Shown piece after piece: positions 1 to 64,000 of a DNA stretch of 64,000 nt (position 1 is the stretch's first letter; every line of letters starts with the position of its first letter). The DNA lies in NCBI RefSeq assembly GCF_038039215.1, contig NZ_JBBPCL010000001.1, positions 310,001-374,000 on the forward strand, written 5' to 3'. The position numbers and the translations under genes were made by a program. The notes under the pieces are model-generated. The model worked only from the letters and a program-made list of their open reading frames with translations. It was not told the DNA's origin and did no database searches. Origin of the DNA: Pseudonocardia sp. T1-2H (GTDB lineage Bacteria > Actinomycetota > Actinomycetes > Mycobacteriales > Pseudonocardiaceae).

Positions 1-485
1 CCGGGGATCGTGAACGGGATCCGGAGCGGCAACGCGGAGATCGCGGCGGTGAGCACGTGCTCGGCGCCCTCGTCGAGCCGGCAGGTGCCGCGGCGCCCGG
101 AGATCGACAGATCCGCGTGGCCGAGCCACTTCGGCAGCCCCCACAGCGCGCGCCCCGCCTCGAGCGTGAACTCCTCGGTGACGGGGAGCTGGAGGATGTG
201 CAGGCCGATCTTGCCGTGGTGCCACGCGGGGAGCGCGGTCGCGACCTCCGAGTAGATGCCGAGATCGTTCACCCGGTAGTCGATCAGGGCGAGGAACAGC
301 AGTGTGCGCCCCGCGACGGACACCGGTTCGAGCCCGCTGCCGGCGAGCTGGGCACGCGCCCGGTCGGCCCGCACCACATAGGTCGCGCAGGCGGCCGCGG
401 CGTCGTGGATGCGGACGGGGAAGGTGACCCGGTGTCCCCGGATCTCCCAGCTGCCGTCGTCGAGCGGGGTGGCCACGACATGCAT
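1..485 (-). CDS. Acetoacetate decarboxylase-like protein, 3' end outside the window
   Basis: The reverse strand is open from an ATG at 485 to the window edge, giving 161 residues with no stop, so the C-terminus is missing. The sequence resembles the acetoacetate decarboxylase fold family: an N-terminal FPVRIHD strand, the conserved LFLALIDYRVNDLGIY segment (about 63-79), and EAGRALWGLPKWLGHA (about 109-124). The Gly-x-Pro-Lys motif carries the lysine that forms the Schiff base in true decarboxylases (Lys119 here). The next residue is Trp, where classical enzymes have a second Lys, so true decarboxylase activity is doubtful. It is divergent from the large signalling gene, with about 130 bases between the starts. 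Family membership is fairly clear; the substrate is unknown. Confidence 0.8.
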   Translation of the reverse strand, partial: MHVVATPLDDGSWEIRGHRVTFPVRIHDAAAACATYVVRADRARAQLAGSGLEPVSVAGRTLLFLALIDYRVNDLGIYSEVATALPAWHHGKIGLHILQLPVTEEFTLEAGRALWGLPKWLGHADLSISGRRGTCRLDEGAEHVLTAAISALPLRIPFTIP

Positions 486-619
486 CCTGCACCTGCGGAG
501 CGGGTCCGGCGAACGCGCCGCCGGTCCGCCGCGGGTCGCGGCGTGCCCGGCGGCCCCGGACCTGGCAGGCTGGAAGGGGTCGAGCCGACGCGTCGCGTCG
601 GAGGATGGGCGGTTGCACG

Positions 620-3600
620 GTGAGCGAACGGGAGGTGTCGGGTTCTCCCGTGCCCGGCGGCACCGTCCGCGACCTGATGTCCGACGCCCGGTTCCCGCTC
701 GGCCCCGCCCGGGACTGGCCCGCCGAGCTGCGGTCCGCCGTCGAGATCATGCTCGGCGCCCGGCACCCGCTCGTGATCTGCTGGGGCCCCAGCTCAGGTT
801 CCTCTACAACGACGCGTTCGTGCCCGGCGCGGGCCGCAAGCACCCGGACGCACTCGGCCGGCCGTGCACCGAGGTCTGGCCGGAGATCTGGGAGCGCATC
901 GGCCCCGCGTTGAAGCAGGTCCTGGAGACCGGTGAGCCGGTCTTCCGCGAGGACGACCGGCTCGTCTTGAACCGCAACGGCCGCCTCGAGGAGACGTACT
1001 GGCGGTACTCCTACAGCCCGATCCGCAGCGCCGACGGCACCCGGGTGCTCGGCGTCTTCAACGTGACCGCCGAGACCACCGCCCAGGTGCTCGGCACCCG
1101 CCGGATGCGGCTGCTGGGGCGCCTCGGCGAGGTCTCCCGGGACGTCCGGACCACGCCCGAGGCACTCGCCGGGATCGCGGCCGTCCTCGCGGAGGCGAGT
1201 GAGGACGTCGCGTTCGCGCTCTTCACGATCGGCGAGGGCGACGGGCAGCGGCTCGTGGCCTCGGCCGGCCTCGACGACCCGGAGCCGGTAGCCGCGTCCG
1301 TGCGCCCGCCGGCCACCCCGCCTCCCGGTGGCCCGGTGGTCGAGGAGCTGCCCGAGCCCGTCGTCGGCCGCGATCCGGACCCCGTCGGACGGGTGGTGCG
1401 CACCGTGCTGCCGGGGACCCAGGGCTCCCCGTCGGTCGGCGTGGTGCTCGGTCTGCCGCCGCTGCTGCCGGCGGACGACGACCATCTTTTCTTCCTGCGG
1501 CTCGTCCTCGGCCACGTCGGCACCGCGGTCGCGGCCGCGCGCACCCATTCCGACGAGCGCCGTCGGCTCGAGGCGATGGTCGCGCGGGACCGGTCGAAGA
1601 CCGAGTTCTTCACCGGCGTCAGCCACGAGTTCCGCACGCCGTTGTCGCTGATCCTGGGCCCGCTGGACCAGCTGCGGCACTCGGCGGACGCGGAGGTCCG
1701 CCGGGGCGCGGAGATGGCGCACCGCAACGCCGAGCGCATGGTCAAGCTCGTGAACAGTCTGCTCGACGTGTCCCGGCTCGAGGCCGGGCACAGCGACGCC
1801 GGGTTCGCGCCCGTCGATCTCGGGACCCTGACCGGGGAGCTGGCCGGGCTGTTCCGGGAGGCGGTCGAACGGGCCGGGCTGCGGCTCGACGTCGACTGCC
1901 CGCCGTCGGAGCGTCCGGTCTGGGTGGACCAGGACATGTGGGAGAAGATCGTCCTCAACCTGCTCAGCAACGCGGTGAAGTTCACCTTCACCGGCGGGGT
2001 CTCGGTGAGCACGCGGATCGAGGGCGAGGAGGCCGTGCTGCGGCTGGCCGACACCGGCACCGGCGTCCCGGCCGCCGAGCTCCCGCACCTGTTCGAGCGG
2101 TTCCACCGGGTACGCGGCGCCCGGGCCCGCTCGCACGAGGGCAGCGGGATCGGGCTGGCGCTGGTCCGTCAGCTCGTCGAGGTGCACAGCGGGACCGTCG
2201 AGGTGACCAGCACCCCGGAGGTCGGCACCACGTTCACCGTGCGGCTGCCGCTCGGGTTCGCGCACCTGCCGGTCGAGAGCATCGGGTCGCGCACACCGGT
2301 CACGCCGCGGCCCAGCCCCGCGACGGCCGAGCCGTTCCTCGCCGAGGCGCTGCGTTCGATGCCCGGCGGGAGCAGCGACGAGGCCGGCCCGGACCTCGCC
2401 GCGACCGTCGACGCCGTCGGGGCCGGCGGCCGCAGCCGCGTCCTCGTCGCGGACGACGACGCGGACATGCGGAACTACCTGCAGCAGCTGCTCTCCGAGA
2501 ACTGGGTGGTGCAGGCCGTCGCGGACGGCCGGCAGGCGCTCGAGGCGGCGCGTGCGGACCCGCCGGACCTGGTCGTCGCGGACGTGATGATGCCCGGCCT
2601 CGACGGGATCGGGCTGCTCCGCGCGCTGCGCACCGACGCCCGCACCGCGGGCCTGCCCGTCGTGCTGCTGTCCGCCCGCGCCGGCGAGGAGGCCGCCGTC
2701 GAGGGCCTCGACGCGGGCGCGGACGACTACCTCGTCAAGCCGTTCTCGGCCCGCGAGCTGCTCGCCCGGGTCGCCAACCACCTGCAGCTCGGCCGCGTCC
2801 GACGGGCCGCGGAGCTGCGGTTCCGCGCGATGGCGGACTCCACCCCGGCCCTGATCTGGGTGGACGACGCCGGCGGACACCGGATCTTCGTCAACCGCGG
2901 CTGGCTGGACTTCACCGGGGTCAGGGACCCGGCCGGCGAGCTGGGCCTGGAATGGCGCGAACGCATCCATCCCGAGGACCGCGAGCGTTACCGGACGGTC
3001 GTCGAGGCGGCGTCCCGGGCCGGCGCACCGTTCGAGGTCGAGTACCGCCTGCGCGATGCGGACGGCCGTTACCGCTGGGTCCTGGACCGCGGGACGCCCG
3101 TGGGCGGGGACCGCTCCGCGGGCTACATCGGCGGCTGCCTGGACATCGACGCCCAGCACGTCGAACGCCGCCGGTACCCCGTCTTCGCGCGGCTCGGGGA
3201 CGTGCTGGACCGCGAGCTGACCAGGGTGGACCGGCTGCACGCGCTGGCGCGGACGCTCGTCGACGAGGGTCTGACGGATGCGGCCCGCGTGTACGAGGGC
3301 GGGACCGAGTCGCCGGTCGTCCTGCGCGCCGTCGCCGCTCCCGACCCGGCCATCGAGGCGGATCTGTGGCCGCTGAGCGGCTCGCCCGCGCTGACCGAGC
3401 ACGGCGACGCCAGAGAGACGTTCCGGCTCGGGCCCGACGAGATGCGCGCGGCGCTCGAGGGCGTCCCGCCGGAGGACGCCGCGGTCTGGCGGCGGCTCGG
3501 GGCGCACTCCGCTCTCATCGTCCCGCTCCGGGCCCGGGGCGCCTGGCTCGGCGTGATCGGCGCGGTGCGCCTCGGGGATACGCCTGCCTTTGACGACGCG

Positions 3601-6135
3601 GACGTCGACATCATCACCGAGATCGCCCGCCGGGCCGGGGTCGCGGTGGACAACGCGCGTCTGCTCGAGCTGGAGCGGTCCAGCGCGCAGCGGCTCGGGC
3701 TGCTGCACCGCGCGACCGCGGAGATGTCCGCGGCGGCGACCCCGACCCAGGTCGCCCGGATCGCGACGAACCACGTGGTCGCGCTGCTGGGCGCGCCGAT
3801 CGCGGGCACGTTCGAGCTGCGTGGCGAGCTGATGGAGCCGCTGGCCACCCATGGTTGGCAGAGCGACGTGGCCACGACCGTCCCGCTCACCGAGCCGCTG
3901 CCCAGCCGGGACGCGGTCCGGCACCGCACCGCGATCTGGCTCCGGGACGCCGGCGAGTGCCGCGAGCGGTATCCGGCCGCCGCGAAGTACCTGGAGGACG
4001 GCGGCCCGGAGGCGGCCTGCTGGCTGCCGCTGGTCGTCGGGGACCGGGTGCTCGGCCTGATCGGGGTCGCGTTCCACGACCGGCGGGAGTTCCCCGAGAC
4101 GGACCGCGAGGCGGCGCTGGCCGTCGCGGAACTGGCCGCGCAGGCCCTGGACCGCGCATTCCTGCTCACCGCGGAGACGGACGGGCGCCGGCTGGCCGAG
4201 CGCCTCGGCGCCGTCGCGACCGCGCTGTCGCGGGCCACGGACCTGGACGCCGTCGCCGCGGTGATCGTCGCGCACGGCATGTCCGCGGTCGAGGCGGAGG
4301 CCCTGGTCGTCGTGGCCGCGGACGACGAGGGCGTGCTGCACCCGCTCGCCGCGGACGGCTGGGACGCCCCCGGGTCGCCGCTCGCCCCGGATGCCACGCA
4401 CCCGCTCGCGGGCGTGGTGCGGACGGGCCAGCCGATCTGGCTGGCGCAGAACCCGCCCGAGCCCTTCCCCGCGCACACGGCCGTCCCGCTGCTGGTCGGG
4501 GGCCGGGCGATCGGGGCCGTCGGGTTGCGGTTCGCCGAGCCGCCCAGCTTCACCCCGGAACGTCGCGGCTTCGTCCTGACGCTGGCCAGCCAGTGCGCGC
4601 AGGCCGTGCTGCGGGCGCGGCTGCACCAGGCCGAGCACGAGGTCGCGGTGACGCTGCAGCGGAGCCTGCTCCCTCAGCGGTTGCCGGACCTGGACCGGCT
4701 CGCGATCGCCACCCGCTACAAGCCCGGCACCGAGGGCACGGAGGCCGGCGGGGACTGGTTCGACGTGCTGGACCTGGACCACGACCGGGTCGCGCTGGTC
4801 GTCGGGGACGTGGTGGGGCGCGGGCCGTCCGCCGCCGCCGTCATGGGGCAGCTGCGCAGCGCGCTCGCCGCGAACCTGGTCAACGGCCAGTCCCCGGCGT
4901 CGGCTCTCGAGCAGCTCGACCTGTTCGCCCGGCGCGTCGAGGGTGCCCGGGCCAGCACGGTGGCCTGCGCGGTCGTGGACTGCGCGACCGGTGAGCTGGT
5001 CTACGCCTGCGCCGGGCATCCGCCGCCGCTGGCCGCGGGTCGCGACGGCGGGGTCCGGCTCCTCGACCGGGGCCGCGGCACGCCCCTCGGGGTCTCCGGC
5101 CGGCCGCCCTTCGTCGAGTCGGCGGCCCGGATCGAGATCGGCGAGACGATCCTGCTCTGTTCCGACGGGCTCTTCGAACGCCGCACCGAGGTGATCGACG
5201 ACGGCCTGGCCCGGCTCGTCGAGACGTTCGGCCCGCTGGCGCACGTGCAGCCGCGGGACATGGTGGACACCCTGCTGGACCGGATGCTCGCCGGGTCGGG
5301 GGCGCCGGACGACACCGCCGTCGTCGTCGCCCGGTTGCTGCCGCTGCCGTTGCGCGAACGCCTGCCCGCGGACGCCGAGCGGCTCGCCCCGCTGCGCCGC
5401 CGGGTCACCGCCTGGAGCAGGGACTGCGGGCTGGACGCCGACGCCGTCACGGACCTGCAGCTCGCGCTCGGCGAGGCGGTGACCAACGCCGTCGAGCACG
5501 CGTACCTGGGCGGCCGGGCCGAACCCGCGGACGAGGCGGTCGACGTCGTTCTGCAGGTGCTGGAGGACGGCTCGGTGGAGGTGCGGGTCGCGGACCGCGG
5601 GGTGTGGCGGCCGCCGCCGGAGGACCCGGGCTACCGCGGCCGCGGGCTCGCGCTGATCCGCGAGCTCGCCCACGACGTCCGCGTCGAGCCGGGGGAGAGC
5701 GGGACCGTCGTGCGGTTCCGGGTGCCGCCGGTGCCGGTCGAGCACCCGCCGGCCCTGCCCGGGACGGCGCTCGGGGCGGACGGCGCGGAGGCGCCGGCCG
5801 AGGGGCCCGCGCGGTTGCGCCGGTGGGCGGACGAGCACACGGTGCGCCTGCACGTCGACGGCGACCTGGACCTCGCGGGCGTCGCGTCCGTGCGGTCGGA
5901 CCTGCTCGCCGAGCTGGACGGGGGCCGGACGCTCACCCTCACCCTCGGCTCCGACTCGTACGTGAGCAGCGCCGGGATCGCGCTGCTGTCGGAGGTGGCG
6001 CAGCGGGCCCGCGCGGCAGGGGGCGAGCTGACGGTCGTGACGCCGTCGGACAGCCCGTCGCGGCGGATCCTGGTGCTCGCCGGGCTGGACACCGTGATCG
6101 GGCTCTCGGCGGGTCCCCGGGGCGAGGACGGTTAG
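620..6135 (+). CDS. Giant hybrid histidine kinase / SpoIIE phosphatase / RsbW-like kinase / STAS fusion (one frameshift in this sequence)
   Basis: A single chain of about 1838 residues once a one-base shift near 783-790 is repaired. Visible domains in order: N-terminal PAS (about 30-150); HisKA with SHEFRTP (about 334); HATPase with NLLSNAVKF and GSGIGLAL (about 446-515); receiver domain with DDD near its start, VVADVMMPG (phospho-Asp about 655) and LVKPF; second PAS (about 733-843); three GAF-like segments (about 850-1333); SpoIIE/PP2C phosphatase (GGDWFDV about 1376, DDTAVVV about 1563); RsbW-like HATPase with GEAVTNAVEHAY and GRGLALI; and a C-terminal STAS domain with SSAG at the expected phospho-Ser. 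It should be cytosolic: no membrane segment is evident. By family knowledge it would couple a phosphorelay to sigma-factor partner switching. The start chosen is GTG 620, with GGAGG at 600-604; ATG 605 is an alternative. The frame opens from 409, but before about 791 it does not encode PAS-like sequence. Confidence 0.85.
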
Positions 6136-6227
6136 CCCTGTCGGACATTTGGTCCTGGTGGATTCCCTTGCTCCCGGCGGCTGGGACCGGGTGGCACCGG
6201 CGGCCCGCACTGTGCTCAGATGAGGGC

Positions 6228-6311
6228 ATGCGTCCGCTCTGGAACCTCGGCCCCATCTGGGAGTCGCGGCGTGCGGACCACTTCGACCAGTGGTGTCGAC
6301 GGGCGAGCTGA
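6228..6311 (+). CDS. Possible 27-residue leader peptide upstream of the cysteine dioxygenase
   Basis: An ATG at 6228 opens a 27-residue frame ending in TGA at 6311, 41 bases before the dioxygenase start. The peptide has three Trp and one Cys, which lies near its end in QWCRRAS. Short Cys-containing leader peptides occur before sulfur-metabolism genes in actinobacteria, which is why this frame is listed. Cys codons are not clustered and the ribosome site (GAGGG) is too close to be strong. It may be chance, so confidence is low. Confidence 0.25.
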   Translation: MRPLWNLGPIWESRRADHFDQWCRRAS

Positions 6312-6352
6312 CCTTCTCCCCTCATCGCCCGCAGCACCCTGGAGTACGTCCC

Positions 6353-6922
6353 GTGTCCCTGCACGCCGCGCGCGCCGTCGCGCCCACACCGCTCGACCTG
6401 ACCGACCTCACGGACCTCACCCGCCGCGTCGCCGCCGAGGTGCTGGCCGGGGAGCACGAGGTGCACGTCGACCCCGAGAACCGGTGGTACCGGCGCCTCG
6501 TGGGCGACGACTACGTCGACGTCTGGCTGATCAGCTGGGCCCGGGAGAAGGCCGCCGAGCTGCACGACCACGCGGGCTCGCTGGGCGCGCTGACCGTCGT
6601 CTCCGGGGAACTGCTCGAGCAGCGCTGGGTGGCCGGGACGCCCGGGCGCCCGGCCGGGCTGCGGGAGCGGACCCTGCGCGCGGGCCGCGGGGCGACCTTT
6701 CCGCTCGGGCACGTGCACGAGGTCGTCAACACCTCGGACACACCCGCGATCAGCGTGCACGCCTACTCGCCGCCGCTCACCGTGATGTCCTACTACGCGG
6801 TCGAGGAGGGTCCGGCCGAGCAGGGCTCCCGGCTGCGGCGCACCCGCAGCGAGCTGACGAGGGGCGAGCCCGAGCCGTTGCCGATCGTGTCCCCCTCGCT
6901 GAGCGGGGCGACGACCGCATGA
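6353..6922 (+). CDS. Cysteine dioxygenase (type I CDO, cupin)
   Basis: Predicted to oxidise L-cysteine to cysteine sulfinate with O2 and a non-haem Fe(II) in the cytosol. The 189-residue protein is a single cupin. The iron-binding face is visible as ELHDHAGSLGALTVVSGEL (first two His) and FPLGHVHEV (third His), followed by SVHAYSPPLTVMSYY near the end, typical of bacterial CDO. GTG 6353 was chosen because TGGAG lies eight bases upstream and the family N-terminus begins soon after; the open frame extends back to 6290. The stop overlaps the next start (ATGA), so it is translationally coupled to a rhodanese, the usual actinobacterial pairing. The partner suggests the sulfane sulfur or sulfite made downstream is handled immediately. 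Confidence 0.85.
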   Translation: MSLHAARAVAPTPLDLTDLTDLTRRVAAEVLAGEHEVHVDPENRWYRRLVGDDYVDVWLISWAREKAAELHDHAGSLGALTVVSGELLEQRWVAGTPGRPAGLRERTLRAGRGATFPLGHVHEVVNTSDTPAISVHAYSPPLTVMSYYAVEEGPAEQGSRLRRTRSELTRGEPEPLPIVSPSLSGATTA

Positions 6923-7596
6923 GCCGCACGATCGCCGAGGTGCTGGCGGACGCCCGGGCCCGCCTGGACCGGGTCGGCCCCGAGCGCGCGGCGGAGCTGC
7001 GCGAGCAGGGCGCCGTCCTCGTCGACACCCGGCCGCAGTGGCAGCGGGACGACGAGGGCGCGATCCCGGGGGCCCTGATCATCGAGCGCAACCACGTCGA
7101 ATGGCGGCTCGACCCGTCGTCGGACGCGAAGATCCCGGAGGCGACGGACCACGACGTCACCTGGATCCTGTTCTGCTCCGAGGGCTACAGCTCCAGCCTG
7201 GCGGCGGCGAGCCTGCAGGACCTGGGCCTGCGCAACGCCACGGACCTCGACGGCGGCTTCAAGGCCTGGGCCGCCGCCGGCCTCCCCACCACCCCCGAAC
7301 CCCCGCGAGTCGCGATCTGGCGCCCCGCGAGTCGGGGTCTGGGGCCCCGCGAGTCGGGGTCTGGCGCCCCGCGAGTCGGGGTCCGGCGGCGGCCGGATCG
7401 ACTCCGGTCAGGGCTCGTAGAGCCGGTCGTGCGCGGCCCGCGCCGTCCCGCTCTGCACCCGGTCCTGCGCGACCGCCCACCGCCGGGTCTCCCGTCCACA
7501 CGGAGCCGGTGGTCGGCATTCCCCAGCTCTGCAGCACGCGAACCGCGAGGCGATCATGTGGCCAGGCCGGCGTGTGTGGCGCGGCTTCCCGCTTGA
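6919..7596 (+). CDS. Rhodanese-domain sulfurtransferase with atypical C-terminal tail
   Basis: A one-domain rhodanese occupies residues 1-130: VDTRPQWQRDDEGAIPGALIIER is the N-terminal signature, FCSEGYSSSLAAA carries the active-site Cys and its loop, and DLDGGFKAWAAAGLP is the C-terminal signature. It would transfer sulfane sulfur and is coupled to the upstream dioxygenase through an ATGA overlap. Homologous single-domain enzymes end near the GLP motif. Here the frame runs on for about 95 residues through a tandem 22-bp repeat (PRESGSG/PRVGV) and antisense to the end of the neighbouring synthetase gene. The tail is therefore probably a read-through caused by repeat insertion or an indel, not a functional domain. 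Confidence 0.8.
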   Translation: MSRTIAEVLADARARLDRVGPERAAELREQGAVLVDTRPQWQRDDEGAIPGALIIERNHVEWRLDPSSDAKIPEATDHDVTWILFCSEGYSSSLAAASLQDLGLRNATDLDGGFKAWAAAGLPTTPEPPRVAIWRPASRGLGPRESGSGAPRVGVRRRPDRLRSGLVEPVVRGPRRPALHPVLRDRPPPGLPSTRSRWSAFPSSAAREPRGDHVARPACVARLPA

Positions 7597-9130
7597 GGAT
7601 CTTGCCGCTGGGGTTCTTCGGCAGCTCGTCCACGATCACGACGTACTTCGGCGTCTTGAACGCCGCCAGCCGCTCCCGGGTGTGCGCGATGATCTCCGCG
7701 GGCTCGATGCCCGCGCCCTCCCGCAGCACCACGGCCGCCGCGACCGCCTCGATCCACTCCGGATGCTTCACGCCGAACACCGCGACCTCGGAGACGGCCG
7801 GGTGCTCGTAGATCGCGTCCTCCACCTCGCGGCTCGCGACGTTCTCGCCGCCCGTGATGATGATGTCCTTCTTGCGGTCCACGATCGTCAGATACCCGTC
7901 GGCGTCCATCACGCCGAGGTCGCCGCTGTGGAACCAGCCGTTGCGGAACGCCTCGGCGGTCGCCTCCGGCTTGCCCCAGTAGCCGCGCATCGCGTGCGGC
8001 GTGCGGTGCACGATCTCGCCGACCTGCCCGACGGGCACCGGCTCGTCGTTCTCGTCGTGCAACCGGGTCTCGACGTTCAGGCTCGGCCGCCCCGCGCTGC
8101 CCGCCCTGCTGATCTGCTCCTCCGGGAAGAGCACGGTCGCGTTGGGGGCGAGCTCGGTCTGGCCGTAGTAGTTGAAGAGCCGGATCCCCGGTAGCCGCTC
8201 ACCCAGCTCGGTCAGCACCGCGACGGGCATGATCGCCGCGCCGTAGTAGCCCTTGGCCAGCGACGACAGGTCGTACCTCTCGAACGCGGGGGAGCGCAGC
8301 AGCCGGATCCAGACCGTCGGCGGGCAGAACATCTTGGTGATCCGTTCGCGTTCCACCGTGGACAGGATCGTCTCCGGATCGGGCGAGTCGACGATCACGC
8401 TGGTCGCGCCGAGGTAGACGTCCGGCGTGAGGAAGTCGTGCAGCGCCGCGCAGTGGTAGAGCGGCAGGGCGTGCAGTTCGACGTCGTCGCGGTGGTACTC
8501 GCCGTCGACGATGTCGCTGACGTACTGGGCGATCAGGTTGCGGCTCGTCATGATCGCGCCCTTGGGCGCCGAGGTCGTGCCGCTGGTGTAGAGCAGCTGG
8601 ACGGGGTCGTCGTCGCCGGTCTCGACGTCCGGCTCGGTGTCGTCGGGGTGGGCCAGCAGGTCGGCGAACCCGGTCCAGCCCGCCGCCACGCCGACGACGA
8701 TCCCGGTTGCGACCGGCACCTCGGCGGCCTCGAACGTCACGATCAGCGCCTCTTCGACGATCGCCGCACTCGCCCCGCTGTCCTCCAGGGCGTACCGCAC
8801 CTCACCCGGCGTGAAGTTGAAGTTCACCGGCACCGAGATCGCGCCGATCCGGGCGAGCGCGAAATACGCGACGACGAACTCGTAGGAGTTGTGGGAGAAG
8901 ATCGCCACCCGCTGGCCTCGTCCGACGCCCCGAGCGGACAGCGCGTTCGCCACGCGGTTGGCGTCGGAGTCGAGCTCGGCGAACGTGCGCCGGGTGTCCC
9001 GGTGCACGATCGCGAGCTTGCCGCCGTGCTTCTTCGCGGTCCGGGCGAGCAGCGAGCCGATGCTCTGCCGTCGGGCGCGGGCGACGTCCGCGGTGTAGGG
9101 CGGCAGGTACGTGTCGAGATCGTCGGTCAT
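7259..9130 (-). CDS. Acyl-CoA synthetase (AMP-forming, FadD-like)
   Basis: An ANL-superfamily enzyme that activates a carboxylic acid to its acyl-CoA through an acyl-adenylate. Motifs in order: LLYTSGTTSAPKGAIM (P-loop-like A3 motif), NYYGQTELAP (A5), [34 protein letters not shown] (A7-A8) and PKNPSGKILKRE with the catalytic C-terminal Lys. ATG 9130 (MTDDLDTY) gives the family-length N-terminus. The catalytic part ends near 7597, as expected for about 515 residues. The frame then continues to 7259 through the repeat array. One extra base near 7590 would instead end the protein at TGA 7554, so a missing base is likely. It is followed on the same strand by an acyl-CoA dehydrogenase gene, suggesting a shared degradation pathway. 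The exact substrate is unknown. Confidence 0.85.
   Translation of the reverse strand: MTDDLDTYLPPYTADVARARRQSIGSLLARTAKKHGGKLAIVHRDTRRTFAELDSDANRVANALSARGVGRGQRVAIFSHNSYEFVVAYFALARIGAISVPVNFNFTPGEVRYALEDSGASAAIVEEALIVTFEAAEVPVATGIVVGVAAGWTGFADLLAHPDDTEPDVETGDDDPVQLLYTSGTTSAPKGAIMTSRNLIAQYVSDIVDGEYHRDDVELHALPLYHCAALHDFLTPDVYLGATSVIVDSPDPETILSTVERERITKMFCPPTVWIRLLRSPAFERYDLSSLAKGYYGAAIMPVAVLTELGERLPGIRLFNYYGQTELAPNATVLFPEEQISRAGSAGRPSLNVETRLHDENDEPVPVGQVGEIVHRTPHAMRGYWGKPEATAEAFRNGWFHSGDLGVMDADGYLTIVDRKKDIIITGGENVASREVEDAIYEHPAVSEVAVFGVKHPEWIEAVAAAVVLREGAGIEPAEIIAHTRERLAAFKTPKYVVIVDELPKNPSGKILKREAAPHTPAWPHDRLAVRVLQSWGMPTTGSVWTGDPAVGGRAGPGAERDGAGRARPALRALTGVDPAAAGPRLAGRQTPTRGAPDPDSRGARSRLAGVRGWWGGRRRPRP
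7302..7389. repeat. 22-bp tandem repeat, four copies
   Basis: Four head-to-tail copies start at 7302, 7324, 7346 and 7368, an exact 22-base period. Each starts CCCGCGAGTCGGGGTC and continues with TGGCGC or TGGGGC; the first copy is the most diverged (CGCGATC). The array lies between the convergent rhodanese and acyl-CoA synthetase and is read through by both frames. Related single units occur at 10502-10588. Confidence 0.9.
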
Positions 9131-9235
9131 CCGGGCTCCTCGTCGAGCGGCTGCTACCGGATCAGTAGACAACGCCGGACGCGGAATAGCCGCGGCTCGG
9201 GGACGGAAACACCCCACTTGCGGGACGACCACGGG

Positions 9236-10444
9236 CTAGGCGAACGCGCCGATGCCCGTGACGTCCTTGCCGACGATCAGGGTCTGCATGGTCTCCGTGC
9301 CCTCGAAGGTGTGGATCGCCTCGATGTCCGCCCAGTGCCGGACGACGTGGTGCTCCAGCAGGATCCCGTTGCCGCCCAGCAGGTCCCGGGCCTCGGAGAG
9401 GAGACGCCGGGCGGTCTTCGTGTTGTGCATCTTCGCGAGCCCGGCGACCGTCGGGGAGAGCCGCCCCGCTTCACCGAGCCGGCCGATCTGCATGCAGTAG
9501 AGCTGCATGGACGTCAGGTCCGCCAGCATGTTGACCAGCTTCTCCTGCACGATCTGGAACGACGCCAGCGGCTTGCCGAACTGCTTGCGCTCCATCGCGT
9601 AGCGCAGCGCGGCGTCGTAGCCGGCCGTCGCGTGGCCGAGGGCCATCCACGCGCAGATCCCGCGCGTGTTGGCCAGCACCTTCGCGCAGTCCGCGAAGGT
9701 CTTCGCATGGGCCAGCCGGTTCTCGTCCGGCACGCGCACGCCGGTGAGCGTGATGTCCGCCTGCCACACCGAGCGCAGGGACACTTTCCCGCCGATCACC
9801 GTGGCCGCGTAGCCCTCCGCGGGCGTCTCGACGACGAAGCCGAGCACCTCACCGGACTCGGTGTCCCGGGCCCAGACGGTGACCAGGTCCGCGATCGTCC
9901 CGTTGCCGATCCAGCGCTTCTCGCCGTCGAGGATCCAGTGGTCGCCGTCGCGGCGAGCGGTGGTCTCCAGCGCGACGGAGTCCGAGCCGTGGTCCGGCTC
10001 GGTGAGGGCGAACGCGCCGATCTTGTCCATCCTGGACATCGCGGGGAGCCAGCGCTGCTTCTGCTCCTCCGAGCCGCACATCGCGATCGACTGCATCGCC
10101 AGCCCGGCGTGCACCCCGAGGAACGTGCCCAGCGACCCGTCGCCCCGGTGCAGCTCCATGTGCACGAGCCCGCAGGCCAGTGGACTCATCGCGGCGGCGC
10201 CGTACCCCTGGATCGTCTCGCCGACGATGCCCAGCTCGGGCAGCCGGCGGAAGAGGTGCCAGGGAAGCTCGGCCTTCTCCCAGTAGTCCCCGATGTCGTC
10301 GAGCACCTCGGCGTCGACGAACTTGCGGACGGTGGCGAACCGCTCCCACTGCTCGTCGGTGAACTGCTCGCGGACCGAGAAGAAGTCCGTCCCGAGCGCC
10401 TCGCCGAGATGCGCGTACCCCGTGTCGACCATGGCCACCCCCAT
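9236..10444 (-). CDS. Acyl-CoA dehydrogenase, glutaryl-CoA dehydrogenase-like
   Basis: A flavoenzyme of 402 residues that introduces an alpha-beta double bond into an acyl-CoA and passes electrons to ETF. FALTEPDHGSDSVAL is the flavin/substrate-binding signature, DGEKRWIGNGTIADLVTVWARD follows, and RKQFGKPLASFQIVQEKL and DLLGGNGILLEHHVVRHWADIEAIHTFEGTETMQ form the C-terminal helical domain. Glu in FEGTE is the expected catalytic base, the position used by glutaryl- and isovaleryl-type enzymes. The ending LIVGKDVTGIGAFA closely matches the glutaryl-CoA dehydrogenase branch. It lies upstream of the acyl-CoA synthetase on the same strand, 105 bases away, so the pair may be an operon. Start: ATG 10444, or ATG 10432. 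Confidence 0.85.
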   Translation of the reverse strand: MGVAMVDTGYAHLGEALGTDFFSVREQFTDEQWERFATVRKFVDAEVLDDIGDYWEKAELPWHLFRRLPELGIVGETIQGYGAAAMSPLACGLVHMELHRGDGSLGTFLGVHAGLAMQSIAMCGSEEQKQRWLPAMSRMDKIGAFALTEPDHGSDSVALETTARRDGDHWILDGEKRWIGNGTIADLVTVWARDTESGEVLGFVVETPAEGYAATVIGGKVSLRSVWQADITLTGVRVPDENRLAHAKTFADCAKVLANTRGICAWMALGHATAGYDAALRYAMERKQFGKPLASFQIVQEKLVNMLADLTSMQLYCMQIGRLGEAGRLSPTVAGLAKMHNTKTARRLLSEARDLLGGNGILLEHHVVRHWADIEAIHTFEGTETMQTLIVGKDVTGIGAFA

Positions 10445-10501
10445 CGCGTCCGATCAGCCTGACACGGCCGGTGGTTGCGCGCCGGACGAACGACGATCAT
10501 T

Positions 10502-10588
10502 CCGCGAGTCGGGGTCCCCAGGCTGCCGAGTCGGGCTCGGCGGTGTACGGGAACCCCGACTCGGTAGCCGCCAGACCCCGACTCGCGG
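10502..10588. repeat. Inverted pair of the CGCGAGTCGGGGTC element
   Basis: CCGCGAGTCGGGGTC at 10502-10516 and its exact reverse complement at 10574-10588 form a 15-bp inverted repeat around a 57-base spacer. The spacer itself contains two degenerate arms (GAGTCGGGCTCGG and CCCCGACTCGG). The unit is the same as in the 7302-7389 array. It lies between the start of the acyl-CoA dehydrogenase and the end of hrpA and could fold as a terminator for neither-strand-specific transcripts, or be a dispersed genomic repeat. Confidence 0.85.
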
Positions 10589-10590
10589 GG

Positions 10591-14724
<4,134 letters not shown>

Positions 14725-14762
14725 CGTTCCTGCAGTCTGCCTGATGGCGTCGGTGCCCGACG

Positions 14763-15023
14763 TCAGGCCGAGCGGAGGACGGGAGTGATCTCGTCCGCGG
14801 TGGGGGTGTCGGCTGCCGGGTGCTCGACGAGCGCGAGCACGCGGTTGGCGAGGAACCGTGCGGTGCGCACGGTGCTGCCACCACGCGTCACCTCGCTGAC
14901 CTCGACGACGCCGCGGCCGTGCGCGACGTCCACGCGGCGTCCGGCGCGGGTGGCCCCGACCTCGTAGGTCTTGGTGGTGCCGCTGCCGGCGTCGATCACG
15001 ATCTCGACGCGGTCGCCCTTCAT
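14763..15023 (-). CDS. Small conserved-looking protein of unknown function
   Basis: 86 residues beginning MKGDRVEIVIDAGSGTTKTY. It is rich in short beta-forming stretches (VEIVIDAG, GVVEVSEV, TVRTARFLANRVLALVE) with no signal peptide, membrane segment or cysteine. ATG 15023 is chosen; an upstream in-frame ATG at 15065 would run into the repeat region. The stop is 38 bases before the hrpA start on the same strand, so the two could be co-transcribed. Codon use matches the neighbours. I do not recognise the family, so no function is assigned. Confidence 0.6.
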   Translation of the reverse strand: MKGDRVEIVIDAGSGTTKTYEVGATRAGRRVDVAHGRGVVEVSEVTRGGSTVRTARFLANRVLALVEHPAADTPTADEITPVLRSA

Positions 15024-15047
15024 GGATCCTGCTTCCGAAGCTGGGGG

Positions 15048-15510
15048 GAGTGGAGATGTCCGCACCGAACGCCGGTCGCCTCTCGGCGCGTGGCCGCTCG
15101 CAGCGGCGATGGGTGAGACCCGGGGACACGGATCGCCCGGCGCGGACGCTCCTCACAACCATACCCACGGGGGGTTTATTCCTAGGGGAGGTCGGTGTCC
15201 GAGGAGGGCGCCGGTCGCCTCTCGGCGCGTGGCCGCTCGCAGCGGCGAAGGGGTGAGACCCGGGGACACGGATCGCCCGCCTCGGACAGTTCCTACAACC
15301 CTGCCCGTCCGGGGTTTGTTCCCCGGAGAGCGAGGTAGGTGTCCGAGCCGAGTGCTGGTCGCCTCGCGGCGAACGGCACACCCAGGCTCCAGCCGAACTG
15401 GTATTCCATGGCGGCGCTTATCTATTGCGGCCCGGGGACACAGGTCACCCGACCCGGACTTCATGCTCCAACGGCCGGGGCGCCGAGATGATTCCCGGAT
15501 CCCGGGGGTG
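15048..15510. repeat. Two near-identical ~139-bp units plus a degenerate third
   Basis: The block GGTCGCCTCTCGGCGCGTGG begins at 15073 and again at 15212 (period 139 bases). Each copy is followed by CGCTCGCAGCGGCGA, then GTGAGACCCGGGGACACGGA, then a C-rich arm and GGGGTTTATTCC or GGGGTTTGTTCC. A third copy begins near 15356 (GGTCGCCTCGCGGCG) and is diverged in the middle but retains the CCCGGGGACAC block at about 15431. Each unit is preceded by a GTCCGA-like block. The 579-base stretch 15024-15602 holds these repeats and no gene I can support. Confidence 0.85.
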
Positions 15511-15602
15511 TCTCGGGTCACGCGCCGAGGCTCCGCTCGCGTCCCGGTGCCGTCGCTCGCGTCCGGCCGCGCGCGGAACCGCCGGAACTGCAGCGGAGGA
15601 GG

Positions 15603-16436
15603 TCAGAGCGCCTCGAGCACCCGGTCGTTGAACGGGGCCCAGCCGTCGTGCGCCCAGGTGTCGAAGTCCCGGTCCGTCAGCACGACGCAGGCCGCCCGCG
15701 CGTCGGGATCCACCCACAGGAACGTCCCGGACTGGCCGAAGTGCCCGTAGGTCCGCGGCGAGTTCCTCGTGCCCGTCCAGTGCGGGGACTTGCCGTCCTT
15801 GATCTCGAAGCCGAGACCCCAGTCCGACGGGCGCTGCCGGCCGTAGCCGGGGACGACGCCGTCGAGCCCGGGGAAGGCGACCGTCGTCGCCTCCGCCATC
15901 GTCGACTCCGCGACCAGCGTCGGTGCCTGGAGCTCCGCGGCGAAGCGGGACATGTCCGCGGCGGTGGACCAGGCGCCGGACCCGGGCGGGCCGGGCAGCC
16001 GCGTGGCGGTGAGACCGAGCGGATCGAGCACGGCCTCCTGCAGGTAGTCCGCGAAGGCGATCCCCGTGGCCTTCGCCAGGACCTCGCCGAGCACCGCGAA
16101 GCCCTCGTTGGAGTAGATCCGCCGGCGCTCCGGGCGCGCCACGACGTGGGGGGAGTTGAAGTCGAGGCCGGACGTGTGGGCCATCAGGTGCCGGACCGTC
16201 GACCCCTCGGGGCCCGCGGGCCGGTCCCACTCGAGCGCGCCCTCCTCCACCGCGATGAGCACGGCGTAGGCGCTGAGCAGCTTGGTCACCGACGCGAGCC
16301 GGAACTCGCGGTCCTGCTCGCCCGCGGTCGCGAGGACTCTGCCGTCCGCGGCGACGACGGCCGCCGCGACGTGCGGAACGGGCCAGTCGAGCACCGCGCC
16401 GACGGCGCGGGCGAGATCGGGGTGCGCGGCGTCCAT
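15603..16436 (-). CDS. Serine beta-lactamase/esterase-fold hydrolase (class C-like)
   Basis: A 277-residue member of the beta-lactamase/DD-peptidase/EstB family (Pfam Beta-lactamase). The nucleophile motif S-x-x-K is LASVTKLLSAYAV (about 55-67), the second motif Tyr-x-Asn is RRIYSNEGFAVLGE, and HLMAHTSGLDFN lies between. The third motif appears as GHFGQSGTFLWVDP (H-x-G-like), as in esterases. No signal peptide is evident, so it is probably cytoplasmic and more likely an esterase or peptidase than a resistance enzyme. The ATG at 16436 gives a family-like start; the open frame continues to 16511 into the divergent gene. Its start is only 19 bases from that of the DUF72 gene, so the two genes share a very compact promoter region. 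Confidence 0.8.
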   Translation of the reverse strand: MDAAHPDLARAVGAVLDWPVPHVAAAVVAADGRVLATAGEQDREFRLASVTKLLSAYAVLIAVEEGALEWDRPAGPEGSTVRHLMAHTSGLDFNSPHVVARPERRRIYSNEGFAVLGEVLAKATGIAFADYLQEAVLDPLGLTATRLPGPPGSGAWSTAADMSRFAAELQAPTLVAESTMAEATTVAFPGLDGVVPGYGRQRPSDWGLGFEIKDGKSPHWTGTRNSPRTYGHFGQSGTFLWVDPDARAACVVLTDRDFDTWAHDGWAPFNDRVLEAL

Positions 16437-16455
16437 ACCGGGAATACTCGCACCG

Positions 16456-17265
16456 ATGGCGATGATCCGGATCGGAACCTCGGGGTGGCGGTACCCACCG
16501 TGGCGCGGCACGTTCTACCCCGAAGGCCTCGTCCAGCGGCGCGAGCTCGAACATCTCTCCCGCGCGGTGTCGTCGATCGAGATCAACGGCTCGTTCTACT
16601 CGTTGCAGCGCCCCGAGAGCTACCGCTCGTGGGCCGCGGAGACGCCGGAGGACTTCCTGTTCGCGGTGAAGGGGCCGCGGTTCGTCACGCACATGAAGCA
16701 GCTCCGCGACGTCCGGACGCCCGTGGCGAACTTCATGGCCAGCGGCGTGCTGGCGCTCGGGGAGAAGCTCGGCCCGATGCTCTGGCAGCTCCCGCCGCGG
16801 ATGCGGTTCGACCCCGAGCGGCTCGACACGTTCCTCTCCCTGCTGCCGCACACGACCTCGGCCGCCGCGGAGCTGGCCCAGGAGCACGACGAGCGCCTCG
16901 AGGGCCGCGCGCACCTCACGACCGACGCGGACCGGCCGCTGCGGCACGCCCTCGAGGTCCGGCACGAGAGCTTCCGGGATCCCGCGTTCACCGCGTTGCT
17001 GCGCAAGCACGACGTCGCACTCGTCGTCGCGGACACGGCAGGCAAGTGGCCCTTCCTCGACGACGTCACGTCCGATCTCGTCTACGTCCGGCTGCACGGC
17101 GACGAGGAGCTCTACGTCAGCGGCTACTCGCCCGAGGCGCTCGACCGCTGGGCGGAGCGGATCCGGGGCTGGGCCGACGACGGGCGGGACGTCGTTGTCT
17201 ACTTCGACAACGACGTCAAGGTGCACGCCCCCTACGACGCGATCGCACTCGCCGAACGGTTGTGA
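16456..17265 (+). CDS. DUF72 (YecE-like) TIM-barrel protein
   Basis: 269 residues with the DUF72 hallmarks: IRIGTSGWRYPPWRGTFYP at the start, INGSFYSLQRPESYRSWA, FLFAVKGPRFVTHMKQL, LGPMLWQLPPRMRFDPERL, LEVRHESF and YVRLHGDEELYVSGYS near the end. The family fold is a TIM barrel related to AP-endonuclease-like enzymes, but its reaction is not established. ATG 16456 is used; ATG 16462 (MIRIG) is equally possible. It is divergent from the serine hydrolase (19 bases) and convergent with the MFS gene (13 bases between stops). Confidence 0.85.
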   Translation: MAMIRIGTSGWRYPPWRGTFYPEGLVQRRELEHLSRAVSSIEINGSFYSLQRPESYRSWAAETPEDFLFAVKGPRFVTHMKQLRDVRTPVANFMASGVLALGEKLGPMLWQLPPRMRFDPERLDTFLSLLPHTTSAAAELAQEHDERLEGRAHLTTDADRPLRHALEVRHESFRDPAFTALLRKHDVALVVADTAGKWPFLDDVTSDLVYVRLHGDEELYVSGYSPEALDRWAERIRGWADDGRDVVVYFDNDVKVHAPYDAIALAERL

Positions 17266-17278
17266 GCGGAAGACGTCG

Positions 17279-18475
17279 TCAGGACGACGTCATCCGTGCA
17301 CGAGCGCCGAAGGCGCGCAACATCCGGCGGCCCAGCACCATCCCCGCTGCCGCGATCAGCATGACCCCGGCCGAGACGAGCCAGGCCGTGGTGAACGAGA
17401 AGTGGCTGGCCAGGAACCCGAAGCCGACGGGCCCGAGGCAGCTCCCGCCGTACACCCCGACCTGCACGATCGCGGTCGCGGCGGCGGGTGCCGACGGGTT
17501 GAGCCGCACCACCGCGAACTGCAGCAGTCCCGGCCACGCCCAGCCGAGCCCGAAGCCGAGGATCGTGCCGAGGATCAGCGCCACCGAGCCCGGGACGGCG
17601 AGCAGGGCGAGCCCGCCCGCCCCGAGCAGCAGGCTCCCCGCGACGACGGCGATGTGTCCGCCGGAGCGCCGGTCCGCGAGCCATCCGTGCAACATCCGCA
17701 TGATCAGCCCGACCACGCTGCCGAGAGTGAGGACCAGGCCGGCCAGCCCCACGTCGATCCCGCGGTCGACGGCCGCGGCGACGAGGAAGATGCCCAGCCC
17801 GGTCGCGCAGGCGGCGGCCAGCCCGCCCGCGATCCCGATGACCGACAGCGCCGCCGTCGCCCGGTTCTCGGGGGGCGCGGCGTCCCTCGGCGTCTCCCGT
17901 CCGCCGCGCGGCGCGGCGAACAGTGCGCACAGGGCGAGCCCGGCGCCGATCACGTAGGCCCAGCGCCAGCCCAGCGTCAGGGCGACGGCCGGGACCGCGA
18001 CGCCGGCGAGCAGCGTCGCCAGCGGCACGGACGACTGCTTGACCCCGAACGAGAGCCCGAGCCTCGCGGCCGGCATCGAGCGCGCCAGCGTGAGGTTCGA
18101 CGAGAGCTGGCCCATGACGTTGCACCACGCCCCGCAGAGCAGGATCGCGATCAGCGAGCCGTAGGACCGCGCGGCGACCGAGCAGAGCAGCATGAAGAAC
18201 GCGGCGCCGACGACGGCGATCCGGCTCGTCGTCCCGGAGCCCAGCCGCTCCACGATCCGCCCGACCGGCAGCGACACGAGCGCGCTGACCCCGAAGTAGA
18301 GCGCCACCACGAGGCCCAGGCCGGCGGGGTCGAAGTCCAGCTCGCGGGAGATCTGGACGCTCAGCGCACCGGTCAGGAAGACGGGCAACACCGTCGACGT
18401 CGTGACGACGACCGCGCCCGCGCCGACCCGGAACGCGCTCTGCGGCGGGGTGAGGGGCTCGGTCGCGACGCTCAT
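17279..18475 (-). CDS. MFS transporter
   Basis: A 398-residue membrane protein with about twelve hydrophobic segments separated by short charged loops, characteristic of the major facilitator superfamily. The cytoplasmic loop 2-3 motif appears as LPVGRIVERLGSGTTSR, and the second half repeats it as MLHGWLADRRSGGH. The chain starts MSVATEPLTPPQ and ends in a short basic tail. The substrate cannot be read from the sequence. It is convergent with the DUF72 gene, and the second acyl-CoA synthetase lies just upstream on the same strand (48 bases), but neither gives a clear hint of function. Confidence 0.8.
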   Translation of the reverse strand: MSVATEPLTPPQSAFRVGAGAVVVTTSTVLPVFLTGALSVQISRELDFDPAGLGLVVALYFGVSALVSLPVGRIVERLGSGTTSRIAVVGAAFFMLLCSVAARSYGSLIAILLCGAWCNVMGQLSSNLTLARSMPAARLGLSFGVKQSSVPLATLLAGVAVPAVALTLGWRWAYVIGAGLALCALFAAPRGGRETPRDAAPPENRATAALSVIGIAGGLAAACATGLGIFLVAAAVDRGIDVGLAGLVLTLGSVVGLIMRMLHGWLADRRSGGHIAVVAGSLLLGAGGLALLAVPGSVALILGTILGFGLGWAWPGLLQFAVVRLNPSAPAAATAIVQVGVYGGSCLGPVGFGFLASHFSFTTAWLVSAGVMLIAAAGMVLGRRMLRAFGARARMTSS

Positions 18476-18523
18476 GGTTCGCTACGCTAACCGAAATGTC
18501 CGGCTCTGGGCCGGACGTGTGGC

Positions 18524-20169
18524 CTACCCCCTGATGCGGGCCCCGCCCTCGCCCCACTCCTTCTCGCGGAGCTCGAACTTCTGGATCTTGCCCGTGGAGG
18601 TCTTGGGCAGCTCCTCCACGATCTCGACGGCCTTGGGCGCCTTGTACCGCGCGATCTTCGACTTGACGTGCTCGATCAGCGTCGCCTCGTCCGCGCTCTC
18701 CCCGGGGAGAGCACCACGAACGCCTTCGGCCGCTCGCCGTACTGCTCGTCCGGCACCCCGACGACGGCCGCCTCCAGCACGGCCGGGTGCGACACGATGG
18801 CCTGCTCGACCTCGACCGTGGAGATGTTCTCGCCGCCGGAGATGACGACGTCCTTGGCGCGGTCCCGCAGCTCGACGAAACCGTCCGGGTACATGACGCC
18901 GAGGTCCCCGGAGTGGAACCAGCCGCCCTCGAACGCCTTCTCCGTACCGGCCGGGTCCTTGTAGTAGCCGGTCATGACATTGTTGCCGCGCATCACGATC
19001 TCGCCCATGGTCGTGCCGTCCGCCGGCACGTCGGCCATGTCCTTGTCGACGACGCGGAGCCGCTCGGCCTGCAGCATCCCGACGCCCTGGCGCGCCTGCA
19101 GCGATGCCCGCTCCTCGGGCTCCAGGTCGTCCCAGCCGCGCTGGTACTGGTTCACCGAGTACGGCCCGTAGGTCTCGGTGAGGCCGTAGACGTGCACGAT
19201 CCGGAAGCCCATCTGCTCCATCTGCAGGATGGTGGTCGGGCTCGGCGGTGCGCCCGCGGTGGTGATGACGAGCTGGTAGTCCAGCCTCTTCGCCTCGGGC
19301 GCCCGCATGATCGTGGTGACGACGGTCGGGGCGCCGTTCAGGTGCGTCACCCGGTGCTCGTCGATCAGGGACCAGATGACGTCCCCGCGGACCTCGCGCA
19401 GGCAGACGTGCGTGCCGCCGATGCCGGTGATCGCCCACGGGGTGCACCAGCCGTTGCAGTGGAACATGGGCAGCGTCCAGAGGTAGACGCTGTCCGGGGT
19501 GTGCGTGGAGTGCACGATCTCGCCGAACGAGTTCAGGTAGGCGCCGCGGTGGCTGTACTGCACGCCCTTCGGCTGCCCGGTGGTGCCGGACGTGTAGTTG
19601 ATCGAGATGGTCGACTGCTCGTCGTCGACCTCCCACCGCAGGGGCTCGTCCGACCCGCGGGCGAGCAGGTCGTCGTAGCGGACGCCGCTCCCGATCCCGT
19701 CCCCGGGCGCAGCCGGGTCCACGACGGTGATGATCTCCTCGACGGTCTTCAGCTCACCGGCGACGGGCGCGACCCTCGGGTACAGGGCGGCGTCGACGAC
19801 GAACAGCGTCGCGCCGGAGTGGTCCAGGATCTGCTGCACCTCGGGCGTCGAGAGCCGGGTGTTGATCGCGACCAGCACCGCACCGGCGAGCGGCACGGCG
19901 AAGTGCGCGACGAGCATCTCCGGGATGTTCGGCAGCATGTACGCCACCCGGTCCCCGGGCTTCACCCCGGACCCGCGCAGGGCGTGCGCGAGGCGCGTGG
20001 CCTCGGCTGCGAACTCCGCATAGGTGCGCCGGCGCTCGCCGTACACGATCGCGGTCTTGTCCGGGTAGACGTCCGCCGAGCGCCGCAGGAAGCTCAGCGG
20101 CGTCAGCGGGGTGATCCAGACCGGCGTACCCGTCCCGGCCACGTCCCGTTCGATCTCCGTCTCGGTCAC
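18524..20169 (-). CDS. Fatty-acid/acyl-CoA synthetase (ANL family), frameshifted near its 3' end
   Basis: An AMP-forming acyl-CoA synthetase of 548 residues after repair of one base. [20 protein letters not shown] is the A3 motif, [14 protein letters not shown] is A5, and [35 protein letters not shown] covers A7-A8. The catalytic tail [20 protein letters not shown] is in a different frame. The switch falls at the palindrome CTCTCCCCGGGGAGAG (18696-18711): one extra G gives [33 protein letters not shown] without a break, and 1647 bases divide by three. GTG 20169 is preceded by GGGAGG, which is part of an inverted repeat. The upstream ferredoxin gene is on the same strand. Most similar in layout to AMP-binding proteins of short- to long-chain acid activation; the substrate is unknown. 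Confidence 0.82.
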
Positions 20170-20176
20170 CGACGAC

Positions 20177-20200
20177 CTCCCTCACGTGCGCGTGAGGGAG
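20177..20200 (-). promoter_or_regulatory. Inverted repeat covering the synthetase ribosome-binding site
   Basis: CTCCCTCACG and CGTGAGGGAG form perfect 10-bp arms around the loop TGCG. On the minus strand the 3' arm contains GGGAGG, the Shine-Dalgarno of the GTG start at 20169. It may be an operator, a translation-blocking hairpin, or a terminator after the ferredoxin gene that happens to overlap the ribosome site. Confidence 0.6.
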
Positions 20201-20243
20201 ATCCTTGCGGGTGGACCCGGTCGGAGCAACGGGGGGGCGGCGC

Positions 20244-20438
20244 TCAGGTCTCCTGGAGGCTGATCGCGGCCTTGGGGCACGACCGCACGGCCTCCTCGAG
20301 CTTCGGCCGCAACGATTCGGGCGGCGTCTCGTCGAGGATGTAGAGGTAGTCGTCGTCGCGCACCTCGAACACCTCCGGGGCGATGCCCATGCAGACGGCG
20401 TTGCTCTCACAGAGGTCGAAATCCACCACAACCTTCAT
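20244..20438 (-). CDS. [3Fe-4S]-type ferredoxin
   Basis: A 64-residue soluble ferredoxin that starts MKVVVDFDLCESNAVCMGIAP. Three cysteines are placed as in single-cluster actinobacterial ferredoxins: Cys10, Cys16 and a later CPKAAI Cys near residue 54. The position of the usual fourth ligand is occupied by Ala/Met, which suits a [3Fe-4S] cluster. Such ferredoxins pass electrons to cytochrome P450s or similar oxygenases, but no P450 is seen nearby. The acidic central stretch FEVRDDDYLYILDETPPE is typical. It lies 74 bases upstream of the acyl-CoA synthetase and on the same strand, separated by the inverted repeat. Confidence 0.88.
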   Translation of the reverse strand: MKVVVDFDLCESNAVCMGIAPEVFEVRDDDYLYILDETPPESLRPKLEEAVRSCPKAAISLQET

Positions 20439-20442
20439 GGGG

Positions 20443-20961
20443 TCATGGTGCACCCGCGGCGAGCTGCGTGGGTGACTGAGGACACCCTGAATCGGCGTGA
20501 GGCTCGCCATGCCCGACGGCGCTCGCGGCGTCGTCGCCCTGTGCGCTTCCGTCCCGCACGCCCGTCGGAGGCACGGCGCTGGTCGGTGCACAGTCGCCCG
20601 CGGTGGCCCGGGCGGCCTCGGGGGACGGGCGGACGACGGCCGGCGGCGCGGATGCGGGCGGGGTGGTGTTCGCGGCGGCGGAGGCTGCCAGGACGAGCGC
20701 GGCGGCCCGGGCGAGGTCGCGGTGCGGCAACGTCTCGCAGGCGCGGCCGTTGCCGTCCCGGTCGAGCTGGGCGGCGCGTTCGGCATCCGGGGAGGGGGCG
20801 GTCAGGGCAGCGGTCAGCGCGGTCTGCGCGTCCTCCTGGTAGGCGAACGCGCTGCAGGAGCGGTCCTCGAGGGCCAGCGCGGTGCCGACCAGTCCGAGGA
20901 TCGTGGCCAGGCTGAAGGCGGCCGACACTGCGGCCAGCCGCCGATGGCGGGGGCGGTGCAT
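20443..20961 (-). CDS. Secreted or membrane-anchored excalibur-like protein
   Basis: 172 residues from ATG 20961. A basic start (MHRPRHRR) precedes a hydrophobic segment LAAVSAAFSLATILGLVGTALALE (signal peptide or anchor, about 8-33). After it comes DRSCSAFAYQEDAQTAL...DRDGNGRACETLP, which matches the excalibur calcium-binding pattern: a Cys pair flanking a D-x-D-x-N/D-G loop. The rest is Ala/Pro-rich low-complexity sequence that ends with a further Cys. Excalibur domains are found on extracellular nucleases and surface proteins in Gram-positive bacteria. The stop lies five bases before the end of the ferredoxin start region, so the order is excalibur gene first, then ferredoxin, on the minus strand. 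Function unknown. Confidence 0.65.
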   Translation of the reverse strand: MHRPRHRRLAAVSAAFSLATILGLVGTALALEDRSCSAFAYQEDAQTALTAALTAPSPDAERAAQLDRDGNGRACETLPHRDLARAAALVLAASAAANTTPPASAPPAVVRPSPEAARATAGDCAPTSAVPPTGVRDGSAQGDDAASAVGHGEPHADSGCPQSPTQLAAGAP

Positions 20962-21049
20962 GGGAGGCGGGGGTCCTCTCGTGCGGGTGGGGCGGCGCGC
21001 GGGGGAGCGGATTCGGCGTCCCTCGCTCATCGGGCTCCTCATCCCGCTG

Positions 21050-21550
21050 TTACCGCAGACCACCGCCGCCGGCGAAGGTTGGGGCGGACGCCGCGCGGCG
21101 TTCGCCAGGGGAGACCAGCGACTCCCGGCGCCCGGACCTCGGTGCGGTCAGCAGTCCGATCACCGACAGCAGGTCGCGCTGAGGGTCACCGTCCCCGTGT
21201 AGACCAGGGCCGCCAGCGGCTCCGGCGGGAAGCTGCCGGCCACCTGGGTGGCGAACGGAACCAGCACGATCGTGAGGCTCCAGGCCGGGTTGGCCAGTAG
21301 GAACGCGCCGTCGTAGGCGCCGACGCCCTCGACGATGCGATGAGGGCGAGCCAGAGCCGCGCGATCAGGACGAAGCTCAGGAAGAACGTGCCGAACCTGC
21401 CGGCCTCGTCGGAGAACAGGCTGGCCGGATCTCGGCCGGCTTGCGTCCCCCGAGCACGTCGACCAACGGAAGGACCAGCAGCGTGATGGCGATGGCAACG
21501 ACCGCGTCGAGAAAGGTGACGAACCTGTCGAGCCCGCGTTCAGTACGCAT
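21050..21550 (-). pseudogene. TMEM175-like (DUF1211) potassium channel, three frame breaks
   Basis: Translation from ATG 21550 begins MRTERGLDRFVTFLDAVVAIAITLLVLPLVDVL, the hallmark first helix of bacterial TMEM175 channels. The frame then breaks. Adding one base near 21427 continues as SLFSDEAGRFGTFFLSFVLIARLWLA, a second near 21346 gives HHRIVEGVGAYDGAFLLANPAWSLTIVLVPFATQVAGSF, and a third near 21181 gives LLSVIGLLTAP and a stop at 21050. The repaired gene is 504 bases (167 residues), close to the family's length of about 200. Three missing bases in 500 are either decay or a cluster of read errors. As written the gene cannot make a channel. Confidence 0.7.
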
Positions 21551-21765
21551 CCGCGCAGGCTAGGGACCCGGCGCGCGGCCCGTGGCAGCAGTCGCGCTTG
21601 CCCTGGCTCCAGCCCCTGCAAGCCTGTCCCAGGCGCCGCTTTCAGTGGCAATCGGTACGCGCTGCGGCGAGGCAGCGCTGGGGCGGGCGTGGCGACCACG
21701 GGCGGGCCGGCGCGGAGGCCGCGGGGGCCACCGGCACCGGCTCCGCAGTGGTGCGCTCCGGCCGG

Positions 21766-23655
<1,890 letters not shown>

Positions 23656-23944
23656 GTGCGGCCTCCCTCGCCGATGGCGTCCCTGTCGCGGTGCGAGCCT
23701 AGTGCGGAGGCCCGAGGGACGAGGACCGAACTGGTCGTCCGGCCAGGTCCGCCGTTCGTCCACGGTGGCCGTCCATCCGACGACAGCACGGAGCGTGGTT
23801 ACTGCTCTACGTAACGTCATCACCCGTGTGGCCGACAGACCGAGCGGGTCGCGCGCTCGTTCGACCCTGCAGAGCGTGTGGGCGACACCCACACGAGCGG
23901 ACTTCGTCCCTCGGTGGTGTCGCGGACCGGCGAGAGGGGTTCGG

Positions 23945-25345
23945 GTGGACGGGGCAGCACGCGTGCTTGCGGCGGTCCGCCGGTCCGTCGTGGCCGTCGG
24001 CACGATCGTCGGGCGGTCCTACGGCTCGCTGAACTCGCGCCGCGCCACCGCCGTCGCGATGGCGACGGCTCTGCTGACCGTGGTGACGGCGATCGGCGCG
24101 ATCGGGGTCCTGGGTGGTTCCGCGTCCGCCCAGACGGCGTCGGCCCGCCCCGCCGATCCCTGCGGGCCGGCCTGGGTGACGGCCTGGCAGACCAGCCCGC
24201 AGCCGGGGGTCGCCGGGGCGCTGCTCGCCGGCCGCGCCCTGCGGATGGTCATGACGCCGCAGGTCACGGGCTCGGAGATGCGGGTCCGGCTGTCGAACCG
24301 TTACGGCCGCAGCCCGCTCGTCGTCTCCGCGGTGTCCGCCGCGGCCGTCGACTCGGGCGCGGCGCTCGCGCTCGGGACGTCGCGGCCGGTGTACTTCGGC
24401 GGCAGCCAGGGCGTGACGATCCCGCCCGGTGAGGACGTGGCCAGCGACCCGGTGCCGTTCGTCGCCGAGGCCGGCCGGCCGCTCGCGGTCAGCATGTTCC
24501 TGCCGTCGGCGGCGGACCGGGTGGCGACCCATCCGGTCGCGATGCGGACGTCGTACGTCTCGGAGCCCGGGGCCGGGATCGGCGCGGTCGACGCGACGGA
24601 CGGCTCCGCGTTCACCACCTCCGTCGCGTCGTGGTTCGTGCTCTCCGGGGTCGACGTGCTCGCCCCGCGGGCGGAGAACGCCGTCGTGCTGGTGGGGGAC
24701 TCGATCACCGACGGCGTGGGCAGCGACCAGGACCGGGACGACCGGTGGCCGGACGCGCTGTCCGAGCGGCTGGCCGACGCGGGCGGACTGCGGATGTCCG
24801 TGATCAACGCCGGGATCTCCGCGAACCAGCTGCTCGGCGGCACCCCGTCGCAGGTCGGGGACACGCCGGCGGCCCGGTTCGACCGGGACGTCCTGGGCGC
24901 CGCCGGGGTCAGGGACGTCGTCCTGCACATCGGCACGAACGACCTGGCCGCGGGCCGGAGCGCGGACGAGATCATCGCCGGTCTCGTGGACTTCGGTGCC
25001 CGGGCCCGCGGGGCCGGGCTGCGGGTCTTCCTGACGACCATCACGCCGTCCACCACGGGCACGCACGGCACCCCGCAGGCCGTGGCCGGCCGCGAGGCCG
25101 TCAACGCGTGGATCCGTGCACAGGGCGCCGCGCACGCGGACGGGGTCTTCGACTTCGCCGCGGCCGTCGCCGACCCGGCGGACCCGGCCCGGCTGCGACC
25201 CGCCTACGACTCCGGCGACGGCCTGCACCTCTCGCCCGCGGGGTACCGGGCGATGGCTGCGGCGGTGCGCACGGAAGGACTCACCGGGAGTCCGTGCCTC
25301 GCGGACACGGACCCGGCGAGGATCGCGGTCTCCGGCGGACGCTAG
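23945..25345 (+). CDS. Secreted SGNH/GDSL hydrolase
   Basis: A 466-residue esterase-like protein with an N-terminal signal peptide ending around SASAQTASA (helix AVAMATALLTVVTAIGAIGVLGG). After a beta-rich domain come the catalytic blocks: VLVGDSITDGVGSDQD (block I, Ser in GDS), INAGISANQLLGG (block II, Gly), HIGTNDLAAG (block III, Asn) and GDGLHLSPAGYRAMA (block V, Asp and His). Extracellular SGNH proteins of this length act on acylated sugars, lipids or polymers. GTG 23945 has GAGAGGGG just upstream; no closer start precedes the hydrophobic segment. The stop overlaps that of the convergent ribbon-helix-helix-like gene by three to four bases. Divergent from prpE with a 289-base gap, in which I see no further gene. 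Confidence 0.85.
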   Translation: MDGAARVLAAVRRSVVAVGTIVGRSYGSLNSRRATAVAMATALLTVVTAIGAIGVLGGSASAQTASARPADPCGPAWVTAWQTSPQPGVAGALLAGRALRMVMTPQVTGSEMRVRLSNRYGRSPLVVSAVSAAAVDSGAALALGTSRPVYFGGSQGVTIPPGEDVASDPVPFVAEAGRPLAVSMFLPSAADRVATHPVAMRTSYVSEPGAGIGAVDATDGSAFTTSVASWFVLSGVDVLAPRAENAVVLVGDSITDGVGSDQDRDDRWPDALSERLADAGGLRMSVINAGISANQLLGGTPSQVGDTPAARFDRDVLGAAGVRDVVLHIGTNDLAAGRSADEIIAGLVDFGARARGAGLRVFLTTITPSTTGTHGTPQAVAGREAVNAWIRAQGAAHADGVFDFAAAVADPADPARLRPAYDSGDGLHLSPAGYRAMAAAVRTEGLTGSPCLADTDPARIAVSGGR

Positions 25346-25734
25346 CGCCGCTTGCGGAACCGGAGCGGGGAGCGCCGCTGCTCCTCGGCCGCGCTGAGCG
25401 GCAGCGGGCCCGTCGGCGTGTCCTCCTGCTCGAGCCGCTCGGTGACCCAGTCGACGACGAGCGCGGCCGGAGAGGTGCCGCGCTCCTCGGCGACGTGGCG
25501 CAGCTGCTCGATGCGCAGGGCGGGCAGCCGGATCTGGAAGACCTGCGCCGTGCCGAACCGGCCGGTCAGCTCGCTCGCGCCCGGCTCCGCGGAGGGGGCC
25601 AGGGCGGCGAGGTAGGAGTCCAGCTCGGGATCGTGCGGTCCGAGCTCCGCGGGCGGCTGGGGCGGCGGTGCGGCCCGATCGCGGCCGAGGGGAGCGCCGT
25701 GCCGTGAGGAACGTCGTTCCCGGAAGGGAGACAT
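25342..25734 (-). CDS. Small DNA-binding-like protein (possible ribbon-helix-helix)
   Basis: 130 residues. The first 55 are basic and Pro-rich. Then comes TAQVFQIRLPALRIEQLRHVAEERGTSPAALVVDWVTERLEQED, which has the strand-helix-helix spacing of ribbon-helix-helix DNA-binding domains (Q-I-R-L-P strand, RIEQLRHVAEERG helix, SPAALVVDWVTERLEQ helix). The C-terminus is basic (RRSPLRFRKRR). No toxin gene follows, so it may be a stand-alone regulator and not an antitoxin. It reads toward the esterase and is 29 bases downstream of copZ-side sequence on the same strand (stop of the upstream gene at 25764). Function inferred only from the fold pattern. Confidence 0.6.
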   Translation of the reverse strand: MSPFRERRSSRHGAPLGRDRAAPPPQPPAELGPHDPELDSYLAALAPSAEPGASELTGRFGTAQVFQIRLPALRIEQLRHVAEERGTSPAALVVDWVTERLEQEDTPTGPLPLSAAEEQRRSPLRFRKRR

Positions 25735-25763
25735 GGCCGCAGCCTACGGGCGCCCGCCGGCGC

Positions 25764-25982
25764 TCAGACGAGCGTGTAGCCGGCCTCGACGACGGCCGCC
25801 TCGATCTCGTCCCGGCCGAGCTCGCGGTCCGCGGTGATCGTGACCGTGCCGGACTCCAGCTCGACGTCGACGCTCCGGACGCCGGCGACCTCGCCGACCT
25901 CCTCCTGCACGGAGGCGGTGCAGTGCCCGCAGGTCATGCCCGAGACGGTGACGGTGGTGCGGAAGGGGGTCTCGACGCTCAT
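25764..25982 (-). CDS. copZ: Copper chaperone, heavy-metal-associated domain (CopZ-like)
   Basis: A 72-residue single HMA domain that binds Cu(I) through Cys-x-x-Cys in SGMTCGHCTASVQEEV (about 14-29). The remainder folds as expected for the ferredoxin-like chaperone (VRSVDVELESGTVTITADRELGRDEIEAAVVEAGYTLV). It delivers copper to a P-type ATPase or to CsoR. AAAGG lies upstream of ATG 25982. CsoR is directly upstream on the same strand (30 bases apart), so the two form a copper-responsive operon. No CopA ATPase gene follows here; the next gene is a small DNA-binding-like protein. Confidence 0.9.
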   Translation of the reverse strand: MSVETPFRTTVTVSGMTCGHCTASVQEEVGEVAGVRSVDVELESGTVTITADRELGRDEIEAAVVEAGYTLV

Positions 25983-26012
25983 GGGAGAGCCTTTCTGGTC
26001 GGGATGGTTCGT

Positions 26013-26294
26013 TCAGGAACGGACGAGGCGCGCGATGGCGGCCGACGCCTCCTGGATCTTCGCCTCGCCACCGTCGCTGTCGTTCCGCGCCGCGTCGACG
26101 ACGCAGCTGGACATGTGCTCGGAGAGCAGCTCGAGGGCGAAGGACTGCAGGGCTCGCGTGGCCGCGGAGACCTGGGTCAGGACGTCGATGCAGTAGACGT
26201 CGTCGGTCACCATGCGTTGCAGGCCCCGCACCTGCCCCTCGATCCGGCGCAGCCGCCGGAGGTGGGCCTCGCGATCGGGGGTGTAGCCGGGCAT
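26013..26294 (-). CDS. csoR: Copper-sensing repressor CsoR
   Basis: A 93-residue all-helical repressor of the CsoR/RcnR family. Cu(I) ligands are visible in the expected Cys-His-Cys pattern: DDVYCIDVLTQ (Cys about 35), and LLSEHMSSCVVDAA (His about 60, Cys about 64). Conserved LRRLRRIEGQVRGLQRM forms the first helix and DNA face. Copper binding releases the operator and turns on the operon. ATG 26294 gives the family start MPGYTPDREAH. Its promoter carries a close match to a CsoR operator (26330-26344), so it autoregulates itself and copZ. Confidence 0.92.
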   Translation of the reverse strand: MPGYTPDREAHLRRLRRIEGQVRGLQRMVTDDVYCIDVLTQVSAATRALQSFALELLSEHMSSCVVDAARNDSDGGEAKIQEASAAIARLVRS

Positions 26295-26329
26295 CGGGCC
26301 TCCATGGTGGGTCGCTCCAGGCCCGACGA

Positions 26330-26344
26330 TACCCCAAGGGGGTA
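26330..26344. promoter_or_regulatory. csoR: CsoR-type operator
   Basis: TACCCCAAGGGGGTA is a near-perfect palindrome with the TACCC...GGGTA arms seen in copper operators of the CsoR family. It lies 35 bases upstream of the csoR start, where it would overlap the promoter of csoR-copZ. Confidence 0.75.
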
Positions 26345-26588
26345 CAGCGGGCGGTGGGCGCGGTATGCGCGAAACGTGCCCGAACGGTGACACAACGTTG
26401 TCGCCCTCACCCAGGAAGGGGCATGCGTCCGGGGCAGTGGATCGGTAACGTTCCGGTGACGGCCACGGGGGTGGCTGCACGGTGTGGCGATCTTCGACGC
26501 GCGGCGTCCGCAGACGGTGGACGGCCGTGCGGTTCGTCCTGCCCTCAGGCCCCCGGCTGCGGTCCGGCGACCTGACAGGGAGGCGTGG

Positions 26589-26834
26589 TTGAGCAGCATC
26601 GACAGCGTGCAGAGGAACGGCGGGCAGGCAGGGTTGGACGATCGGGGGGTTCCCGGCGCCATTCCGACGCCGCGGTCCGCGGCCGACGCGTACCGGGTCT
26701 CCGACGAGGACGTGCACCGTGCGCGGCTGGTGGTGGCCGAGAACTCCGAGGGCGGCGAGGATCTTCGGCAACTCCTCGACATGCTGGGGCTGATCTCCGC
26801 GAACCCGGACCAGCCGCCACCCGTCAGTCGCTGA
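26589..26834 (+). CDS. Small hypothetical protein, TTG start
   Basis: 81 residues starting at TTG 26589, with GGGAGG five bases upstream; the frame is open from 26484 but lacks coding character there. The second half is helical and acidic: RSAADAYRVSDEDVHRARLVVAENSEGGEDLRQLLDMLGLISANP. No signal peptide, Cys or membrane segment. I do not recognise a family. It reads toward the tRNA cluster, and 253 bases of non-coding sequence with the tRNA promoter follow. Confidence 0.6.
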   Translation: MSSIDSVQRNGGQAGLDDRGVPGAIPTPRSAADAYRVSDEDVHRARLVVAENSEGGEDLRQLLDMLGLISANPDQPPPVSR

Positions 26835-27087
26835 CGCCGCCGACACCACTTCGGCCCGCCCGGCAGGGGTGCCGCAGGTCACATGTGGCTTGAACGGGCT
26901 CCGAGCGGCCGAAACCGCCGGTGTGGACGCCCCGCACCGGCTGTGCCGGGGCCTCTCACCAGCGGTGATGCCGTTAGGGGAGGGGCGATTTGGGCGGCCG
27001 TGGGGGTGTGTCTTATGCTTTCGTAGCTCCCAACGGACAGCCGTTGGAGGTCATGGAAGAGCAACGGTTGACACCGGAGTTCAACCA

Positions 27088-27160
27088 GCCCCCATCGTCT
27101 AGCGGCCTAGGACTCCGCCCTTTCAAGGCGGCAGCGCGGGTTCGAATCCCGTTGGGGGTA
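27088..27160 (+). tRNA. tRNA-Glu (anticodon TTC)
   Basis: A 73-base cloverleaf: acceptor arms GCCCCCA and TGGGGGT (G-U end pair), anticodon loop CTTTCAA, T arm GGGTTCGAATCCC and discriminator A. No CCA is encoded. First of three tRNA genes on this strand; a promoter-like TATGCT lies about 75 bases upstream. Confidence 0.95.
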
Positions 27161-27182
27161 CGGTTACAAGGCTCCACAGCAA

Positions 27183-27256
27183 GGCCCAGTGGCGCAGTTG
27201 GTTAGCGCGTCGCCCTGTCACGGCGAAGGTCGCGGGTTCGAGTCCCGTCTGGGTCG
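27183..27256 (+). tRNA. tRNA-Asp (anticodon GTC)
   Basis: A 74-base cloverleaf with acceptor arms GGCCCAG and CTGGGTC, D arm GCGCAGTTGGTTAGCGC, anticodon loop CTGTCAC, T arm GGGTTCGAGTCCC and discriminator G. It is 22 bases after tRNA-Glu, probably in the same transcript. Confidence 0.95.
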
Positions 27257-27294
27257 CTCCACTCTCCGGGTTCCGGCGTCATGCCGGTCCGCCG

Positions 27295-27368
27295 GGCCAG
27301 GTAGCTCAGTTGGTACGAGCGTCCGCCTGAAAAGCGGAAGGTCGGCGGTTCGACCCCGCCCCTGGCCA
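27295..27368 (+). tRNA. tRNA-Phe (anticodon GAA)
   Basis: A 74-base cloverleaf with acceptor arms GGCCAGG and CCTGGCC, D arm GCTCAGTTGGTACGAGC, anticodon loop CTGAAAA, T arm GGCGGTTCGACCCCGCC and discriminator A. A TTTTT-containing stretch at about 27401-27412 may end the transcript. Confidence 0.95.
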
Positions 27369-27569
27369 CACCTTCCCACCAGCCGAAACACCTGCGCTGG
27401 TCTTTTTCCTTTCCCCTCGCTGTCCACGAGGGTGTCGAGCGCGGCCCTGTCGTCGGCGCTCAACCGGCCGTCGAGACCGGATCGCATGCGCCACAGCGAC
27501 GACGGGCAGCGCACCCATCTCCGCGCCACGAAGCCGTAGCGCCCCTGCTCCCCTCCTCGGTTCCGTCCG

Positions 27570-28393
27570 TCAGCCGAGAGGGTCGTTCTCACCGCTCACC
27601 CACGCGATGTACCTGTCCGCGGACCGGTGGACCGCATCCTTCGCGCCAGCGAGCACCGCGCGCCCCGCGAGGCCGTACATCCGGTCGAACTCGTAGGGCT
27701 CGAGCGCGTCGACGATCCGCCGCACCAGAGCGGGCGACAGCGGTATCCCGTTGGGGTAGCTCCGCAGGAACGTCACCCAGCCCGTCGCCGGCGTCGGCAT
27801 GATCGAGTCCCCCACGAGCAGATCGCCCCGCCCGTCCGGGCTCGTCACGTGCGCCACGGCCGCCCCCGGGAAGTGGCCGCCGACCTCGATCAGCGTCACA
27901 CCCGGCAGTACCGTCTCGACGCCGCGCCACTCCGTGATCACAGGGTCGTCGCGCTGCACCCACTCCCGGTCCGCGGAGTGGACGAGCACCGGGACGTCGC
28001 CGAAGCGACGGCTCCAGCCCACCTGACAGCCGAACATGTGCGGGTGGCTCGCCACCACGACGCTCAGTCCGCCGAGTCCCTCGATCTCCGCGACGACTCC
28101 GGTGCGAGGTGGTTCGGCGGATCCCACAGCAGGTTTCCGTCCGGCGTCCGGACGAGGTGCGACCACTGCCCGATCCCGAAGCTCGGCTGCCGGTGGAACC
28201 GGTGCAGGCCCGGCCGCAGCTCCTCGCTCTCCACGCGGTGCTCCTCGGCGTCCAGCTCGCCGGCGGTGGTCCAGTGCTGGCCGTCGACCGGGACCCACTG
28301 GCGGTCGTCGGCGCAGATCCGGCAGGTGCCGCTGGGCGGTCGGGCAGTGTCCGGGTGCTCGACGCCGCAGGTGCCGCAGATCCAGATCGTCAC
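27570..28393 (-). CDS. Metallo-beta-lactamase-fold hydrolase with N-terminal zinc ribbon (one frameshift)
   Basis: GTG 28393 starts MTIWICGTCGVEHPD...GTCRICADDRQWVP, a rubredoxin-like Cys-x2-Cys pair that probably binds zinc. The MBL part follows: GIGQWSHLVRTPDGNLLWDPPNHLAPE, then, in another frame, VVAEIEGLGGLSVVVASHPHMFGCQVGWSRRFG...VGGHFPGAAVAHV...LLVGDSIMPT. Adding one G so that GAGTC reads GAGGTC near 28108 joins the two halves as one 274-residue protein (825 bases). The metal motif SHPHMFG is a variant of the usual HxHxDH. Typical relatives act on small esters or thioesters, but the substrate is unknown. No clear operon partner; the neighbouring tRNA cluster reads toward it. Confidence 0.75.
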
Positions 28394-28829
28394 CGCGCCA
28401 GTCTCATCGCACGGACGGGGACGAGGTCAAGACGCCGAGCAGCGGACTGGGCGACGACCCGTCCGCGGCGCCTCCGCGGTCCGGATCGGACGGATCGTTG
28501 TCCACTCGGTCGTGCGGTCGGGACCGCCGGATCGAGGGACAGGTGTGACGGTGCGTAGTTCCAGAAAAGGATGCTCGGCCAAGCGGGTAGCGGTTCATCA
28601 CAAAGAGTGACCACGAGCGGGTGAAAGGGGTCGATCACGACGACCACAGATGCCGTAACGGAGCAATATCCTTGCGGAGAGTAATTAGGTTAGCACGATA
28701 GTGGTAGATCGTTCGTTGTTTCGAGGGTGGGCTCGATAGCTTTTAGTCATCAGCGGGGTTCCCCAAGCCACACGCTGACACACACGATGGGTCCACCCGC
28801 GGGCCCAATCATGCAACAGGAGATGCACT
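28394..28829. other. 436-base intergenic region with AT-richer promoter zone
   Basis: No convincing gene. From about 28655 the composition falls well below the genome average (GGAGAGTAATTAGGTTAGC, then GATCGTTCGTTGTTTCGAGG), as expected for the promoter of the secreted protein at 28830. TTAGGTTAG (28685-28693) is one half of an iron-box-like palindrome, but the second half is missing. Confidence 0.5.
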
Positions 28830-29177
28830 GTGCTGAAGAAGGCCGGAATCGTCGTTGCCGCTGCTGCCGCCAGCCTCATGGCCGTCAGCCCCCTCGCCTT
28901 CGCCGGTGAGAAGAGCCACGGCAACGACTGGGGTCACAAGAGCGGGCAGTCCGAGCGCCAGGTCAACTCGATGAGCGACGAGAACGAGCAGGCGGGCCTG
29001 GTCAACGTGGGCGAGGTCAACGCCCTGAACAACCTCGCCGTCTGCTCGCCGATCAACGCCGCCGTTCCGGTGTCCGTCCTGGGCATCCTGGGCGGCAACC
29101 AGGGCGTCGACCAGAAGGCCGGCAACGTGGTCTGCGCCCCGGGCGACCGCCCGTCGCAGACCAACATCGACGACTGA
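28830..29177 (+). CDS. Small secreted rodlin/chaplin-like surface protein
   Basis: 115 residues from GTG 28830 (CAGGAG eight bases upstream). A signal peptide LKKAGIVVAAAAASLMAVSPLAFA is followed by a hydrophilic stretch (GEKSHGNDWGHKSGQSERQ) and a hydrophobic, Asn-rich core: LVNVGEVNALNNLAVCSPINAAVPVSVLGILGGNQGVDQKAGNVVC. Two Cys could form a disulfide. The layout (signal, polar lead, V/N/L/G-rich core with VNVG and PVSVLGIL) recalls the small surface-assembly proteins of filamentous actinobacteria. Assignment to rodlins or chaplins is by general resemblance only. A strong terminator follows, so it is monocistronic and probably highly expressed. Confidence 0.6.
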   Translation: MLKKAGIVVAAAAASLMAVSPLAFAGEKSHGNDWGHKSGQSERQVNSMSDENEQAGLVNVGEVNALNNLAVCSPINAAVPVSVLGILGGNQGVDQKAGNVVCAPGDRPSQTNIDD

Positions 29178-29202
29178 GCAACGAGGTCATCCGACCGGGG
29201 AT

Positions 29203-29237
29203 GACGTGCTGGGCCCGCACCACGGGCCCGGCACGTC
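29203..29237. terminator. Strong hairpin after the small secreted protein
   Basis: GACGTGCTGGGCCCG and CGGGCCCGGCACGTC pair over 15 bp with one T-G wobble and a five-base loop, 25 bases after the stop at 29177. There is no T-run, as is usual in such GC-rich genomes. Confidence 0.8.
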
Positions 29238-29313
29238 CCCCCGGACGATTCTTCTCCGCAATTCCTGCGCCGATTCCGCGTGTCCGGAAATCGGCGCATC
29301 GCTGTGTCCGGGG

Positions 29314-30315
29314 TCAGGCTGCGGTATCCGGTTCGAGCCGGTCCGGCATTCCGAACAAGGCGAAGAGCTTCGTGTCGAGGAACGTGCTGATCCCGGTGAT
29401 CCGCCCGCCTTCGATTCGCAGGACCTGCAGGCCCCACGGGAAGTGGTGGGTACCGTCCGCCGAAAGGCGGTACTGCGCGAAGGCCGGCGAGCCGTTGGCC
29501 GAGGTCGCGATCAGCCTCGATCCCTTGCACTCGAAGCCCGGACCGAGCATCCAGGCCGTGATGTTCTCCGCGCCGCGCAGCCAGAGTTCCAGCGGCGGCA
29601 TGTTCTGCTCCGCGTCCTCGTGCAGCAGCGCGACGAGGGCCTCCATGTCGTAGCTCTCGAACGCCGCGACGTACTTGCCGAGCAGATCGACGTCCTCCTC
29701 GCTCGGCGTGGCGGGCTCGAGATCCGGCGCGATGCCGCGCTCCTCGAGCGTGGCCCGGGCCCGCTGCAGCGCGCTGTTCACCGACGCGACCGAGCTGCCC
29801 AGCAGCTCCGCCACCTCCGCCGCCTTCCAGCAGAGGACCTCGCGGAGGATCAGCACGACGCGCTGGCGGGCGGGCAGGTGCTGCAGCGCCGCGACGAACG
29901 CCAGCCGCACGGACTCCCGCGCCACCGCCGTCTCCGCCGGATCCGCCCCCGACGGCGCGATCCGCGCGTCCGGGATCGGCTCGAGCCAGGTGTCGTCAGG
30001 GAGGGGCTCCCGCAGGTTGTCCGCGACCGGCTCCGACGGCCCCCCGAAGTCCATCGGCACCGCGCGGCGCTTGCGGCCGTTCAGCGCGTCGATGCAGACG
30101 TTCGTGGCGATCCGGTAGAGCCAGGACCGTAGCGACGAGCGCCCGTCGAACTTCTCGAGCGCTCGCCACGCCCGGATCATCGTCTCCTGCACCGCGTCCT
30201 CGGCCTCGAACGAGGATCCGAGCATCCGGTAGCTGTAGCCCGTCAGCTCGGCTCGGTACCCCTCGAGCTGTGGTTCGAGTTCTTCGCGCCGCATTTCGGT
30301 GGCCGGTGCACTCAT
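29314..30315 (-). CDS. ECF sigma factor with C-terminal SnoaL-like domain (SigX5/SigG type)
   Basis: A 333-residue sigma-70 family protein. Region 2 is GYRAELTGYSYRMLGSSFEAEDAVQETMIRAWRALEKFDGRSSLRSWLYRIATNVCIDAL. Region 4 is LPARQRVVLILREVLCWKAAEVAELLGSSVASVNSALQRARATL. The C-terminal 130 residues form a SnoaL/NTF2-like domain (YVAAFESYDMEALVALLHEDAEQNMPPLELWLRGAENI), which in this ECF class modulates activity in place of a separate anti-sigma factor. ATG 30315 has GGGGG upstream; the frame opens at 30342. No anti-sigma gene is adjacent, which fits the built-in regulatory domain. Upstream it carries TGTGTCACACA-like sequence that might be its own promoter element. Confidence 0.85.
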   Translation of the reverse strand: MSAPATEMRREELEPQLEGYRAELTGYSYRMLGSSFEAEDAVQETMIRAWRALEKFDGRSSLRSWLYRIATNVCIDALNGRKRRAVPMDFGGPSEPVADNLREPLPDDTWLEPIPDARIAPSGADPAETAVARESVRLAFVAALQHLPARQRVVLILREVLCWKAAEVAELLGSSVASVNSALQRARATLEERGIAPDLEPATPSEEDVDLLGKYVAAFESYDMEALVALLHEDAEQNMPPLELWLRGAENITAWMLGPGFECKGSRLIATSANGSPAFAQYRLSADGTHHFPWGLQVLRIEGGRITGISTFLDTKLFALFGMPDRLEPDTAA

Positions 30316-30684
30316 CAGTCCCCCAAGGGTTATCTGTGTCACACATCAGTGTGCCCGGCGCCACCGACAATTCGGAGCGCACTTCGGCGGTGAGTCGGGT
30401 TCGTGCGGCCGGCGGTGCCTGCGGGACGACGGGCCCGTGATCGGCCGCTGTTCCGCTCCGGACGTCCCCTTACCGGCCGCCGTCCGGGCGCTGACCTCGG
30501 GAGATGTGTCGTGCCGGTCCGGCGGGACGAGCTCGGCGGGCTGACCGTCGAGGACTGCACGGGCTCGCCGGCGCACGACTCGACGAGGACCGCTCGCGGC
30601 GCCACGATCCGCTCCGCTGGGACGACGCCACCGCCACTTCCGGTTGCTGTGGGACCTCGGGCCTGACCTCTGCCCGCCTGACCT
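30316..30684. other. 369-base intergenic region, nothing recognised
   Basis: Lies between the start of the sigma factor gene and the end of the SDR gene, both on the minus strand. Open frames here lack ribosome sites, biased codon use or domains. It should contain the sigma-factor promoter: TGTG-TCA-CACA symmetry is present at 30335-30345. Confidence 0.4.
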
Positions 30685-31518
30685 CTACTTGACGGTGTAG
30701 CCCGCGTCGACGGGCAGCGTCACCCCGGTGATGTACCGGGCCTCGTCGGAGGCGAGGAAGAGGATGGCGTTGGAGATGTCGATCGGCTCCACCCACGGGA
30801 CGGGCAGCGCGTTGGTCGAGGCGAAGACCGGCTCGGCGGTCTCCCGCGTCGGCTGCGGGTTCTCCGGGTCGAACAGACCCCAGGTCTTCTCGTTCTGGAT
30901 CATGACGGTGTCCACGCCGGTCGGATGCACGCTGTTGACCCGGATGGAGTGCCGGGCGAACTCGTTCGCGAGCGTCCGCATGATCCCGACGACGCCGTGC
31001 TTGGCCGCGGTGTAGTGGATCGTGTTCGGCGTCCCCTTGAGCCCGGCCGTCGAGCTCGTGATGACGATCGAGCCGCCGCGACCGCCCTCGATCAGGTGCG
31101 GCAGCGCCGCGCGGCAGGTGTTCCAGACGCCGGTGAGGTTGATGTCGATCATCTCCCGCCACGCGTCGTCCGTGACCTCGAGCGCGGGCTGGATCTCGAA
31201 GACGCCGGCGTTGGCGCACACGATGTCCAGCCGGCCGAACTCGGCGACCCCGGCGTCGACGGCGTCGCGCAGCGCGGCGGAGTCCCGGACGTCCGCCTTG
31301 GTGGCCAGCACCCGCCGGTCCAGCTCCTCGACGAGGCGGACGGTCTCCGCGAGGTCCTCCTCGGTGGCCGGTGGGTACATCTCGATGCTCTTCACCGGCT
31401 CGCAGAGGTCCACCGCGATGATGTCCGCGCCTTCCGCGGCGAGGCGCAGCGCGTGGCTCCGTCCCTGGTTCCGCGCGGCGCCGGTGATGAAGGCGACTTT
31501 GCCGTCGACCCGTCCCAT
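30685..31518 (-). CDS. Mycofactocin-coupled SDR family oxidoreductase
   Basis: A 277-residue short-chain dehydrogenase. The nucleotide motif is VAFITGAARNQGRSHALRLAAEGADIIAVDL, with the long insertion DLCEPVKSIEMYPPATEEDLAETV that marks the mycofactocin-coupled SDR subfamily. Catalytic residues are Ser in VITSSTAG and Tyr/Lys in YTAAKHGVVG. The chain ends ARYITGVTLPVDAGYTVK. Family members hold NAD(H) tightly and pass electrons to mycofactocin. ATG 31518 is preceded by AGGAGG. It is divergent from a MftR-like regulator with 127 bases between starts. The substrate alcohol is unknown. No mycofactocin biosynthesis genes lie in the window. Confidence 0.85.
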   Translation of the reverse strand: MGRVDGKVAFITGAARNQGRSHALRLAAEGADIIAVDLCEPVKSIEMYPPATEEDLAETVRLVEELDRRVLATKADVRDSAALRDAVDAGVAEFGRLDIVCANAGVFEIQPALEVTDDAWREMIDINLTGVWNTCRAALPHLIEGGRGGSIVITSSTAGLKGTPNTIHYTAAKHGVVGIMRTLANEFARHSIRVNSVHPTGVDTVMIQNEKTWGLFDPENPQPTRETAEPVFASTNALPVPWVEPIDISNAILFLASDEARYITGVTLPVDAGYTVK

Positions 31519-31645
31519 ACAGACCTCCTGTTCGTCCGCGATCTGACCGGGAGGAACGTGGGATGCTGCACGGGTCCGACCGGACCGCCGCGGTGCCGTC
31601 CGGTCTTCGACGTTAACCGGTGATCGCACCGCGGAGGAAGGGACG

Positions 31646-32296
31646 ATGTCCGAGGACGACACGGCCGTCACGGCGGACGAGCGGACGCACGAGGGCGACC
31701 ACGCCCGGCGCGCGGGCCGGCGGCCCGTCACGTCGCGGCCGGAGATCGAGCACATCGCGCTGGAGCTGTTCACCGAACGCGGCTTCGACACCACGACCGT
31801 CGACGACATCGCGCACGCCGCCGGGATCGGCCGCCGGACCTTCTTCCGCTACTACGCCTCGAAGAACGACGTGCCCTGGGGTGCCTTCGACGAGCAGCTG
31901 TTGCGGATGCGGTCGACCTTCGCCGCTCTGGCGCCGGATCTGCCGGTGATGGCCGGGGTGCGCGAGGCGGTCCTGGACTTCAACGAGGTCGCGCCGGCGG
32001 AGCAGCCCTGGCACCGGCGGCGGCTCCGGCTGATCCTGGAGACGCCGACGCTGCAGGCCTACTCCACGTTGCGTTATGCGTCGTGGCGGCAGGTCGTCGC
32101 CGAGTACGTGGCCGGGCGGCTGGGCGAGCCGAGCACGGGGCTCGTCCCGCAGACGGTCGGGCACGCCAGCCTCGGCGTCGCCCTCGCGGCGTACGAGCAC
32201 TGGCTCACCGCGGAGGGAACCGAGCTGCGAGATCTCCTCGACGACGTCTTTCGTGCCCTCGAGGGCGGCCTCGTGGTCTCCGGCGGGGACGGCTGA
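31646..32296 (+). CDS. Mycofactocin-type TetR regulator (MftR-like)
   Basis: A 216-residue TetR-family repressor. The HTH region is EIEHIALELFTERGFDTTTVDDIAHAAGIGRRTFFRYYASKNDVPWGAFDEQL, where RRTFFRYY followed by KNDVPWG is characteristic of the mycofactocin system regulator. The rest is the helical ligand-binding domain. MftR responds to acyl-CoA in mycobacteria, by published work on the family. It stands divergently to the mycofactocin-coupled SDR. The usual partners mftA-F are absent, so it likely regulates this SDR in trans of the biosynthetic locus. ATG 31646 has GAAGGGACG upstream. Confidence 0.82.
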   Translation: MSEDDTAVTADERTHEGDHARRAGRRPVTSRPEIEHIALELFTERGFDTTTVDDIAHAAGIGRRTFFRYYASKNDVPWGAFDEQLLRMRSTFAALAPDLPVMAGVREAVLDFNEVAPAEQPWHRRRLRLILETPTLQAYSTLRYASWRQVVAEYVAGRLGEPSTGLVPQTVGHASLGVALAAYEHWLTAEGTELRDLLDDVFRALEGGLVVSGGDG

Positions 32297-32433
32297 TCCG
32301 TCGCCCACGGTGACCCCGGCCCGCGTCGAACGCTGCGGGTGGCCCGGCTCGCCGATCCGGCCGGCGCCGGGTGGAAGGCCCCGGCGCGATCCTCCACCGT
32401 GCGCCGGGGTCGGTCACCCGATTCTTCCGCCCG

Positions 32434-33294
32434 TCAGGCGGCGGGAACCGGCAGGGCCGGTGCGGGTACGGGTAGGGCCGGTGCGGGCAGGGCCGGTGCG
32501 GGCAGGGCTGCGGCCGGGCCCGGGAGTGCCGGGGCCGGGAGTGCGGGCGCAGGAACGGCGGGTGCGGCCGCGACGGGAGCGGGCAGGGCCGGGGCGGGAA
32601 CTGCAGCTGCGGGGTCCGGGAGGGCCGGAGCCGGGAGGGCCGGAGCCGGGAGGGCCGGAGCCGGGAGGGCCGGAGCCGGGCCGGCGGGGACCGGCACGCC
32701 GGGGTCCGGGACGGCGGCCGCGGGGTCGGTGAGCGCAGGCAGAGCAGGGGCCGGCAGGGCCGGTGCCGCCACGCCGGGGTCCGGTACCGCGGCCGCGGGG
32801 TCCGGGAGCGCAGGTGCAGGCAGGGCAGGTGCAGGCAGGGCAGGTGCAGGCAGGGCAGGTGCAGGGAGCGCTGGTGCGGGCAGGGCAGGTGCAGGGAGCG
32901 CAGGCGCGGGCAGCGCGCCGGCCGGGTCCGGAGCCGCGGCAACGGGGTCCGGCGCCGACGGCAGCGGGAGCTGCTCCTGCGCCGCGGCCGGCAGGGCGTC
33001 CGCGGGGAGCGCCGCGACGACCGGTACCGCGGGTACGACGGGGACCGCCGCCGGGACCGGAACGAGGCCGCCGAGCACCGAGGGCAGCAGGGCCTGGACC
33101 GTGGCCAGCAGCCCGCCCAGCAGACCCCCGAGGGGCGTCACCGGCACGGCGGGCACAGCCGGCACGGCGGGTACCGCGGGGACGGGGAGTTGTCCTACGA
33201 CGGGTGCGGCCGAGGCCGTCCCGCCGCCGAGGAGGGCGGCCGATCCGGCGACCGCGACGACGACGACCGACCGAGCCACTTTTCGTGTACGCAC
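32434..33294 (-). CDS. Secreted Pro/Ala-rich repeat protein
   Basis: 286 residues from GTG 33294, with GGAGG upstream. A basic start and VARSVVVVAVAGSAALLGGGTASAA form a signal peptide. The mature chain is almost entirely Pro, Ala, Leu, Val and Gly: PAVPAVPAVP near the start, a hydrophobic GGLLGGLLATVQALLPSVLGG segment, and then many PALPA units, often in tandem, broken by PDPAAAVPDPG spacers. No LPXTG anchor, Cys or enzymatic motif. Such repeats form extended polyproline-like stalks in cell-surface proteins. The DNA repeats (GCAGGTGCAGGGCAG-like units) may vary in number. It is convergent with mftR, with the stop 138 bases beyond the regulator's. Confidence 0.75.
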   Translation of the reverse strand: MRTRKVARSVVVVAVAGSAALLGGGTASAAPVVGQLPVPAVPAVPAVPAVPVTPLGGLLGGLLATVQALLPSVLGGLVPVPAAVPVVPAVPVVAALPADALPAAAQEQLPLPSAPDPVAAAPDPAGALPAPALPAPALPAPALPAPALPAPALPAPALPAPALPDPAAAVPDPGVAAPALPAPALPALTDPAAAVPDPGVPVPAGPAPALPAPALPAPALPAPALPDPAAAVPAPALPAPVAAAPAVPAPALPAPALPGPAAALPAPALPAPALPVPAPALPVPAA

Positions 33295-33625
33295 GAGGAG
33301 CCTCCAACGGTTCCGGATTCGACGTACGAGATCTTGCGGAGCGCCCTCTTCCCGCACCAGAGCCGGTTCAATCCCCCCTCTTCGGCGGAATTCCGGATCG
33401 TCACGCACCGCGACACCGCGCAGGCTTGAGCACCCGGACGGGGTCACCTGAAGGAGGGTCGACAGCGGTGGCTCACCCGGACGTGCCGTCGGCGCGCGCG
33501 ATGGGGCGGTTCACCGGAACGACACGTCACCCGAGGGCGTACGACTTCGCCGTCGGCCACCCGTTCGGGCCGCTGGTGACCGCCCGTAGAGGATCTGCGC
33601 CCCGTTCGTCACCTTCCGTCACGCA
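33295..33625. other. Intergenic region upstream of the Pro/Ala-rich gene
   Basis: 331 bases between two minus-strand genes, with no credible gene. It should carry the promoter of the repeat protein. The reading frame of the Pro/Ala-rich protein continues upstream into this stretch but has no family-like content. Confidence 0.4.
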
Positions 33626-33667
33626 CGACGACGGGGCCCGGGCGCGGATGCCCGGGCCCCGTCGTCG
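33626..33667. terminator. 18-bp hairpin downstream of the desaturase
   Basis: CGACGACGGGGCCCGGGC at 33626-33643 and its perfect reverse complement at 33650-33667 are separated by the six-base loop GCGGAT. It lies 14 bases past the desaturase stop. Confidence 0.85.
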
Positions 33668-33680
33668 AGGGGAAGGTGTG

Positions 33681-34622
33681 TCAGCGCGCCGCGAGGCGCT
33701 CCAGCCGCTTCGTGGTCGGCCAGCGCACCGAGTGCGCCCAGCCGAAGCGCTCGAAGAACCAGATGACCCGGGCCGAGATGTCGACCTGGCCGCGCTTCAC
33801 GCCGTGCCGCGCGCACGTCGGGTCCGCGTGGTGCAGGTTGTGCCAGGACTCGCCGAAGGACAGGACGGCCAGCCACCAGACGTTGGCGGAGCGGTCCCGC
33901 GCGGCGAAGGGCCGGTCTCCCCAGATGTGGCAGACCGAGTTGATGCACCAGGTGACGTGGTGCAGCAGCGCCACGCGCACGAGGCCGGCCCAGAGGAACG
34001 CGGTGAGCGCGCCCTGCCAGGACCACGTGGCCAGGCCGCCGATCACCCCCGGCGTCACGATGCTGGCGATCGCGATCCACATGAAGCTGTCGTCCACCCG
34101 GACGATGTCCCGGTCGGCGAGCAGGTCCGGTGCGAAGCGCTCGGCGTTCGTCTTGTCCCGCTCGAGCAGCCAGCCCATGTGCGCGTGCCAGAAGCCGCGG
34201 ACGAGTGCCAGCGGGCCGGTGCCGAAGAGCCACGGCGAGTGCGGGTCGCCCTCCTTGTCCGAGAAGGCGTGGTGGCGGCGGTGGTCGGCGACCCAGGAGA
34301 CGACGCTGCCCTGCAGCGACATGCTGCCGGCCACGGCGAGCGCGATCCGCAGCGGACGCGAGGCCTTGAAGGAGCCGTGGGTGAAGTAGCGGTGCAGCCC
34401 GACGGTCACCCCCAGGCCGCTGACCACGTAGAAGCCCACGAACAGGCCGACGTCCACCCAGCCGAGTCCCCAGCCCCAGGTGAGCGGAACCGCGGCGACG
34501 AGCGCGAGCGGCGGGATCGCCATGAACGCGATGACGAGGACCTGCTCGAGCATCGTGCGCTGTCCGGCGGTGACCGGGGCGGCGGCGGGAGGGGGTGGAC
34601 GTTCTTGGGTGACCGCGGGCAT
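33681..34622 (-). CDS. Acyl-CoA delta-9 fatty acid desaturase
   Basis: A 313-residue integral membrane di-iron desaturase that introduces a cis double bond into a saturated fatty acyl chain. The three histidine boxes are visible: HRYFTH (GVTVGLHRYFTHGSF), HRRHH (WVADHRRHHAFSDKEGDPHSPW) and HNLHH (FGESWHNLHHADP). There are four hydrophobic membrane-spanning regions, and the Met-His-containing spacing fits the stearoyl-CoA type. Such enzymes raise membrane fluidity on cooling, and it is next to a cold-shock gene, divergently arranged with a 426-base gap. That may be chance. ATG 34622 (MPAVTQERP) begins the family; the frame extends upstream but into non-coding sequence. A strong terminator follows. 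Confidence 0.88.
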   Translation of the reverse strand: MPAVTQERPPPPAAAPVTAGQRTMLEQVLVIAFMAIPPLALVAAVPLTWGWGLGWVDVGLFVGFYVVSGLGVTVGLHRYFTHGSFKASRPLRIALAVAGSMSLQGSVVSWVADHRRHHAFSDKEGDPHSPWLFGTGPLALVRGFWHAHMGWLLERDKTNAERFAPDLLADRDIVRVDDSFMWIAIASIVTPGVIGGLATWSWQGALTAFLWAGLVRVALLHHVTWCINSVCHIWGDRPFAARDRSANVWWLAVLSFGESWHNLHHADPTCARHGVKRGQVDISARVIWFFERFGWAHSVRWPTTKRLERLAAR

Positions 34623-35048
34623 GCGTGACCTTCGTTCGCTGAGGGGAGGGGTGGGTCGTCCGGAGGGAGGAGACGGTCGTGACGGCACGGTCACGGACGG
34701 CGGCGACGCCGCGCGCGATACCCGATCCACCTCTACGACGACCACCGCGGGTAACGGTAGCGCAACGGCCAGGTCGCGGGGAGGTCGCGGCGTCGTGTCG
34801 CGATCTCGTGTCCGTCTCGGCACATGCCTTTCACGTCGCGGTGCGGCCGTCGTCACGTCGGGGTCTGGTAGCGTTCGAACCGGTTGCAGTCGTGTCTTCC
34901 TCGATCGCCGTGACAGCGTGCGTGCGAAGTGTGACAGCGGGCTCCGCGCGCGGTCCGAGGGTTCTCCTGTTCGGTGCGCGGCCTGTCCGCGCAGCCTCCG
35001 GTCGTCGCGATGTCGGCCGGATCCGTACCGTGTGTGGGAGAAAAAGCT
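34623..35048. other. Long shared 5' region between desaturase and cold-shock genes
   Basis: 426 bases with no supportable gene. The AT-richer parts, GGTAGCGTTCGAACCGGTTGC at about 34867, lie upstream of the cold-shock gene. The region may hold a long mRNA leader, as cold-shock genes often do. GGGAGAAAAAGCT precedes the ATG. Confidence 0.45.
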
Positions 35049-35252
35049 ATGCCGCAGGGCACCGTCAAGTGGTTCAACGCCGAGAAGGGCTTCGGCTTCA
35101 TCGCCACCGACGACAACGGGCCGGACGTGTTCGTCCACTACTCGGCCATCCAGACCAACGGCTTCCGGACCCTGGAGGAGAACCAGCGCGTCTCCTTCGA
35201 GGCCAGCCAGGGCGCCAAGGGTCCGCAGGCCGACACCGTGACCCCGCTCTGA
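35049..35252 (+). CDS. cspA: Cold-shock protein (CspA family)
   Basis: A 67-residue single cold-shock domain that binds single-stranded RNA and DNA through RNP1 KGFGFIA and RNP2 VFVHYSAI. The order is [67 protein letters not shown], matching the family length throughout. It melts RNA secondary structure and is a general RNA chaperone. The start has GGGAGAAAAAGCT upstream. A UUCG-capped terminator follows, so it is monocistronic. Confidence 0.96.
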
Positions 35253-35302
35253 CGAACCTTCCGGTTTACGACGAGCTTCCGCCCCTGTAAGCAAGGGGCG
35301 AT

Positions 35303-35338
35303 CCGATGCCGGCGATCCTTCGGGGTCGCCGGCATCGG
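35303..35338 (+). terminator. UUCG-tetraloop hairpin after the cold-shock gene
   Basis: CCGATGCCGGCGATCC and GGGTCGCCGGCATCGG form a 16-bp stem (one T-G wobble) closed by TTCG. A smaller GCCCCT/AGGGGC hairpin sits at 35281-35299. It lies between convergent genes and could serve both. Confidence 0.85.
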
Positions 35339-35369
35339 CACGTCCGGGGGCTGTCCGCAGGGCAGACCC

Positions 35370-36296
35370 TCACAGGTACCTCTTCAGCCAGTCCGCGGTG
35401 AGCGCCAGGCCCTCGTCGACGCCCCGGGGCGCGAATCCCAGCGCGCGGGCACCGGCGTCGTCCATGTGCACCGGCGGGAAGCCGCCGTAGACCTCCGAGC
35501 GTCTCGCGAAGGTCGGCGCGTCCGGTCCCAGGGCCGAACCGGGCGGCAGCGTCCGCACCCGGTGCGGGCTGCCCAGCAGTTCGGCGGCCGTGTTCACCAC
35601 CCGTCCGAACGGCGCGACCTCGCCGCACAGCACGTACCGTTTCCCGGCGCCCCCGTCGTCGAGCACGCGCAGCAGGCCCTCGGCGACGTCGGTCACCTGC
35701 ACCCAGCCCATCGGCGCGTCGACGACCGTCGTGATCGTGCCGCGCGCCGCCTCCAGGAAGAGCCCGTTGTAGCTGAACGGCCCCCGGGGGCTCGGGCCGT
35801 AGATGCTGACGGGACAGGCGATCGAGACGGACAGGTCGTCGGCGGCGAGGACCAGTGCGTCCGCCTCCGCCTTGCTCGCGGAGTAGGGGTCGTCGAGCGC
35901 CGCGGGCGCGACGGGCTCCTCGGCGACGAGACCGGTGGCATCCATCACGGCCGCGCTGCTCGACGTCTGCACGAATCGCGGGACGCCCGCCTCGCGGGCC
36001 GCGGCGAGGATCGCCCGGGTCCCCTCCAGGTTCGCGTGCCGCACCTGCTCCGGCGTCCCGCCGACCGTCCCGGCGAGATGCAGGACCGCGGTGCAGTCGT
36101 CGACGGCCTTCACGAGGTCGTCCGAGTCCAGGTCCCCGGCGACGACCTCGACGCCCGCGGGAAGCAGCTCGGCGGCCCGTCCCGGATTCCGCACCAGGGC
36201 CCGCACCGGTCGTGACCTGCGCACGAGCAGGTCGACGAGCACGCTCCCGAGATATCCGGTGGCTCCGGTGACGAACAGCATCGGAACATCATCCAC
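35370..36296 (-). CDS. NAD-dependent epimerase/dehydratase-like extended SDR
   Basis: 308 residues. MLFVTGATGYLGSVLVDLLVRR holds the extended-SDR nucleotide motif GxxGxxG, DLDSDDLVKAVDDCTAVLHLAG follows, and the catalytic Tyr-x3-Lys is in DDPYSASKAEADAL. The end KRYL after FAPRGVDEGLALTADW fits dihydroflavonol-4-reductase-like or cinnamoyl-reductase-like members. A start at GTG 36296 (MDDVPMLF) or ATG 36281 (MLFVTG) is possible; the second lies directly at the family start. The substrate is unknown. It is convergent with the cold-shock gene, and 274 non-coding bases precede it. Confidence 0.78.
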   Translation of the reverse strand: MDDVPMLFVTGATGYLGSVLVDLLVRRSRPVRALVRNPGRAAELLPAGVEVVAGDLDSDDLVKAVDDCTAVLHLAGTVGGTPEQVRHANLEGTRAILAAAREAGVPRFVQTSSSAAVMDATGLVAEEPVAPAALDDPYSASKAEADALVLAADDLSVSIACPVSIYGPSPRGPFSYNGLFLEAARGTITTVVDAPMGWVQVTDVAEGLLRVLDDGGAGKRYVLCGEVAPFGRVVNTAAELLGSPHRVRTLPPGSALGPDAPTFARRSEVYGGFPPVHMDDAGARALGFAPRGVDEGLALTADWLKRYL

Positions 36297-36570
36297 CGCT
36301 CGTCCGCGGGACGGGCGGTCGCCGGCGGGGCCCGGATCAGGGCGTTCGCCGCCCGGCGGCCGCCCGTCCCGGTCCGGGAACCGGTGAGCCGTCGGTCACC
36401 GGTCGGCCGGCCACCGTTCGTCGGGCCGTTCTCCATTCGTCTCCTCGTCACGTGCGGTCACCGCCGGACACCCCCGGGTGGACACCTGGAGGCTCTCAGG
36501 GGGTGTTTCATCTCATGTGTGAAGGGGCGCCGACGACGGCGCACCGGCGGGCGAATCAAGGAGGTCGGCG

Positions 36571-37095
36571 ATGTCGTGGTGGGACAGCTACCGGGCCGTC
36601 TACGGCGCGGAGCTGAGGGCTGCCGCGCGTGAGTACGTCGACCACGGGTGGCCGTTGGTCCCCGGGCCGGGTGCGGACGTGCTCCTCGACACGGGGTCCG
36701 TCCTCGACATCGTGGAGGTGCCGGCCGAGGTCGGGCGTACCGTCTGCGCCACCCTGCGTGACCAGGGCCAGGTGGTCCCGGTCGCCGCGACGCCGCGCGA
36801 CACGTGGTGGTTCCCGATGACCCCGAACCACGCCCTCCCGGCCGAGCTCAGCCTGCACACGGACGTCGTGCTGCACACCGACGGCATCGGGGTCCTCGCC
36901 CCGCCGACGGAGCGGCCGGACGGCTGGGTGCACTGGCGGGTCGCCCCGGGCCTGGTCGGCTACCGGGTGCCCGACGCAGACGTGATCATCGAGGCCGTGA
37001 CCGCCGCCGTCCGGCGGCGGGCGGTGAACGACGACGAGCAGCCGGGTGCCCAGCGGCCCGCCGAGGCCGTCGTCGCCGGAGTGCGCAGGGCCTGA
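36571..37095 (+). CDS. Prim-pol N-terminal-like protein of unknown function
   Basis: 174 residues from ATG 36571 with a strong AAGGAGG seven bases upstream. The layout YRAVYGAELRAAAREYVDHGWPLVPGPGADVLLDTGSVLDIVEVPAEVG...DTWWFPMTPNH...GWVHWRVAPGLVG resembles the N-terminal bifunctional DNA primase/polymerase-like domain found in stand-alone actinobacterial proteins. The acidic catalytic pair expected of an active primase is not evident, so activity is doubtful. It has no partner gene. The following 363 bases contain a hairpin that may terminate it. Confidence 0.5.
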   Translation: MSWWDSYRAVYGAELRAAAREYVDHGWPLVPGPGADVLLDTGSVLDIVEVPAEVGRTVCATLRDQGQVVPVAATPRDTWWFPMTPNHALPAELSLHTDVVLHTDGIGVLAPPTERPDGWVHWRVAPGLVGYRVPDADVIIEAVTAAVRRRAVNDDEQPGAQRPAEAVVAGVRRA

Positions 37096-37458
37096 CCCTG
37101 CGCCGGCGCGTCCGGCTCGTCGTCCGCGATCCCGCGGGGCATCGCCCCGCGCCGGACGACCCGGACGCACCTGGTGCGGCTCGGCGGCGGGGAGCACTTC
37201 TCCCCGAGCCTGGCAGCCGCACCCCGAACATGGCCGGGGCCGACGGAACACCGTCGGTCCCGGCCAGAACCATCTCCGGGCTCGTCCCGAGGGCGTCCCG
37301 GCCGGGGCGTGGGGGCAGCACACCCCGGCCGTTCGCGGCGGGGCGGCCCCGCGCGAGGGACCGGCGGACGGGTGGTCGCACCGCACGCGCGCCGGTGCTC
37401 GACCCGGGCCCGGCCGGTCCGGACGACGAGTGTTCGCACGGGCAGGCACTATGGGTTC
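37096..37458. other. 363-base intergenic region with a hairpin
   Basis: No gene is supported. It contains GGCCGGGGCCGACGG (37232-37246) and CCGTCGGTCCCGGCC (37251-37265) around AACA, a 15-bp stem with one G-T pair, likely a terminator of the upstream gene. The promoter of the DUF445 gene should lie in its last 150 bases. Confidence 0.5.
37232..37265. terminator. 15-bp hairpin after the prim-pol-like gene
   Basis: Arms 37232-37246 and 37251-37265 pair fully apart from one G-T wobble, with loop AACA. It is 136 bases beyond the stop at 37095, so it may alternatively be a structural element of the DUF445 leader. Confidence 0.5.
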
Positions 37459-38802
37459 GTGTCCCTCTCCGACCGCACCGACGTCGTCCCCGTGACCGAG
37501 CCCCCCGGACCGCGGCGTGGGACGCGGCCGTCCGTCCCGCTCGGTGCCTTCGGCCCGGTCGACGAGGAGATCAAGCGCCGCGATCTCCGGAAGATGAAGA
37601 TGGTCGCCACCGGGTTCCTGCTCGGCGCGACGGTGCTGTTCCTCGTCATGCGCTACCTGGAGCAGATCCAGGGCCAGGCGTGGGCCGGCTACGTCCGGGC
37701 CGCGGCCGAGGCCGGCATGGTCGGTGCGCTGGCGGACTGGTTCGCCGTCACCGCGCTGTTCCGGCATCCGCTGGGGATCCCGATCCCGCACACGGCGATC
37801 ATCCCGCGCAAGAAGGACACCATCGGCGATAGCCTCGGGGACTTCGTCGGCGAGAACTTCCTGTCCGAGGACGTCGTGCGGGACAAGCTCCGGCGCGTCG
37901 AGGTGTCCTCGCGGGTCGGCGCCTGGATCGGCCAGGAGGCGAACGCGGACCGCATCACCGCGGAGCTCGCGACGGCCGCGCGCGGTGTCGTCACCGTCCT
38001 GCGGGACGACGACGTGCAGGAGATCATCGAGCAGATCCTGGTCCGCAAGATCCTGGAGAAGGAGGTCGGGCCGCCGCTGGGCAAGATCCTCGAGGGGATC
38101 CTCGCCGACGGGGCGCACCGGCGGCTCGTCGACCTCGTGTGCGACCGTGCCTACGACTGGGTCACCGACAACCAGGAGATGGTCCTGCGGGTCGTGCACG
38201 AGCGCGCGCCCATGTGGACGCCGCGGTTCGTCGACGACATGGTCGCGGACAAGCTGTTCAACGAGGTCCGCTCCTACGCCTGGGCGGTCAAGACGGACCC
38301 CGAGCACCCGCTGCGGCACGCCGTGGACCGCTTCCTCAGCGAGTTCGCCGGAGACCTGCAGATGGACCCGGCGACCATCGCCCGTGCCGAGCAGGTCAAG
38401 CAGCAGGTCATCGAGCACCCCGAGGTGCAGAAGTTCATCGGGCAGGCCTGGGGCGTCGTCAAGGGCATGATCCTCGACGCCGCGGCGGACCCGTCGAGCG
38501 CGCTGCGGCTGCGGGTCCGGGACGGCCTGATGAGCTTCGGCGCCCGGCTCACCCACGACGCGGAGCTGCGCGGGAAGCTCGACGGCTGGCTCGCGGACGC
38601 GGCGGGCTACGTCGTGCGGCACTACCGCCACGAGATCACCACGCTGATCACCGACACCGTCGCGAAGTGGGACGCCGCGGAGACCTCGCGCAAGATCGAG
38701 CTCCAGGTCGGGCGGGACCTCCAGTTCATCCGGATCAACGGCACGGTCGTCGGCGCGCTCGCCGGGCTGGTCATCTACACGGTCTCGGAGCTGCTGTTCT
38801 GA
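37459..38802 (+). CDS. DUF445 membrane-associated protein
   Basis: 447 residues of the DUF445 family. A single N-terminal membrane segment (MVATGFLLGATVLFLVMRYL) precedes the conserved AAAEAGMVGALADWFAVTALFRHPLGIPIPHTAIIPRKKDTIGDSLGDFVGENFL. The long helical middle follows, and the C-terminus carries a second hydrophobic segment (GTVVGALAGLVIYTVSELLF). The family function is not established; envelope stability has been suggested. GTG 37459 was chosen; the frame is open from 37174 through non-coding sequence. The ABC pair follows after 60 bases. Confidence 0.85.
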   Translation: MSLSDRTDVVPVTEPPGPRRGTRPSVPLGAFGPVDEEIKRRDLRKMKMVATGFLLGATVLFLVMRYLEQIQGQAWAGYVRAAAEAGMVGALADWFAVTALFRHPLGIPIPHTAIIPRKKDTIGDSLGDFVGENFLSEDVVRDKLRRVEVSSRVGAWIGQEANADRITAELATAARGVVTVLRDDDVQEIIEQILVRKILEKEVGPPLGKILEGILADGAHRRLVDLVCDRAYDWVTDNQEMVLRVVHERAPMWTPRFVDDMVADKLFNEVRSYAWAVKTDPEHPLRHAVDRFLSEFAGDLQMDPATIARAEQVKQQVIEHPEVQKFIGQAWGVVKGMILDAAADPSSALRLRVRDGLMSFGARLTHDAELRGKLDGWLADAAGYVVRHYRHEITTLITDTVAKWDAAETSRKIELQVGRDLQFIRINGTVVGALAGLVIYTVSELLF

Positions 38803-38862
38803 GCTGCGCCGGAGGCGCAAATCGGGCGAAAAGTGTCGGGGGCCCGCTCTAGTCTCCGCGAT

Positions 38863-39848
<986 letters not shown>

Positions 39849-39852
<4 letters not shown>

Positions 39853-40652
39853 ACCCCGTGTCGCAGGCCGTCCGGGACGGCAGCATCGTCACCTGGCGGA
39901 ACCTGGTCGGGATGAAGCGCGTCCCGGACGCGCTGATCGGCCTGACCGTGCAGCCGATCATGTTCGTACTGCTCTTCGCGCTGGTGTTCGCCGGCAGCCT
40001 CGGCGGGGACACCTACCGGGAGTTCCTGATCGCCGGGATCTTCGCCCAGACCGTCGCGTTCAACGTCTTCTTCACGACGATCGGGATGGCGAACGACCTG
40101 GGCAAGGGCGTGATCGACCGGTTCCGGTCGCTGCCCATGTCCCGGGTGGCGGTGGTGCTCGGGCGGACCACGGCGGACCTGGGCGTCGGGGTGATCACGC
40201 TGATCGTCATGGCGCTCACCGGGCTGGTCGTCGGCTGGCGGATCCGGGGGAGCTGGCTGGACGCGCTGGCCGGCTTCGGGCTGCTCCTGCTGTTCTCCTT
40301 CGCGATGTCCTGGATCGGTGTGTTCGTGGGGCTGGTCGCTCGGAACGTGGAGGTCGCGCAGAGCGTCGGGCTGCTCTGGCTCTTCCCGTTCACGTTCCTG
40401 TCCAGCGCGTTCGTCTCGGTCCAGGGGTTCCCGGGCTGGCTGCAGCCGGTGGGCGAGTGGAACCCGGTGAGCGCGGTGGCGCGGGCGTCACGGGTGCTGT
40501 TCGGCAACCCGACCCAGCTGCCGGGCTTCCCGGAGTCCACGGCCTGGCCGGCGCAGAACGCCGTCCTCTATGCCGTGCTGTCGTCGCTCGTGATCGTCGC
40601 GGTCTTCCTGCCGCTCGCGGTCGCTCGCTACCGCCACGTGGCGAGCAGGTAA
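39849..40652 (+). CDS. ABC-2 type transporter permease (DrrB-like)
   Basis: A 267-residue inner-membrane protein with six hydrophobic helices. QPIMFVLLFALVFAGSLGG is the first, IAGIFAQTVAFNVFFTTIGMANDLGKGVIDRFRSLPMSR carries the coupling segment of DrrB permeases, and WNPVSAVARASRVLFGNP lies before the last helices. GTG 39849 overlaps the stop of the ATPase gene, so the two are translationally coupled. Together they form a drug/lipid efflux pump whose substrate cannot be read from the sequence. Confidence 0.88.
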
Positions 40653-40943
40653 CCCCACCACTCGCGTCGTGGAGGCACAACCAAGCTCGACTGCCCCATG
40701 AGAGGGCGGCTCCTACGGCCAGGCCCGGCCCCACCGCCCACCGGGCCGGCGCACCGATCGTCCCGCCCGCGGCCACCGCGACGGACGGCCGGGAGCTGGC
40801 CGGACAGGGTTGCGGGCACGGCCCAGACCCCACGGGTGCGGTGATCGGGACGTGGCGCAGCCCACGCGACCAGCGCAAGCATTCCGCTTGCAACAGCTAG
40901 CACTCGTGCGTACGGTCGGTGGCGTGCGAGGAGGTGAATGCAG

Positions 40944-41402
40944 ATGACTGAAGACTCGAAGAGTGACGGCACCACCGAACGCGTCGGCCAGGCGGTCGAG
41001 CAGGTCGGTCAGGCCGTCGGCCAGGCGGTCGACGACATCGGCTCCTACATCCGGGCCCAGCGGGAGACCGCCCAGGTCAGCCTGCGTCAGCTCGCCCGGA
41101 CCGCCGGCGTGAGCAATCCCTACCTCAGCCAGATCGAGCGGGGGCTGCGCAAGCCGTCGGCCGAGATCCTGCAGCAGATCGCCAAGGGGCTCCGGATCTC
41201 CGCCGAGGCGCTCTACGTCAAGGCCGGGATCCTCGAGGAGAGGCCGCTGAGCGTGGTCACGGACGCGGTCCTGTCCGACGTCACGCTGACCGAGCGGCAG
41301 AAGCAGGTCCTGCTCGACATCTACCAGTCCTTCCGCCGCGAGAACGACCTACCGGCCGACCCCGGCGAACCAGCAGTTCCGACACCAGAACAGGGGAAGT
41401 GA
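40944..41402 (+). CDS. XRE-family HTH regulator upstream of the HbhA-like gene
   Basis: 152 residues with an N-terminal acidic, Gln/Val-repeat lead (VGQAVEQVGQAVGQAVDDIGSYIRAQRE). An HTH_3 domain follows: SLRQLARTAGVSNPYLSQIERGLRKPSAEILQQIAKGLRISAEALYVKAG. It resembles the regulator that precedes hbhA in mycobacteria. The start ATG 40944 lies eight bases after GAGGAGGT; ATG 40938 is too close to that site. Its stop overlaps the alternative start of the next gene (GTGA), so it belongs to the same operon as the HbhA-like gene. Confidence 0.85.
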   Translation: MTEDSKSDGTTERVGQAVEQVGQAVGQAVDDIGSYIRAQRETAQVSLRQLARTAGVSNPYLSQIERGLRKPSAEILQQIAKGLRISAEALYVKAGILEERPLSVVTDAVLSDVTLTERQKQVLLDIYQSFRRENDLPADPGEPAVPTPEQGK

Positions 41403-41407
41403 TCACC

Positions 41408-42193
41408 ATGCCCGTTTCGCTGCCGACCGCCGCGGACGTCCGCAGGGTCCGTGAGCAGGCCGCCAAGAACGTCTCCGAGCAGGCCGGCGTCGTCAAGACC
41501 CCGCTGCTCGCAGTGCTCGGCGCCGGCGACCACGCCGTGAGCACCCTGCTCGGTGCCTACAGCACCGCCCGTACCCGGACGACCGAGCAGGTCGGGGCCG
41601 CGCAGCAGCGCGCCGCCGAGCTGCCCACCGAGCTCGCCGAGCTGCGTGGCAAGCTCAGCACCGACGAGCTGCGCAAGCTGGTCGACGAGCTGCGCGCCCA
41701 GGCCGAGAGGTACTACTCCGGCCTCGCGAAGCATGGCGAGACCACCTGGAGCAAGATCCGGCAGCAGCCGCAGGTCAAGCAGGCCTTCAGCTCCGTCGAG
41801 TCGCTCACCGAGACCTTCGACGCCCGGCTGGACGGCTTCGTCGACGACGCGCACGACGCGGCGGAGAAGGCGCTGTCCACCGTGACCCGGCAGACCCGTT
41901 CCGCCGGCGAGAAGGTCGCCCAGCGGACGCAGAAGTTCGCCGAGGAGGTCGCCGAGGAGGTCACCGAGGCGACGTCCGACGCCGGCGCCAAGCTGACCTC
42001 CGTGGGTGAGGACACCGCCGCGAAGATCGACGAGGCGGGTGACGACGCCGCCGCCACCACGCGCAGCACCACGCGCAAGGCCGCGAACCGCACCGCCCCG
42101 AAGACGACACCGAAGACCGCGACCCGCAAGCCGGCCGCGCGTCGTACCGGTACCAACGGCACGAACGACACGAACGGCACCGCCAAGAGCTGA
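41408..42193 (+). CDS. Heparin-binding haemagglutinin-like protein (HbhA-like)
   Basis: 261 residues, mainly alpha-helical, with an N-terminal half (PTAADVRRVREQAAKNVSEQAGVVKTPLLAVLGAGDHAVSTLLGAYSTARTRTTEQV) and a coiled-coil middle. The C-terminus is the Lys/Ala/Thr/Pro-rich basic tail characteristic of HbhA adhesins (KAANRTAPKTTPKTATRKPAARRTG). HbhA binds sulfated glycans at the surface and also lipid structures. ATG 41408 is favoured by the AGGGGAA at proper spacing; GTG 41399 would overlap the previous stop. The XRE-HbhA-DUF2516 order is the same as in mycobacteria. A terminator follows. Confidence 0.8.
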   Translation: MPVSLPTAADVRRVREQAAKNVSEQAGVVKTPLLAVLGAGDHAVSTLLGAYSTARTRTTEQVGAAQQRAAELPTELAELRGKLSTDELRKLVDELRAQAERYYSGLAKHGETTWSKIRQQPQVKQAFSSVESLTETFDARLDGFVDDAHDAAEKALSTVTRQTRSAGEKVAQRTQKFAEEVAEEVTEATSDAGAKLTSVGEDTAAKIDEAGDDAAATTRSTTRKAANRTAPKTTPKTATRKPAARRTGTNGTNDTNGTAKS

Positions 42194-42210
42194 TCACCCC
42201 GGTTCGCCCC

Positions 42211-42243
42211 GACGGCCCCGGAGCCTCCCGCTCCGGGGCCGTC
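42211..42243 (+). terminator. 13-bp hairpin after the HbhA-like gene
   Basis: GACGGCCCCGGAG and CTCCGGGGCCGTC pair perfectly around CCTCCCG, 17 bases past the stop. Confidence 0.85.
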
Positions 42244-42339
42244 GTCGTGCCCGGCCGGCCGGGACGCGACCGCACGATGTTCATGAACGGTCACGGGGCA
42301 GGAGTGTCGGGAACCCACCTGCGCACGTAGTCTGGGCAG

Positions 42340-42702
42340 GTGAACCTGCTAGCGAACCTCGATTCCCTGGTGCTGGCCGTCATCGGCATCGTGGTCGCAG
42401 TGGTGTCGGGGTACGCGTTCGTCCACGTCGTGCGGCAGCGCGCGGACGCGTTCCAGGCAGCCGGGAAGCTGACGAAGAACGCCTGGCTCGGCATCACCGG
42501 GGCGTCCGGATTGTTCCTGCTGCTCATCCCGGTCTTCCGGGTCGTCTACAGCCCCAGCTTCGCGGGCATCCTCGCGGCCTTCCAGGGGCTGCGCAGCGAG
42601 TTCACGCTGTTCTGGCTGGCCGGCCTCGTGGCCACGCTCGTGTACGTCGTCGACGTGAAGCCCGCCGTCGTCGGGGTGCAGCGAGGTGACCAGCGCTGGT
42701 GA
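42340..42702 (+). CDS. DUF2516 membrane protein
   Basis: 120 residues with three to four hydrophobic helices: LVLAVIGIVVAVVSGYAFVHVV, LGITGASGLFLLLIPVFRVVY and FTLFWLAGLVATLVYVVDVKPAVVGVQ. The short loop RADAFQAAGKLTKNAW is typical of DUF2516. In mycobacteria it follows hbhA. Function unknown. GTG 42340 starts VNLLANLDS. The stop overlaps the next start (TGGTGA), so it is coupled to the YbaK gene. Confidence 0.8.
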   Translation: MNLLANLDSLVLAVIGIVVAVVSGYAFVHVVRQRADAFQAAGKLTKNAWLGITGASGLFLLLIPVFRVVYSPSFAGILAAFQGLRSEFTLFWLAGLVATLVYVVDVKPAVVGVQRGDQRW

Positions 42703-43247
42703 CCTGGTCCGTCCTCGGCACCCTGCGCGCGGTGCCCGCACTCGACCGCCCGGACCTGCTGGCCGAACCGGTCGCCAAGGCTCTCGCCGCCCTGGACGAC
42801 GCGAGCGGCGTGGGTGTGGCGGAGATCGATCCCGACCTGGCGGACACCGCCGCCTTCTGCACCGCCTACTCCTTGCCGCCGGAGTCGTCGGCGAACTGCG
42901 TCGTCGTCTCCGGGAAGCGCGGCGGCGAGGTGCGCTACGCCGGGTGCCTGGTCCTCGCGACGACCCGCGCGGACGTCAACGGCGTCGTGCGCAGGAAGCT
43001 GGACGTCCGGAAGGCCTCGTTCGCGCCGATGGCCGAGGCCGTCGAGCTCACGGGCATGGAGTACGGCGGGATCACCCCGCTCGGCCTGCCCGCGGACTGG
43101 CCGCTGCTGATCTCGCCGGAGGTCGCCGCCGCGGAGGCGGTCGTGGTCGGGAGCGGGATCCGCGGGTCGAAGCTCGCCGTGCCCGGCTCGGTACTGGCCG
43201 CGCTGCCCGGCGCCGAGGTCGTCGAGGGTCTCGCCCGACCTGCTTGA
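42699..43247 (+). CDS. YbaK/aminoacyl-tRNA deacylase-like protein
   Basis: 182 residues of the YbaK/EbsC fold. Visible are CVVVSGKRGGEVRYAGCLVLATTRADVNGVVRRKLDVRKASFAPMAEAVELTGMEYGGITPLGLP, the conserved core that includes the substrate-binding Lys (KLDVRKAS) and GGITP. The usual role is hydrolysis of mischarged tRNA, such as Cys-tRNAPro; stand-alone members are trans-editing factors. GTG 42699 overlaps the DUF2516 stop. The stop lies within the HAIR-like operator of lon. Confidence 0.82.
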   Translation: MTWSVLGTLRAVPALDRPDLLAEPVAKALAALDDASGVGVAEIDPDLADTAAFCTAYSLPPESSANCVVVSGKRGGEVRYAGCLVLATTRADVNGVVRRKLDVRKASFAPMAEAVELTGMEYGGITPLGLPADWPLLISPEVAAAEAVVVGSGIRGSKLAVPGSVLAALPGAEVVEGLARPA

Positions 43248-43263
43248 GTCCATCCCGCTCAAG
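43243..43263. promoter_or_regulatory. lon: HAIR-type HspR operator upstream of lon
   Basis: CTTGAGT-N7-GCTCAAG at 43243-43263 matches the HAIR consensus (CTTGAGT-N7-ACTCAAG) bound by HspR in actinobacteria with one mismatch. A second CTTGAGC half lies at 43292-43298, and a likely TTGAGC -35 overlaps it. The element is 74 bases before the lon start and overlaps the YbaK stop. Confidence 0.75.
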
Positions 43264-43336
43264 GTTCCTGCGTTCACCCACAGCACAAATACTTGAGCGT
43301 TGGAATGTCTCTTGCGGTGTAAGCGTTGTGCAGGAC

Positions 43337-45637
43337 ATGACACAGACGCTGAAGCTGCCGGTGCTTCCGCTGACCGACTCGGTGGTGCTGCCCGGCATGG
43401 TGGTCCCCGTCCGTCTCGACGCGCCGGAGGTTCAGGCTGCGGTTGACGCCGCAGAAGGCAAGAAGGTCCTGGTCGTCCCCCGGCTCGACGGGAAGTACGC
43501 CGCGATCGGTGTGGTCGCGGTGCTCGAACAGATCGGCAGGCTCCCGAGTGGGGAGCGCGCCGCCGTGGTCCGCGGTGAAGGACGTGCACGTATCGGCTCG
43601 GGTGTGACCGGGCCGGGGTCCGCCCTGTGGGTCGAGGCGGAGACGGTGGACGAGAGCCCCGTCACCGGCCGCACCCAGGAGCTGGCCAAGGAGTACAAGG
43701 CGCTGGTCGTCTCGATCCTGCAGCAGCGGGGCGCCTGGCAGATCATCGACGGGGTCCAGCAGATCACCGACCCCTCGGAGCTGGCCGACACGGCCGGCTG
43801 GAACGCCTGGCTCGACACCGAGCACAAGGCGCAGCTGCTCGCCGAGACCGACGTGACCCGCCGGCTCGAGCTGCTCCTGGAGTGGACGAAGGCGCACGTC
43901 GCCGAGCAGGAGGTCTCCGAGAAGATCTCGAACGACGTCCGCGAGGGCATGGAGAAGCAGCAGCGTGAGTTCCTGCTGCGCCAGCAGCTCGCGGCCATCC
44001 GCAAGGAGCTGGGCGACGACGACCCCGAGGGCGAGGCGGACTACCGCGCTCGCGTCGAGGCCGCCGACCTGCCCGAGCACGTCCGCAAGGCCGCGCTGAC
44101 CGAGGTCGGCAAGCTGGAGCGGGCGTCGGACCAGAGCCCGGAGTCGGGCTGGATCCGCACCTGGCTGGACACGGTCCTGGACATCCCGTGGAGCGAGACC
44201 ACCGTCGACACCGACGACCTGGTCGCCGCCCGCGCGATCCTGGATGCGGACCACGCCGGACTCGACGACGTCAAGGAGCGTCTGATCGAGTTCCTGGCCG
44301 TCCGGTCCCGCCGCAACCGCAAGGGCCTGGAGACCGTCGGTGGGCGGGGCTCGGGTGCCGTGCTCGCGCTCGTCGGGCCTCCCGGCGTCGGCAAGACGTC
44401 CCTGGGTGAGTCCGTGGCGCACGCGCTCGGCCGCAAGTTCGTCCGCGTCGCCCTCGGCGGTGTGCGGGACGAGGCGGAGATCCGCGGGCACCGGCGCACC
44501 TACGTCGGGGCGCTTCCCGGCCGGATCGTCCGAGCCATCCGCGAGGCCGGTTCGATGAACCCGGTCGTGCTGCTGGACGAGATCGACAAGGTCGGCAGCG
44601 ACTACCGGGGCGACCCCTCGGCCGCGCTGCTGGAGGTGCTGGACCCGGCGCAGAACCACACGTTCCGCGACCACTACCTCGAGGTCGACCTGGACCTGTC
44701 GAACGTCCTGTTCCTGGCCACCGCGAACGTCCACGACACCATCCCCGGCCCGCTCGCGGACCGTATGGAGATCGTGACGCTCGACGGCTACACCGAGGCC
44801 GAGAAGATCGCGATCGCGCGTGACCACCTGCTGCCGCGGCAGATCGAGAAGGCCGGTCTGGAGACCTCCGACGTGGAGTTCTCCGAGGTCGCGCTGGGCA
44901 TGATCGCCGCCGAGTACACCCGCGAGGCGGGCGTGCGGCAGCTGGAGCGGGGCCTGGCGAAGGTCCTGCGGAAGGCCGCCGTCGCGCTGGACTCCGGCAC
45001 CGAGGCGCCGATCCACGTCGACGCCCAGACCCTGGTCAAGTACCTCGGGCGGCCGCGGTTCACCCCGGAGTCCGCGGAGCGCACGTCGGTTCCCGGCGTC
45101 GCCACCGGGCTGGCCGTGACCGGAGCGGGCGGTGACGTCCTCTTCATCGAGGCCACGGCGATGGACGGCGACCCGGGTCTGACGATCACCGGGCAGCTGG
45201 GCGAGGTCATGACCGAGTCCGTCTCGATCGCGCTCTCGTACCTGCGGTCCCGTGGGCTCGCCGGCGACCTGGCGTCGAAGAAGCTGCACGTCCACGTGCC
45301 GGCCGGCGCGGTCCCGAAGGACGGGCCGAGCGCGGGCGTCACGATGACGACGGCGCTGGCGTCGCTCGCGTCGGGGCGTCCGGTGAAGTCGTCGGTCGGG
45401 ATGACCGGCGAGGTCACGCTGCAGGGCAAGGTCCTGCCGATCGGCGGGGTCAAGCAGAAGCTGCTGGCCGCCCACCGTGCCGGACTGACGGACGTGATCA
45501 TCCCGAAGCGCAACGAGCCCGACCTCGACGACCTGCCGGAGTCGGTGCGCGGTGAGCTGCGGGTCCACCCCGTGGCGGACGTCGCGGAGGTCCTGGAGCT
45601 GGCCCTGGAGCCGGCGCAGGAGCACGCCGCGGCCTGA
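43337..45637 (+). CDS. lon: ATP-dependent Lon protease
   Basis: 766 residues. The N-terminal substrate-binding domain (LPVLPLTDSVVLPGMVVPVRLD) and long helices are followed by the AAA+ module: Walker A GPPGVGKTSLGESVA (about 350), Walker B VVLLDEIDKV, and sensor 1 NVLFLATANV. The C-terminal serine protease domain has the Ser-Lys dyad: Ser in PKDGPSAGVTM and Lys in GGVKQKLLAAHRAG. Lon degrades misfolded and short-lived regulatory proteins. ATG 43337 is preceded by CAGGAC. Expression is probably heat-shock-induced via the HAIR operator. A 19-bp hairpin ends the transcript. Confidence 0.95.
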   Translation: MTQTLKLPVLPLTDSVVLPGMVVPVRLDAPEVQAAVDAAEGKKVLVVPRLDGKYAAIGVVAVLEQIGRLPSGERAAVVRGEGRARIGSGVTGPGSALWVEAETVDESPVTGRTQELAKEYKALVVSILQQRGAWQIIDGVQQITDPSELADTAGWNAWLDTEHKAQLLAETDVTRRLELLLEWTKAHVAEQEVSEKISNDVREGMEKQQREFLLRQQLAAIRKELGDDDPEGEADYRARVEAADLPEHVRKAALTEVGKLERASDQSPESGWIRTWLDTVLDIPWSETTVDTDDLVAARAILDADHAGLDDVKERLIEFLAVRSRRNRKGLETVGGRGSGAVLALVGPPGVGKTSLGESVAHALGRKFVRVALGGVRDEAEIRGHRRTYVGALPGRIVRAIREAGSMNPVVLLDEIDKVGSDYRGDPSAALLEVLDPAQNHTFRDHYLEVDLDLSNVLFLATANVHDTIPGPLADRMEIVTLDGYTEAEKIAIARDHLLPRQIEKAGLETSDVEFSEVALGMIAAEYTREAGVRQLERGLAKVLRKAAVALDSGTEAPIHVDAQTLVKYLGRPRFTPESAERTSVPGVATGLAVTGAGGDVLFIEATAMDGDPGLTITGQLGEVMTESVSIALSYLRSRGLAGDLASKKLHVHVPAGAVPKDGPSAGVTMTTALASLASGRPVKSSVGMTGEVTLQGKVLPIGGVKQKLLAAHRAGLTDVIIPKRNEPDLDDLPESVRGELRVHPVADVAEVLELALEPAQEHAAA

Positions 45638-45651
45638 CCGCCTGATCTCAT

Positions 45652-45694
45652 GAACGGCACTCTCGTGCGGACCTACCGCACGAGGGTGCCGTTC
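45652..45694 (+). terminator. 19-bp hairpin after lon
   Basis: GAACGGCACTCTCGTGCGG and CCGCACGAGGGTGCCGTTC pair (one T-G wobble) around ACCTA, 14 bases past the lon stop. Confidence 0.88.
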
Positions 45695-45897
45695 GTCGTA
45701 TCCGGGCCGATCGGCCTGCGTCCGCGGAAGAGCACGCGGCGGCCGTCGCACCCCGCCACCCTGGGGGATCTGCGGCTGAGAGCCTCTACCTCGACGAACT
45801 GCCCGATCGACCGCGGCGGGCCCGCCCGCCGCGCCATTTGTGGTGTATCTCACTTTTGCTGATGCTTCTCTGCCTACTATCCGACAGAGGAGGAGTC

Positions 45898-47294
45898 ATG
45901 ACCAGCATGGCGCGGTACGACGTCGACGGGTTGCGGGGTGCGATGACCGGCGTCGTCGTCCTGCCCGGTGAAGCGGGCTTCGACGACGCCCGGTCGATCT
46001 GGAACGGCGCGATCGACCGCAAGCCGGCACTGATCGCACGATGCCGGACCGCGGGCGACGTGGCCGCCGCCGTCACCTTCGGCCGCGACAACAGCCTGGA
46101 GATCGCCGTCCGCGGAGGCGGACACGGCTTCGCCGGGACGGCGGTCTGTGACGACGGGCTCATGATCGACCTCTCGCTCCTGAACGGCGTGCGGGTCCAC
46201 CCGGACGAACGCAGGGCGGTCGTCGGGGGCGGGGCGACCCTGGCGGACCTCGACGCCGCCACCCAGGCCCACGGTCTCGCCGTGACCGGCGGGGTCATCA
46301 GCCACACCGGCGTCGGCGGGCTGACCCTCGGTGGTGGCATGGGCTGGCTGACGGGGCGCTGCGGGCTCAGTCTCGACAACCTGGTCGGGGCACAGGTGGT
46401 GCTGGCCGACGGCCGCATCGTCCACGCCGCGGAGCGCGACCATGCCGACCTGTTCTGGGCACTACGCGGTGGCGGCGGCAACTTCGGCGTCGTCACCGAG
46501 TTCGAGTTCGCCCTGCACGAGGTCGGCCCGGAGGTGCATCTCGGGCTGCTGTTCTGGGGTCTCGATCAGGGCCGTGAGGCGCTCCGGGCGTGCCGGGACT
46601 CCATCCCTGGTCTGCCCGAGACCAGCGGCGTGCTCATCGCGGCGGCGATGGACGCGCCTGCGGCGCCGTTCGTCCCGCCGGAGCACCACTTCGCACCCGG
46701 TCACGCGCTGATGGTCGTCGGGTTCGACGGCGCGGAGGAGCACGACCGCTCGCTCGACGCCGTCCGCCGGGCATGCCCGCCGCTGTTCGAGTTCGTGACT
46801 CCCCTCCCGTACGTCGCGCTGCAGGGCATGCTGGACGACAGCGCACCGTGGGGGATTGGCGGCTACGAGAAGGCGCTCTACCTCGACGACCTGACGGATG
46901 ACGCCGTCGACGTCCTCGCCACGCGAGCCGGGGAGAAGCGCTCGCCCCTGAGCTTCGCCCCCATCTTCGTGCTGGACGGCGCCTATGCGCGGGTCGGCGA
47001 CGACGACACCGCGTACGGGGGCCGGCGAAGGCGGCAGTACGTCGTCAACCTCGCAGCGGTCGGCCCGGACCTCGCCGCACCGGCGGTCGACCGCGACTGG
47101 GTTCGGTCCCTCTGGGACGAGCTCAGGCCGCTGGCCGAAGACGGGGAGGCTACGTGAACTTCATGGCGGACGCGGACGCCGACCGGGTCCGCGCCAGCTA
47201 CGGCGCCGCGAAGTACGAGCGGCTGGCGCACATCAAGGCCGAGTACGACCCGGGCAACCTGTTCCACCGCAACGCGAACATCAAGCCCGCCTGA
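45898..47294 (+). CDS. FAD-linked oxidoreductase, BBE type (one frameshift near the 3' end)
   Basis: An FAD-binding PCMH/berberine-bridge-type oxidase. The N-terminal FAD domain has [16 protein letters not shown] and [13 protein letters not shown] (His and Gly bind FAD, the His position being a covalent flavin site), [38 protein letters not shown] and [21 protein letters not shown]. The substrate domain follows, then the C-terminal BBE motif [18 protein letters not shown]...[25 protein letters not shown]. This last part is in a different frame, starting near 47143-47146. Adding one G to that GGGG joins them into 465 residues (1398 bases). AGAGGAGGAG precedes ATG 45898. The substrate is unknown; relatives oxidise alcohols, sugars or secondary metabolites. 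Confidence 0.85.
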
Positions 47295-47340
47295 GGTCGT
47301 GCGCGGAACCGTCGCCCCGGTGACGGTTTCCGTGCACCCG

Positions 47341-48252
47341 CTACTTGAACACCACGGTCTTGTTGCCGTGGACCAGTACTCGGTCCTCCAGGTGCCAGCG
47401 CAGGCCTCGGGCGAGCACGAGGCGCTCGATGTCCCGGCCCCGGCGGACCATGCTGTCCGGGGTGTCGCCGTGGTCCACCCGGATGACGTCCTGCTCGATG
47501 ATCGGGCCGGCGTCGAGGTCCGCGGTGGCGTAGTGGCAGGTGGCGCCGATCAGCTTCACCCCGCGCGCGTACGCCTGGTGGTACGGCCGGGCGCCGGCGA
47601 ACGACGGCAGGAAGCTGTGGTGGATGTTGATCGCGCGCCCGCCCCACTCCTCGCACAGGTGCGCGGGGAGGATCTGCATGAACCGGGCCAGGACGATCGC
47701 GTCCGGGGAGTGCGCGTCGACGAGCTTGCGGACCTCCTCGAACGCCGCGACCTTGCCCTGCTCGCGCTTCGGGTCCCGGACGCTCGGGAACGGCACGTGA
47801 TGGAACGGCACGTCGTGCGCGCGCACGAGGTCCCCGAGCGAGTCGTGGTTGCCGATCACCGCGTCGAGGACGACGGGTAGTTCGCCCGCCTGGACCCTGC
47901 CGAGCAGGTCGTGCAGGCAGTGCGGCTCCTTGGTGACGAGCAGGACCGCGTGCTTCGGCACGCCCGTGTCCGTCACCTGCCACGTCGCCTCCGGGCCGAA
48001 CTCGGCCGCGACCGCGGCGAAGCGGACGCGCAGCTCGTCGACGTCGAAGGGGACGGAGTCCGCACGGATCGCCTGGCGTGTGAAGAACCAGCCGTCCTGC
48101 GGTTCCGCGTGGTAGGCCGCCTCGACGATCCAGGCGCCGGCGTCCGCCAGGAATCCCGCGATCCGCGCGACGATGCCGGTGCGGTCAGGGCAGCTGAAGG
48201 TGATGACGTAGCGGCGGTCTCGTCCGGGTTCCACGAGGGAAAATCGTGCCAC
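47341..48252 (-). CDS. purU: Formyltetrahydrofolate deformylase
   Basis: A 303-residue PurU that hydrolyses 10-formyl-THF to formate and THF, keeping the one-carbon pool in balance and supplying formate to PurT-type synthesis. The N-terminal ACT domain is YVITFSCPDRTGIVARIAGFLADAGAWIVEAAYHAEPQDGWFFTRQAI; the C-terminal formyltransferase fold has RFMQILPAHLCEEWGGRAINIHHSFLPSFAGARPYHQAYARGVKLIGATCHYATADLDAGPIIEQDV. The Asn-His-Asp triad is in NIHHSFLPSF and DLDAGPII. GTG 48252 is the start; convergent with the flavin oxidase. Confidence 0.92.
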   Translation of the reverse strand: MARFSLVEPGRDRRYVITFSCPDRTGIVARIAGFLADAGAWIVEAAYHAEPQDGWFFTRQAIRADSVPFDVDELRVRFAAVAAEFGPEATWQVTDTGVPKHAVLLVTKEPHCLHDLLGRVQAGELPVVLDAVIGNHDSLGDLVRAHDVPFHHVPFPSVRDPKREQGKVAAFEEVRKLVDAHSPDAIVLARFMQILPAHLCEEWGGRAINIHHSFLPSFAGARPYHQAYARGVKLIGATCHYATADLDAGPIIEQDVIRVDHGDTPDSMVRRGRDIERLVLARGLRWHLEDRVLVHGNKTVVFK

Positions 48253-48384
48253 TGCCCTGATCGCGACCTACACGTCGGGTGCGGACCCGGGTCTACCCGC
48301 AGCCGCTCGAAGCGGAGCTCTCGCGTGCGTTCGACGTGCCGTCGTCGGCGATCGGCGGCGTGCTCACGGTGATCCGGCTGTGCT

Positions 48385-48416
48385 GCGCGCAGCCTCGTTC
48401 TGGCGAGGCTGCGCGC
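48385..48416. terminator. 13-bp hairpin after the DUF2505 gene
   Basis: GCGCGCAGCCTCG and CGAGGCTGCGCGC pair perfectly around TTCTGG, directly at the stop of the DUF2505 gene and upstream of purU on the same strand. Confidence 0.85.
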
Positions 48417-48917
48417 TCACAGGGAGTCGAGATAGGCGTGGGTGAACTCGGTCTCCATGGCGAGCAGGCGCTTGATCTGGTCCCCGACCGTCGCCTCGAT
48501 CTTGCCGCCGATGATCGGGACGTTGACCTTGGTCTCGATGTGCACATCGAACGAGCTGCCCTCGGCCGCCGGGGCGAGCTTCATCGTCCCGTTCGCGCCG
48601 GCGGGCAGGCCGGGCAGCTGGACCTCCACCGTGCCGTCGTAGGAGCCGTCGCGCGCCGGCGTCCAGGTCTCCCGCCGCTCGACGACGATGTCGCCCTTGA
48701 GGAACGAGCGGACCACGCCCGGCAGGTCGTTCTCGTCGAGCCCGTGCTTGAGCCGGTAACGCACCCCCGACTCATCCGCGTCGTACTCCAGGATCTCGGC
48801 CCCCCGGCCGCCGATCTCCTTGAGCCGCCTGTTCAGGTAGTTCTGGTCGATCATGGCTGCGTAGACCGCGTCGACGGGGTGGGCGGACGTCGAGCGGTAG
48901 TCGATCGAGCGAGACAT
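48417..48917 (-). CDS. DUF2505 family protein (SRPBCC-like)
   Basis: 166 residues with the SRPBCC/START-like layout: SIDYRSTSAHPVDAVYAAMIDQNYLNRRLKEIGG at the start, a beta-rich centre (VRYRLKHGLDENDLPGVVRSFLKGDIVVERRETW) and a C-terminal helix (GKIEATVGDQIKRLLAMETEFTHAYLDSL). This matches DUF2505, a family of unknown ligand-binding function in actinobacteria. No signal or membrane segment. Start ATG 48917 is 17 bases from the divergent murB start, so the two share a tiny promoter space. A terminator follows the stop. Confidence 0.8.
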   Translation of the reverse strand: MSRSIDYRSTSAHPVDAVYAAMIDQNYLNRRLKEIGGRGAEILEYDADESGVRYRLKHGLDENDLPGVVRSFLKGDIVVERRETWTPARDGSYDGTVEVQLPGLPAGANGTMKLAPAAEGSSFDVHIETKVNVPIIGGKIEATVGDQIKRLLAMETEFTHAYLDSL

Positions 48918-48934
48918 GGGCGGAGGCTACCGTC

Positions 48935-49990
48935 GTGGCCGTGCAGACACCCGTTCTCCCGGTGCCCCGCCCGGACGTGCCGCTCGCCCCGCTGACGACG
49001 CTGCGGCTCGGCGGCCCGGCCCGGCGCCTGGTCGAGGCCCCGTCCGCGGAGGCGGTGGTCGCGACGGTCCGCGCGGCGGACGCGGCGGGGGAGCCGGTGC
49101 TGGTCCTCGGCGGCGGGTCCAACGTGGTCGTCGCGGACTCGGGTGTCGAGGGCACGGTCGTGCTCGTCACCGGCACCGGGATCACCACCGAACGTCGCGA
49201 CGACGGGGCGGTGCTGCTCACGGTCGAGGCGGGTGAGGACTGGGACGGGGTCGTCGCCGCCACTGTCGCCGACGGACTGGGCGGGCTGGAGTGTCTCTCC
49301 GGGATCCCCGGCCGGACGGGCGCGACGCCGGTGCAGAACGTCGGCGCGTACGGCGTGGAGATCGCCGAGCTCCTGGTCGACGTCGACCTCTACGACCGGC
49401 GCTCCGGCACCGTCCGCACGCACGTCCCGGCCGCGAGCCTGGGTCTGGCCTACCGCACCAGCGTGCTGAAGAACACGGACTCCGCGATCGTCCTGCGCGT
49501 GCGGTTCGCGCTGCCGGGCGGCGGGGAGAGCATGCCGATCCGCTATGCCGAGCTCGCCCGCACCCTCGGCGTCGAGCAGGGGTCCCGGGTGCCGGCCGGC
49601 GCCGCCCGCGAGGCCGTGCTGGCCCTGCGCCGGGGCAAGGGCATGGTCCTCGACGCCCGGGACCACGACACCTGGAGCGCGGGCTCCTTCTTCACCAACC
49701 CGATCCTCCGTGAGGGCACCGTGCCGGCGGCACCGGGCTGGCCGACGGGGGACGGCCTGGTCAAGCTGCCGGCAGCCTGGCTGATCCAGCACGCGGGGTT
49801 CGGCCGCGGCCACGCCGGGCCCGGCGGCCGGGTCGGGCTCTCCACGAAGCACGTCCTCGCGCTGACGAACCGGGGCGCCGGCCGGACCGAGGACCTGCTC
49901 GGGCTCGCCCGCGAGGTGCGGGACGGCGTGCGGGACGCGTTCGGGGTCGAGCTGCATCCCGAACCGGTGCTCGTCGGGTGCGCACTGTAG
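48935..49990 (+). CDS. murB: UDP-N-acetylenolpyruvoylglucosamine reductase (MurB)
   Basis: A 351-residue FAD enzyme that reduces enolpyruvyl-UDP-GlcNAc to UDP-MurNAc, the second committed step of peptidoglycan synthesis. The FAD-binding pattern is TTLRLGGPARRLVEA and LVLGGGSNVVVADSGVEGTVV; LECLSGIPGRTGATPVQNVGAYGVEIAELL gives the central motif; LAYRTSVLKNTDSAIVLRVRF and SAGSFFTNPIL contain the catalytic Ser and Asn; the C-terminal LPAAWLIQHAGFGRG and LSTKHVLALTNRGAG are present. The fold is the longer, type I MurB. GTG 48935 is chosen. The L,D-transpeptidase follows, another envelope gene. Confidence 0.93.
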   Translation: MAVQTPVLPVPRPDVPLAPLTTLRLGGPARRLVEAPSAEAVVATVRAADAAGEPVLVLGGGSNVVVADSGVEGTVVLVTGTGITTERRDDGAVLLTVEAGEDWDGVVAATVADGLGGLECLSGIPGRTGATPVQNVGAYGVEIAELLVDVDLYDRRSGTVRTHVPAASLGLAYRTSVLKNTDSAIVLRVRFALPGGGESMPIRYAELARTLGVEQGSRVPAGAAREAVLALRRGKGMVLDARDHDTWSAGSFFTNPILREGTVPAAPGWPTGDGLVKLPAAWLIQHAGFGRGHAGPGGRVGLSTKHVLALTNRGAGRTEDLLGLAREVRDGVRDAFGVELHPEPVLVGCAL

Positions 49991-50152
49991 GGACACAACG
50001 TGACGATCGGCTCAGCACCACCCGAAAGGGAGAGCTGCGCCGGAATCGTCGAGGTGGCCGCGTAACCTCGCGACCCGATTCCCCCGACGCGCGCAACCTC
50101 GCCCGCCGCCCGGACGTCCATCACCTGGGGAGTCGGGCTCGTGGGGGAGAGA

Positions 50153-51328
50153 ATGCGTCGTTTTCTGCTGATCCTGGCCGTGATCGCGGTCGGATCGCTC
50201 GGTGTGGTCACCGCGGCCACGGCAGCCGGCGGGAAGGGCGGTTCCACGCGCAGCGCCGCGCCGTCCCTGCTGGTGCCGGATGCGTCGGTGACCTATCACC
50301 CTGCCGCGGGGGCCGCGGACGTGAATCCGGCGTCACCGGTCTCGGTGACGGTCGAGGACGGCACCTTCGAGCAGGTCTCGCTCACCGATCCGGACGGCGA
50401 CGTCGTCGCCGGCGCACTGAACGCCGAGAAGACCGTCTGGACGGCGAGCGAGCCGCTCGGCTACGGCACGGCCTACACGTGGACCGGGGTCGCGAGCGGC
50501 GCGGACGGCGTGCAGGTGCCCGTCCGGGGCGCCTTCCGCACCGTCGCGCCGAGCAAGGCCGTGCGCGGTGTGATCAATATCGGTGACGGCCGGACCGTCG
50601 GCATCGCGGCGCCGGTCGAGATCCAGTTCAACAGCCACGTCGAGGACCGGGCAGCGGTCGAGCGGGCGCTCGGCGTGCAGACGTCCACGCCCGTCGAGGG
50701 CGCCTGGGGCTGGCTGCCGGACGAGAACGGCGGCTCCCGCGTGCACTGGCGGCCGAAGCAGTACTGGCCGGCGAACACGGAGGTGACGGTCACCGCGAAG
50801 CTCTACGGCGTCGCCTACGGCGGCGGGGAGTACGGCGCGGCGGACATCGCCAGCACGTTCCGGATCGGCCGCGCGCAGATCGTGAAGGCGGACGCGCGGT
50901 CGTTCCAGATGGTCGTCGAGCGGGACGGGAAGCAGGTCGCGAGCTACCCGGCCAGCTACGGCCTCGCGTCGGACCCGAACCGCAACACCCGCTCGGGCGT
51001 CCATGTCGTCACCGAGAAGTTCACGGACAAGCGGATGATCAGCGCGCAGTACGGCTACGACGTCGTCGAGAAGTGGGCCGTGCGGATGAGCAACAACGGC
51101 GAGTTCATCCACGCCAACCCCGCCTCGACGGGCGCGCAGGGCTCGTCGAACGTCACCCACGGCTGCGTGAACCTGTCGATCGACAACGCGAAGGCCTATT
51201 ACGACACCGCCCTGTACGGGGACCCGGTGGAGGTCACGGGCACCCCGGTCCAGCTCTCGTCGAAGGACGGGGACGTGTGGGACTGGACGCTGTCCTGGGA
51301 CCGGTGGCGGACGCTCTCCGCCCTGTAG
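50153..51328 (+). CDS. L,D-transpeptidase (YkuD family)
   Basis: 391 residues. The signal peptide MRRFLLILAVIAVGSLGVVTAATAAGGK is followed by two Ig-like domains (VTYHPAAGAADVNPASPVSVTVEDG and VEIQFNSHVEDRAAVERALGVQ), as in mycobacterial LdtMt2. The catalytic YkuD domain holds the Cys in THGCVNLSIDNAKAYYD and the upstream His in GEFIHANP. It forms 3-3 peptide cross-links in peptidoglycan and would be exposed on the outer side of the membrane. ATG 50153 follows GGGGGAGAG; GTG 50141 is an alternative. It lies 162 bases after murB, so co-expression is possible but unproven. Confidence 0.9.
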   Translation: MRRFLLILAVIAVGSLGVVTAATAAGGKGGSTRSAAPSLLVPDASVTYHPAAGAADVNPASPVSVTVEDGTFEQVSLTDPDGDVVAGALNAEKTVWTASEPLGYGTAYTWTGVASGADGVQVPVRGAFRTVAPSKAVRGVINIGDGRTVGIAAPVEIQFNSHVEDRAAVERALGVQTSTPVEGAWGWLPDENGGSRVHWRPKQYWPANTEVTVTAKLYGVAYGGGEYGAADIASTFRIGRAQIVKADARSFQMVVERDGKQVASYPASYGLASDPNRNTRSGVHVVTEKFTDKRMISAQYGYDVVEKWAVRMSNNGEFIHANPASTGAQGSSNVTHGCVNLSIDNAKAYYDTALYGDPVEVTGTPVQLSSKDGDVWDWTLSWDRWRTLSAL

Positions 51329-51381
51329 CTCCCGCTCGGCGCGATGGTTCCCGCTCGGCGAGGTCGGGTAGGGCTGAGGGC

Positions 51382-51600
51382 ATGAGCGAGACCGACAGCA
51401 GTCAGGTGTCCGAGGAGCGCATCCGGACCCGCGCCGAGCCCTTGCCCGAGGAGCGGAGGGCGGAGATCCCCGGGGAGGACCACCGCGCCGAGGCCGAGGC
51501 GATCCTGGCCGAGTCCGAGGAGCGGGTGCAGGGCGCGGTCGCGGGCCGGGAGCCCCGGGACGGTGCGGACGAGCACCGGCGTTCGGAGGACACCGTCTGA
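51382..51600 (+). CDS. Small acidic protein of unknown function
   Basis: 72 residues from ATG 51382, very rich in Glu, Asp and Arg (SEERIRTRAEPLPEERRAEIPGEDHRAEAEAILAESEERVQGAVAGREPRDGADEHRRSEDTV). The centre is likely helical. No signal peptide, Cys or enzyme motif. Such small charged proteins are common and conserved in actinobacteria without assigned roles. It lies 53 bases after the L,D-transpeptidase stop and converges with the SDR gene. Confidence 0.6.
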   Translation: MSETDSSQVSEERIRTRAEPLPEERRAEIPGEDHRAEAEAILAESEERVQGAVAGREPRDGADEHRRSEDTV

Positions 51601-51634
51601 CCGATGTGGCCGGGCCGCCCGGCCCGGCCCCCGG

Positions 51635-52396
51635 TCAGCTCTCCCGGTAGGCGCGGCTCGCCGACGCCTGGGCCCGCGGCTTGAGGACGATCTGGTCCAG
51701 GTTCACGTGGGACGGCCGGGTCGCCGCGAACGTGATCACGTCCGCGACGTCCTCGGGTGTCAGCGGGGTGAGGCCCTTGTAGACGTCGTCCGCCTTCTCC
51801 TCGTCGCCGCCGAACCGGACCAGGGAGAACTCCGTCTCGACCATCCCGGGACAGATCTCGGTGAGCCGGACGGGCTCGCCCAGGAGCTCCCCGCGCAGCG
51901 TCCGGTGCAGCATCGCCTGGGCGTGCTTGGCGCCGGTGTAGCCCGCGCCGTTGTCGTAGGGCTCGAGCGCGGCGATCGAGGTGACGGTGACGATGTGCCC
52001 GTCGCCCGACGCGAGTAGCGCCGGGAGCAGACCCTTCGTCACCCGTAGCGTGCCGATCACGTTGACCTCGAACATCCAGCGCCAGTCGTCCTCGTCCGCC
52101 TCGGCGACCGGCTCGAGGCCCTTCGCGCCGCCCGCGTTGTTCACCAGCAGCCGACACTCGGGGACCGCGGCGACGAAGGCCGAGACGGAGTCGGGGTCCG
52201 TCACGTCGAGCCGCACCGCGGTGCCGTCGATCTCCCTGGCGATCTCGGCACACCGGTCCACCCGGCGGGCGCCGAGGACCACGTCGAAGCCGGCCCGGGC
52301 GAGTGCGCGGGCGGTGGCCGCACCGATACCGGAGCTGGCCCCGGTGACGACGGCGGTGGGACGGCCAGAATCGGTGGGCTCGCTCGCGGCGGTCAT
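51635..52396 (-). CDS. Short-chain dehydrogenase/reductase
   Basis: 253 residues of the classical SDR family. AVVTGASSGIGAATARALARAGFDVVLGARR is the NADP-type nucleotide motif, RLLVNNAGGAKGLEPV follows, and the catalytic Ser-Tyr-Lys is VTSIAALEPYDNGAGYTGAKHAQAMLHRTL. The loop ICPGMVETEFSLVRFGGD and the end AVGKP-like QIVLKPRAQASASRAY place it close to the YdfG/serine 3-dehydrogenase group. The alcohol or aldehyde substrate is unknown. It is convergent with the acidic-protein gene and reads away from the DUF2530 gene upstream on the same strand (31 bases). Confidence 0.85.
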   Translation of the reverse strand: MTAASEPTDSGRPTAVVTGASSGIGAATARALARAGFDVVLGARRVDRCAEIAREIDGTAVRLDVTDPDSVSAFVAAVPECRLLVNNAGGAKGLEPVAEADEDDWRWMFEVNVIGTLRVTKGLLPALLASGDGHIVTVTSIAALEPYDNGAGYTGAKHAQAMLHRTLRGELLGEPVRLTEICPGMVETEFSLVRFGGDEEKADDVYKGLTPLTPEDVADVITFAATRPSHVNLDQIVLKPRAQASASRAYRES

Positions 52397-52427
52397 GCGG
52401 TGAGCCTAGGGTGATTCCCGCGCAGCT

Positions 52428-52679
52428 TCAGTCGAGCCCGCGCTGGGCCGTCCGCGACCCCCGCCGCGCCGCGGCCCGTTGCCAGCTGAAGACACCCCAG
52501 CCGAGGGTGCCGAGCAGTGCTCCCGCGACGCAGGTGGCGAAGTCGACGCCGAGCGGGCGGCCCACGGCGAGGTGCGCCGCCAGCAGCACGACCACGCCGA
52601 CGACCCACAGCGCGGTGCCGGCGCCGACGACGACGCGGATGTCGTCCAGGCGGCGCGAGATCGGGGGCGGGTCGATCAC
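52428..52679 (-). CDS. DUF2530 small membrane protein
   Basis: 83 residues with two hydrophobic helices (VVVGAGTALWVVGVVVLLAAHLAV and FATCVAGALLGTLGWGVFSW) and a basic tail (QRAAARRGSRTAQRG). The first 12 residues (MIDPPPISRRLD) are Pro-rich. This matches DUF2530, of unknown role. ATG 52679 is 50 bases from the divergent permease start. It precedes an SDR on the same strand. Confidence 0.75.
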   Translation of the reverse strand: MIDPPPISRRLDDIRVVVGAGTALWVVGVVVLLAAHLAVGRPLGVDFATCVAGALLGTLGWGVFSWQRAAARRGSRTAQRGLD

Positions 52680-52728
52680 GGCGTCAGCCTACCCGGGCTC
52701 GGCCGAGCCCCGCCCGAGATGGGACGGT

Positions 52729-54168
52729 GTGCGCGTGATCGAGCGATTCTTCCGGCTCGCCGAACGCGGTTCCACGGTTCCCAGGGAGCTCCGCGGCGGC
52801 CTCGTCACCTTCGTGACGATGTCCTACATCATCGTGCTGAACCCGTTGATCCTCGGCAGCTTCTCGGCCTCGGATCCGGGGGCCAAGACCGACGCGCTGG
52901 GCGCGATCCTGCCGGTCCCGCAGGTCGCGGCCGTCACCGCACTCGTCGCCGGCCTGATGACGATCCTGTTCGGACTCGTCGCCAACCTCCCGTTCGCGAT
53001 CGCCACCGGCCTGGGCATCAACACCCTGCTCGCGGTCACGATCGCCCCGCTGATGAGCTGGCCCGAGGCGATGGGCCTCGTCGTCATCGACGGCGTGGTG
53101 ATCGTGCTGCTGGCCCTCTCCGGCTTCCGGACGGCGGTGTTCAACGCCGTCCCGGCCGAGCTCAAGACGGCCATCGCGGTGGGCATCGGGTTGTTCATCG
53201 CGCTGATCGGGCTGGTCGACGCCGGCTTCGTCACCCGGCTGCCGGACGCCGCGAACACGACGGTCCCCGTCGGGCTCGGGATCGGCGGCTCGATCGGGTC
53301 CTGGCCCACGTTCGTCTTCGTGATCGGCCTGCTGATCACCGGCGTGCTCGTCGCCCGCGGAGTGCGGGCCGGGATCCTGGTCGGGGTCCTCGTCACGACC
53401 GCGATCGCGATCATCGTCGAGTCGATCGCGCACGTCGGATCGGCCGCGACGAACCCGAAGGGCTGGTCCCTGGCCGTGCCGACGCTCCCGAACCGCATCG
53501 TCGAGCTGCCGGACCTCTCGCTCGTCGGCAACGTGTCGTTGGGTGCGTTCACCCGGCTGGACACCCTGACGGTGGTCCTGCTCGTCTTCACGCTGGTGCT
53601 GGCGAACTTCTTCGACGCGATGGGCACCATGGCCGGCCTCGGCCGGCAGGCCGGGCTCGTCGGCCGGGACGGGCAGTTGCCGAACATCGGCCGGGCGCTG
53701 GTCATCGAGGGGACCGGGGCGATCGCGGGTGGCGCGGCGTCCGCGTCGTCGAACACCGTCTTCGTCGAGTCCGCCTCCGGTATCGCCGAGGGCGCACGGA
53801 CCGGGCTCGCCAACATCGTCACCGGGCTGCTGTTCCTGGCGGCGATGTTCTTCACGCCGCTCTACTCCATCGTCCCGGTGGAGGCGGCGGCCCCGGCGCT
53901 GGTGATCGTCGGGGCGTTGATGTTCCGTCAGGTCGCGGAGATCGACCTGACGGAGCTGCGGTCGGCGATACCGGCGTTCCTCACAATCGTCGTCATGCCG
54001 TTCACGTACTCGATCGCCAACGGCATCGGTGCGGGCTTCATCAGCTACGTCGTGCTGGCGGCGGCGACCGGCGGGGCACGCAAGGTGCATCCGCTGATGT
54101 GGGTGGTCGCGATCGCGTTCGTGGGCTACTTCGCAGTCGGGCCGATTCGCTCGCTGGCCGGAGGGTAG
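52729..54168 (+). CDS. NCS2 family purine permease (AzgA-like)
   Basis: 479 residues with about twelve membrane helices. ERFFRLAERGSTVPRELRGGLVTFVTMSYIIVLNPLIL is the AzgA-type start. The substrate helix has GLGINTLLAVT, and VLANFFDAMGTMAGLGRQAGLVGRDGQLPNIGRALVIEG carries the conserved NCS2 motif with FDAMGT. TGAIAGGAASASSNTVFVESASGIAEGARTGLANIVTG follows. AzgA-like members import adenine, guanine and hypoxanthine by proton symport. GTG 52729 or 52735 is the start. The next gene starts 21 bases after the stop. Confidence 0.88.
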   Translation: MRVIERFFRLAERGSTVPRELRGGLVTFVTMSYIIVLNPLILGSFSASDPGAKTDALGAILPVPQVAAVTALVAGLMTILFGLVANLPFAIATGLGINTLLAVTIAPLMSWPEAMGLVVIDGVVIVLLALSGFRTAVFNAVPAELKTAIAVGIGLFIALIGLVDAGFVTRLPDAANTTVPVGLGIGGSIGSWPTFVFVIGLLITGVLVARGVRAGILVGVLVTTAIAIIVESIAHVGSAATNPKGWSLAVPTLPNRIVELPDLSLVGNVSLGAFTRLDTLTVVLLVFTLVLANFFDAMGTMAGLGRQAGLVGRDGQLPNIGRALVIEGTGAIAGGAASASSNTVFVESASGIAEGARTGLANIVTGLLFLAAMFFTPLYSIVPVEAAAPALVIVGALMFRQVAEIDLTELRSAIPAFLTIVVMPFTYSIANGIGAGFISYVVLAAATGGARKVHPLMWVVAIAFVGYFAVGPIRSLAGG

Positions 54169-54189
54169 TTGTAGTAACCTAAGTAAATC

Positions 54190-55506
54190 GTGAGTGCTGT
54201 CGTCGAAACCCCGGGTCCTGCTCCGTCGACGTCCGCCGAGTCCCCTCCCGGCATGTTCGCCTCCCTGCGCGTGCCCAACTACCGGCTCTACGCCGGCGGG
54301 CAGATCGTCTCGCTCGTCGGGACGTGGATGCAGCGGATCGCGCAGGACTGGCTGGTCCTCGACCTCACCGGCGGCAGCGCCACGGCGCTGGGGATCGCGG
54401 CGGCGCTGCAGTTCGCGCCGACCCTGCTGCTCTCGCTGTGGGGCGGCGTGCTGGCGGACCGGGTGGACAAGCGCCGCGCCCTGATCCTGCTGCAGATCGC
54501 GATGGGGCTCTGCGCGCTCGCGCTGGGAGCCACGGTGGTGACGGGCGTCGTCGCGCTGTGGCAGGTCTATCTGCTGTGTGCGCTGCTCGGCTGCTTCTCG
54601 GCGCTCGATGTGCCGGTCCGCCAGTCCTTCGTCTCGGAGATGGTGGGCCCGGCGCAGCTCGGCAACGCGGTCGCGCTCAACTCGCTGACGTTCAACCTAG
54701 CCCGGATCGCGGGGCCCGCGGCGGCCGGTGCGCTGATCGTCGCGGTCGGCACCGGCTGGGTGTTCCTGATCAACGCGGCGAGCTTCGCCGGCGTCGTCAC
54801 CGGGCTGGCGCTGATGCGCACGGACCGGCTGTTCCGGTCCGATCCCGTGCCCCGCGCCCCGCACCAGCTGCGCGACGGCCTGGCGTACGTCCGGCGCCGG
54901 CCGGAGATGGTCGCGGTGCTGGTGCTGGTCTTCCTGGTCTCGACCTTCGGGATCAACTTCTTCATGACCCTCGCGATCGTCGCGCGCAACGTCTTCCACC
55001 GCGATGCCCAGGGCTACGGCCTGCTGACGACGCTGCTGGCAGTGGGGTCGGTGATCGGGGCGACGTTCGCCGCGCGGCGGTCCGGGCGGCCGCGGATCCG
55101 GCTCGTCGCGGCGTCCGGGCTGGCGTTCGGTGTCCTGCTGGTGGCGGCAGGGCTGATGCCGACATACCTCAGCACCGGGATCGCGCTCGTCCCGGTGGGG
55201 CTCGCGGCGCTGACCTTCACGACGGCGGCGAACTCGGCGGTGCAGCTCTCGGCCGAGCCGGCGATGCGCGGGCGGGTGATGGGGCTCTACATGCTGCTGT
55301 TCCTCGGCGGGACGCCGCTCGGCGGACCGTTGCTGGGGGTGCTGGCCGAGCGCTTCGGCGGCCGCGCACCGCTGGTCGTCGGCGGGGTGGTGACCGTGGT
55401 GTCCGTGCTGGTCGTCGCGCTGGTCCTGGCCCGCCGGATGCAGCCGGCGCCCCTGACCCGGTTCAGGACCACCCGATCCGGGACGTTGACCGCGCAGGAA
55501 GGGTAG
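54190..55506 (+). CDS. MFS exporter (EntS/MFS_3-like)
   Basis: 438 residues with about twelve helices. MFASLRVPNYRLYAGGQIVSLVGTWMQRIAQDWLVLDLTGG is the MFS_3 start, LLLSLWGGVLADRVDKRRALILLQ is the loop 2-3 motif, and LDVPVRQSFVSEMVGPAQLGNAVALNSLTFNLARIAGPAAAGALIV follows. EntS and its relatives export siderophores or drugs; no siderophore cluster is visible here. GTG 54190 has no Shine-Dalgarno, and TAGTAACCTAAGTAAATC precedes it, which suggests a leaderless mRNA from a promoter inside the end of the permease gene. TAACCTAA there is one half of an iron-box palindrome. The stop (55504-55506) lies within the first copy of the 55-bp repeat. Confidence 0.82.
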   Translation: MSAVVETPGPAPSTSAESPPGMFASLRVPNYRLYAGGQIVSLVGTWMQRIAQDWLVLDLTGGSATALGIAAALQFAPTLLLSLWGGVLADRVDKRRALILLQIAMGLCALALGATVVTGVVALWQVYLLCALLGCFSALDVPVRQSFVSEMVGPAQLGNAVALNSLTFNLARIAGPAAAGALIVAVGTGWVFLINAASFAGVVTGLALMRTDRLFRSDPVPRAPHQLRDGLAYVRRRPEMVAVLVLVFLVSTFGINFFMTLAIVARNVFHRDAQGYGLLTTLLAVGSVIGATFAARRSGRPRIRLVAASGLAFGVLLVAAGLMPTYLSTGIALVPVGLAALTFTTAANSAVQLSAEPAMRGRVMGLYMLLFLGGTPLGGPLLGVLAERFGGRAPLVVGGVVTVVSVLVVALVLARRMQPAPLTRFRTTRSGTLTAQEG

Positions 55507-55558
55507 GCTAACTTCAGTCACGTCGCTTCGTGGTGGGAGCGGCGCGTCAGTTCGGGAA
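55504..55558. repeat. Copy 1 of a 55-bp duplicated element
   Basis: Starts TAGGCTAACTTCAGTCACG and ends CGTCAGTTCGGGAA. It matches 56602-56655 apart from one extra base. The element begins in the stop codon of the MFS gene and is followed directly by a hairpin. Confidence 0.92.
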
Positions 55559-55596
55559 GGATCAGGGCCTCTGCCTGCAGGCAGGGGCCCTGATCC
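55559..55596. terminator. Hairpin following repeat copy 1
   Basis: GGATCAGGGCCTCTGCCTG and CAGGCAGGGGCCCTGATCC are mutually complementary with one T-G wobble and a minimal loop, giving a very long hairpin between convergent MFS and EamA genes. Confidence 0.85.
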
Positions 55597-55642
55597 GTGC
55601 CTGGATGGTTCGGTGGCCGGCATCCCATGCGGCTCGGTGGGT

Positions 55643-56527
55643 TCAGCGTCGGCGGGTGAGGGCGACACCGGTGAGGGCCAGGACGCCGCCGGCCAGGGCG
55701 AGGGCGGGCGGGGCCTCGCCGAGGAGGAGCGCGGCCATGGCGATCGTGATCGGCGGGACGAGGTAGGTGGTGACGCCCAGCCGTCCCGCGTCCATCCTCG
55801 CCAGGGCGTAGGCCCAGGTGCTGAACGCGAGGGCGGTCGGGACCAGGCCGAGGTAGACCATGCCCGCCGTCGCCCCGGCCGGGGCGCTCGCCAGGTCCCG
55901 CACGAGGCCGCCCGCGTACGGCAGGCACGCGAGCATGCCGATCGTGCAGGCCAGGAAGGTCACCTGCAGGCCCGGGAGGCGGCGCAGGACGGGTTTCTGC
56001 GCCAGCACCCCGATCGCGTACGTCACCGCCGCGACGACGCACAGCAGCGCGCCCACGAGATCGGTGGTGTCTCCCGTCGCGGTCGCCGCTCCGATCAGGA
56101 CGACCCCGGCGAACGCGACCGCCGCGCCGATCACCAGCCAGCGCGGGAACCCTTCGCCGAGCAGCACGCCGGCGAACAGCGCGATCAGGATCGGGCCGAT
56201 GTTCACGAGCATGGCCGTCGTGCCGGCGTCCACGCGTTGCTCCGCGGCGTTCAGTGCGACGTTGTAGACGGCGAACCAGGCCAGGCCGCAGAGCAGCAGG
56301 AGCGCCCACTCGCGGTGCGTCGGAGCGACCCAGTTCCGGCGGGCCAGCAGCAGGAGGCCGAGTGCGACGGTCCCGACGGCGAGGCGGCCGAGGGCGAGCG
56401 ATCCGGGCTCGAACGCCCGGCCGACGTAACGGATCGCCACGAAGGCCGACGCCCAGGCGAGCACGGTGATCGTGACCGCCGCGAGGGCGCTCCAGCGGTA
56501 TCGGGACGCGAGTGCGGGAGCGGTCAC
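55643..56527 (-). CDS. EamA-family drug/metabolite transporter
   Basis: 294 residues with ten predicted helices in two EamA repeats. The first is WSALAAVTITVLAWASAFVAIRYVGRAFEPGSLALGRLAVG; the second begins LVGALLCVVAAVTYAIGVLAQKPVLRRLPGLQVTFLACTIGML. The last helices are GVTTYLVPPITIAMAALLLGEAPPALALAGGVLALTGVALTRRR. EamA proteins export amino acids or metabolites; the substrate is unknown. ATG 56527 starts MTAPALASRYRW. It is framed by two copies of the 55-bp element with a terminator hairpin each. Confidence 0.85.
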   Translation of the reverse strand: MTAPALASRYRWSALAAVTITVLAWASAFVAIRYVGRAFEPGSLALGRLAVGTVALGLLLLARRNWVAPTHREWALLLLCGLAWFAVYNVALNAAEQRVDAGTTAMLVNIGPILIALFAGVLLGEGFPRWLVIGAAVAFAGVVLIGAATATGDTTDLVGALLCVVAAVTYAIGVLAQKPVLRRLPGLQVTFLACTIGMLACLPYAGGLVRDLASAPAGATAGMVYLGLVPTALAFSTWAYALARMDAGRLGVTTYLVPPITIAMAALLLGEAPPALALAGGVLALTGVALTRRR

Positions 56528-56601
56528 GCACCGACCGTATGCGGACGGGGCGGCACACTGCGCGTGACTTTCCGCGAGGCCCTTGCCGGTTTAGGGAAGG
56601 A

Positions 56602-56655
56602 TAGGCTAACTTCATCACGTCGCTTCGTGGTGGGAGCGGCGCGTCAGTTCGGGAA
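56602..56655. repeat. Copy 2 of the 55-bp duplicated element
   Basis: Starts TAGGCTAACTTCATCACG and ends CGTCAGTTCGGGAA. It is 54 bases, one fewer than copy 1, otherwise identical over its length. It lies between the EamA start and the end of the first GH16 gene and is followed by a different hairpin. Confidence 0.92.
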
Positions 56656-56656
56656 C

Positions 56657-56689
56657 GTGGGGTCCCAGCCCGATCGGCTGGGGCCCCAC
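56657..56689. terminator. Hairpin following repeat copy 2
   Basis: GTGGGGTCCCAGCC and GGCTGGGGCCCCAC form a 14-bp stem (one T-G wobble) around CGATC. It ends seven bases beyond the GH16 stop and can terminate that minus-strand transcript. Confidence 0.85.
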
Positions 56690-56695
56690 CTCCGT

Positions 56696-57634
56696 CTACA
56701 GCCCGTAGATGCGCACCCAGTCCACGTCGAGCTTCACCTCGGCCGGCGTCGTGGCGTCCGGCCCCTCGGCCCAGCCGTTGCCGAACGGGCCGATGTCCTG
56801 CTGGATGGCCAGGTGCATCGGGCGCGGCGGGATCTGCTCCTTGTCCGTGGTCCGGAACGTCTCCTGGCCGTCGATGAAGCCCGCGACATGGTCCGGCGTC
56901 CACTCGACGGCGTAGGTGTGCCACTGGGTGAAGTCGCCGGGCACGGTGACGCCGGTCTGGCTGTTGTCCTTGCCGTAGTGCAGGACGAAGTGGGTCTCGG
57001 TGCGGTCGCCCTTCGGCTGCTCCATGAAGTCGATCTCGCCGCCGCGCGGGAAGTCCTCCGCGTCCGGCCAGAGCAGGATCACGGCGCTGTACCCGTTCCC
57101 GACCTGGGTGCGTGCCCGCACCTCCCAGCGGCCGTACTGCTGGCCCCTGTCCCACGCCATCCCGGCCGAACTCAGGCCGCGGCTCGTGATCGTCATGACG
57201 CCGTCCGCGACGGTGATGTTCCTCGGGTCGTGCCGGCCGACGCCACCGGTGGTCTTCCCGGTGTAGGTGTTCCAGAGCGACTCGTCGAGCGTGCCGCCGT
57301 CGAACTCGTCGTGCGCCGTCAGGGGCCAGTTGTTCTTCACCCCGGCCTCGTCGCCGGAGCGGGCGCTCGGGTCCAGGGTCGCGACGCCCCCGGGGCGGAC
57401 CGGGTCACCGGGGTCGCGAGGTGCGCTCGGGGCCCCGGCGGTGGTCGTCGTGATCGGGCGGCGTTCCTGCGAGGTCGACGACGTGCTGCCGTAGCTGATC
57501 ACGGCCGTCAGGACGCCCGCGAGGGCCACGATCGACACGATGGACAGCACGATCGTCCAGACACGGCGGGGGCCGGGCGGGGGCCCGGGGTCCGGTGACG
57601 GCGTCGGAGGGGTGAGCTGATCGGTGCCCGGCAC
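56696..57634 (-). CDS. Membrane-anchored GH16 glycoside hydrolase
   Basis: 312 residues. A Pro-rich cytoplasmic lead (TPPTPSPDPGPPPGPRR) precedes one membrane segment (VWTIVLSIVSIVALAGVLTAVISYG), then a linker and a GH16 domain: LTAHDEFDGGTLDESLWNTYTG, MAWDRGQQYGRWEVRARTQVGNGYSAVILLWPDAEDFPRGGEIDFMEQP. The catalytic E-x-D-x-x-E is in GEIDFME, with WHTYAVEWTPDHVAGFIDGQE and VKLDVDWVRIYGL later. GH16 enzymes cut or transfer beta-1,3/1,4-glucans and related polymers. GTG 57634 has GGGGGATC upstream. It is the last gene of the minus-strand run and stands 73 bases after the second GH16 gene. Confidence 0.88.
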   Translation of the reverse strand: MPGTDQLTPPTPSPDPGPPPGPRRVWTIVLSIVSIVALAGVLTAVISYGSTSSTSQERRPITTTTAGAPSAPRDPGDPVRPGGVATLDPSARSGDEAGVKNNWPLTAHDEFDGGTLDESLWNTYTGKTTGGVGRHDPRNITVADGVMTITSRGLSSAGMAWDRGQQYGRWEVRARTQVGNGYSAVILLWPDAEDFPRGGEIDFMEQPKGDRTETHFVLHYGKDNSQTGVTVPGDFTQWHTYAVEWTPDHVAGFIDGQETFRTTDKEQIPPRPMHLAIQQDIGPFGNGWAEGPDATTPAEVKLDVDWVRIYGL

Positions 57635-57706
57635 GTGATCCCCCAAGGGTGATCGAGGTGGAGGGGTCACCGTAGGGAACGGATTCTGTGCCGACGCTGA
57701 GAGGGG

Positions 57707-59257
57707 TCAGCCGGCCTCGCCCTCCTGCCGGGTGCGGGCGTCGTCCTGGTTCCGGACGCGGGCCTGTTCCCGGCCGTCGTCCCGGGTCTGGCCGCCGCCG
57801 TTCCGGGTGCCGCTGGGCCGGCCGCCGGCGGTGCTGGACCGGCCGTCGTCGCTGGAGCGGCCGTCGTCGCTGGACCGGTCGGCGGTGCTCGATCCGGCGC
57901 CGCCGCCGGTGGCGCCGCCGTCGAGGGAGTACTGGCGGACCCAGTCGACGTGTTCGAGGGCGCCGCCGCCCGCGGAGCCGTCGCCGGGGAAGTAGTCGAG
58001 CTGGATGCAGAGGTGCATCGGGCCGGGTGGGAGGATCGCGGTGTCCGTGGTCTCCCACCACTGCTCACCGTCGACGTACGCGGTGACCCGCTCGGGAGTC
58101 CACTCCACCGCCCAGTTGTGCCATTCGGTCGCGTCGATGTCCAGGCTGCCGTGGACCTGGGAGTTGTCCTCGCCGTAGTGCAGGAAGATGTCGGTCGACC
58201 GACGGTCGGGGTCGCCGATCTCCATGAAGTCGATCTCCCCGCCGACCGGGAAGTTCTCCGCGTCCGGCCACAACAGCAGCAACGAGTGGTAGGCGTCCGC
58301 GCTGGCAGGGGACTTCACGCGGGCCTCCCAGCGCCCGTACTTCTGCCCGGGGTTCCACGCCATGCCGGCGGTGTTGCCGTCCTCATCCCCGGTGATCGTC
58401 ATGATCCCGTCCTGGATCGACACCGCGTCCGGGGTGCGCCGTCCCTTGCCGGCGTGGCCGGGGCCGTCGTAGATCGACCACTGGTCCATGCCGCCGTCGA
58501 AGTCGTCCTCGCGGTCGGGGGTGCCCCAGCCGAACCGCTCGGCGGCGGTGGTGCCGGTGATGTCCTGCGCGGTGGAGCCCGTGTCTCCGGTGTCGCTCAG
58601 GGTGCCGTTGCGCTCGGTGCCGCTCGTGCCGCCGGTCCCCGGGTCGGCGTCGCTCCCGGAACCGCGCGCGGAGGAGCCGTCTGCGTCCGCGGACGTTGCG
58701 CCGGTACCCCCGGAGCCGGAACGGTCGTTGCCCGGGCGATCGGCGCCGGAGCTGCCGGAGCTGGAACGATCGGAGTTCGCGCTACCGGAGTCCGGGTCGT
58801 CCGAGCCCGACACGGTGGAGCCGGAGCTGTCCTCCTCGAGGCTGTCGGATCGAGGGCCGCCCGGGCTCGAACCGTCCGAGCTCGGACCGCCGGCCCGGGA
58901 GCGGGACGACTCCCCGGAACGTTCGGGTGCGGGCACGACCAGAACGTCCCCGTCCCGGTAGGTGACGCGCGAGCCCGAGCCCGTTCCTCGGCCGGCTCCG
59001 GAGCCCTGATCGGAGCCCTCGGTGTCCGCCGACCTCCGGCCGTCGCGCCCGGACCCGGAGCTGTGTCCGCCCCTGCCTGGATGCCCGCTCGGCGTGTGCT
59101 CGTAGCTGCTGGCGCGGCTCGCGGCCGTGCCGACGGTCGCCGGGGCCACCTCGGGCCCGTCCCTCGCCACGACCCCGACGACCGCGGCGGTCACCAGCAT
59201 CCCGGCCGCAACCCCGACCACCAGGTAGCGGCGGAGCAGCGTCTCGACGTCGATCAT
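57707..59257 (-). CDS. GH16 glycoside hydrolase with long Ser/Gly/Asp-rich linker
   Basis: 516 residues. The start MIDVETLLRRYLVVGVAAGMLVTAAVVGVVARDG is a membrane anchor. Residues about 45-235 are a low-complexity stalk of Ser, Gly, Asp, Thr and Arg. The GH16 domain follows: DDFDGGMDQWSIYDGPGHAGKGRRTPDAVSIQDGIMTITGDEDGNTAGMAWNPGQKYGRWEARVKSPASADAYHSLLLLWPDAENFPVGGEIDFMEIGD, with the catalytic GEIDFME, and WHNWAVEWTPERVTAYVDGEQWW. The final 70 residues are another low-complexity basic tail with repeated SSDDGR. It may span from membrane to cell wall. Its start is 14 bases after the secreted-hydrolase stop, so it belongs to the same operon. Confidence 0.87.
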   Translation of the reverse strand: MIDVETLLRRYLVVGVAAGMLVTAAVVGVVARDGPEVAPATVGTAASRASSYEHTPSGHPGRGGHSSGSGRDGRRSADTEGSDQGSGAGRGTGSGSRVTYRDGDVLVVPAPERSGESSRSRAGGPSSDGSSPGGPRSDSLEEDSSGSTVSGSDDPDSGSANSDRSSSGSSGADRPGNDRSGSGGTGATSADADGSSARGSGSDADPGTGGTSGTERNGTLSDTGDTGSTAQDITGTTAAERFGWGTPDREDDFDGGMDQWSIYDGPGHAGKGRRTPDAVSIQDGIMTITGDEDGNTAGMAWNPGQKYGRWEARVKSPASADAYHSLLLLWPDAENFPVGGEIDFMEIGDPDRRSTDIFLHYGEDNSQVHGSLDIDATEWHNWAVEWTPERVTAYVDGEQWWETTDTAILPPGPMHLCIQLDYFPGDGSAGGGALEHVDWVRQYSLDGGATGGGAGSSTADRSSDDGRSSDDGRSSTAGGRPSGTRNGGGQTRDDGREQARVRNQDDARTRQEGEAG

Positions 59258-59270
59258 CAGGTTCTCCGGT

Positions 59271-60296
59271 TCAGGGCGCGAAGCTCACGTGGACGTGGTC
59301 GAAGTGCCCGCCGGTGGCGTCGTGGACGTCGTAGACGCTGCTGCGGTACGCCCGCCCCCACCCACCGGAGTCGGTGACCGACGGGTCCCAGTAGCGGCCC
59401 TGCCAGATCAGGTACGAGACGTGCAGCGGGCCCGCGTTCGCCCGCAGCCATTCCGCGAGCCGCCAACCGTTCGCCAGCTCCCGGCCCTGCGGGAACGTGC
59501 CGCCGGTGGTCGGGAACAGGTCGCAGGCCCGGCCGCGCGGATGATCGCTCGACGGGTTCCAGGCGTGCGCGTCCCAGCAGCTCGCCGTGTGCACGACCGG
59601 ACCGTCCTGCAGGGAGGCGAACGCCCTGGTGACGGCGTCGAGCCCGTGCCGCGCGACACCGGTGAGGCAGCCACGCCCGCTCGTCGGATCCGTGCCCGTG
59701 CAGCCGGCCGGGCCGCCGCCCCACGCTCGGGCGGGCGCCGGTGGCGCCGTCGAGGACGCGATCCGCGGAGAGACGACCTGCGGGACCACCGAGGGGGGCC
59801 GGTCCGCCGCCGCATCCCTCGCGAGCTCGGCCGAGTGCCCGAGGTAGGTCCTCGCGCCGGAGAGATGGTCCGGGACCGCCTCCGGTTCGGCCTCCCGCCC
59901 GGTGAGCGGAAGGTCCGGTGTCGACGGCAGGCCACCCGTCGCCGCGCGCAGTGGCGAGCAGACCCACGGCGTGACGCCCCGGAGATCCGCAGCGACGGAC
60001 GAGGCGAGCGTCGAGGGCCAGCGAGAACCGCCGGCGTCGACCCAGGTCTGCTCGACGGCGGCGAGCAGACCGGACCCGGGCGTCTCGCCACTGACCCGGG
60101 CGACCCGCGCGATCGGCAGGTCCTCCGGGCACAGGGAGGCCATGAGCCCGAGCAGCGGGACGGATGTGGCGGTGGGCGCCTCCGCGTGCGCCGGGGCGGC
60201 GTTCGCGAGCATCGTCACCGGCAGCAGGCACCCCGCGAGGACGGAGGCGAGCGCCGCCCGGGCCGGAGTCCGGACGGGTCGGAAGGACGTGTGCAC
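59271..60296 (-). CDS. Secreted ARB_07466-like putative peptidase/amidase
   Basis: 341 residues. A signal peptide (ARAALASVLAGCLLPVTMLANAAPAHAEA) is followed by a helical N-terminal region with a Cys pair. The C-terminal 130 residues form the ARB_07466-like domain: HTASCWDAHAWNPSSDHPRGRACDLFPTTGG with the zinc-like SDHPRGRACD, and GGHFDHVHVSF near the end, which resembles the metal site of M15/VanY-type peptidases. It is predicted to act in the envelope. GTG 60296 is used. It lies 27 bases downstream of the CpaE-like gene and 14 before the GH16 gene, in one operon. Confidence 0.75.
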   Translation of the reverse strand: MHTSFRPVRTPARAALASVLAGCLLPVTMLANAAPAHAEAPTATSVPLLGLMASLCPEDLPIARVARVSGETPGSGLLAAVEQTWVDAGGSRWPSTLASSVAADLRGVTPWVCSPLRAATGGLPSTPDLPLTGREAEPEAVPDHLSGARTYLGHSAELARDAAADRPPSVVPQVVSPRIASSTAPPAPARAWGGGPAGCTGTDPTSGRGCLTGVARHGLDAVTRAFASLQDGPVVHTASCWDAHAWNPSSDHPRGRACDLFPTTGGTFPQGRELANGWRLAEWLRANAGPLHVSYLIWQGRYWDPSVTDSGGWGRAYRSSVYDVHDATGGHFDHVHVSFAP

Positions 60297-60322
60297 GGGT
60301 CACCTCGACCGCCGCCCGGGCG

Positions 60323-60988
60323 TCATCGCCGGGCTCCGTTCAGGGCGGCCGGCGCCGGCGGCCGCGACCCGGTGGCCGGTGTGGCCAGGATCCGGATGCC
60401 GCGGACGGGCCGCAGCCCCGGGACGACCGCCTCAGGCTCGTCGGGCGGCACTGTGGCGTGAGGCCCTGCGGCCGGCAGCGCGGTGAGCGGCCTCGAGGCC
60501 GGCCGCACTGGTGGGGGAGCGAGGAGCGTGCGTGGCGCCGGACCGCTCAGCCGGCCGGAGTCGGCGATCGCGCGGGCGAGCCTCCCGAGTGCCGTGGCGT
60601 ACGCGCGGACCGGCCGCGGCAGCGTCTCCCGCTGGGTCCCGAGCAGGCCCGTCACCTCGGCGTACGGGTCGTCGAGCTCGAGCCAGCGGGCGACCATCGG
60701 TAGCTCGACGACCGCGCTCCAGCCGGGTCCGGTCTCGGCGAGCAGGGCGGCGATGCGTCCCCGCCGGGCCGGTCCGCAGGTCACGGCCAGCACCGGCGGC
60801 GGCCCGTCACCGAGTGTCACGGACATCCGGCCGGCGCGGTTCAGGGACTCCGCGCTGCCCCGGCAGACCACGACGTCCGCGCTCCCGATCTCGATCCCGC
60901 CGTCCCGCGCGTGCAGGGCCAGCGCGACGGTCGACGCGCCGACACCGCCGGACACCCCGGCGACCACCGGGATCCTGAAGCCGCTCAT
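60323..60988 (-). CDS. CpaE/MinD-like P-loop protein with degenerate Walker A
   Basis: 221 residues. The start FRIPVVAGVSGGVGASTVALALHARDG has the fold of the ParA/MinD Walker A, but the signature lysines are replaced (SGGVGAST in place of KGGVGKT), as in CpaE/TadZ-type proteins that do not act as classical ATPases. Two more strands, ADVVVCRGS and PVLAVTCGPARRG, follow; the C-terminal third is Pro-rich. CpaE-like proteins position pilus or secretion complexes. Its ATG overlaps the upstream stop (ATGA), so it is translationally coupled to the TcpC-like gene. Confidence 0.65.
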   Translation of the reverse strand: MSGFRIPVVAGVSGGVGASTVALALHARDGGIEIGSADVVVCRGSAESLNRAGRMSVTLGDGPPPVLAVTCGPARRGRIAALLAETGPGWSAVVELPMVARWLELDDPYAEVTGLLGTQRETLPRPVRAYATALGRLARAIADSGRLSGPAPRTLLAPPPVRPASRPLTALPAAGPHATVPPDEPEAVVPGLRPVRGIRILATPATGSRPPAPAALNGARR

Positions 60989-61740
60989 GACAGCCCTCCC
61001 GGCCCCTCGTCGAGCTCCTCCTCGCCGGCGTCGACGACGAGCCGCTCGCCGTCGACCGCGATCGCGATGCTGATCCGCACCCAGTGGCTCGGCAGGCTCC
61101 GCCAGCCCCGCGCCGTGGGGGCGGGCGCCGCCGCGGGCACGCCGGCGACGCCCACCTCCACGTCCACCGGGACCCCGCCGCGCTCACCGACGGAGCGGTA
61201 GGGCGTGACCCGGACCCGGACGTCCACCAGCAGCCGGCCCTCGCCGTCCGGCCGGACCAGCCCGGGGAGCGCGAAGTCCGCGCGCTGCCGGCCCGCGCCG
61301 TCCCAGCCCAGGTTCACCGGGCCGGACCGGCGCAGGTAGTCCGCGAGGACCAGCGCCCGGCGGCCCGGGTCCTCCTCGTCCCAGGACAGGTAGTCCGACG
61401 CGAACGCCGCGGCCAGCGCGGCCGCCTCGGCGGGATGCGGCACGGGCTCGGGCGCCGGGGTCTCCGCCCGCCGCTCGACGAGCGGGGCCCACGGGGCCGA
61501 ACCCGGTCCCGTCGGGCCGTACGGGGCGGCGGGCACCGGCGCGAAGCCGAACGGGTCCGTCAACGGGTCCTCCCTCGGGTCCGGGCCCAGCAGGTCCTCG
61601 GCGCGCCGCGCCGGGCGCGCGTAGCGGGTGGCGGTCCCCGACCCGCGGGCCCACCCGTCGTCGCCGGGAGGCACGCGCGGGTCGGGACCGCCGGGGCCGG
61701 GATGGGGGCGGCCGAACAGGCGGAAGGGCACGGCGATCAC
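60985..61740 (-). CDS. TcpC-like conserved protein of a conjugation/secretion type
   Basis: 251 residues from GTG 61740 with GAAGGG upstream. The first 100 residues are Pro/Gly-rich and disordered. The C-terminal part reads AAAFASDYLSWDEEDPGRRALVLADYLRRSGPVNLGWDGAGRQRADFALPG...GEGRLLVDVRVRVTPY...WVRISIAIAVDGERLVVDAGEEELD, resembling the NTF2-like C-terminal domains of TcpC-type conjugation proteins. The N-terminal membrane segment of TcpC is absent. The reading frame stays open upstream through the GCS2 gene. First gene of the five-gene run and coupled to the CpaE-like gene by ATGA. Confidence 0.5.
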   Translation of the reverse strand: MIAVPFRLFGRPHPGPGGPDPRVPPGDDGWARGSGTATRYARPARRAEDLLGPDPREDPLTDPFGFAPVPAAPYGPTGPGSAPWAPLVERRAETPAPEPVPHPAEAAALAAAFASDYLSWDEEDPGRRALVLADYLRRSGPVNLGWDGAGRQRADFALPGLVRPDGEGRLLVDVRVRVTPYRSVGERGGVPVDVEVGVAGVPAAAPAPTARGWRSLPSHWVRISIAIAVDGERLVVDAGEEELDEGPGGLS

Positions 61741-62005
61741 CGGCCCTTCTTCGGGCCGGGAGCTGCGGGTCGATCGGGCATGGCTCCCCCGTCTGCGGGC
61801 GCGCCGGCTCACCCGTGCGGCTCGGGGCCGGACGGGCGGAGCAGGCGCGAGAACCCGGCTCGGGGCCGGGGATCGGTGTGGGCGGGCGCGTAGGGACGTG
61901 GCCGCCGTGTGGGACGGGAGGAACCCTAGGAACCGCGAGGCCGGTCCCGCGGGGAAACGGGAAGACCGTTCACCATCGCGAACGAGGTGGGGCCGAGCCC
62001 GCCGG

Positions 62006-63512
62006 TCAGGCGGGGCTTCCCAGGTGTGCACCGGCTCGTTCGCCTCGGACATCGCCACGTACCGCTCGAGCATCCCCAGCAGCGCCTTCTCCCGGCTCGC
62101 GCCCCGGTTCTCCAGGGCGGCGACCGTGTCCAGCTGCCAGGCGGCCGACGTGCGATGGAGGACGCAGCGCCGCTCGATGACGTTGAGGTAGCGGTCGCGG
62201 ACCGCCGCGCCGACCCCCCAGCGCGTCAGACCCTCGTGGGCCAGGGGGAGCAGCTTGCGCAGGGTCAGCTCGTCCGGCCGGATCCATCCGGTGCCGGGCC
62301 AGTAGAGCGGGGCCTCCATGCCGTGCTTGGCGGCCGTCGTGAAGTTCTCCTCGGCCGCCTGGAAGGACATCGACTGCCAGAGCGGCTCGTCCGCTTCCAC
62401 CAGCACGCGGAGCAGGCCGTAGAAGAACAGCGCGTTCGCGACCATGTCGACGGCGGTGGGCCCGGACGGCAGCACGCGGTTCTCCAGCCGGATGTGCGGC
62501 TGCCCGTCCGCGACGTCGTAGACCGGGCGGTTCCAGCGCCAGATCGTCCCGTTGTGCAGCTTGAGCTCCTCGAGCTCCGGGACGTCGCCGGCGCGCAGCA
62601 CCGCCATCGGGTCCGTGTCCCCGGCCATCGGCATGATCCCGGGGAAGTACCGGGCGTTCTCGGTGAACAGGTCCAGCACGGAACCGATCCAGCGCTCGCC
62701 GAACCACACCCGGGGCCGGACGCCCTGGTTCCGCAGCTCGACCGACCGCACGTCGCAGGCCTGCTTGAACAGGGGGATCCGGGTCTCGGCCCAGAGCCGG
62801 CGGCCGAGCAGGAACGGCGAGTTCGCGGCGAGCCCGAGCTGGACGCCCGCGAGGCACTGCGCAGCGTTCCAGTAGGCCGGGAACTCCGCGGGCGAGAGCT
62901 GCAGGTGCAGCTGCATCGACGTGCACGCCGCCTCGGCGACGATGGACTCGTAGTCCGCCGAGAAGCGCTCCGGCGGGATGGCGTGCAGGTTCGCCGGATC
63001 GTCGCCCGCGATCTCGATGTGGATCGGCTCGCCGCGCGCGCTCAGGACCTGCTCGTTCAGCACTCTGTAACGTCGGTCACTCGACAGCGACTCGGGCACC
63101 ATGTGCCGTGTCTGCAGCGTGGGGAGGATGCCGATCATCACCACCTGCGAACCGCAGTCGCTGGCCTTCGCCCGGGCCACCGCCAGGTTGTCCAGGAGCT
63201 CGTGTTCGAGATGCCGCCACTGATCACCCGGCAGTGGGCGCGGGGGAGGTTGAGCTCGAGGTTCCAGCGGCCGAGCTCGGTCTGGAACTCCGAGGCCCCG
63301 ATGGCGTTCAGGACGTCCTGGCCGGTCATCGCGGGGGAGAGGTCGTCGTCGACCAGGTTCAGCTCGACCTCGATCCCGGTCATGGGATCGTCCTCGGCGA
63401 ACGGGTGCTCCCGCAGCATCGTGGCCAACGCTTCCAGGCACCGTTGCACCTTGGCCCGATATCGCTGGCGTTCCCGTCGACTGAACCGGGTCCGGTCGAC
63501 GTCCTGGCCCAT
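62006..63512 (-). CDS. GCS2-type glutamate-cysteine ligase / carboxylate-amine ligase (two frame breaks)
   Basis: A 502-residue GCS2-family ligase once two bases are restored. The start MGQDVDRTRFSRRERQRYRAKVQRCLEALATML is in one frame; PMTGIEVELNLVDDDLSPAM and the substrate region up to ELNLP follow. The next part, RPLPGDQWRHLEHELLDNLAVARAKA, is in another frame, and a C added to the CCCCC run at 63242-63246 joins them. The remaining conserved sequence ends YVAMSEANEPVHTW; a G added at 62019-62021 gives GSPA and a stop at 62006, whereas the literal frame runs on to 60985. The repaired 1509 bases divide by three. These enzymes make gamma-glutamyl amides; the exact product is unknown. It is divergent from the RNA methyltransferase gene. 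Confidence 0.8.
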
Positions 63513-63689
63513 GCGTGAGCTGCCTCCTTGCTTCCGGGTGTCCGGCCTCCGACACCGGCCTGACCGGCCCCGGTCGGGCGGTTACCCACCGTGTCACATC
63601 GCCGAGCGGTCCGGTACCGGCTGAAAGGGCTACCCCGCGCGACGAGCGGCGGCCGACCTGGGCCGATCGGCACCTGGGATCATCAACTC

Positions 63690-64000
63690 GTGGCCACCAT
63701 CACCGCGATCCGGGACCCAGCGGACCCCCGGCTGGACGACTACCGGGACCTCACCGTCGCCGACCGGCGACCGGACCGGCCCGGCGGCCGCGGGATCGTC
63801 ATCGCCGAGGGGGTCGTCGTGGTGCGCCGGCTGATCGACTCGCCCTATCCGGTGCGCTCCCTGCTCGGCGTCCCGCGGCGGCTCGCCGAGCTCGAGGAGG
63901 ACCTCGCCGCGCTCGACGTCCCGGCCTACGAGGCGGACGCGGACACCATGGCGACGACGGTCGGCTTCCACCTCAACCGCGGCGTGCTCGCCGTGGCGGA
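63690..64000 (+). CDS. TrmH/SpoU-family RNA methyltransferase, 5' part
   Basis: From GTG 63690 the frame is open to the window edge (103 residues). VATITAIRDPADPRLDDYRDLTVADRR and GIVIAEGVVVVRRLIDSPYPVRSLLGVPRRLAELEEDL match the N-terminal RNA-2'-O-ribose methyltransferase substrate-binding domain (L30e-like) of SpoU enzymes, and FHLNRGVLAVA is the linker before the SPOUT domain, which lies outside the window. It would methylate a ribose in rRNA or tRNA. It diverges from the GCS2 gene with 177 bases between starts. Confidence 0.8.
   Translation, partial: MATITAIRDPADPRLDDYRDLTVADRRPDRPGGRGIVIAEGVVVVRRLIDSPYPVRSLLGVPRRLAELEEDLAALDVPAYEADADTMATTVGFHLNRGVLAVA

What the first reader, a model, noticed from the sequence alone, without database searches (positions are those of the whole stretch)
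620..6135. Phosphorelay and sigma partner-switch fused in one chain
One protein carries a hybrid histidine kinase (HisKA, HATPase, receiver), PAS and GAF sensors, a SpoIIE/PP2C phosphatase, an RsbW-like HATPase and a STAS domain. Each piece is known separately (RsbU, RsbW and RsbV act as partners in general stress control), but having phosphatase, kinase and anti-anti-sigma together behind a histidine kinase makes a self-contained switch. The receiver between the kinase and the phosphatase could make the phosphatase respond to phosphorylation.
Basis: partly seen in the sequence, partly recalled or inferred. Interest (0 to 1): 0.75.

Follow-up and report, generated by a model that had tools for sequence, protein, structure and literature searches.

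The report
Stress switch fused to histidine kinase
One very long bacterial signalling protein joins a histidine-kinase relay to a phosphatase, a serine kinase and its likely target in a single chain; both halves are known from other proteins, but in related bacteria the relay half has repeatedly lost its key residue or been cut out while the switch half stayed intact.

Summary
One gene (about 605/620-6135, +) carries HisKA, HATPase_c, receiver, PAS, GAFs, SpoIIE phosphatase, HATPase_c_2 and STAS, all above Pfam cut-offs. A frameshift near 784-793 affects only the first ~60 residues; a 96%-identical relative is intact. The C-terminal domains are not a separate gene. The closest named relatives are Pseudonocardia.

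The tail is the known Rv1364c arrangement (phosphatase-kinase-STAS; PDB 3ke6, E 3.7e-47). The front, kinase to receiver to phosphatase, resembles RsfS/RsfR or RsbK/RsbY joined in one chain. So this is a new variant of a known kind, not a new system.

What is new here: at the same syntenic locus in other genomes of the genus, the phospho-accepting histidine is Asp or Glu, or the kinase is missing. A 64-row tree needs at least four changes of this histidine. Phosphatase, kinase and STAS-serine residues are intact in all 29 such proteins that could be assessed. With the histidine, receiver Asp and Lys are both intact in 129 of 130 proteins; without it, in 8 of 31 (not significant after allowing for ancestry). 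The phosphorelay is therefore probably a dispensable input. Sigma factor, signal and every enzymatic step remain untested.

The parts
605..793 (+). N-terminal start of the gene (start ATG 605 or GTG 620), in a different frame from the rest; beginning of an N-terminal PAS_4-type sensor, judged from relatives
   Evidence: P0003 residues 1-63 align here; translation; PF08448 is listed for many relatives but gives no hit in the window protein itself
784..793 (+). frameshift zone (assembly error or true mutation, cannot tell)
   Evidence: overlap of the two aligned pieces of P0003
1594..1788 (+). HisKA, phospho-acceptor His codon at 1624
   Evidence: Pfam PF00512; residue map
1927..2253 (+). HATPase_c of the histidine kinase; N-box Asn and G1-box Asp present
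   Evidence: PF02518
2440..2772 (+). receiver domain; acceptor Asp codon 2581, Lys codon 2737
   Evidence: PF00072
2884..3102 (+). PAS_3 domain
   Evidence: PF08447
3736..4152 (+). GAF_2 domain (one of three GAF stretches)
   Evidence: PF13185; three GAF-like units, judged by eye, in the secondary structure of the model of relative P0056
4198..4608 (+). GAF domain
   Evidence: PF01590
4555..4668 (+). predicted ~38-residue helix linking the last GAF to the phosphatase
   Evidence: helix 527-564 in the model of P0056, transferred by the aligned phosphatase Asp
4780..5337 (+). SpoIIE/PP2C phosphatase, metal-binding Asp residues intact (first one just upstream of the Pfam match, codon 4753)
   Evidence: PF07228; PDB 3ke6
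5362..5721 (+). RsbW-like serine kinase (HATPase_c_2): GEAVTNAVEHAY and DRGVW motifs
   Evidence: PF13581
5836..6102 (+). STAS anti-anti-sigma domain, candidate phospho-Ser codon 5968 (SYVSSAG)
   Evidence: PF01740 and PF13466; aligned with RsbV SYMDSTG and TM1442 SYMDSAG

Best explanation
It is a single-chain partner-switch regulator of the Rv1364c type (PP2C phosphatase, RsbW-like serine kinase, STAS target) driven by a multi-sensor hybrid histidine kinase. Proposed working (inferred): PAS and GAF sensors set the autophosphorylation of His(1624); phosphate passes to the receiver Asp(2581); receiver state, together with PAS/GAF ligands, is carried through long helical linkers to the dimerising phosphatase. 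The RsbW-like domain phosphorylates the STAS Ser(5968) in the same or a neighbouring chain and the phosphatase removes the phosphate. The STAS and kinase domains then switch partners with anti-sigma and sigma proteins encoded elsewhere. Shown here: domains, intact catalytic residues, conservation, synteny. Inferred: every enzymatic step, the sign of the receiver effect, and the sigma output. The histidine phosphorelay is probably an optional input: in at least four lineages its His is replaced by Asp or Glu or the kinase is missing while the switch tail stays intact.
For: Domain scan. Catalytic residues conserved among the window protein and 162 homologues: PP2C Asp 159-162 of 163, RsbW Glu 158 and Asn 157, STAS Ser 150 of 163. 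The tail's best solved relative is Rv1364c 3ke6, by sequence and, on the model of a relative, by fold. Published Rv1364c: kinase phosphorylates and phosphatase dephosphorylates Ser600 of its own STAS (PMC9138534, PMC10950880, passages). Published HK -> REC-PP2C -> anti-anti-sigma control: RsfS/RsfR and RsbK/RsbY (passages). The same genome carries the halves as separate genes: PAS-SpoIIE-HATPase_c_2-STAS and PAS-HK-REC-SpoIIE. The HK-intact, H->D, H->E and HK-less forms share one locus: an alpha/beta hydrolase upstream in 20 of 20 fetched loci. Tree built without HK or REC columns: minimum of 4 changes of His state over 64 rows.
Against: Nothing shows enzymatic activity or a sigma target. No SigB/F/G match lies near the gene. 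The STAS Ser is absent or changed in 13 of the 163 rows, some of them fragments, and no STAS was found in relatives of Mycolicibacterium, Saccharothrix and Paractinoplanes. Two homologues (P0147, P0148) keep the STAS Ser but lack RsbW-kinase residues. In the D1 clade the HATPase_c motifs and the receiver Asp persist although His is gone, so the head may still do something else. The His/receiver link is not significant once shared ancestry is allowed for. Some branches that separate the His-less clades are only moderately supported (82-92% SH-aLRT).
Confidence: 0.6

Rival explanations
1. The receiver is an inhibitory or phosphate-sink domain of the histidine kinase, as published for RsbK of B. 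cereus, and does not control the phosphatase; PAS and GAF ligands drive the phosphatase alone.
For: RsbK receiver deletion or Asp substitution gives high constitutive sigma-B (PMC4574943 passages). Here about 670 residues of PAS and GAF separate receiver and phosphatase. The four HK-less proteins keep the receiver fold (88% mean identity among them) even with Asp replaced by Asn in 3 of 4.
Against: If it only inhibited the kinase it should be free to vanish with it, yet all four HK-less proteins keep it; I saw no other phosphotransfer target in the chain.
Confidence: 0.25
2. The output is not a sigma factor but another STAS- or RsbW-controlled process (for example a cyclase or a second partner-switch complex).
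For: No SigB/F/G match near the gene; 18 STAS_2 matches over cut-off in the genome, this gene's own included; the SiaABCD pathway is a published non-sigma output, named in a passage of PMC9239204.
Against: 4 SigB/F/G-type sigma factors over cut-off in the genome, two of them within about 2 kb of HATPase_c_2 and STAS matches.
Confidence: 0.3
3. The gene is a decaying pseudogene in this genome, because of the frameshift.
For: Frame break at 784-793.
Against: The remaining 1784 residues are open with the surveyed catalytic residues in place; the 96%-identical relative is intact; another SpoIIE gene of this assembly is also split between frames, which points to sequencing error.
Confidence: 0.1

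Closest known systems
Rv1364c of M. tuberculosis (PAS-RsbU-RsbW-RsbV in one chain)
   Same: Order phosphatase - RsbW-like kinase - STAS; 334 residues of the tail align to 3ke6 at E 3.7e-47, with a shared DRGxW ATP-box motif; PAS sensing in front
   Different: Rv1364c is 653 aa with one PAS and no histidine kinase or receiver; here HK, receiver, PAS and GAFs precede the tail. The 3ke6 alignment ends in the kinase domain, so the two STAS domains were not compared here
RsfS/RsfR of M. smegmatis and RsbK/RsbY of B. cereus
   Same: A histidine kinase acts through a receiver on a PP2C phosphatase of an anti-anti-sigma factor (PMC10950880, PMC4574943 passages)
   Different: There separate proteins, with opposite signs of the phosphorylation effect; here one chain, PAS and GAFs between receiver and phosphatase, and kinase plus STAS attached
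REC-PP2C-STYK protein of Campylobacterota (PMC9239204 passage)
   Same: Receiver, PP2C and RsbW-like kinase in one protein
   Different: Its histidine kinase is separate and unknown, and its STAS target is a separate protein
HK-REC-PAS-SpoIIE-HATPase_c_2 proteins of Mycolicibacterium, Saccharothrix, Paractinoplanes (L024, L027, L025)
   Same: Same order up to HATPase_c_2
   Different: No STAS found in the scanned frames, and GAF found only before the HK

Membership tests
Rv1364c-type single-chain partner switch | PP2C (SpoIIE) domain with metal-binding Asp residues | tested here: met
Rv1364c-type single-chain partner switch | RsbW-like HATPase directly after the phosphatase, with Glu/Asn/Asp motif residues | tested here: met
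Rv1364c-type single-chain partner switch | C-terminal STAS with the conserved Ser | tested here: met
   Ser in 150 of 163 rows
Rv1364c-type single-chain partner switch | own kinase phosphorylates and own phosphatase dephosphorylates the STAS Ser | not testable with these tools
   needs purified protein
Hybrid histidine kinase | HisKA with phospho-acceptor His, HATPase_c N and G boxes, receiver with Asp and Lys | tested here: met
   for the window protein; the His is lacking in 31 homologues
Phosphorylation-controlled REC-PP2C phosphatase (RsfR/RsbY) | receiver directly N-terminal to PP2C | tested here: not met
   PAS and GAFs intervene
Phosphorylation-controlled REC-PP2C phosphatase (RsfR/RsbY) | receiver phosphorylation changes phosphatase activity | not testable with these tools
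   only indirect co-conservation
Sigma partner switching | binding of a SigB/F-type sigma or its anti-sigma | not testable with these tools
   candidate sigma factors exist in the genome but none near the gene

The most novel reading that the evidence does not exclude
The hybrid-kinase head is an exchangeable input that evolution has repeatedly locked: by an acidic residue at the phospho-acceptor site (possibly imitating the phosphorylated or signalling state) or by excision with an Asp-to-Asn receiver, turning a phosphorelay-driven partner switch into one driven by conformation or ligand alone. The Pseudonocardia orthologues would then be a natural mutant series showing that receiver and HisKA domains can carry signal to a phosphatase without phosphotransfer.
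Probability: 0.3. Interest if true: 0.65.

Novelty: new variant of a known kind. Interest (0 to 1): 0.47.

Why it matters
It joins the two main bacterial phosphorylation schemes (His-Asp relay and Ser partner switching) in one polypeptide, and gives orthologues at one locus in which the relay is intact, acid-substituted or missing while the surveyed switch residues are unchanged. That allows a direct test of whether a receiver or pseudo-kinase can control a PP2C phosphatase without phosphotransfer, a question close to the coiled-coil linker model for RsbU (PMC12143880, passages).

Tried and rejected
Separate C-terminal gene: rejected, one frame. Assembly chimera: rejected, the same chain occurs in many relatives at a conserved locus. 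Adjacent sigma partner: the genome-wide SigB/F/G search has no match within about 250 kb; the ORFs of 170 aa or more upstream and 90 aa or more downstream were named by eye only, not by a domain scan. Wide spread across the class: not seen at the cut-off used; 2 of 148 class genomes, own included, match the tail at E<=1e-70, and the other match stops before STAS. Statistical proof of His/receiver co-loss: not reached. HK decay by faster evolution: only mild; in the D1 clade mean identity is HisKA 0.76 and HATPase_c 0.74 against SpoIIE 0.85, and in the H clade 0.79, 0.80 and 0.83. Docking of STAS on the kinase domain: not testable from the model output (pTM 0.55). Literature: nine searches; none showed the full architecture in the listings or in the passages I opened (five papers), and most subscription papers are not held.

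Void results: searches used window references out of frame, so their empty or odd results mean nothing; the questions were repeated in frame.
Full report
What is there. The window lies at C1:310001-374000 of a 7.0-Mb genome; the closest named proteins are from Pseudonocardia. The gene runs from 605 or 620 to 6135 on the + strand. Residues after about the first 60 form one open frame, 781-6132. The start lies in another frame; P0003 (Pseudonocardia sp. MAG, 96% identical) aligns in two pieces, 1-63 to 605-793 and 61-1844 to 784-6132. Another SpoIIE gene of this assembly is also split between frames, so a sequencing error is likely but not shown.

Domains. Pfam gives, above cut-off: HisKA, HATPase_c, Response_reg, PAS_3, GAF families (three stretches), SpoIIE, HATPase_c_2, STAS. 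The catalytic residues that I listed are all present in the window protein: HisKA His, N-box Asn and G1 Asp, receiver acidic pair, Asp and Lys, five PP2C Asp, RsbW Glu/Asn/His/Asp/Gly, STAS Ser. The choice of these residues rests on recalled motifs. The STAS Ser aligns with the Ser of RsbV SYMDSTG and of TM1442 SYMDSAG; the preceding Asp is replaced by Ser here. That this Ser is the phospho-site of RsbV is recalled, not from a call.

Relatives. A search with the full chain gave 2281 proteins at E<=1e-3 among 7986 scored candidates, with 120 listed. In those 120, PP2C, RsbW and STAS residues are all intact in 118, and the whole set including HisKA His, N-box Asn and receiver Asp in 91. Over the listed rows of two searches, 162 homologues: switch residues intact in 147, whole set in 115. 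Genera named for chains with STAS in the listings include Pseudonocardia, Geodermatophilus, Blastococcus, Modestobacter, Trujillonella and Actinomycetospora. In the genus, 30 of 62 genomes hold the tail at 63% identity or more, two with partial matches and two that look near-identical to each other; 56 of 62 have some match at E<=1e-60. In an even draw of the class, 2 of 148 match at E<=1e-70, one being the genome itself. For Saccharothrix, one search lists a match reaching query residue 1848, which the scanned frame does not explain.

The halves exist apart. In the window's genome, L135 encodes PAS-SpoIIE-HATPase_c_2-STAS (the Rv1364c order), L136 PAS-HK-REC-SpoIIE (with a GAF match below cut-off) and L137 GAF-SpoIIE-HATPase_c_2. 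The fusion thus looks like an assembly of modules already in circulation (inference).

Loss of the relay. Of 163 rows (window protein included) 130 keep the HisKA His; 23 have Asp, 4 Glu, 4 lack the kinase (P0039-P0042) and 2 are fragments without that region (P0056, P0129). A tree of 64 rows on PAS-to-HATPase_c_2 columns, so without HK and receiver columns, puts these in four separate clades with a minimum of 4 changes: D1 (17 rows, HATPase_c motifs and receiver Asp kept, receiver Lys to Arg in 14), E (4 rows), HK-less (4 rows, receiver Asp to Asn in 3), D2 (4 rows, N-box also lost). Each clade has 100% SH-aLRT, but branches that hold them apart include values of 82, 89 and 92. The tree is of the quick kind, has some long branches, its outgroup is not one side of a branch, and rows were chosen by hand from the 163 (fragments dropped). 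Counting changes cannot tell gain from loss; I read them as losses because the outlying rows carry His. In 20 fetched loci the neighbours match: alpha/beta hydrolase upstream in 20 of 20, acyl-CoA dehydrogenase downstream in 18 of 20; these names were given by eye. The residue at the His position is His in 7, Asp in 7, Glu in 2, and in 4 the alignment has no kinase region. So D1, E and HK-less forms are orthologues rather than stray paralogues; no D2 locus was fetched.

Meaning. PP2C, RsbW and STAS residues are intact in all 29 His-less proteins that could be assessed; two more (P0038, P0123) are fragments cut before the tail is complete. Receiver Asp and Lys are both intact in 129 of 130 with His and 8 of 31 without. 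This agrees with phosphotransfer from the fused kinase to the receiver, but three independent pairs on supported branches give p 0.25. The receiver stays 88-91% identical within the HK-less, D1 and D2 clades (75% in E), so it probably has a structural part in signalling even without phosphorylation (inference). The model of relative P0056 (mean pLDDT 85, pTM 0.55) shows three GAF-like units, judged by eye, followed by helices of 46, 46 and 38 residues, the last just before the phosphatase, in keeping with the coiled-coil linker model for RsbU-type phosphatases (PMC12143880, passages). Its best PDB match is 3ke6, the RsbU and RsbW domains of Rv1364c.

Known versus new. The tail is the Rv1364c arrangement, reported to phosphorylate and dephosphorylate Ser600 of its own STAS (PMC9138534 and PMC10950880, passages). 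Histidine-kinase control of a receiver-phosphatase acting on an anti-anti-sigma factor is known as RsfS/RsfR, where phosphorylation lowers activity, and RsbK/RsbY, where it raises activity (PMC10950880 passages). The sign here is therefore open. The one-chain combination was not described in what I saw of the listings. It is a new variant of a known kind; the natural series of relay losses is the part worth following.

Noticed in passing
genome C1:284039-286500 (L133 1039-3500): A separate partner-switch cluster (STAS, GAF-like/SpoIIE, HATPase_c_2) about 25 kb upstream of the window; its SpoIIE is split between two frames, which suggests indel errors in this assembly.
   Followed up: partly
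genome C1:953031-959739: A SigB/F/G-type sigma gene lies beside HATPase_c_2, STAS and SpoIIE matches: it looks like a canonical sigma partner-switch cluster and is a candidate target.
   Followed up: no
window 7301-7386: Short tandem array with a 22-base unit (CCCCGCGAGTCGGGGTCTGG-like); a related piece lies at 10502-10538.
   Followed up: no
window 15049-15371: Imperfect direct repeats at about 140-base spacing near the start of the hrpA-like gene (gene named by eye).
   Followed up: no
P0147, P0148: Homologues that keep the STAS Ser but lack RsbW-kinase Asn and Asp: the kinase part of the tail can also decay.
   Followed up: no
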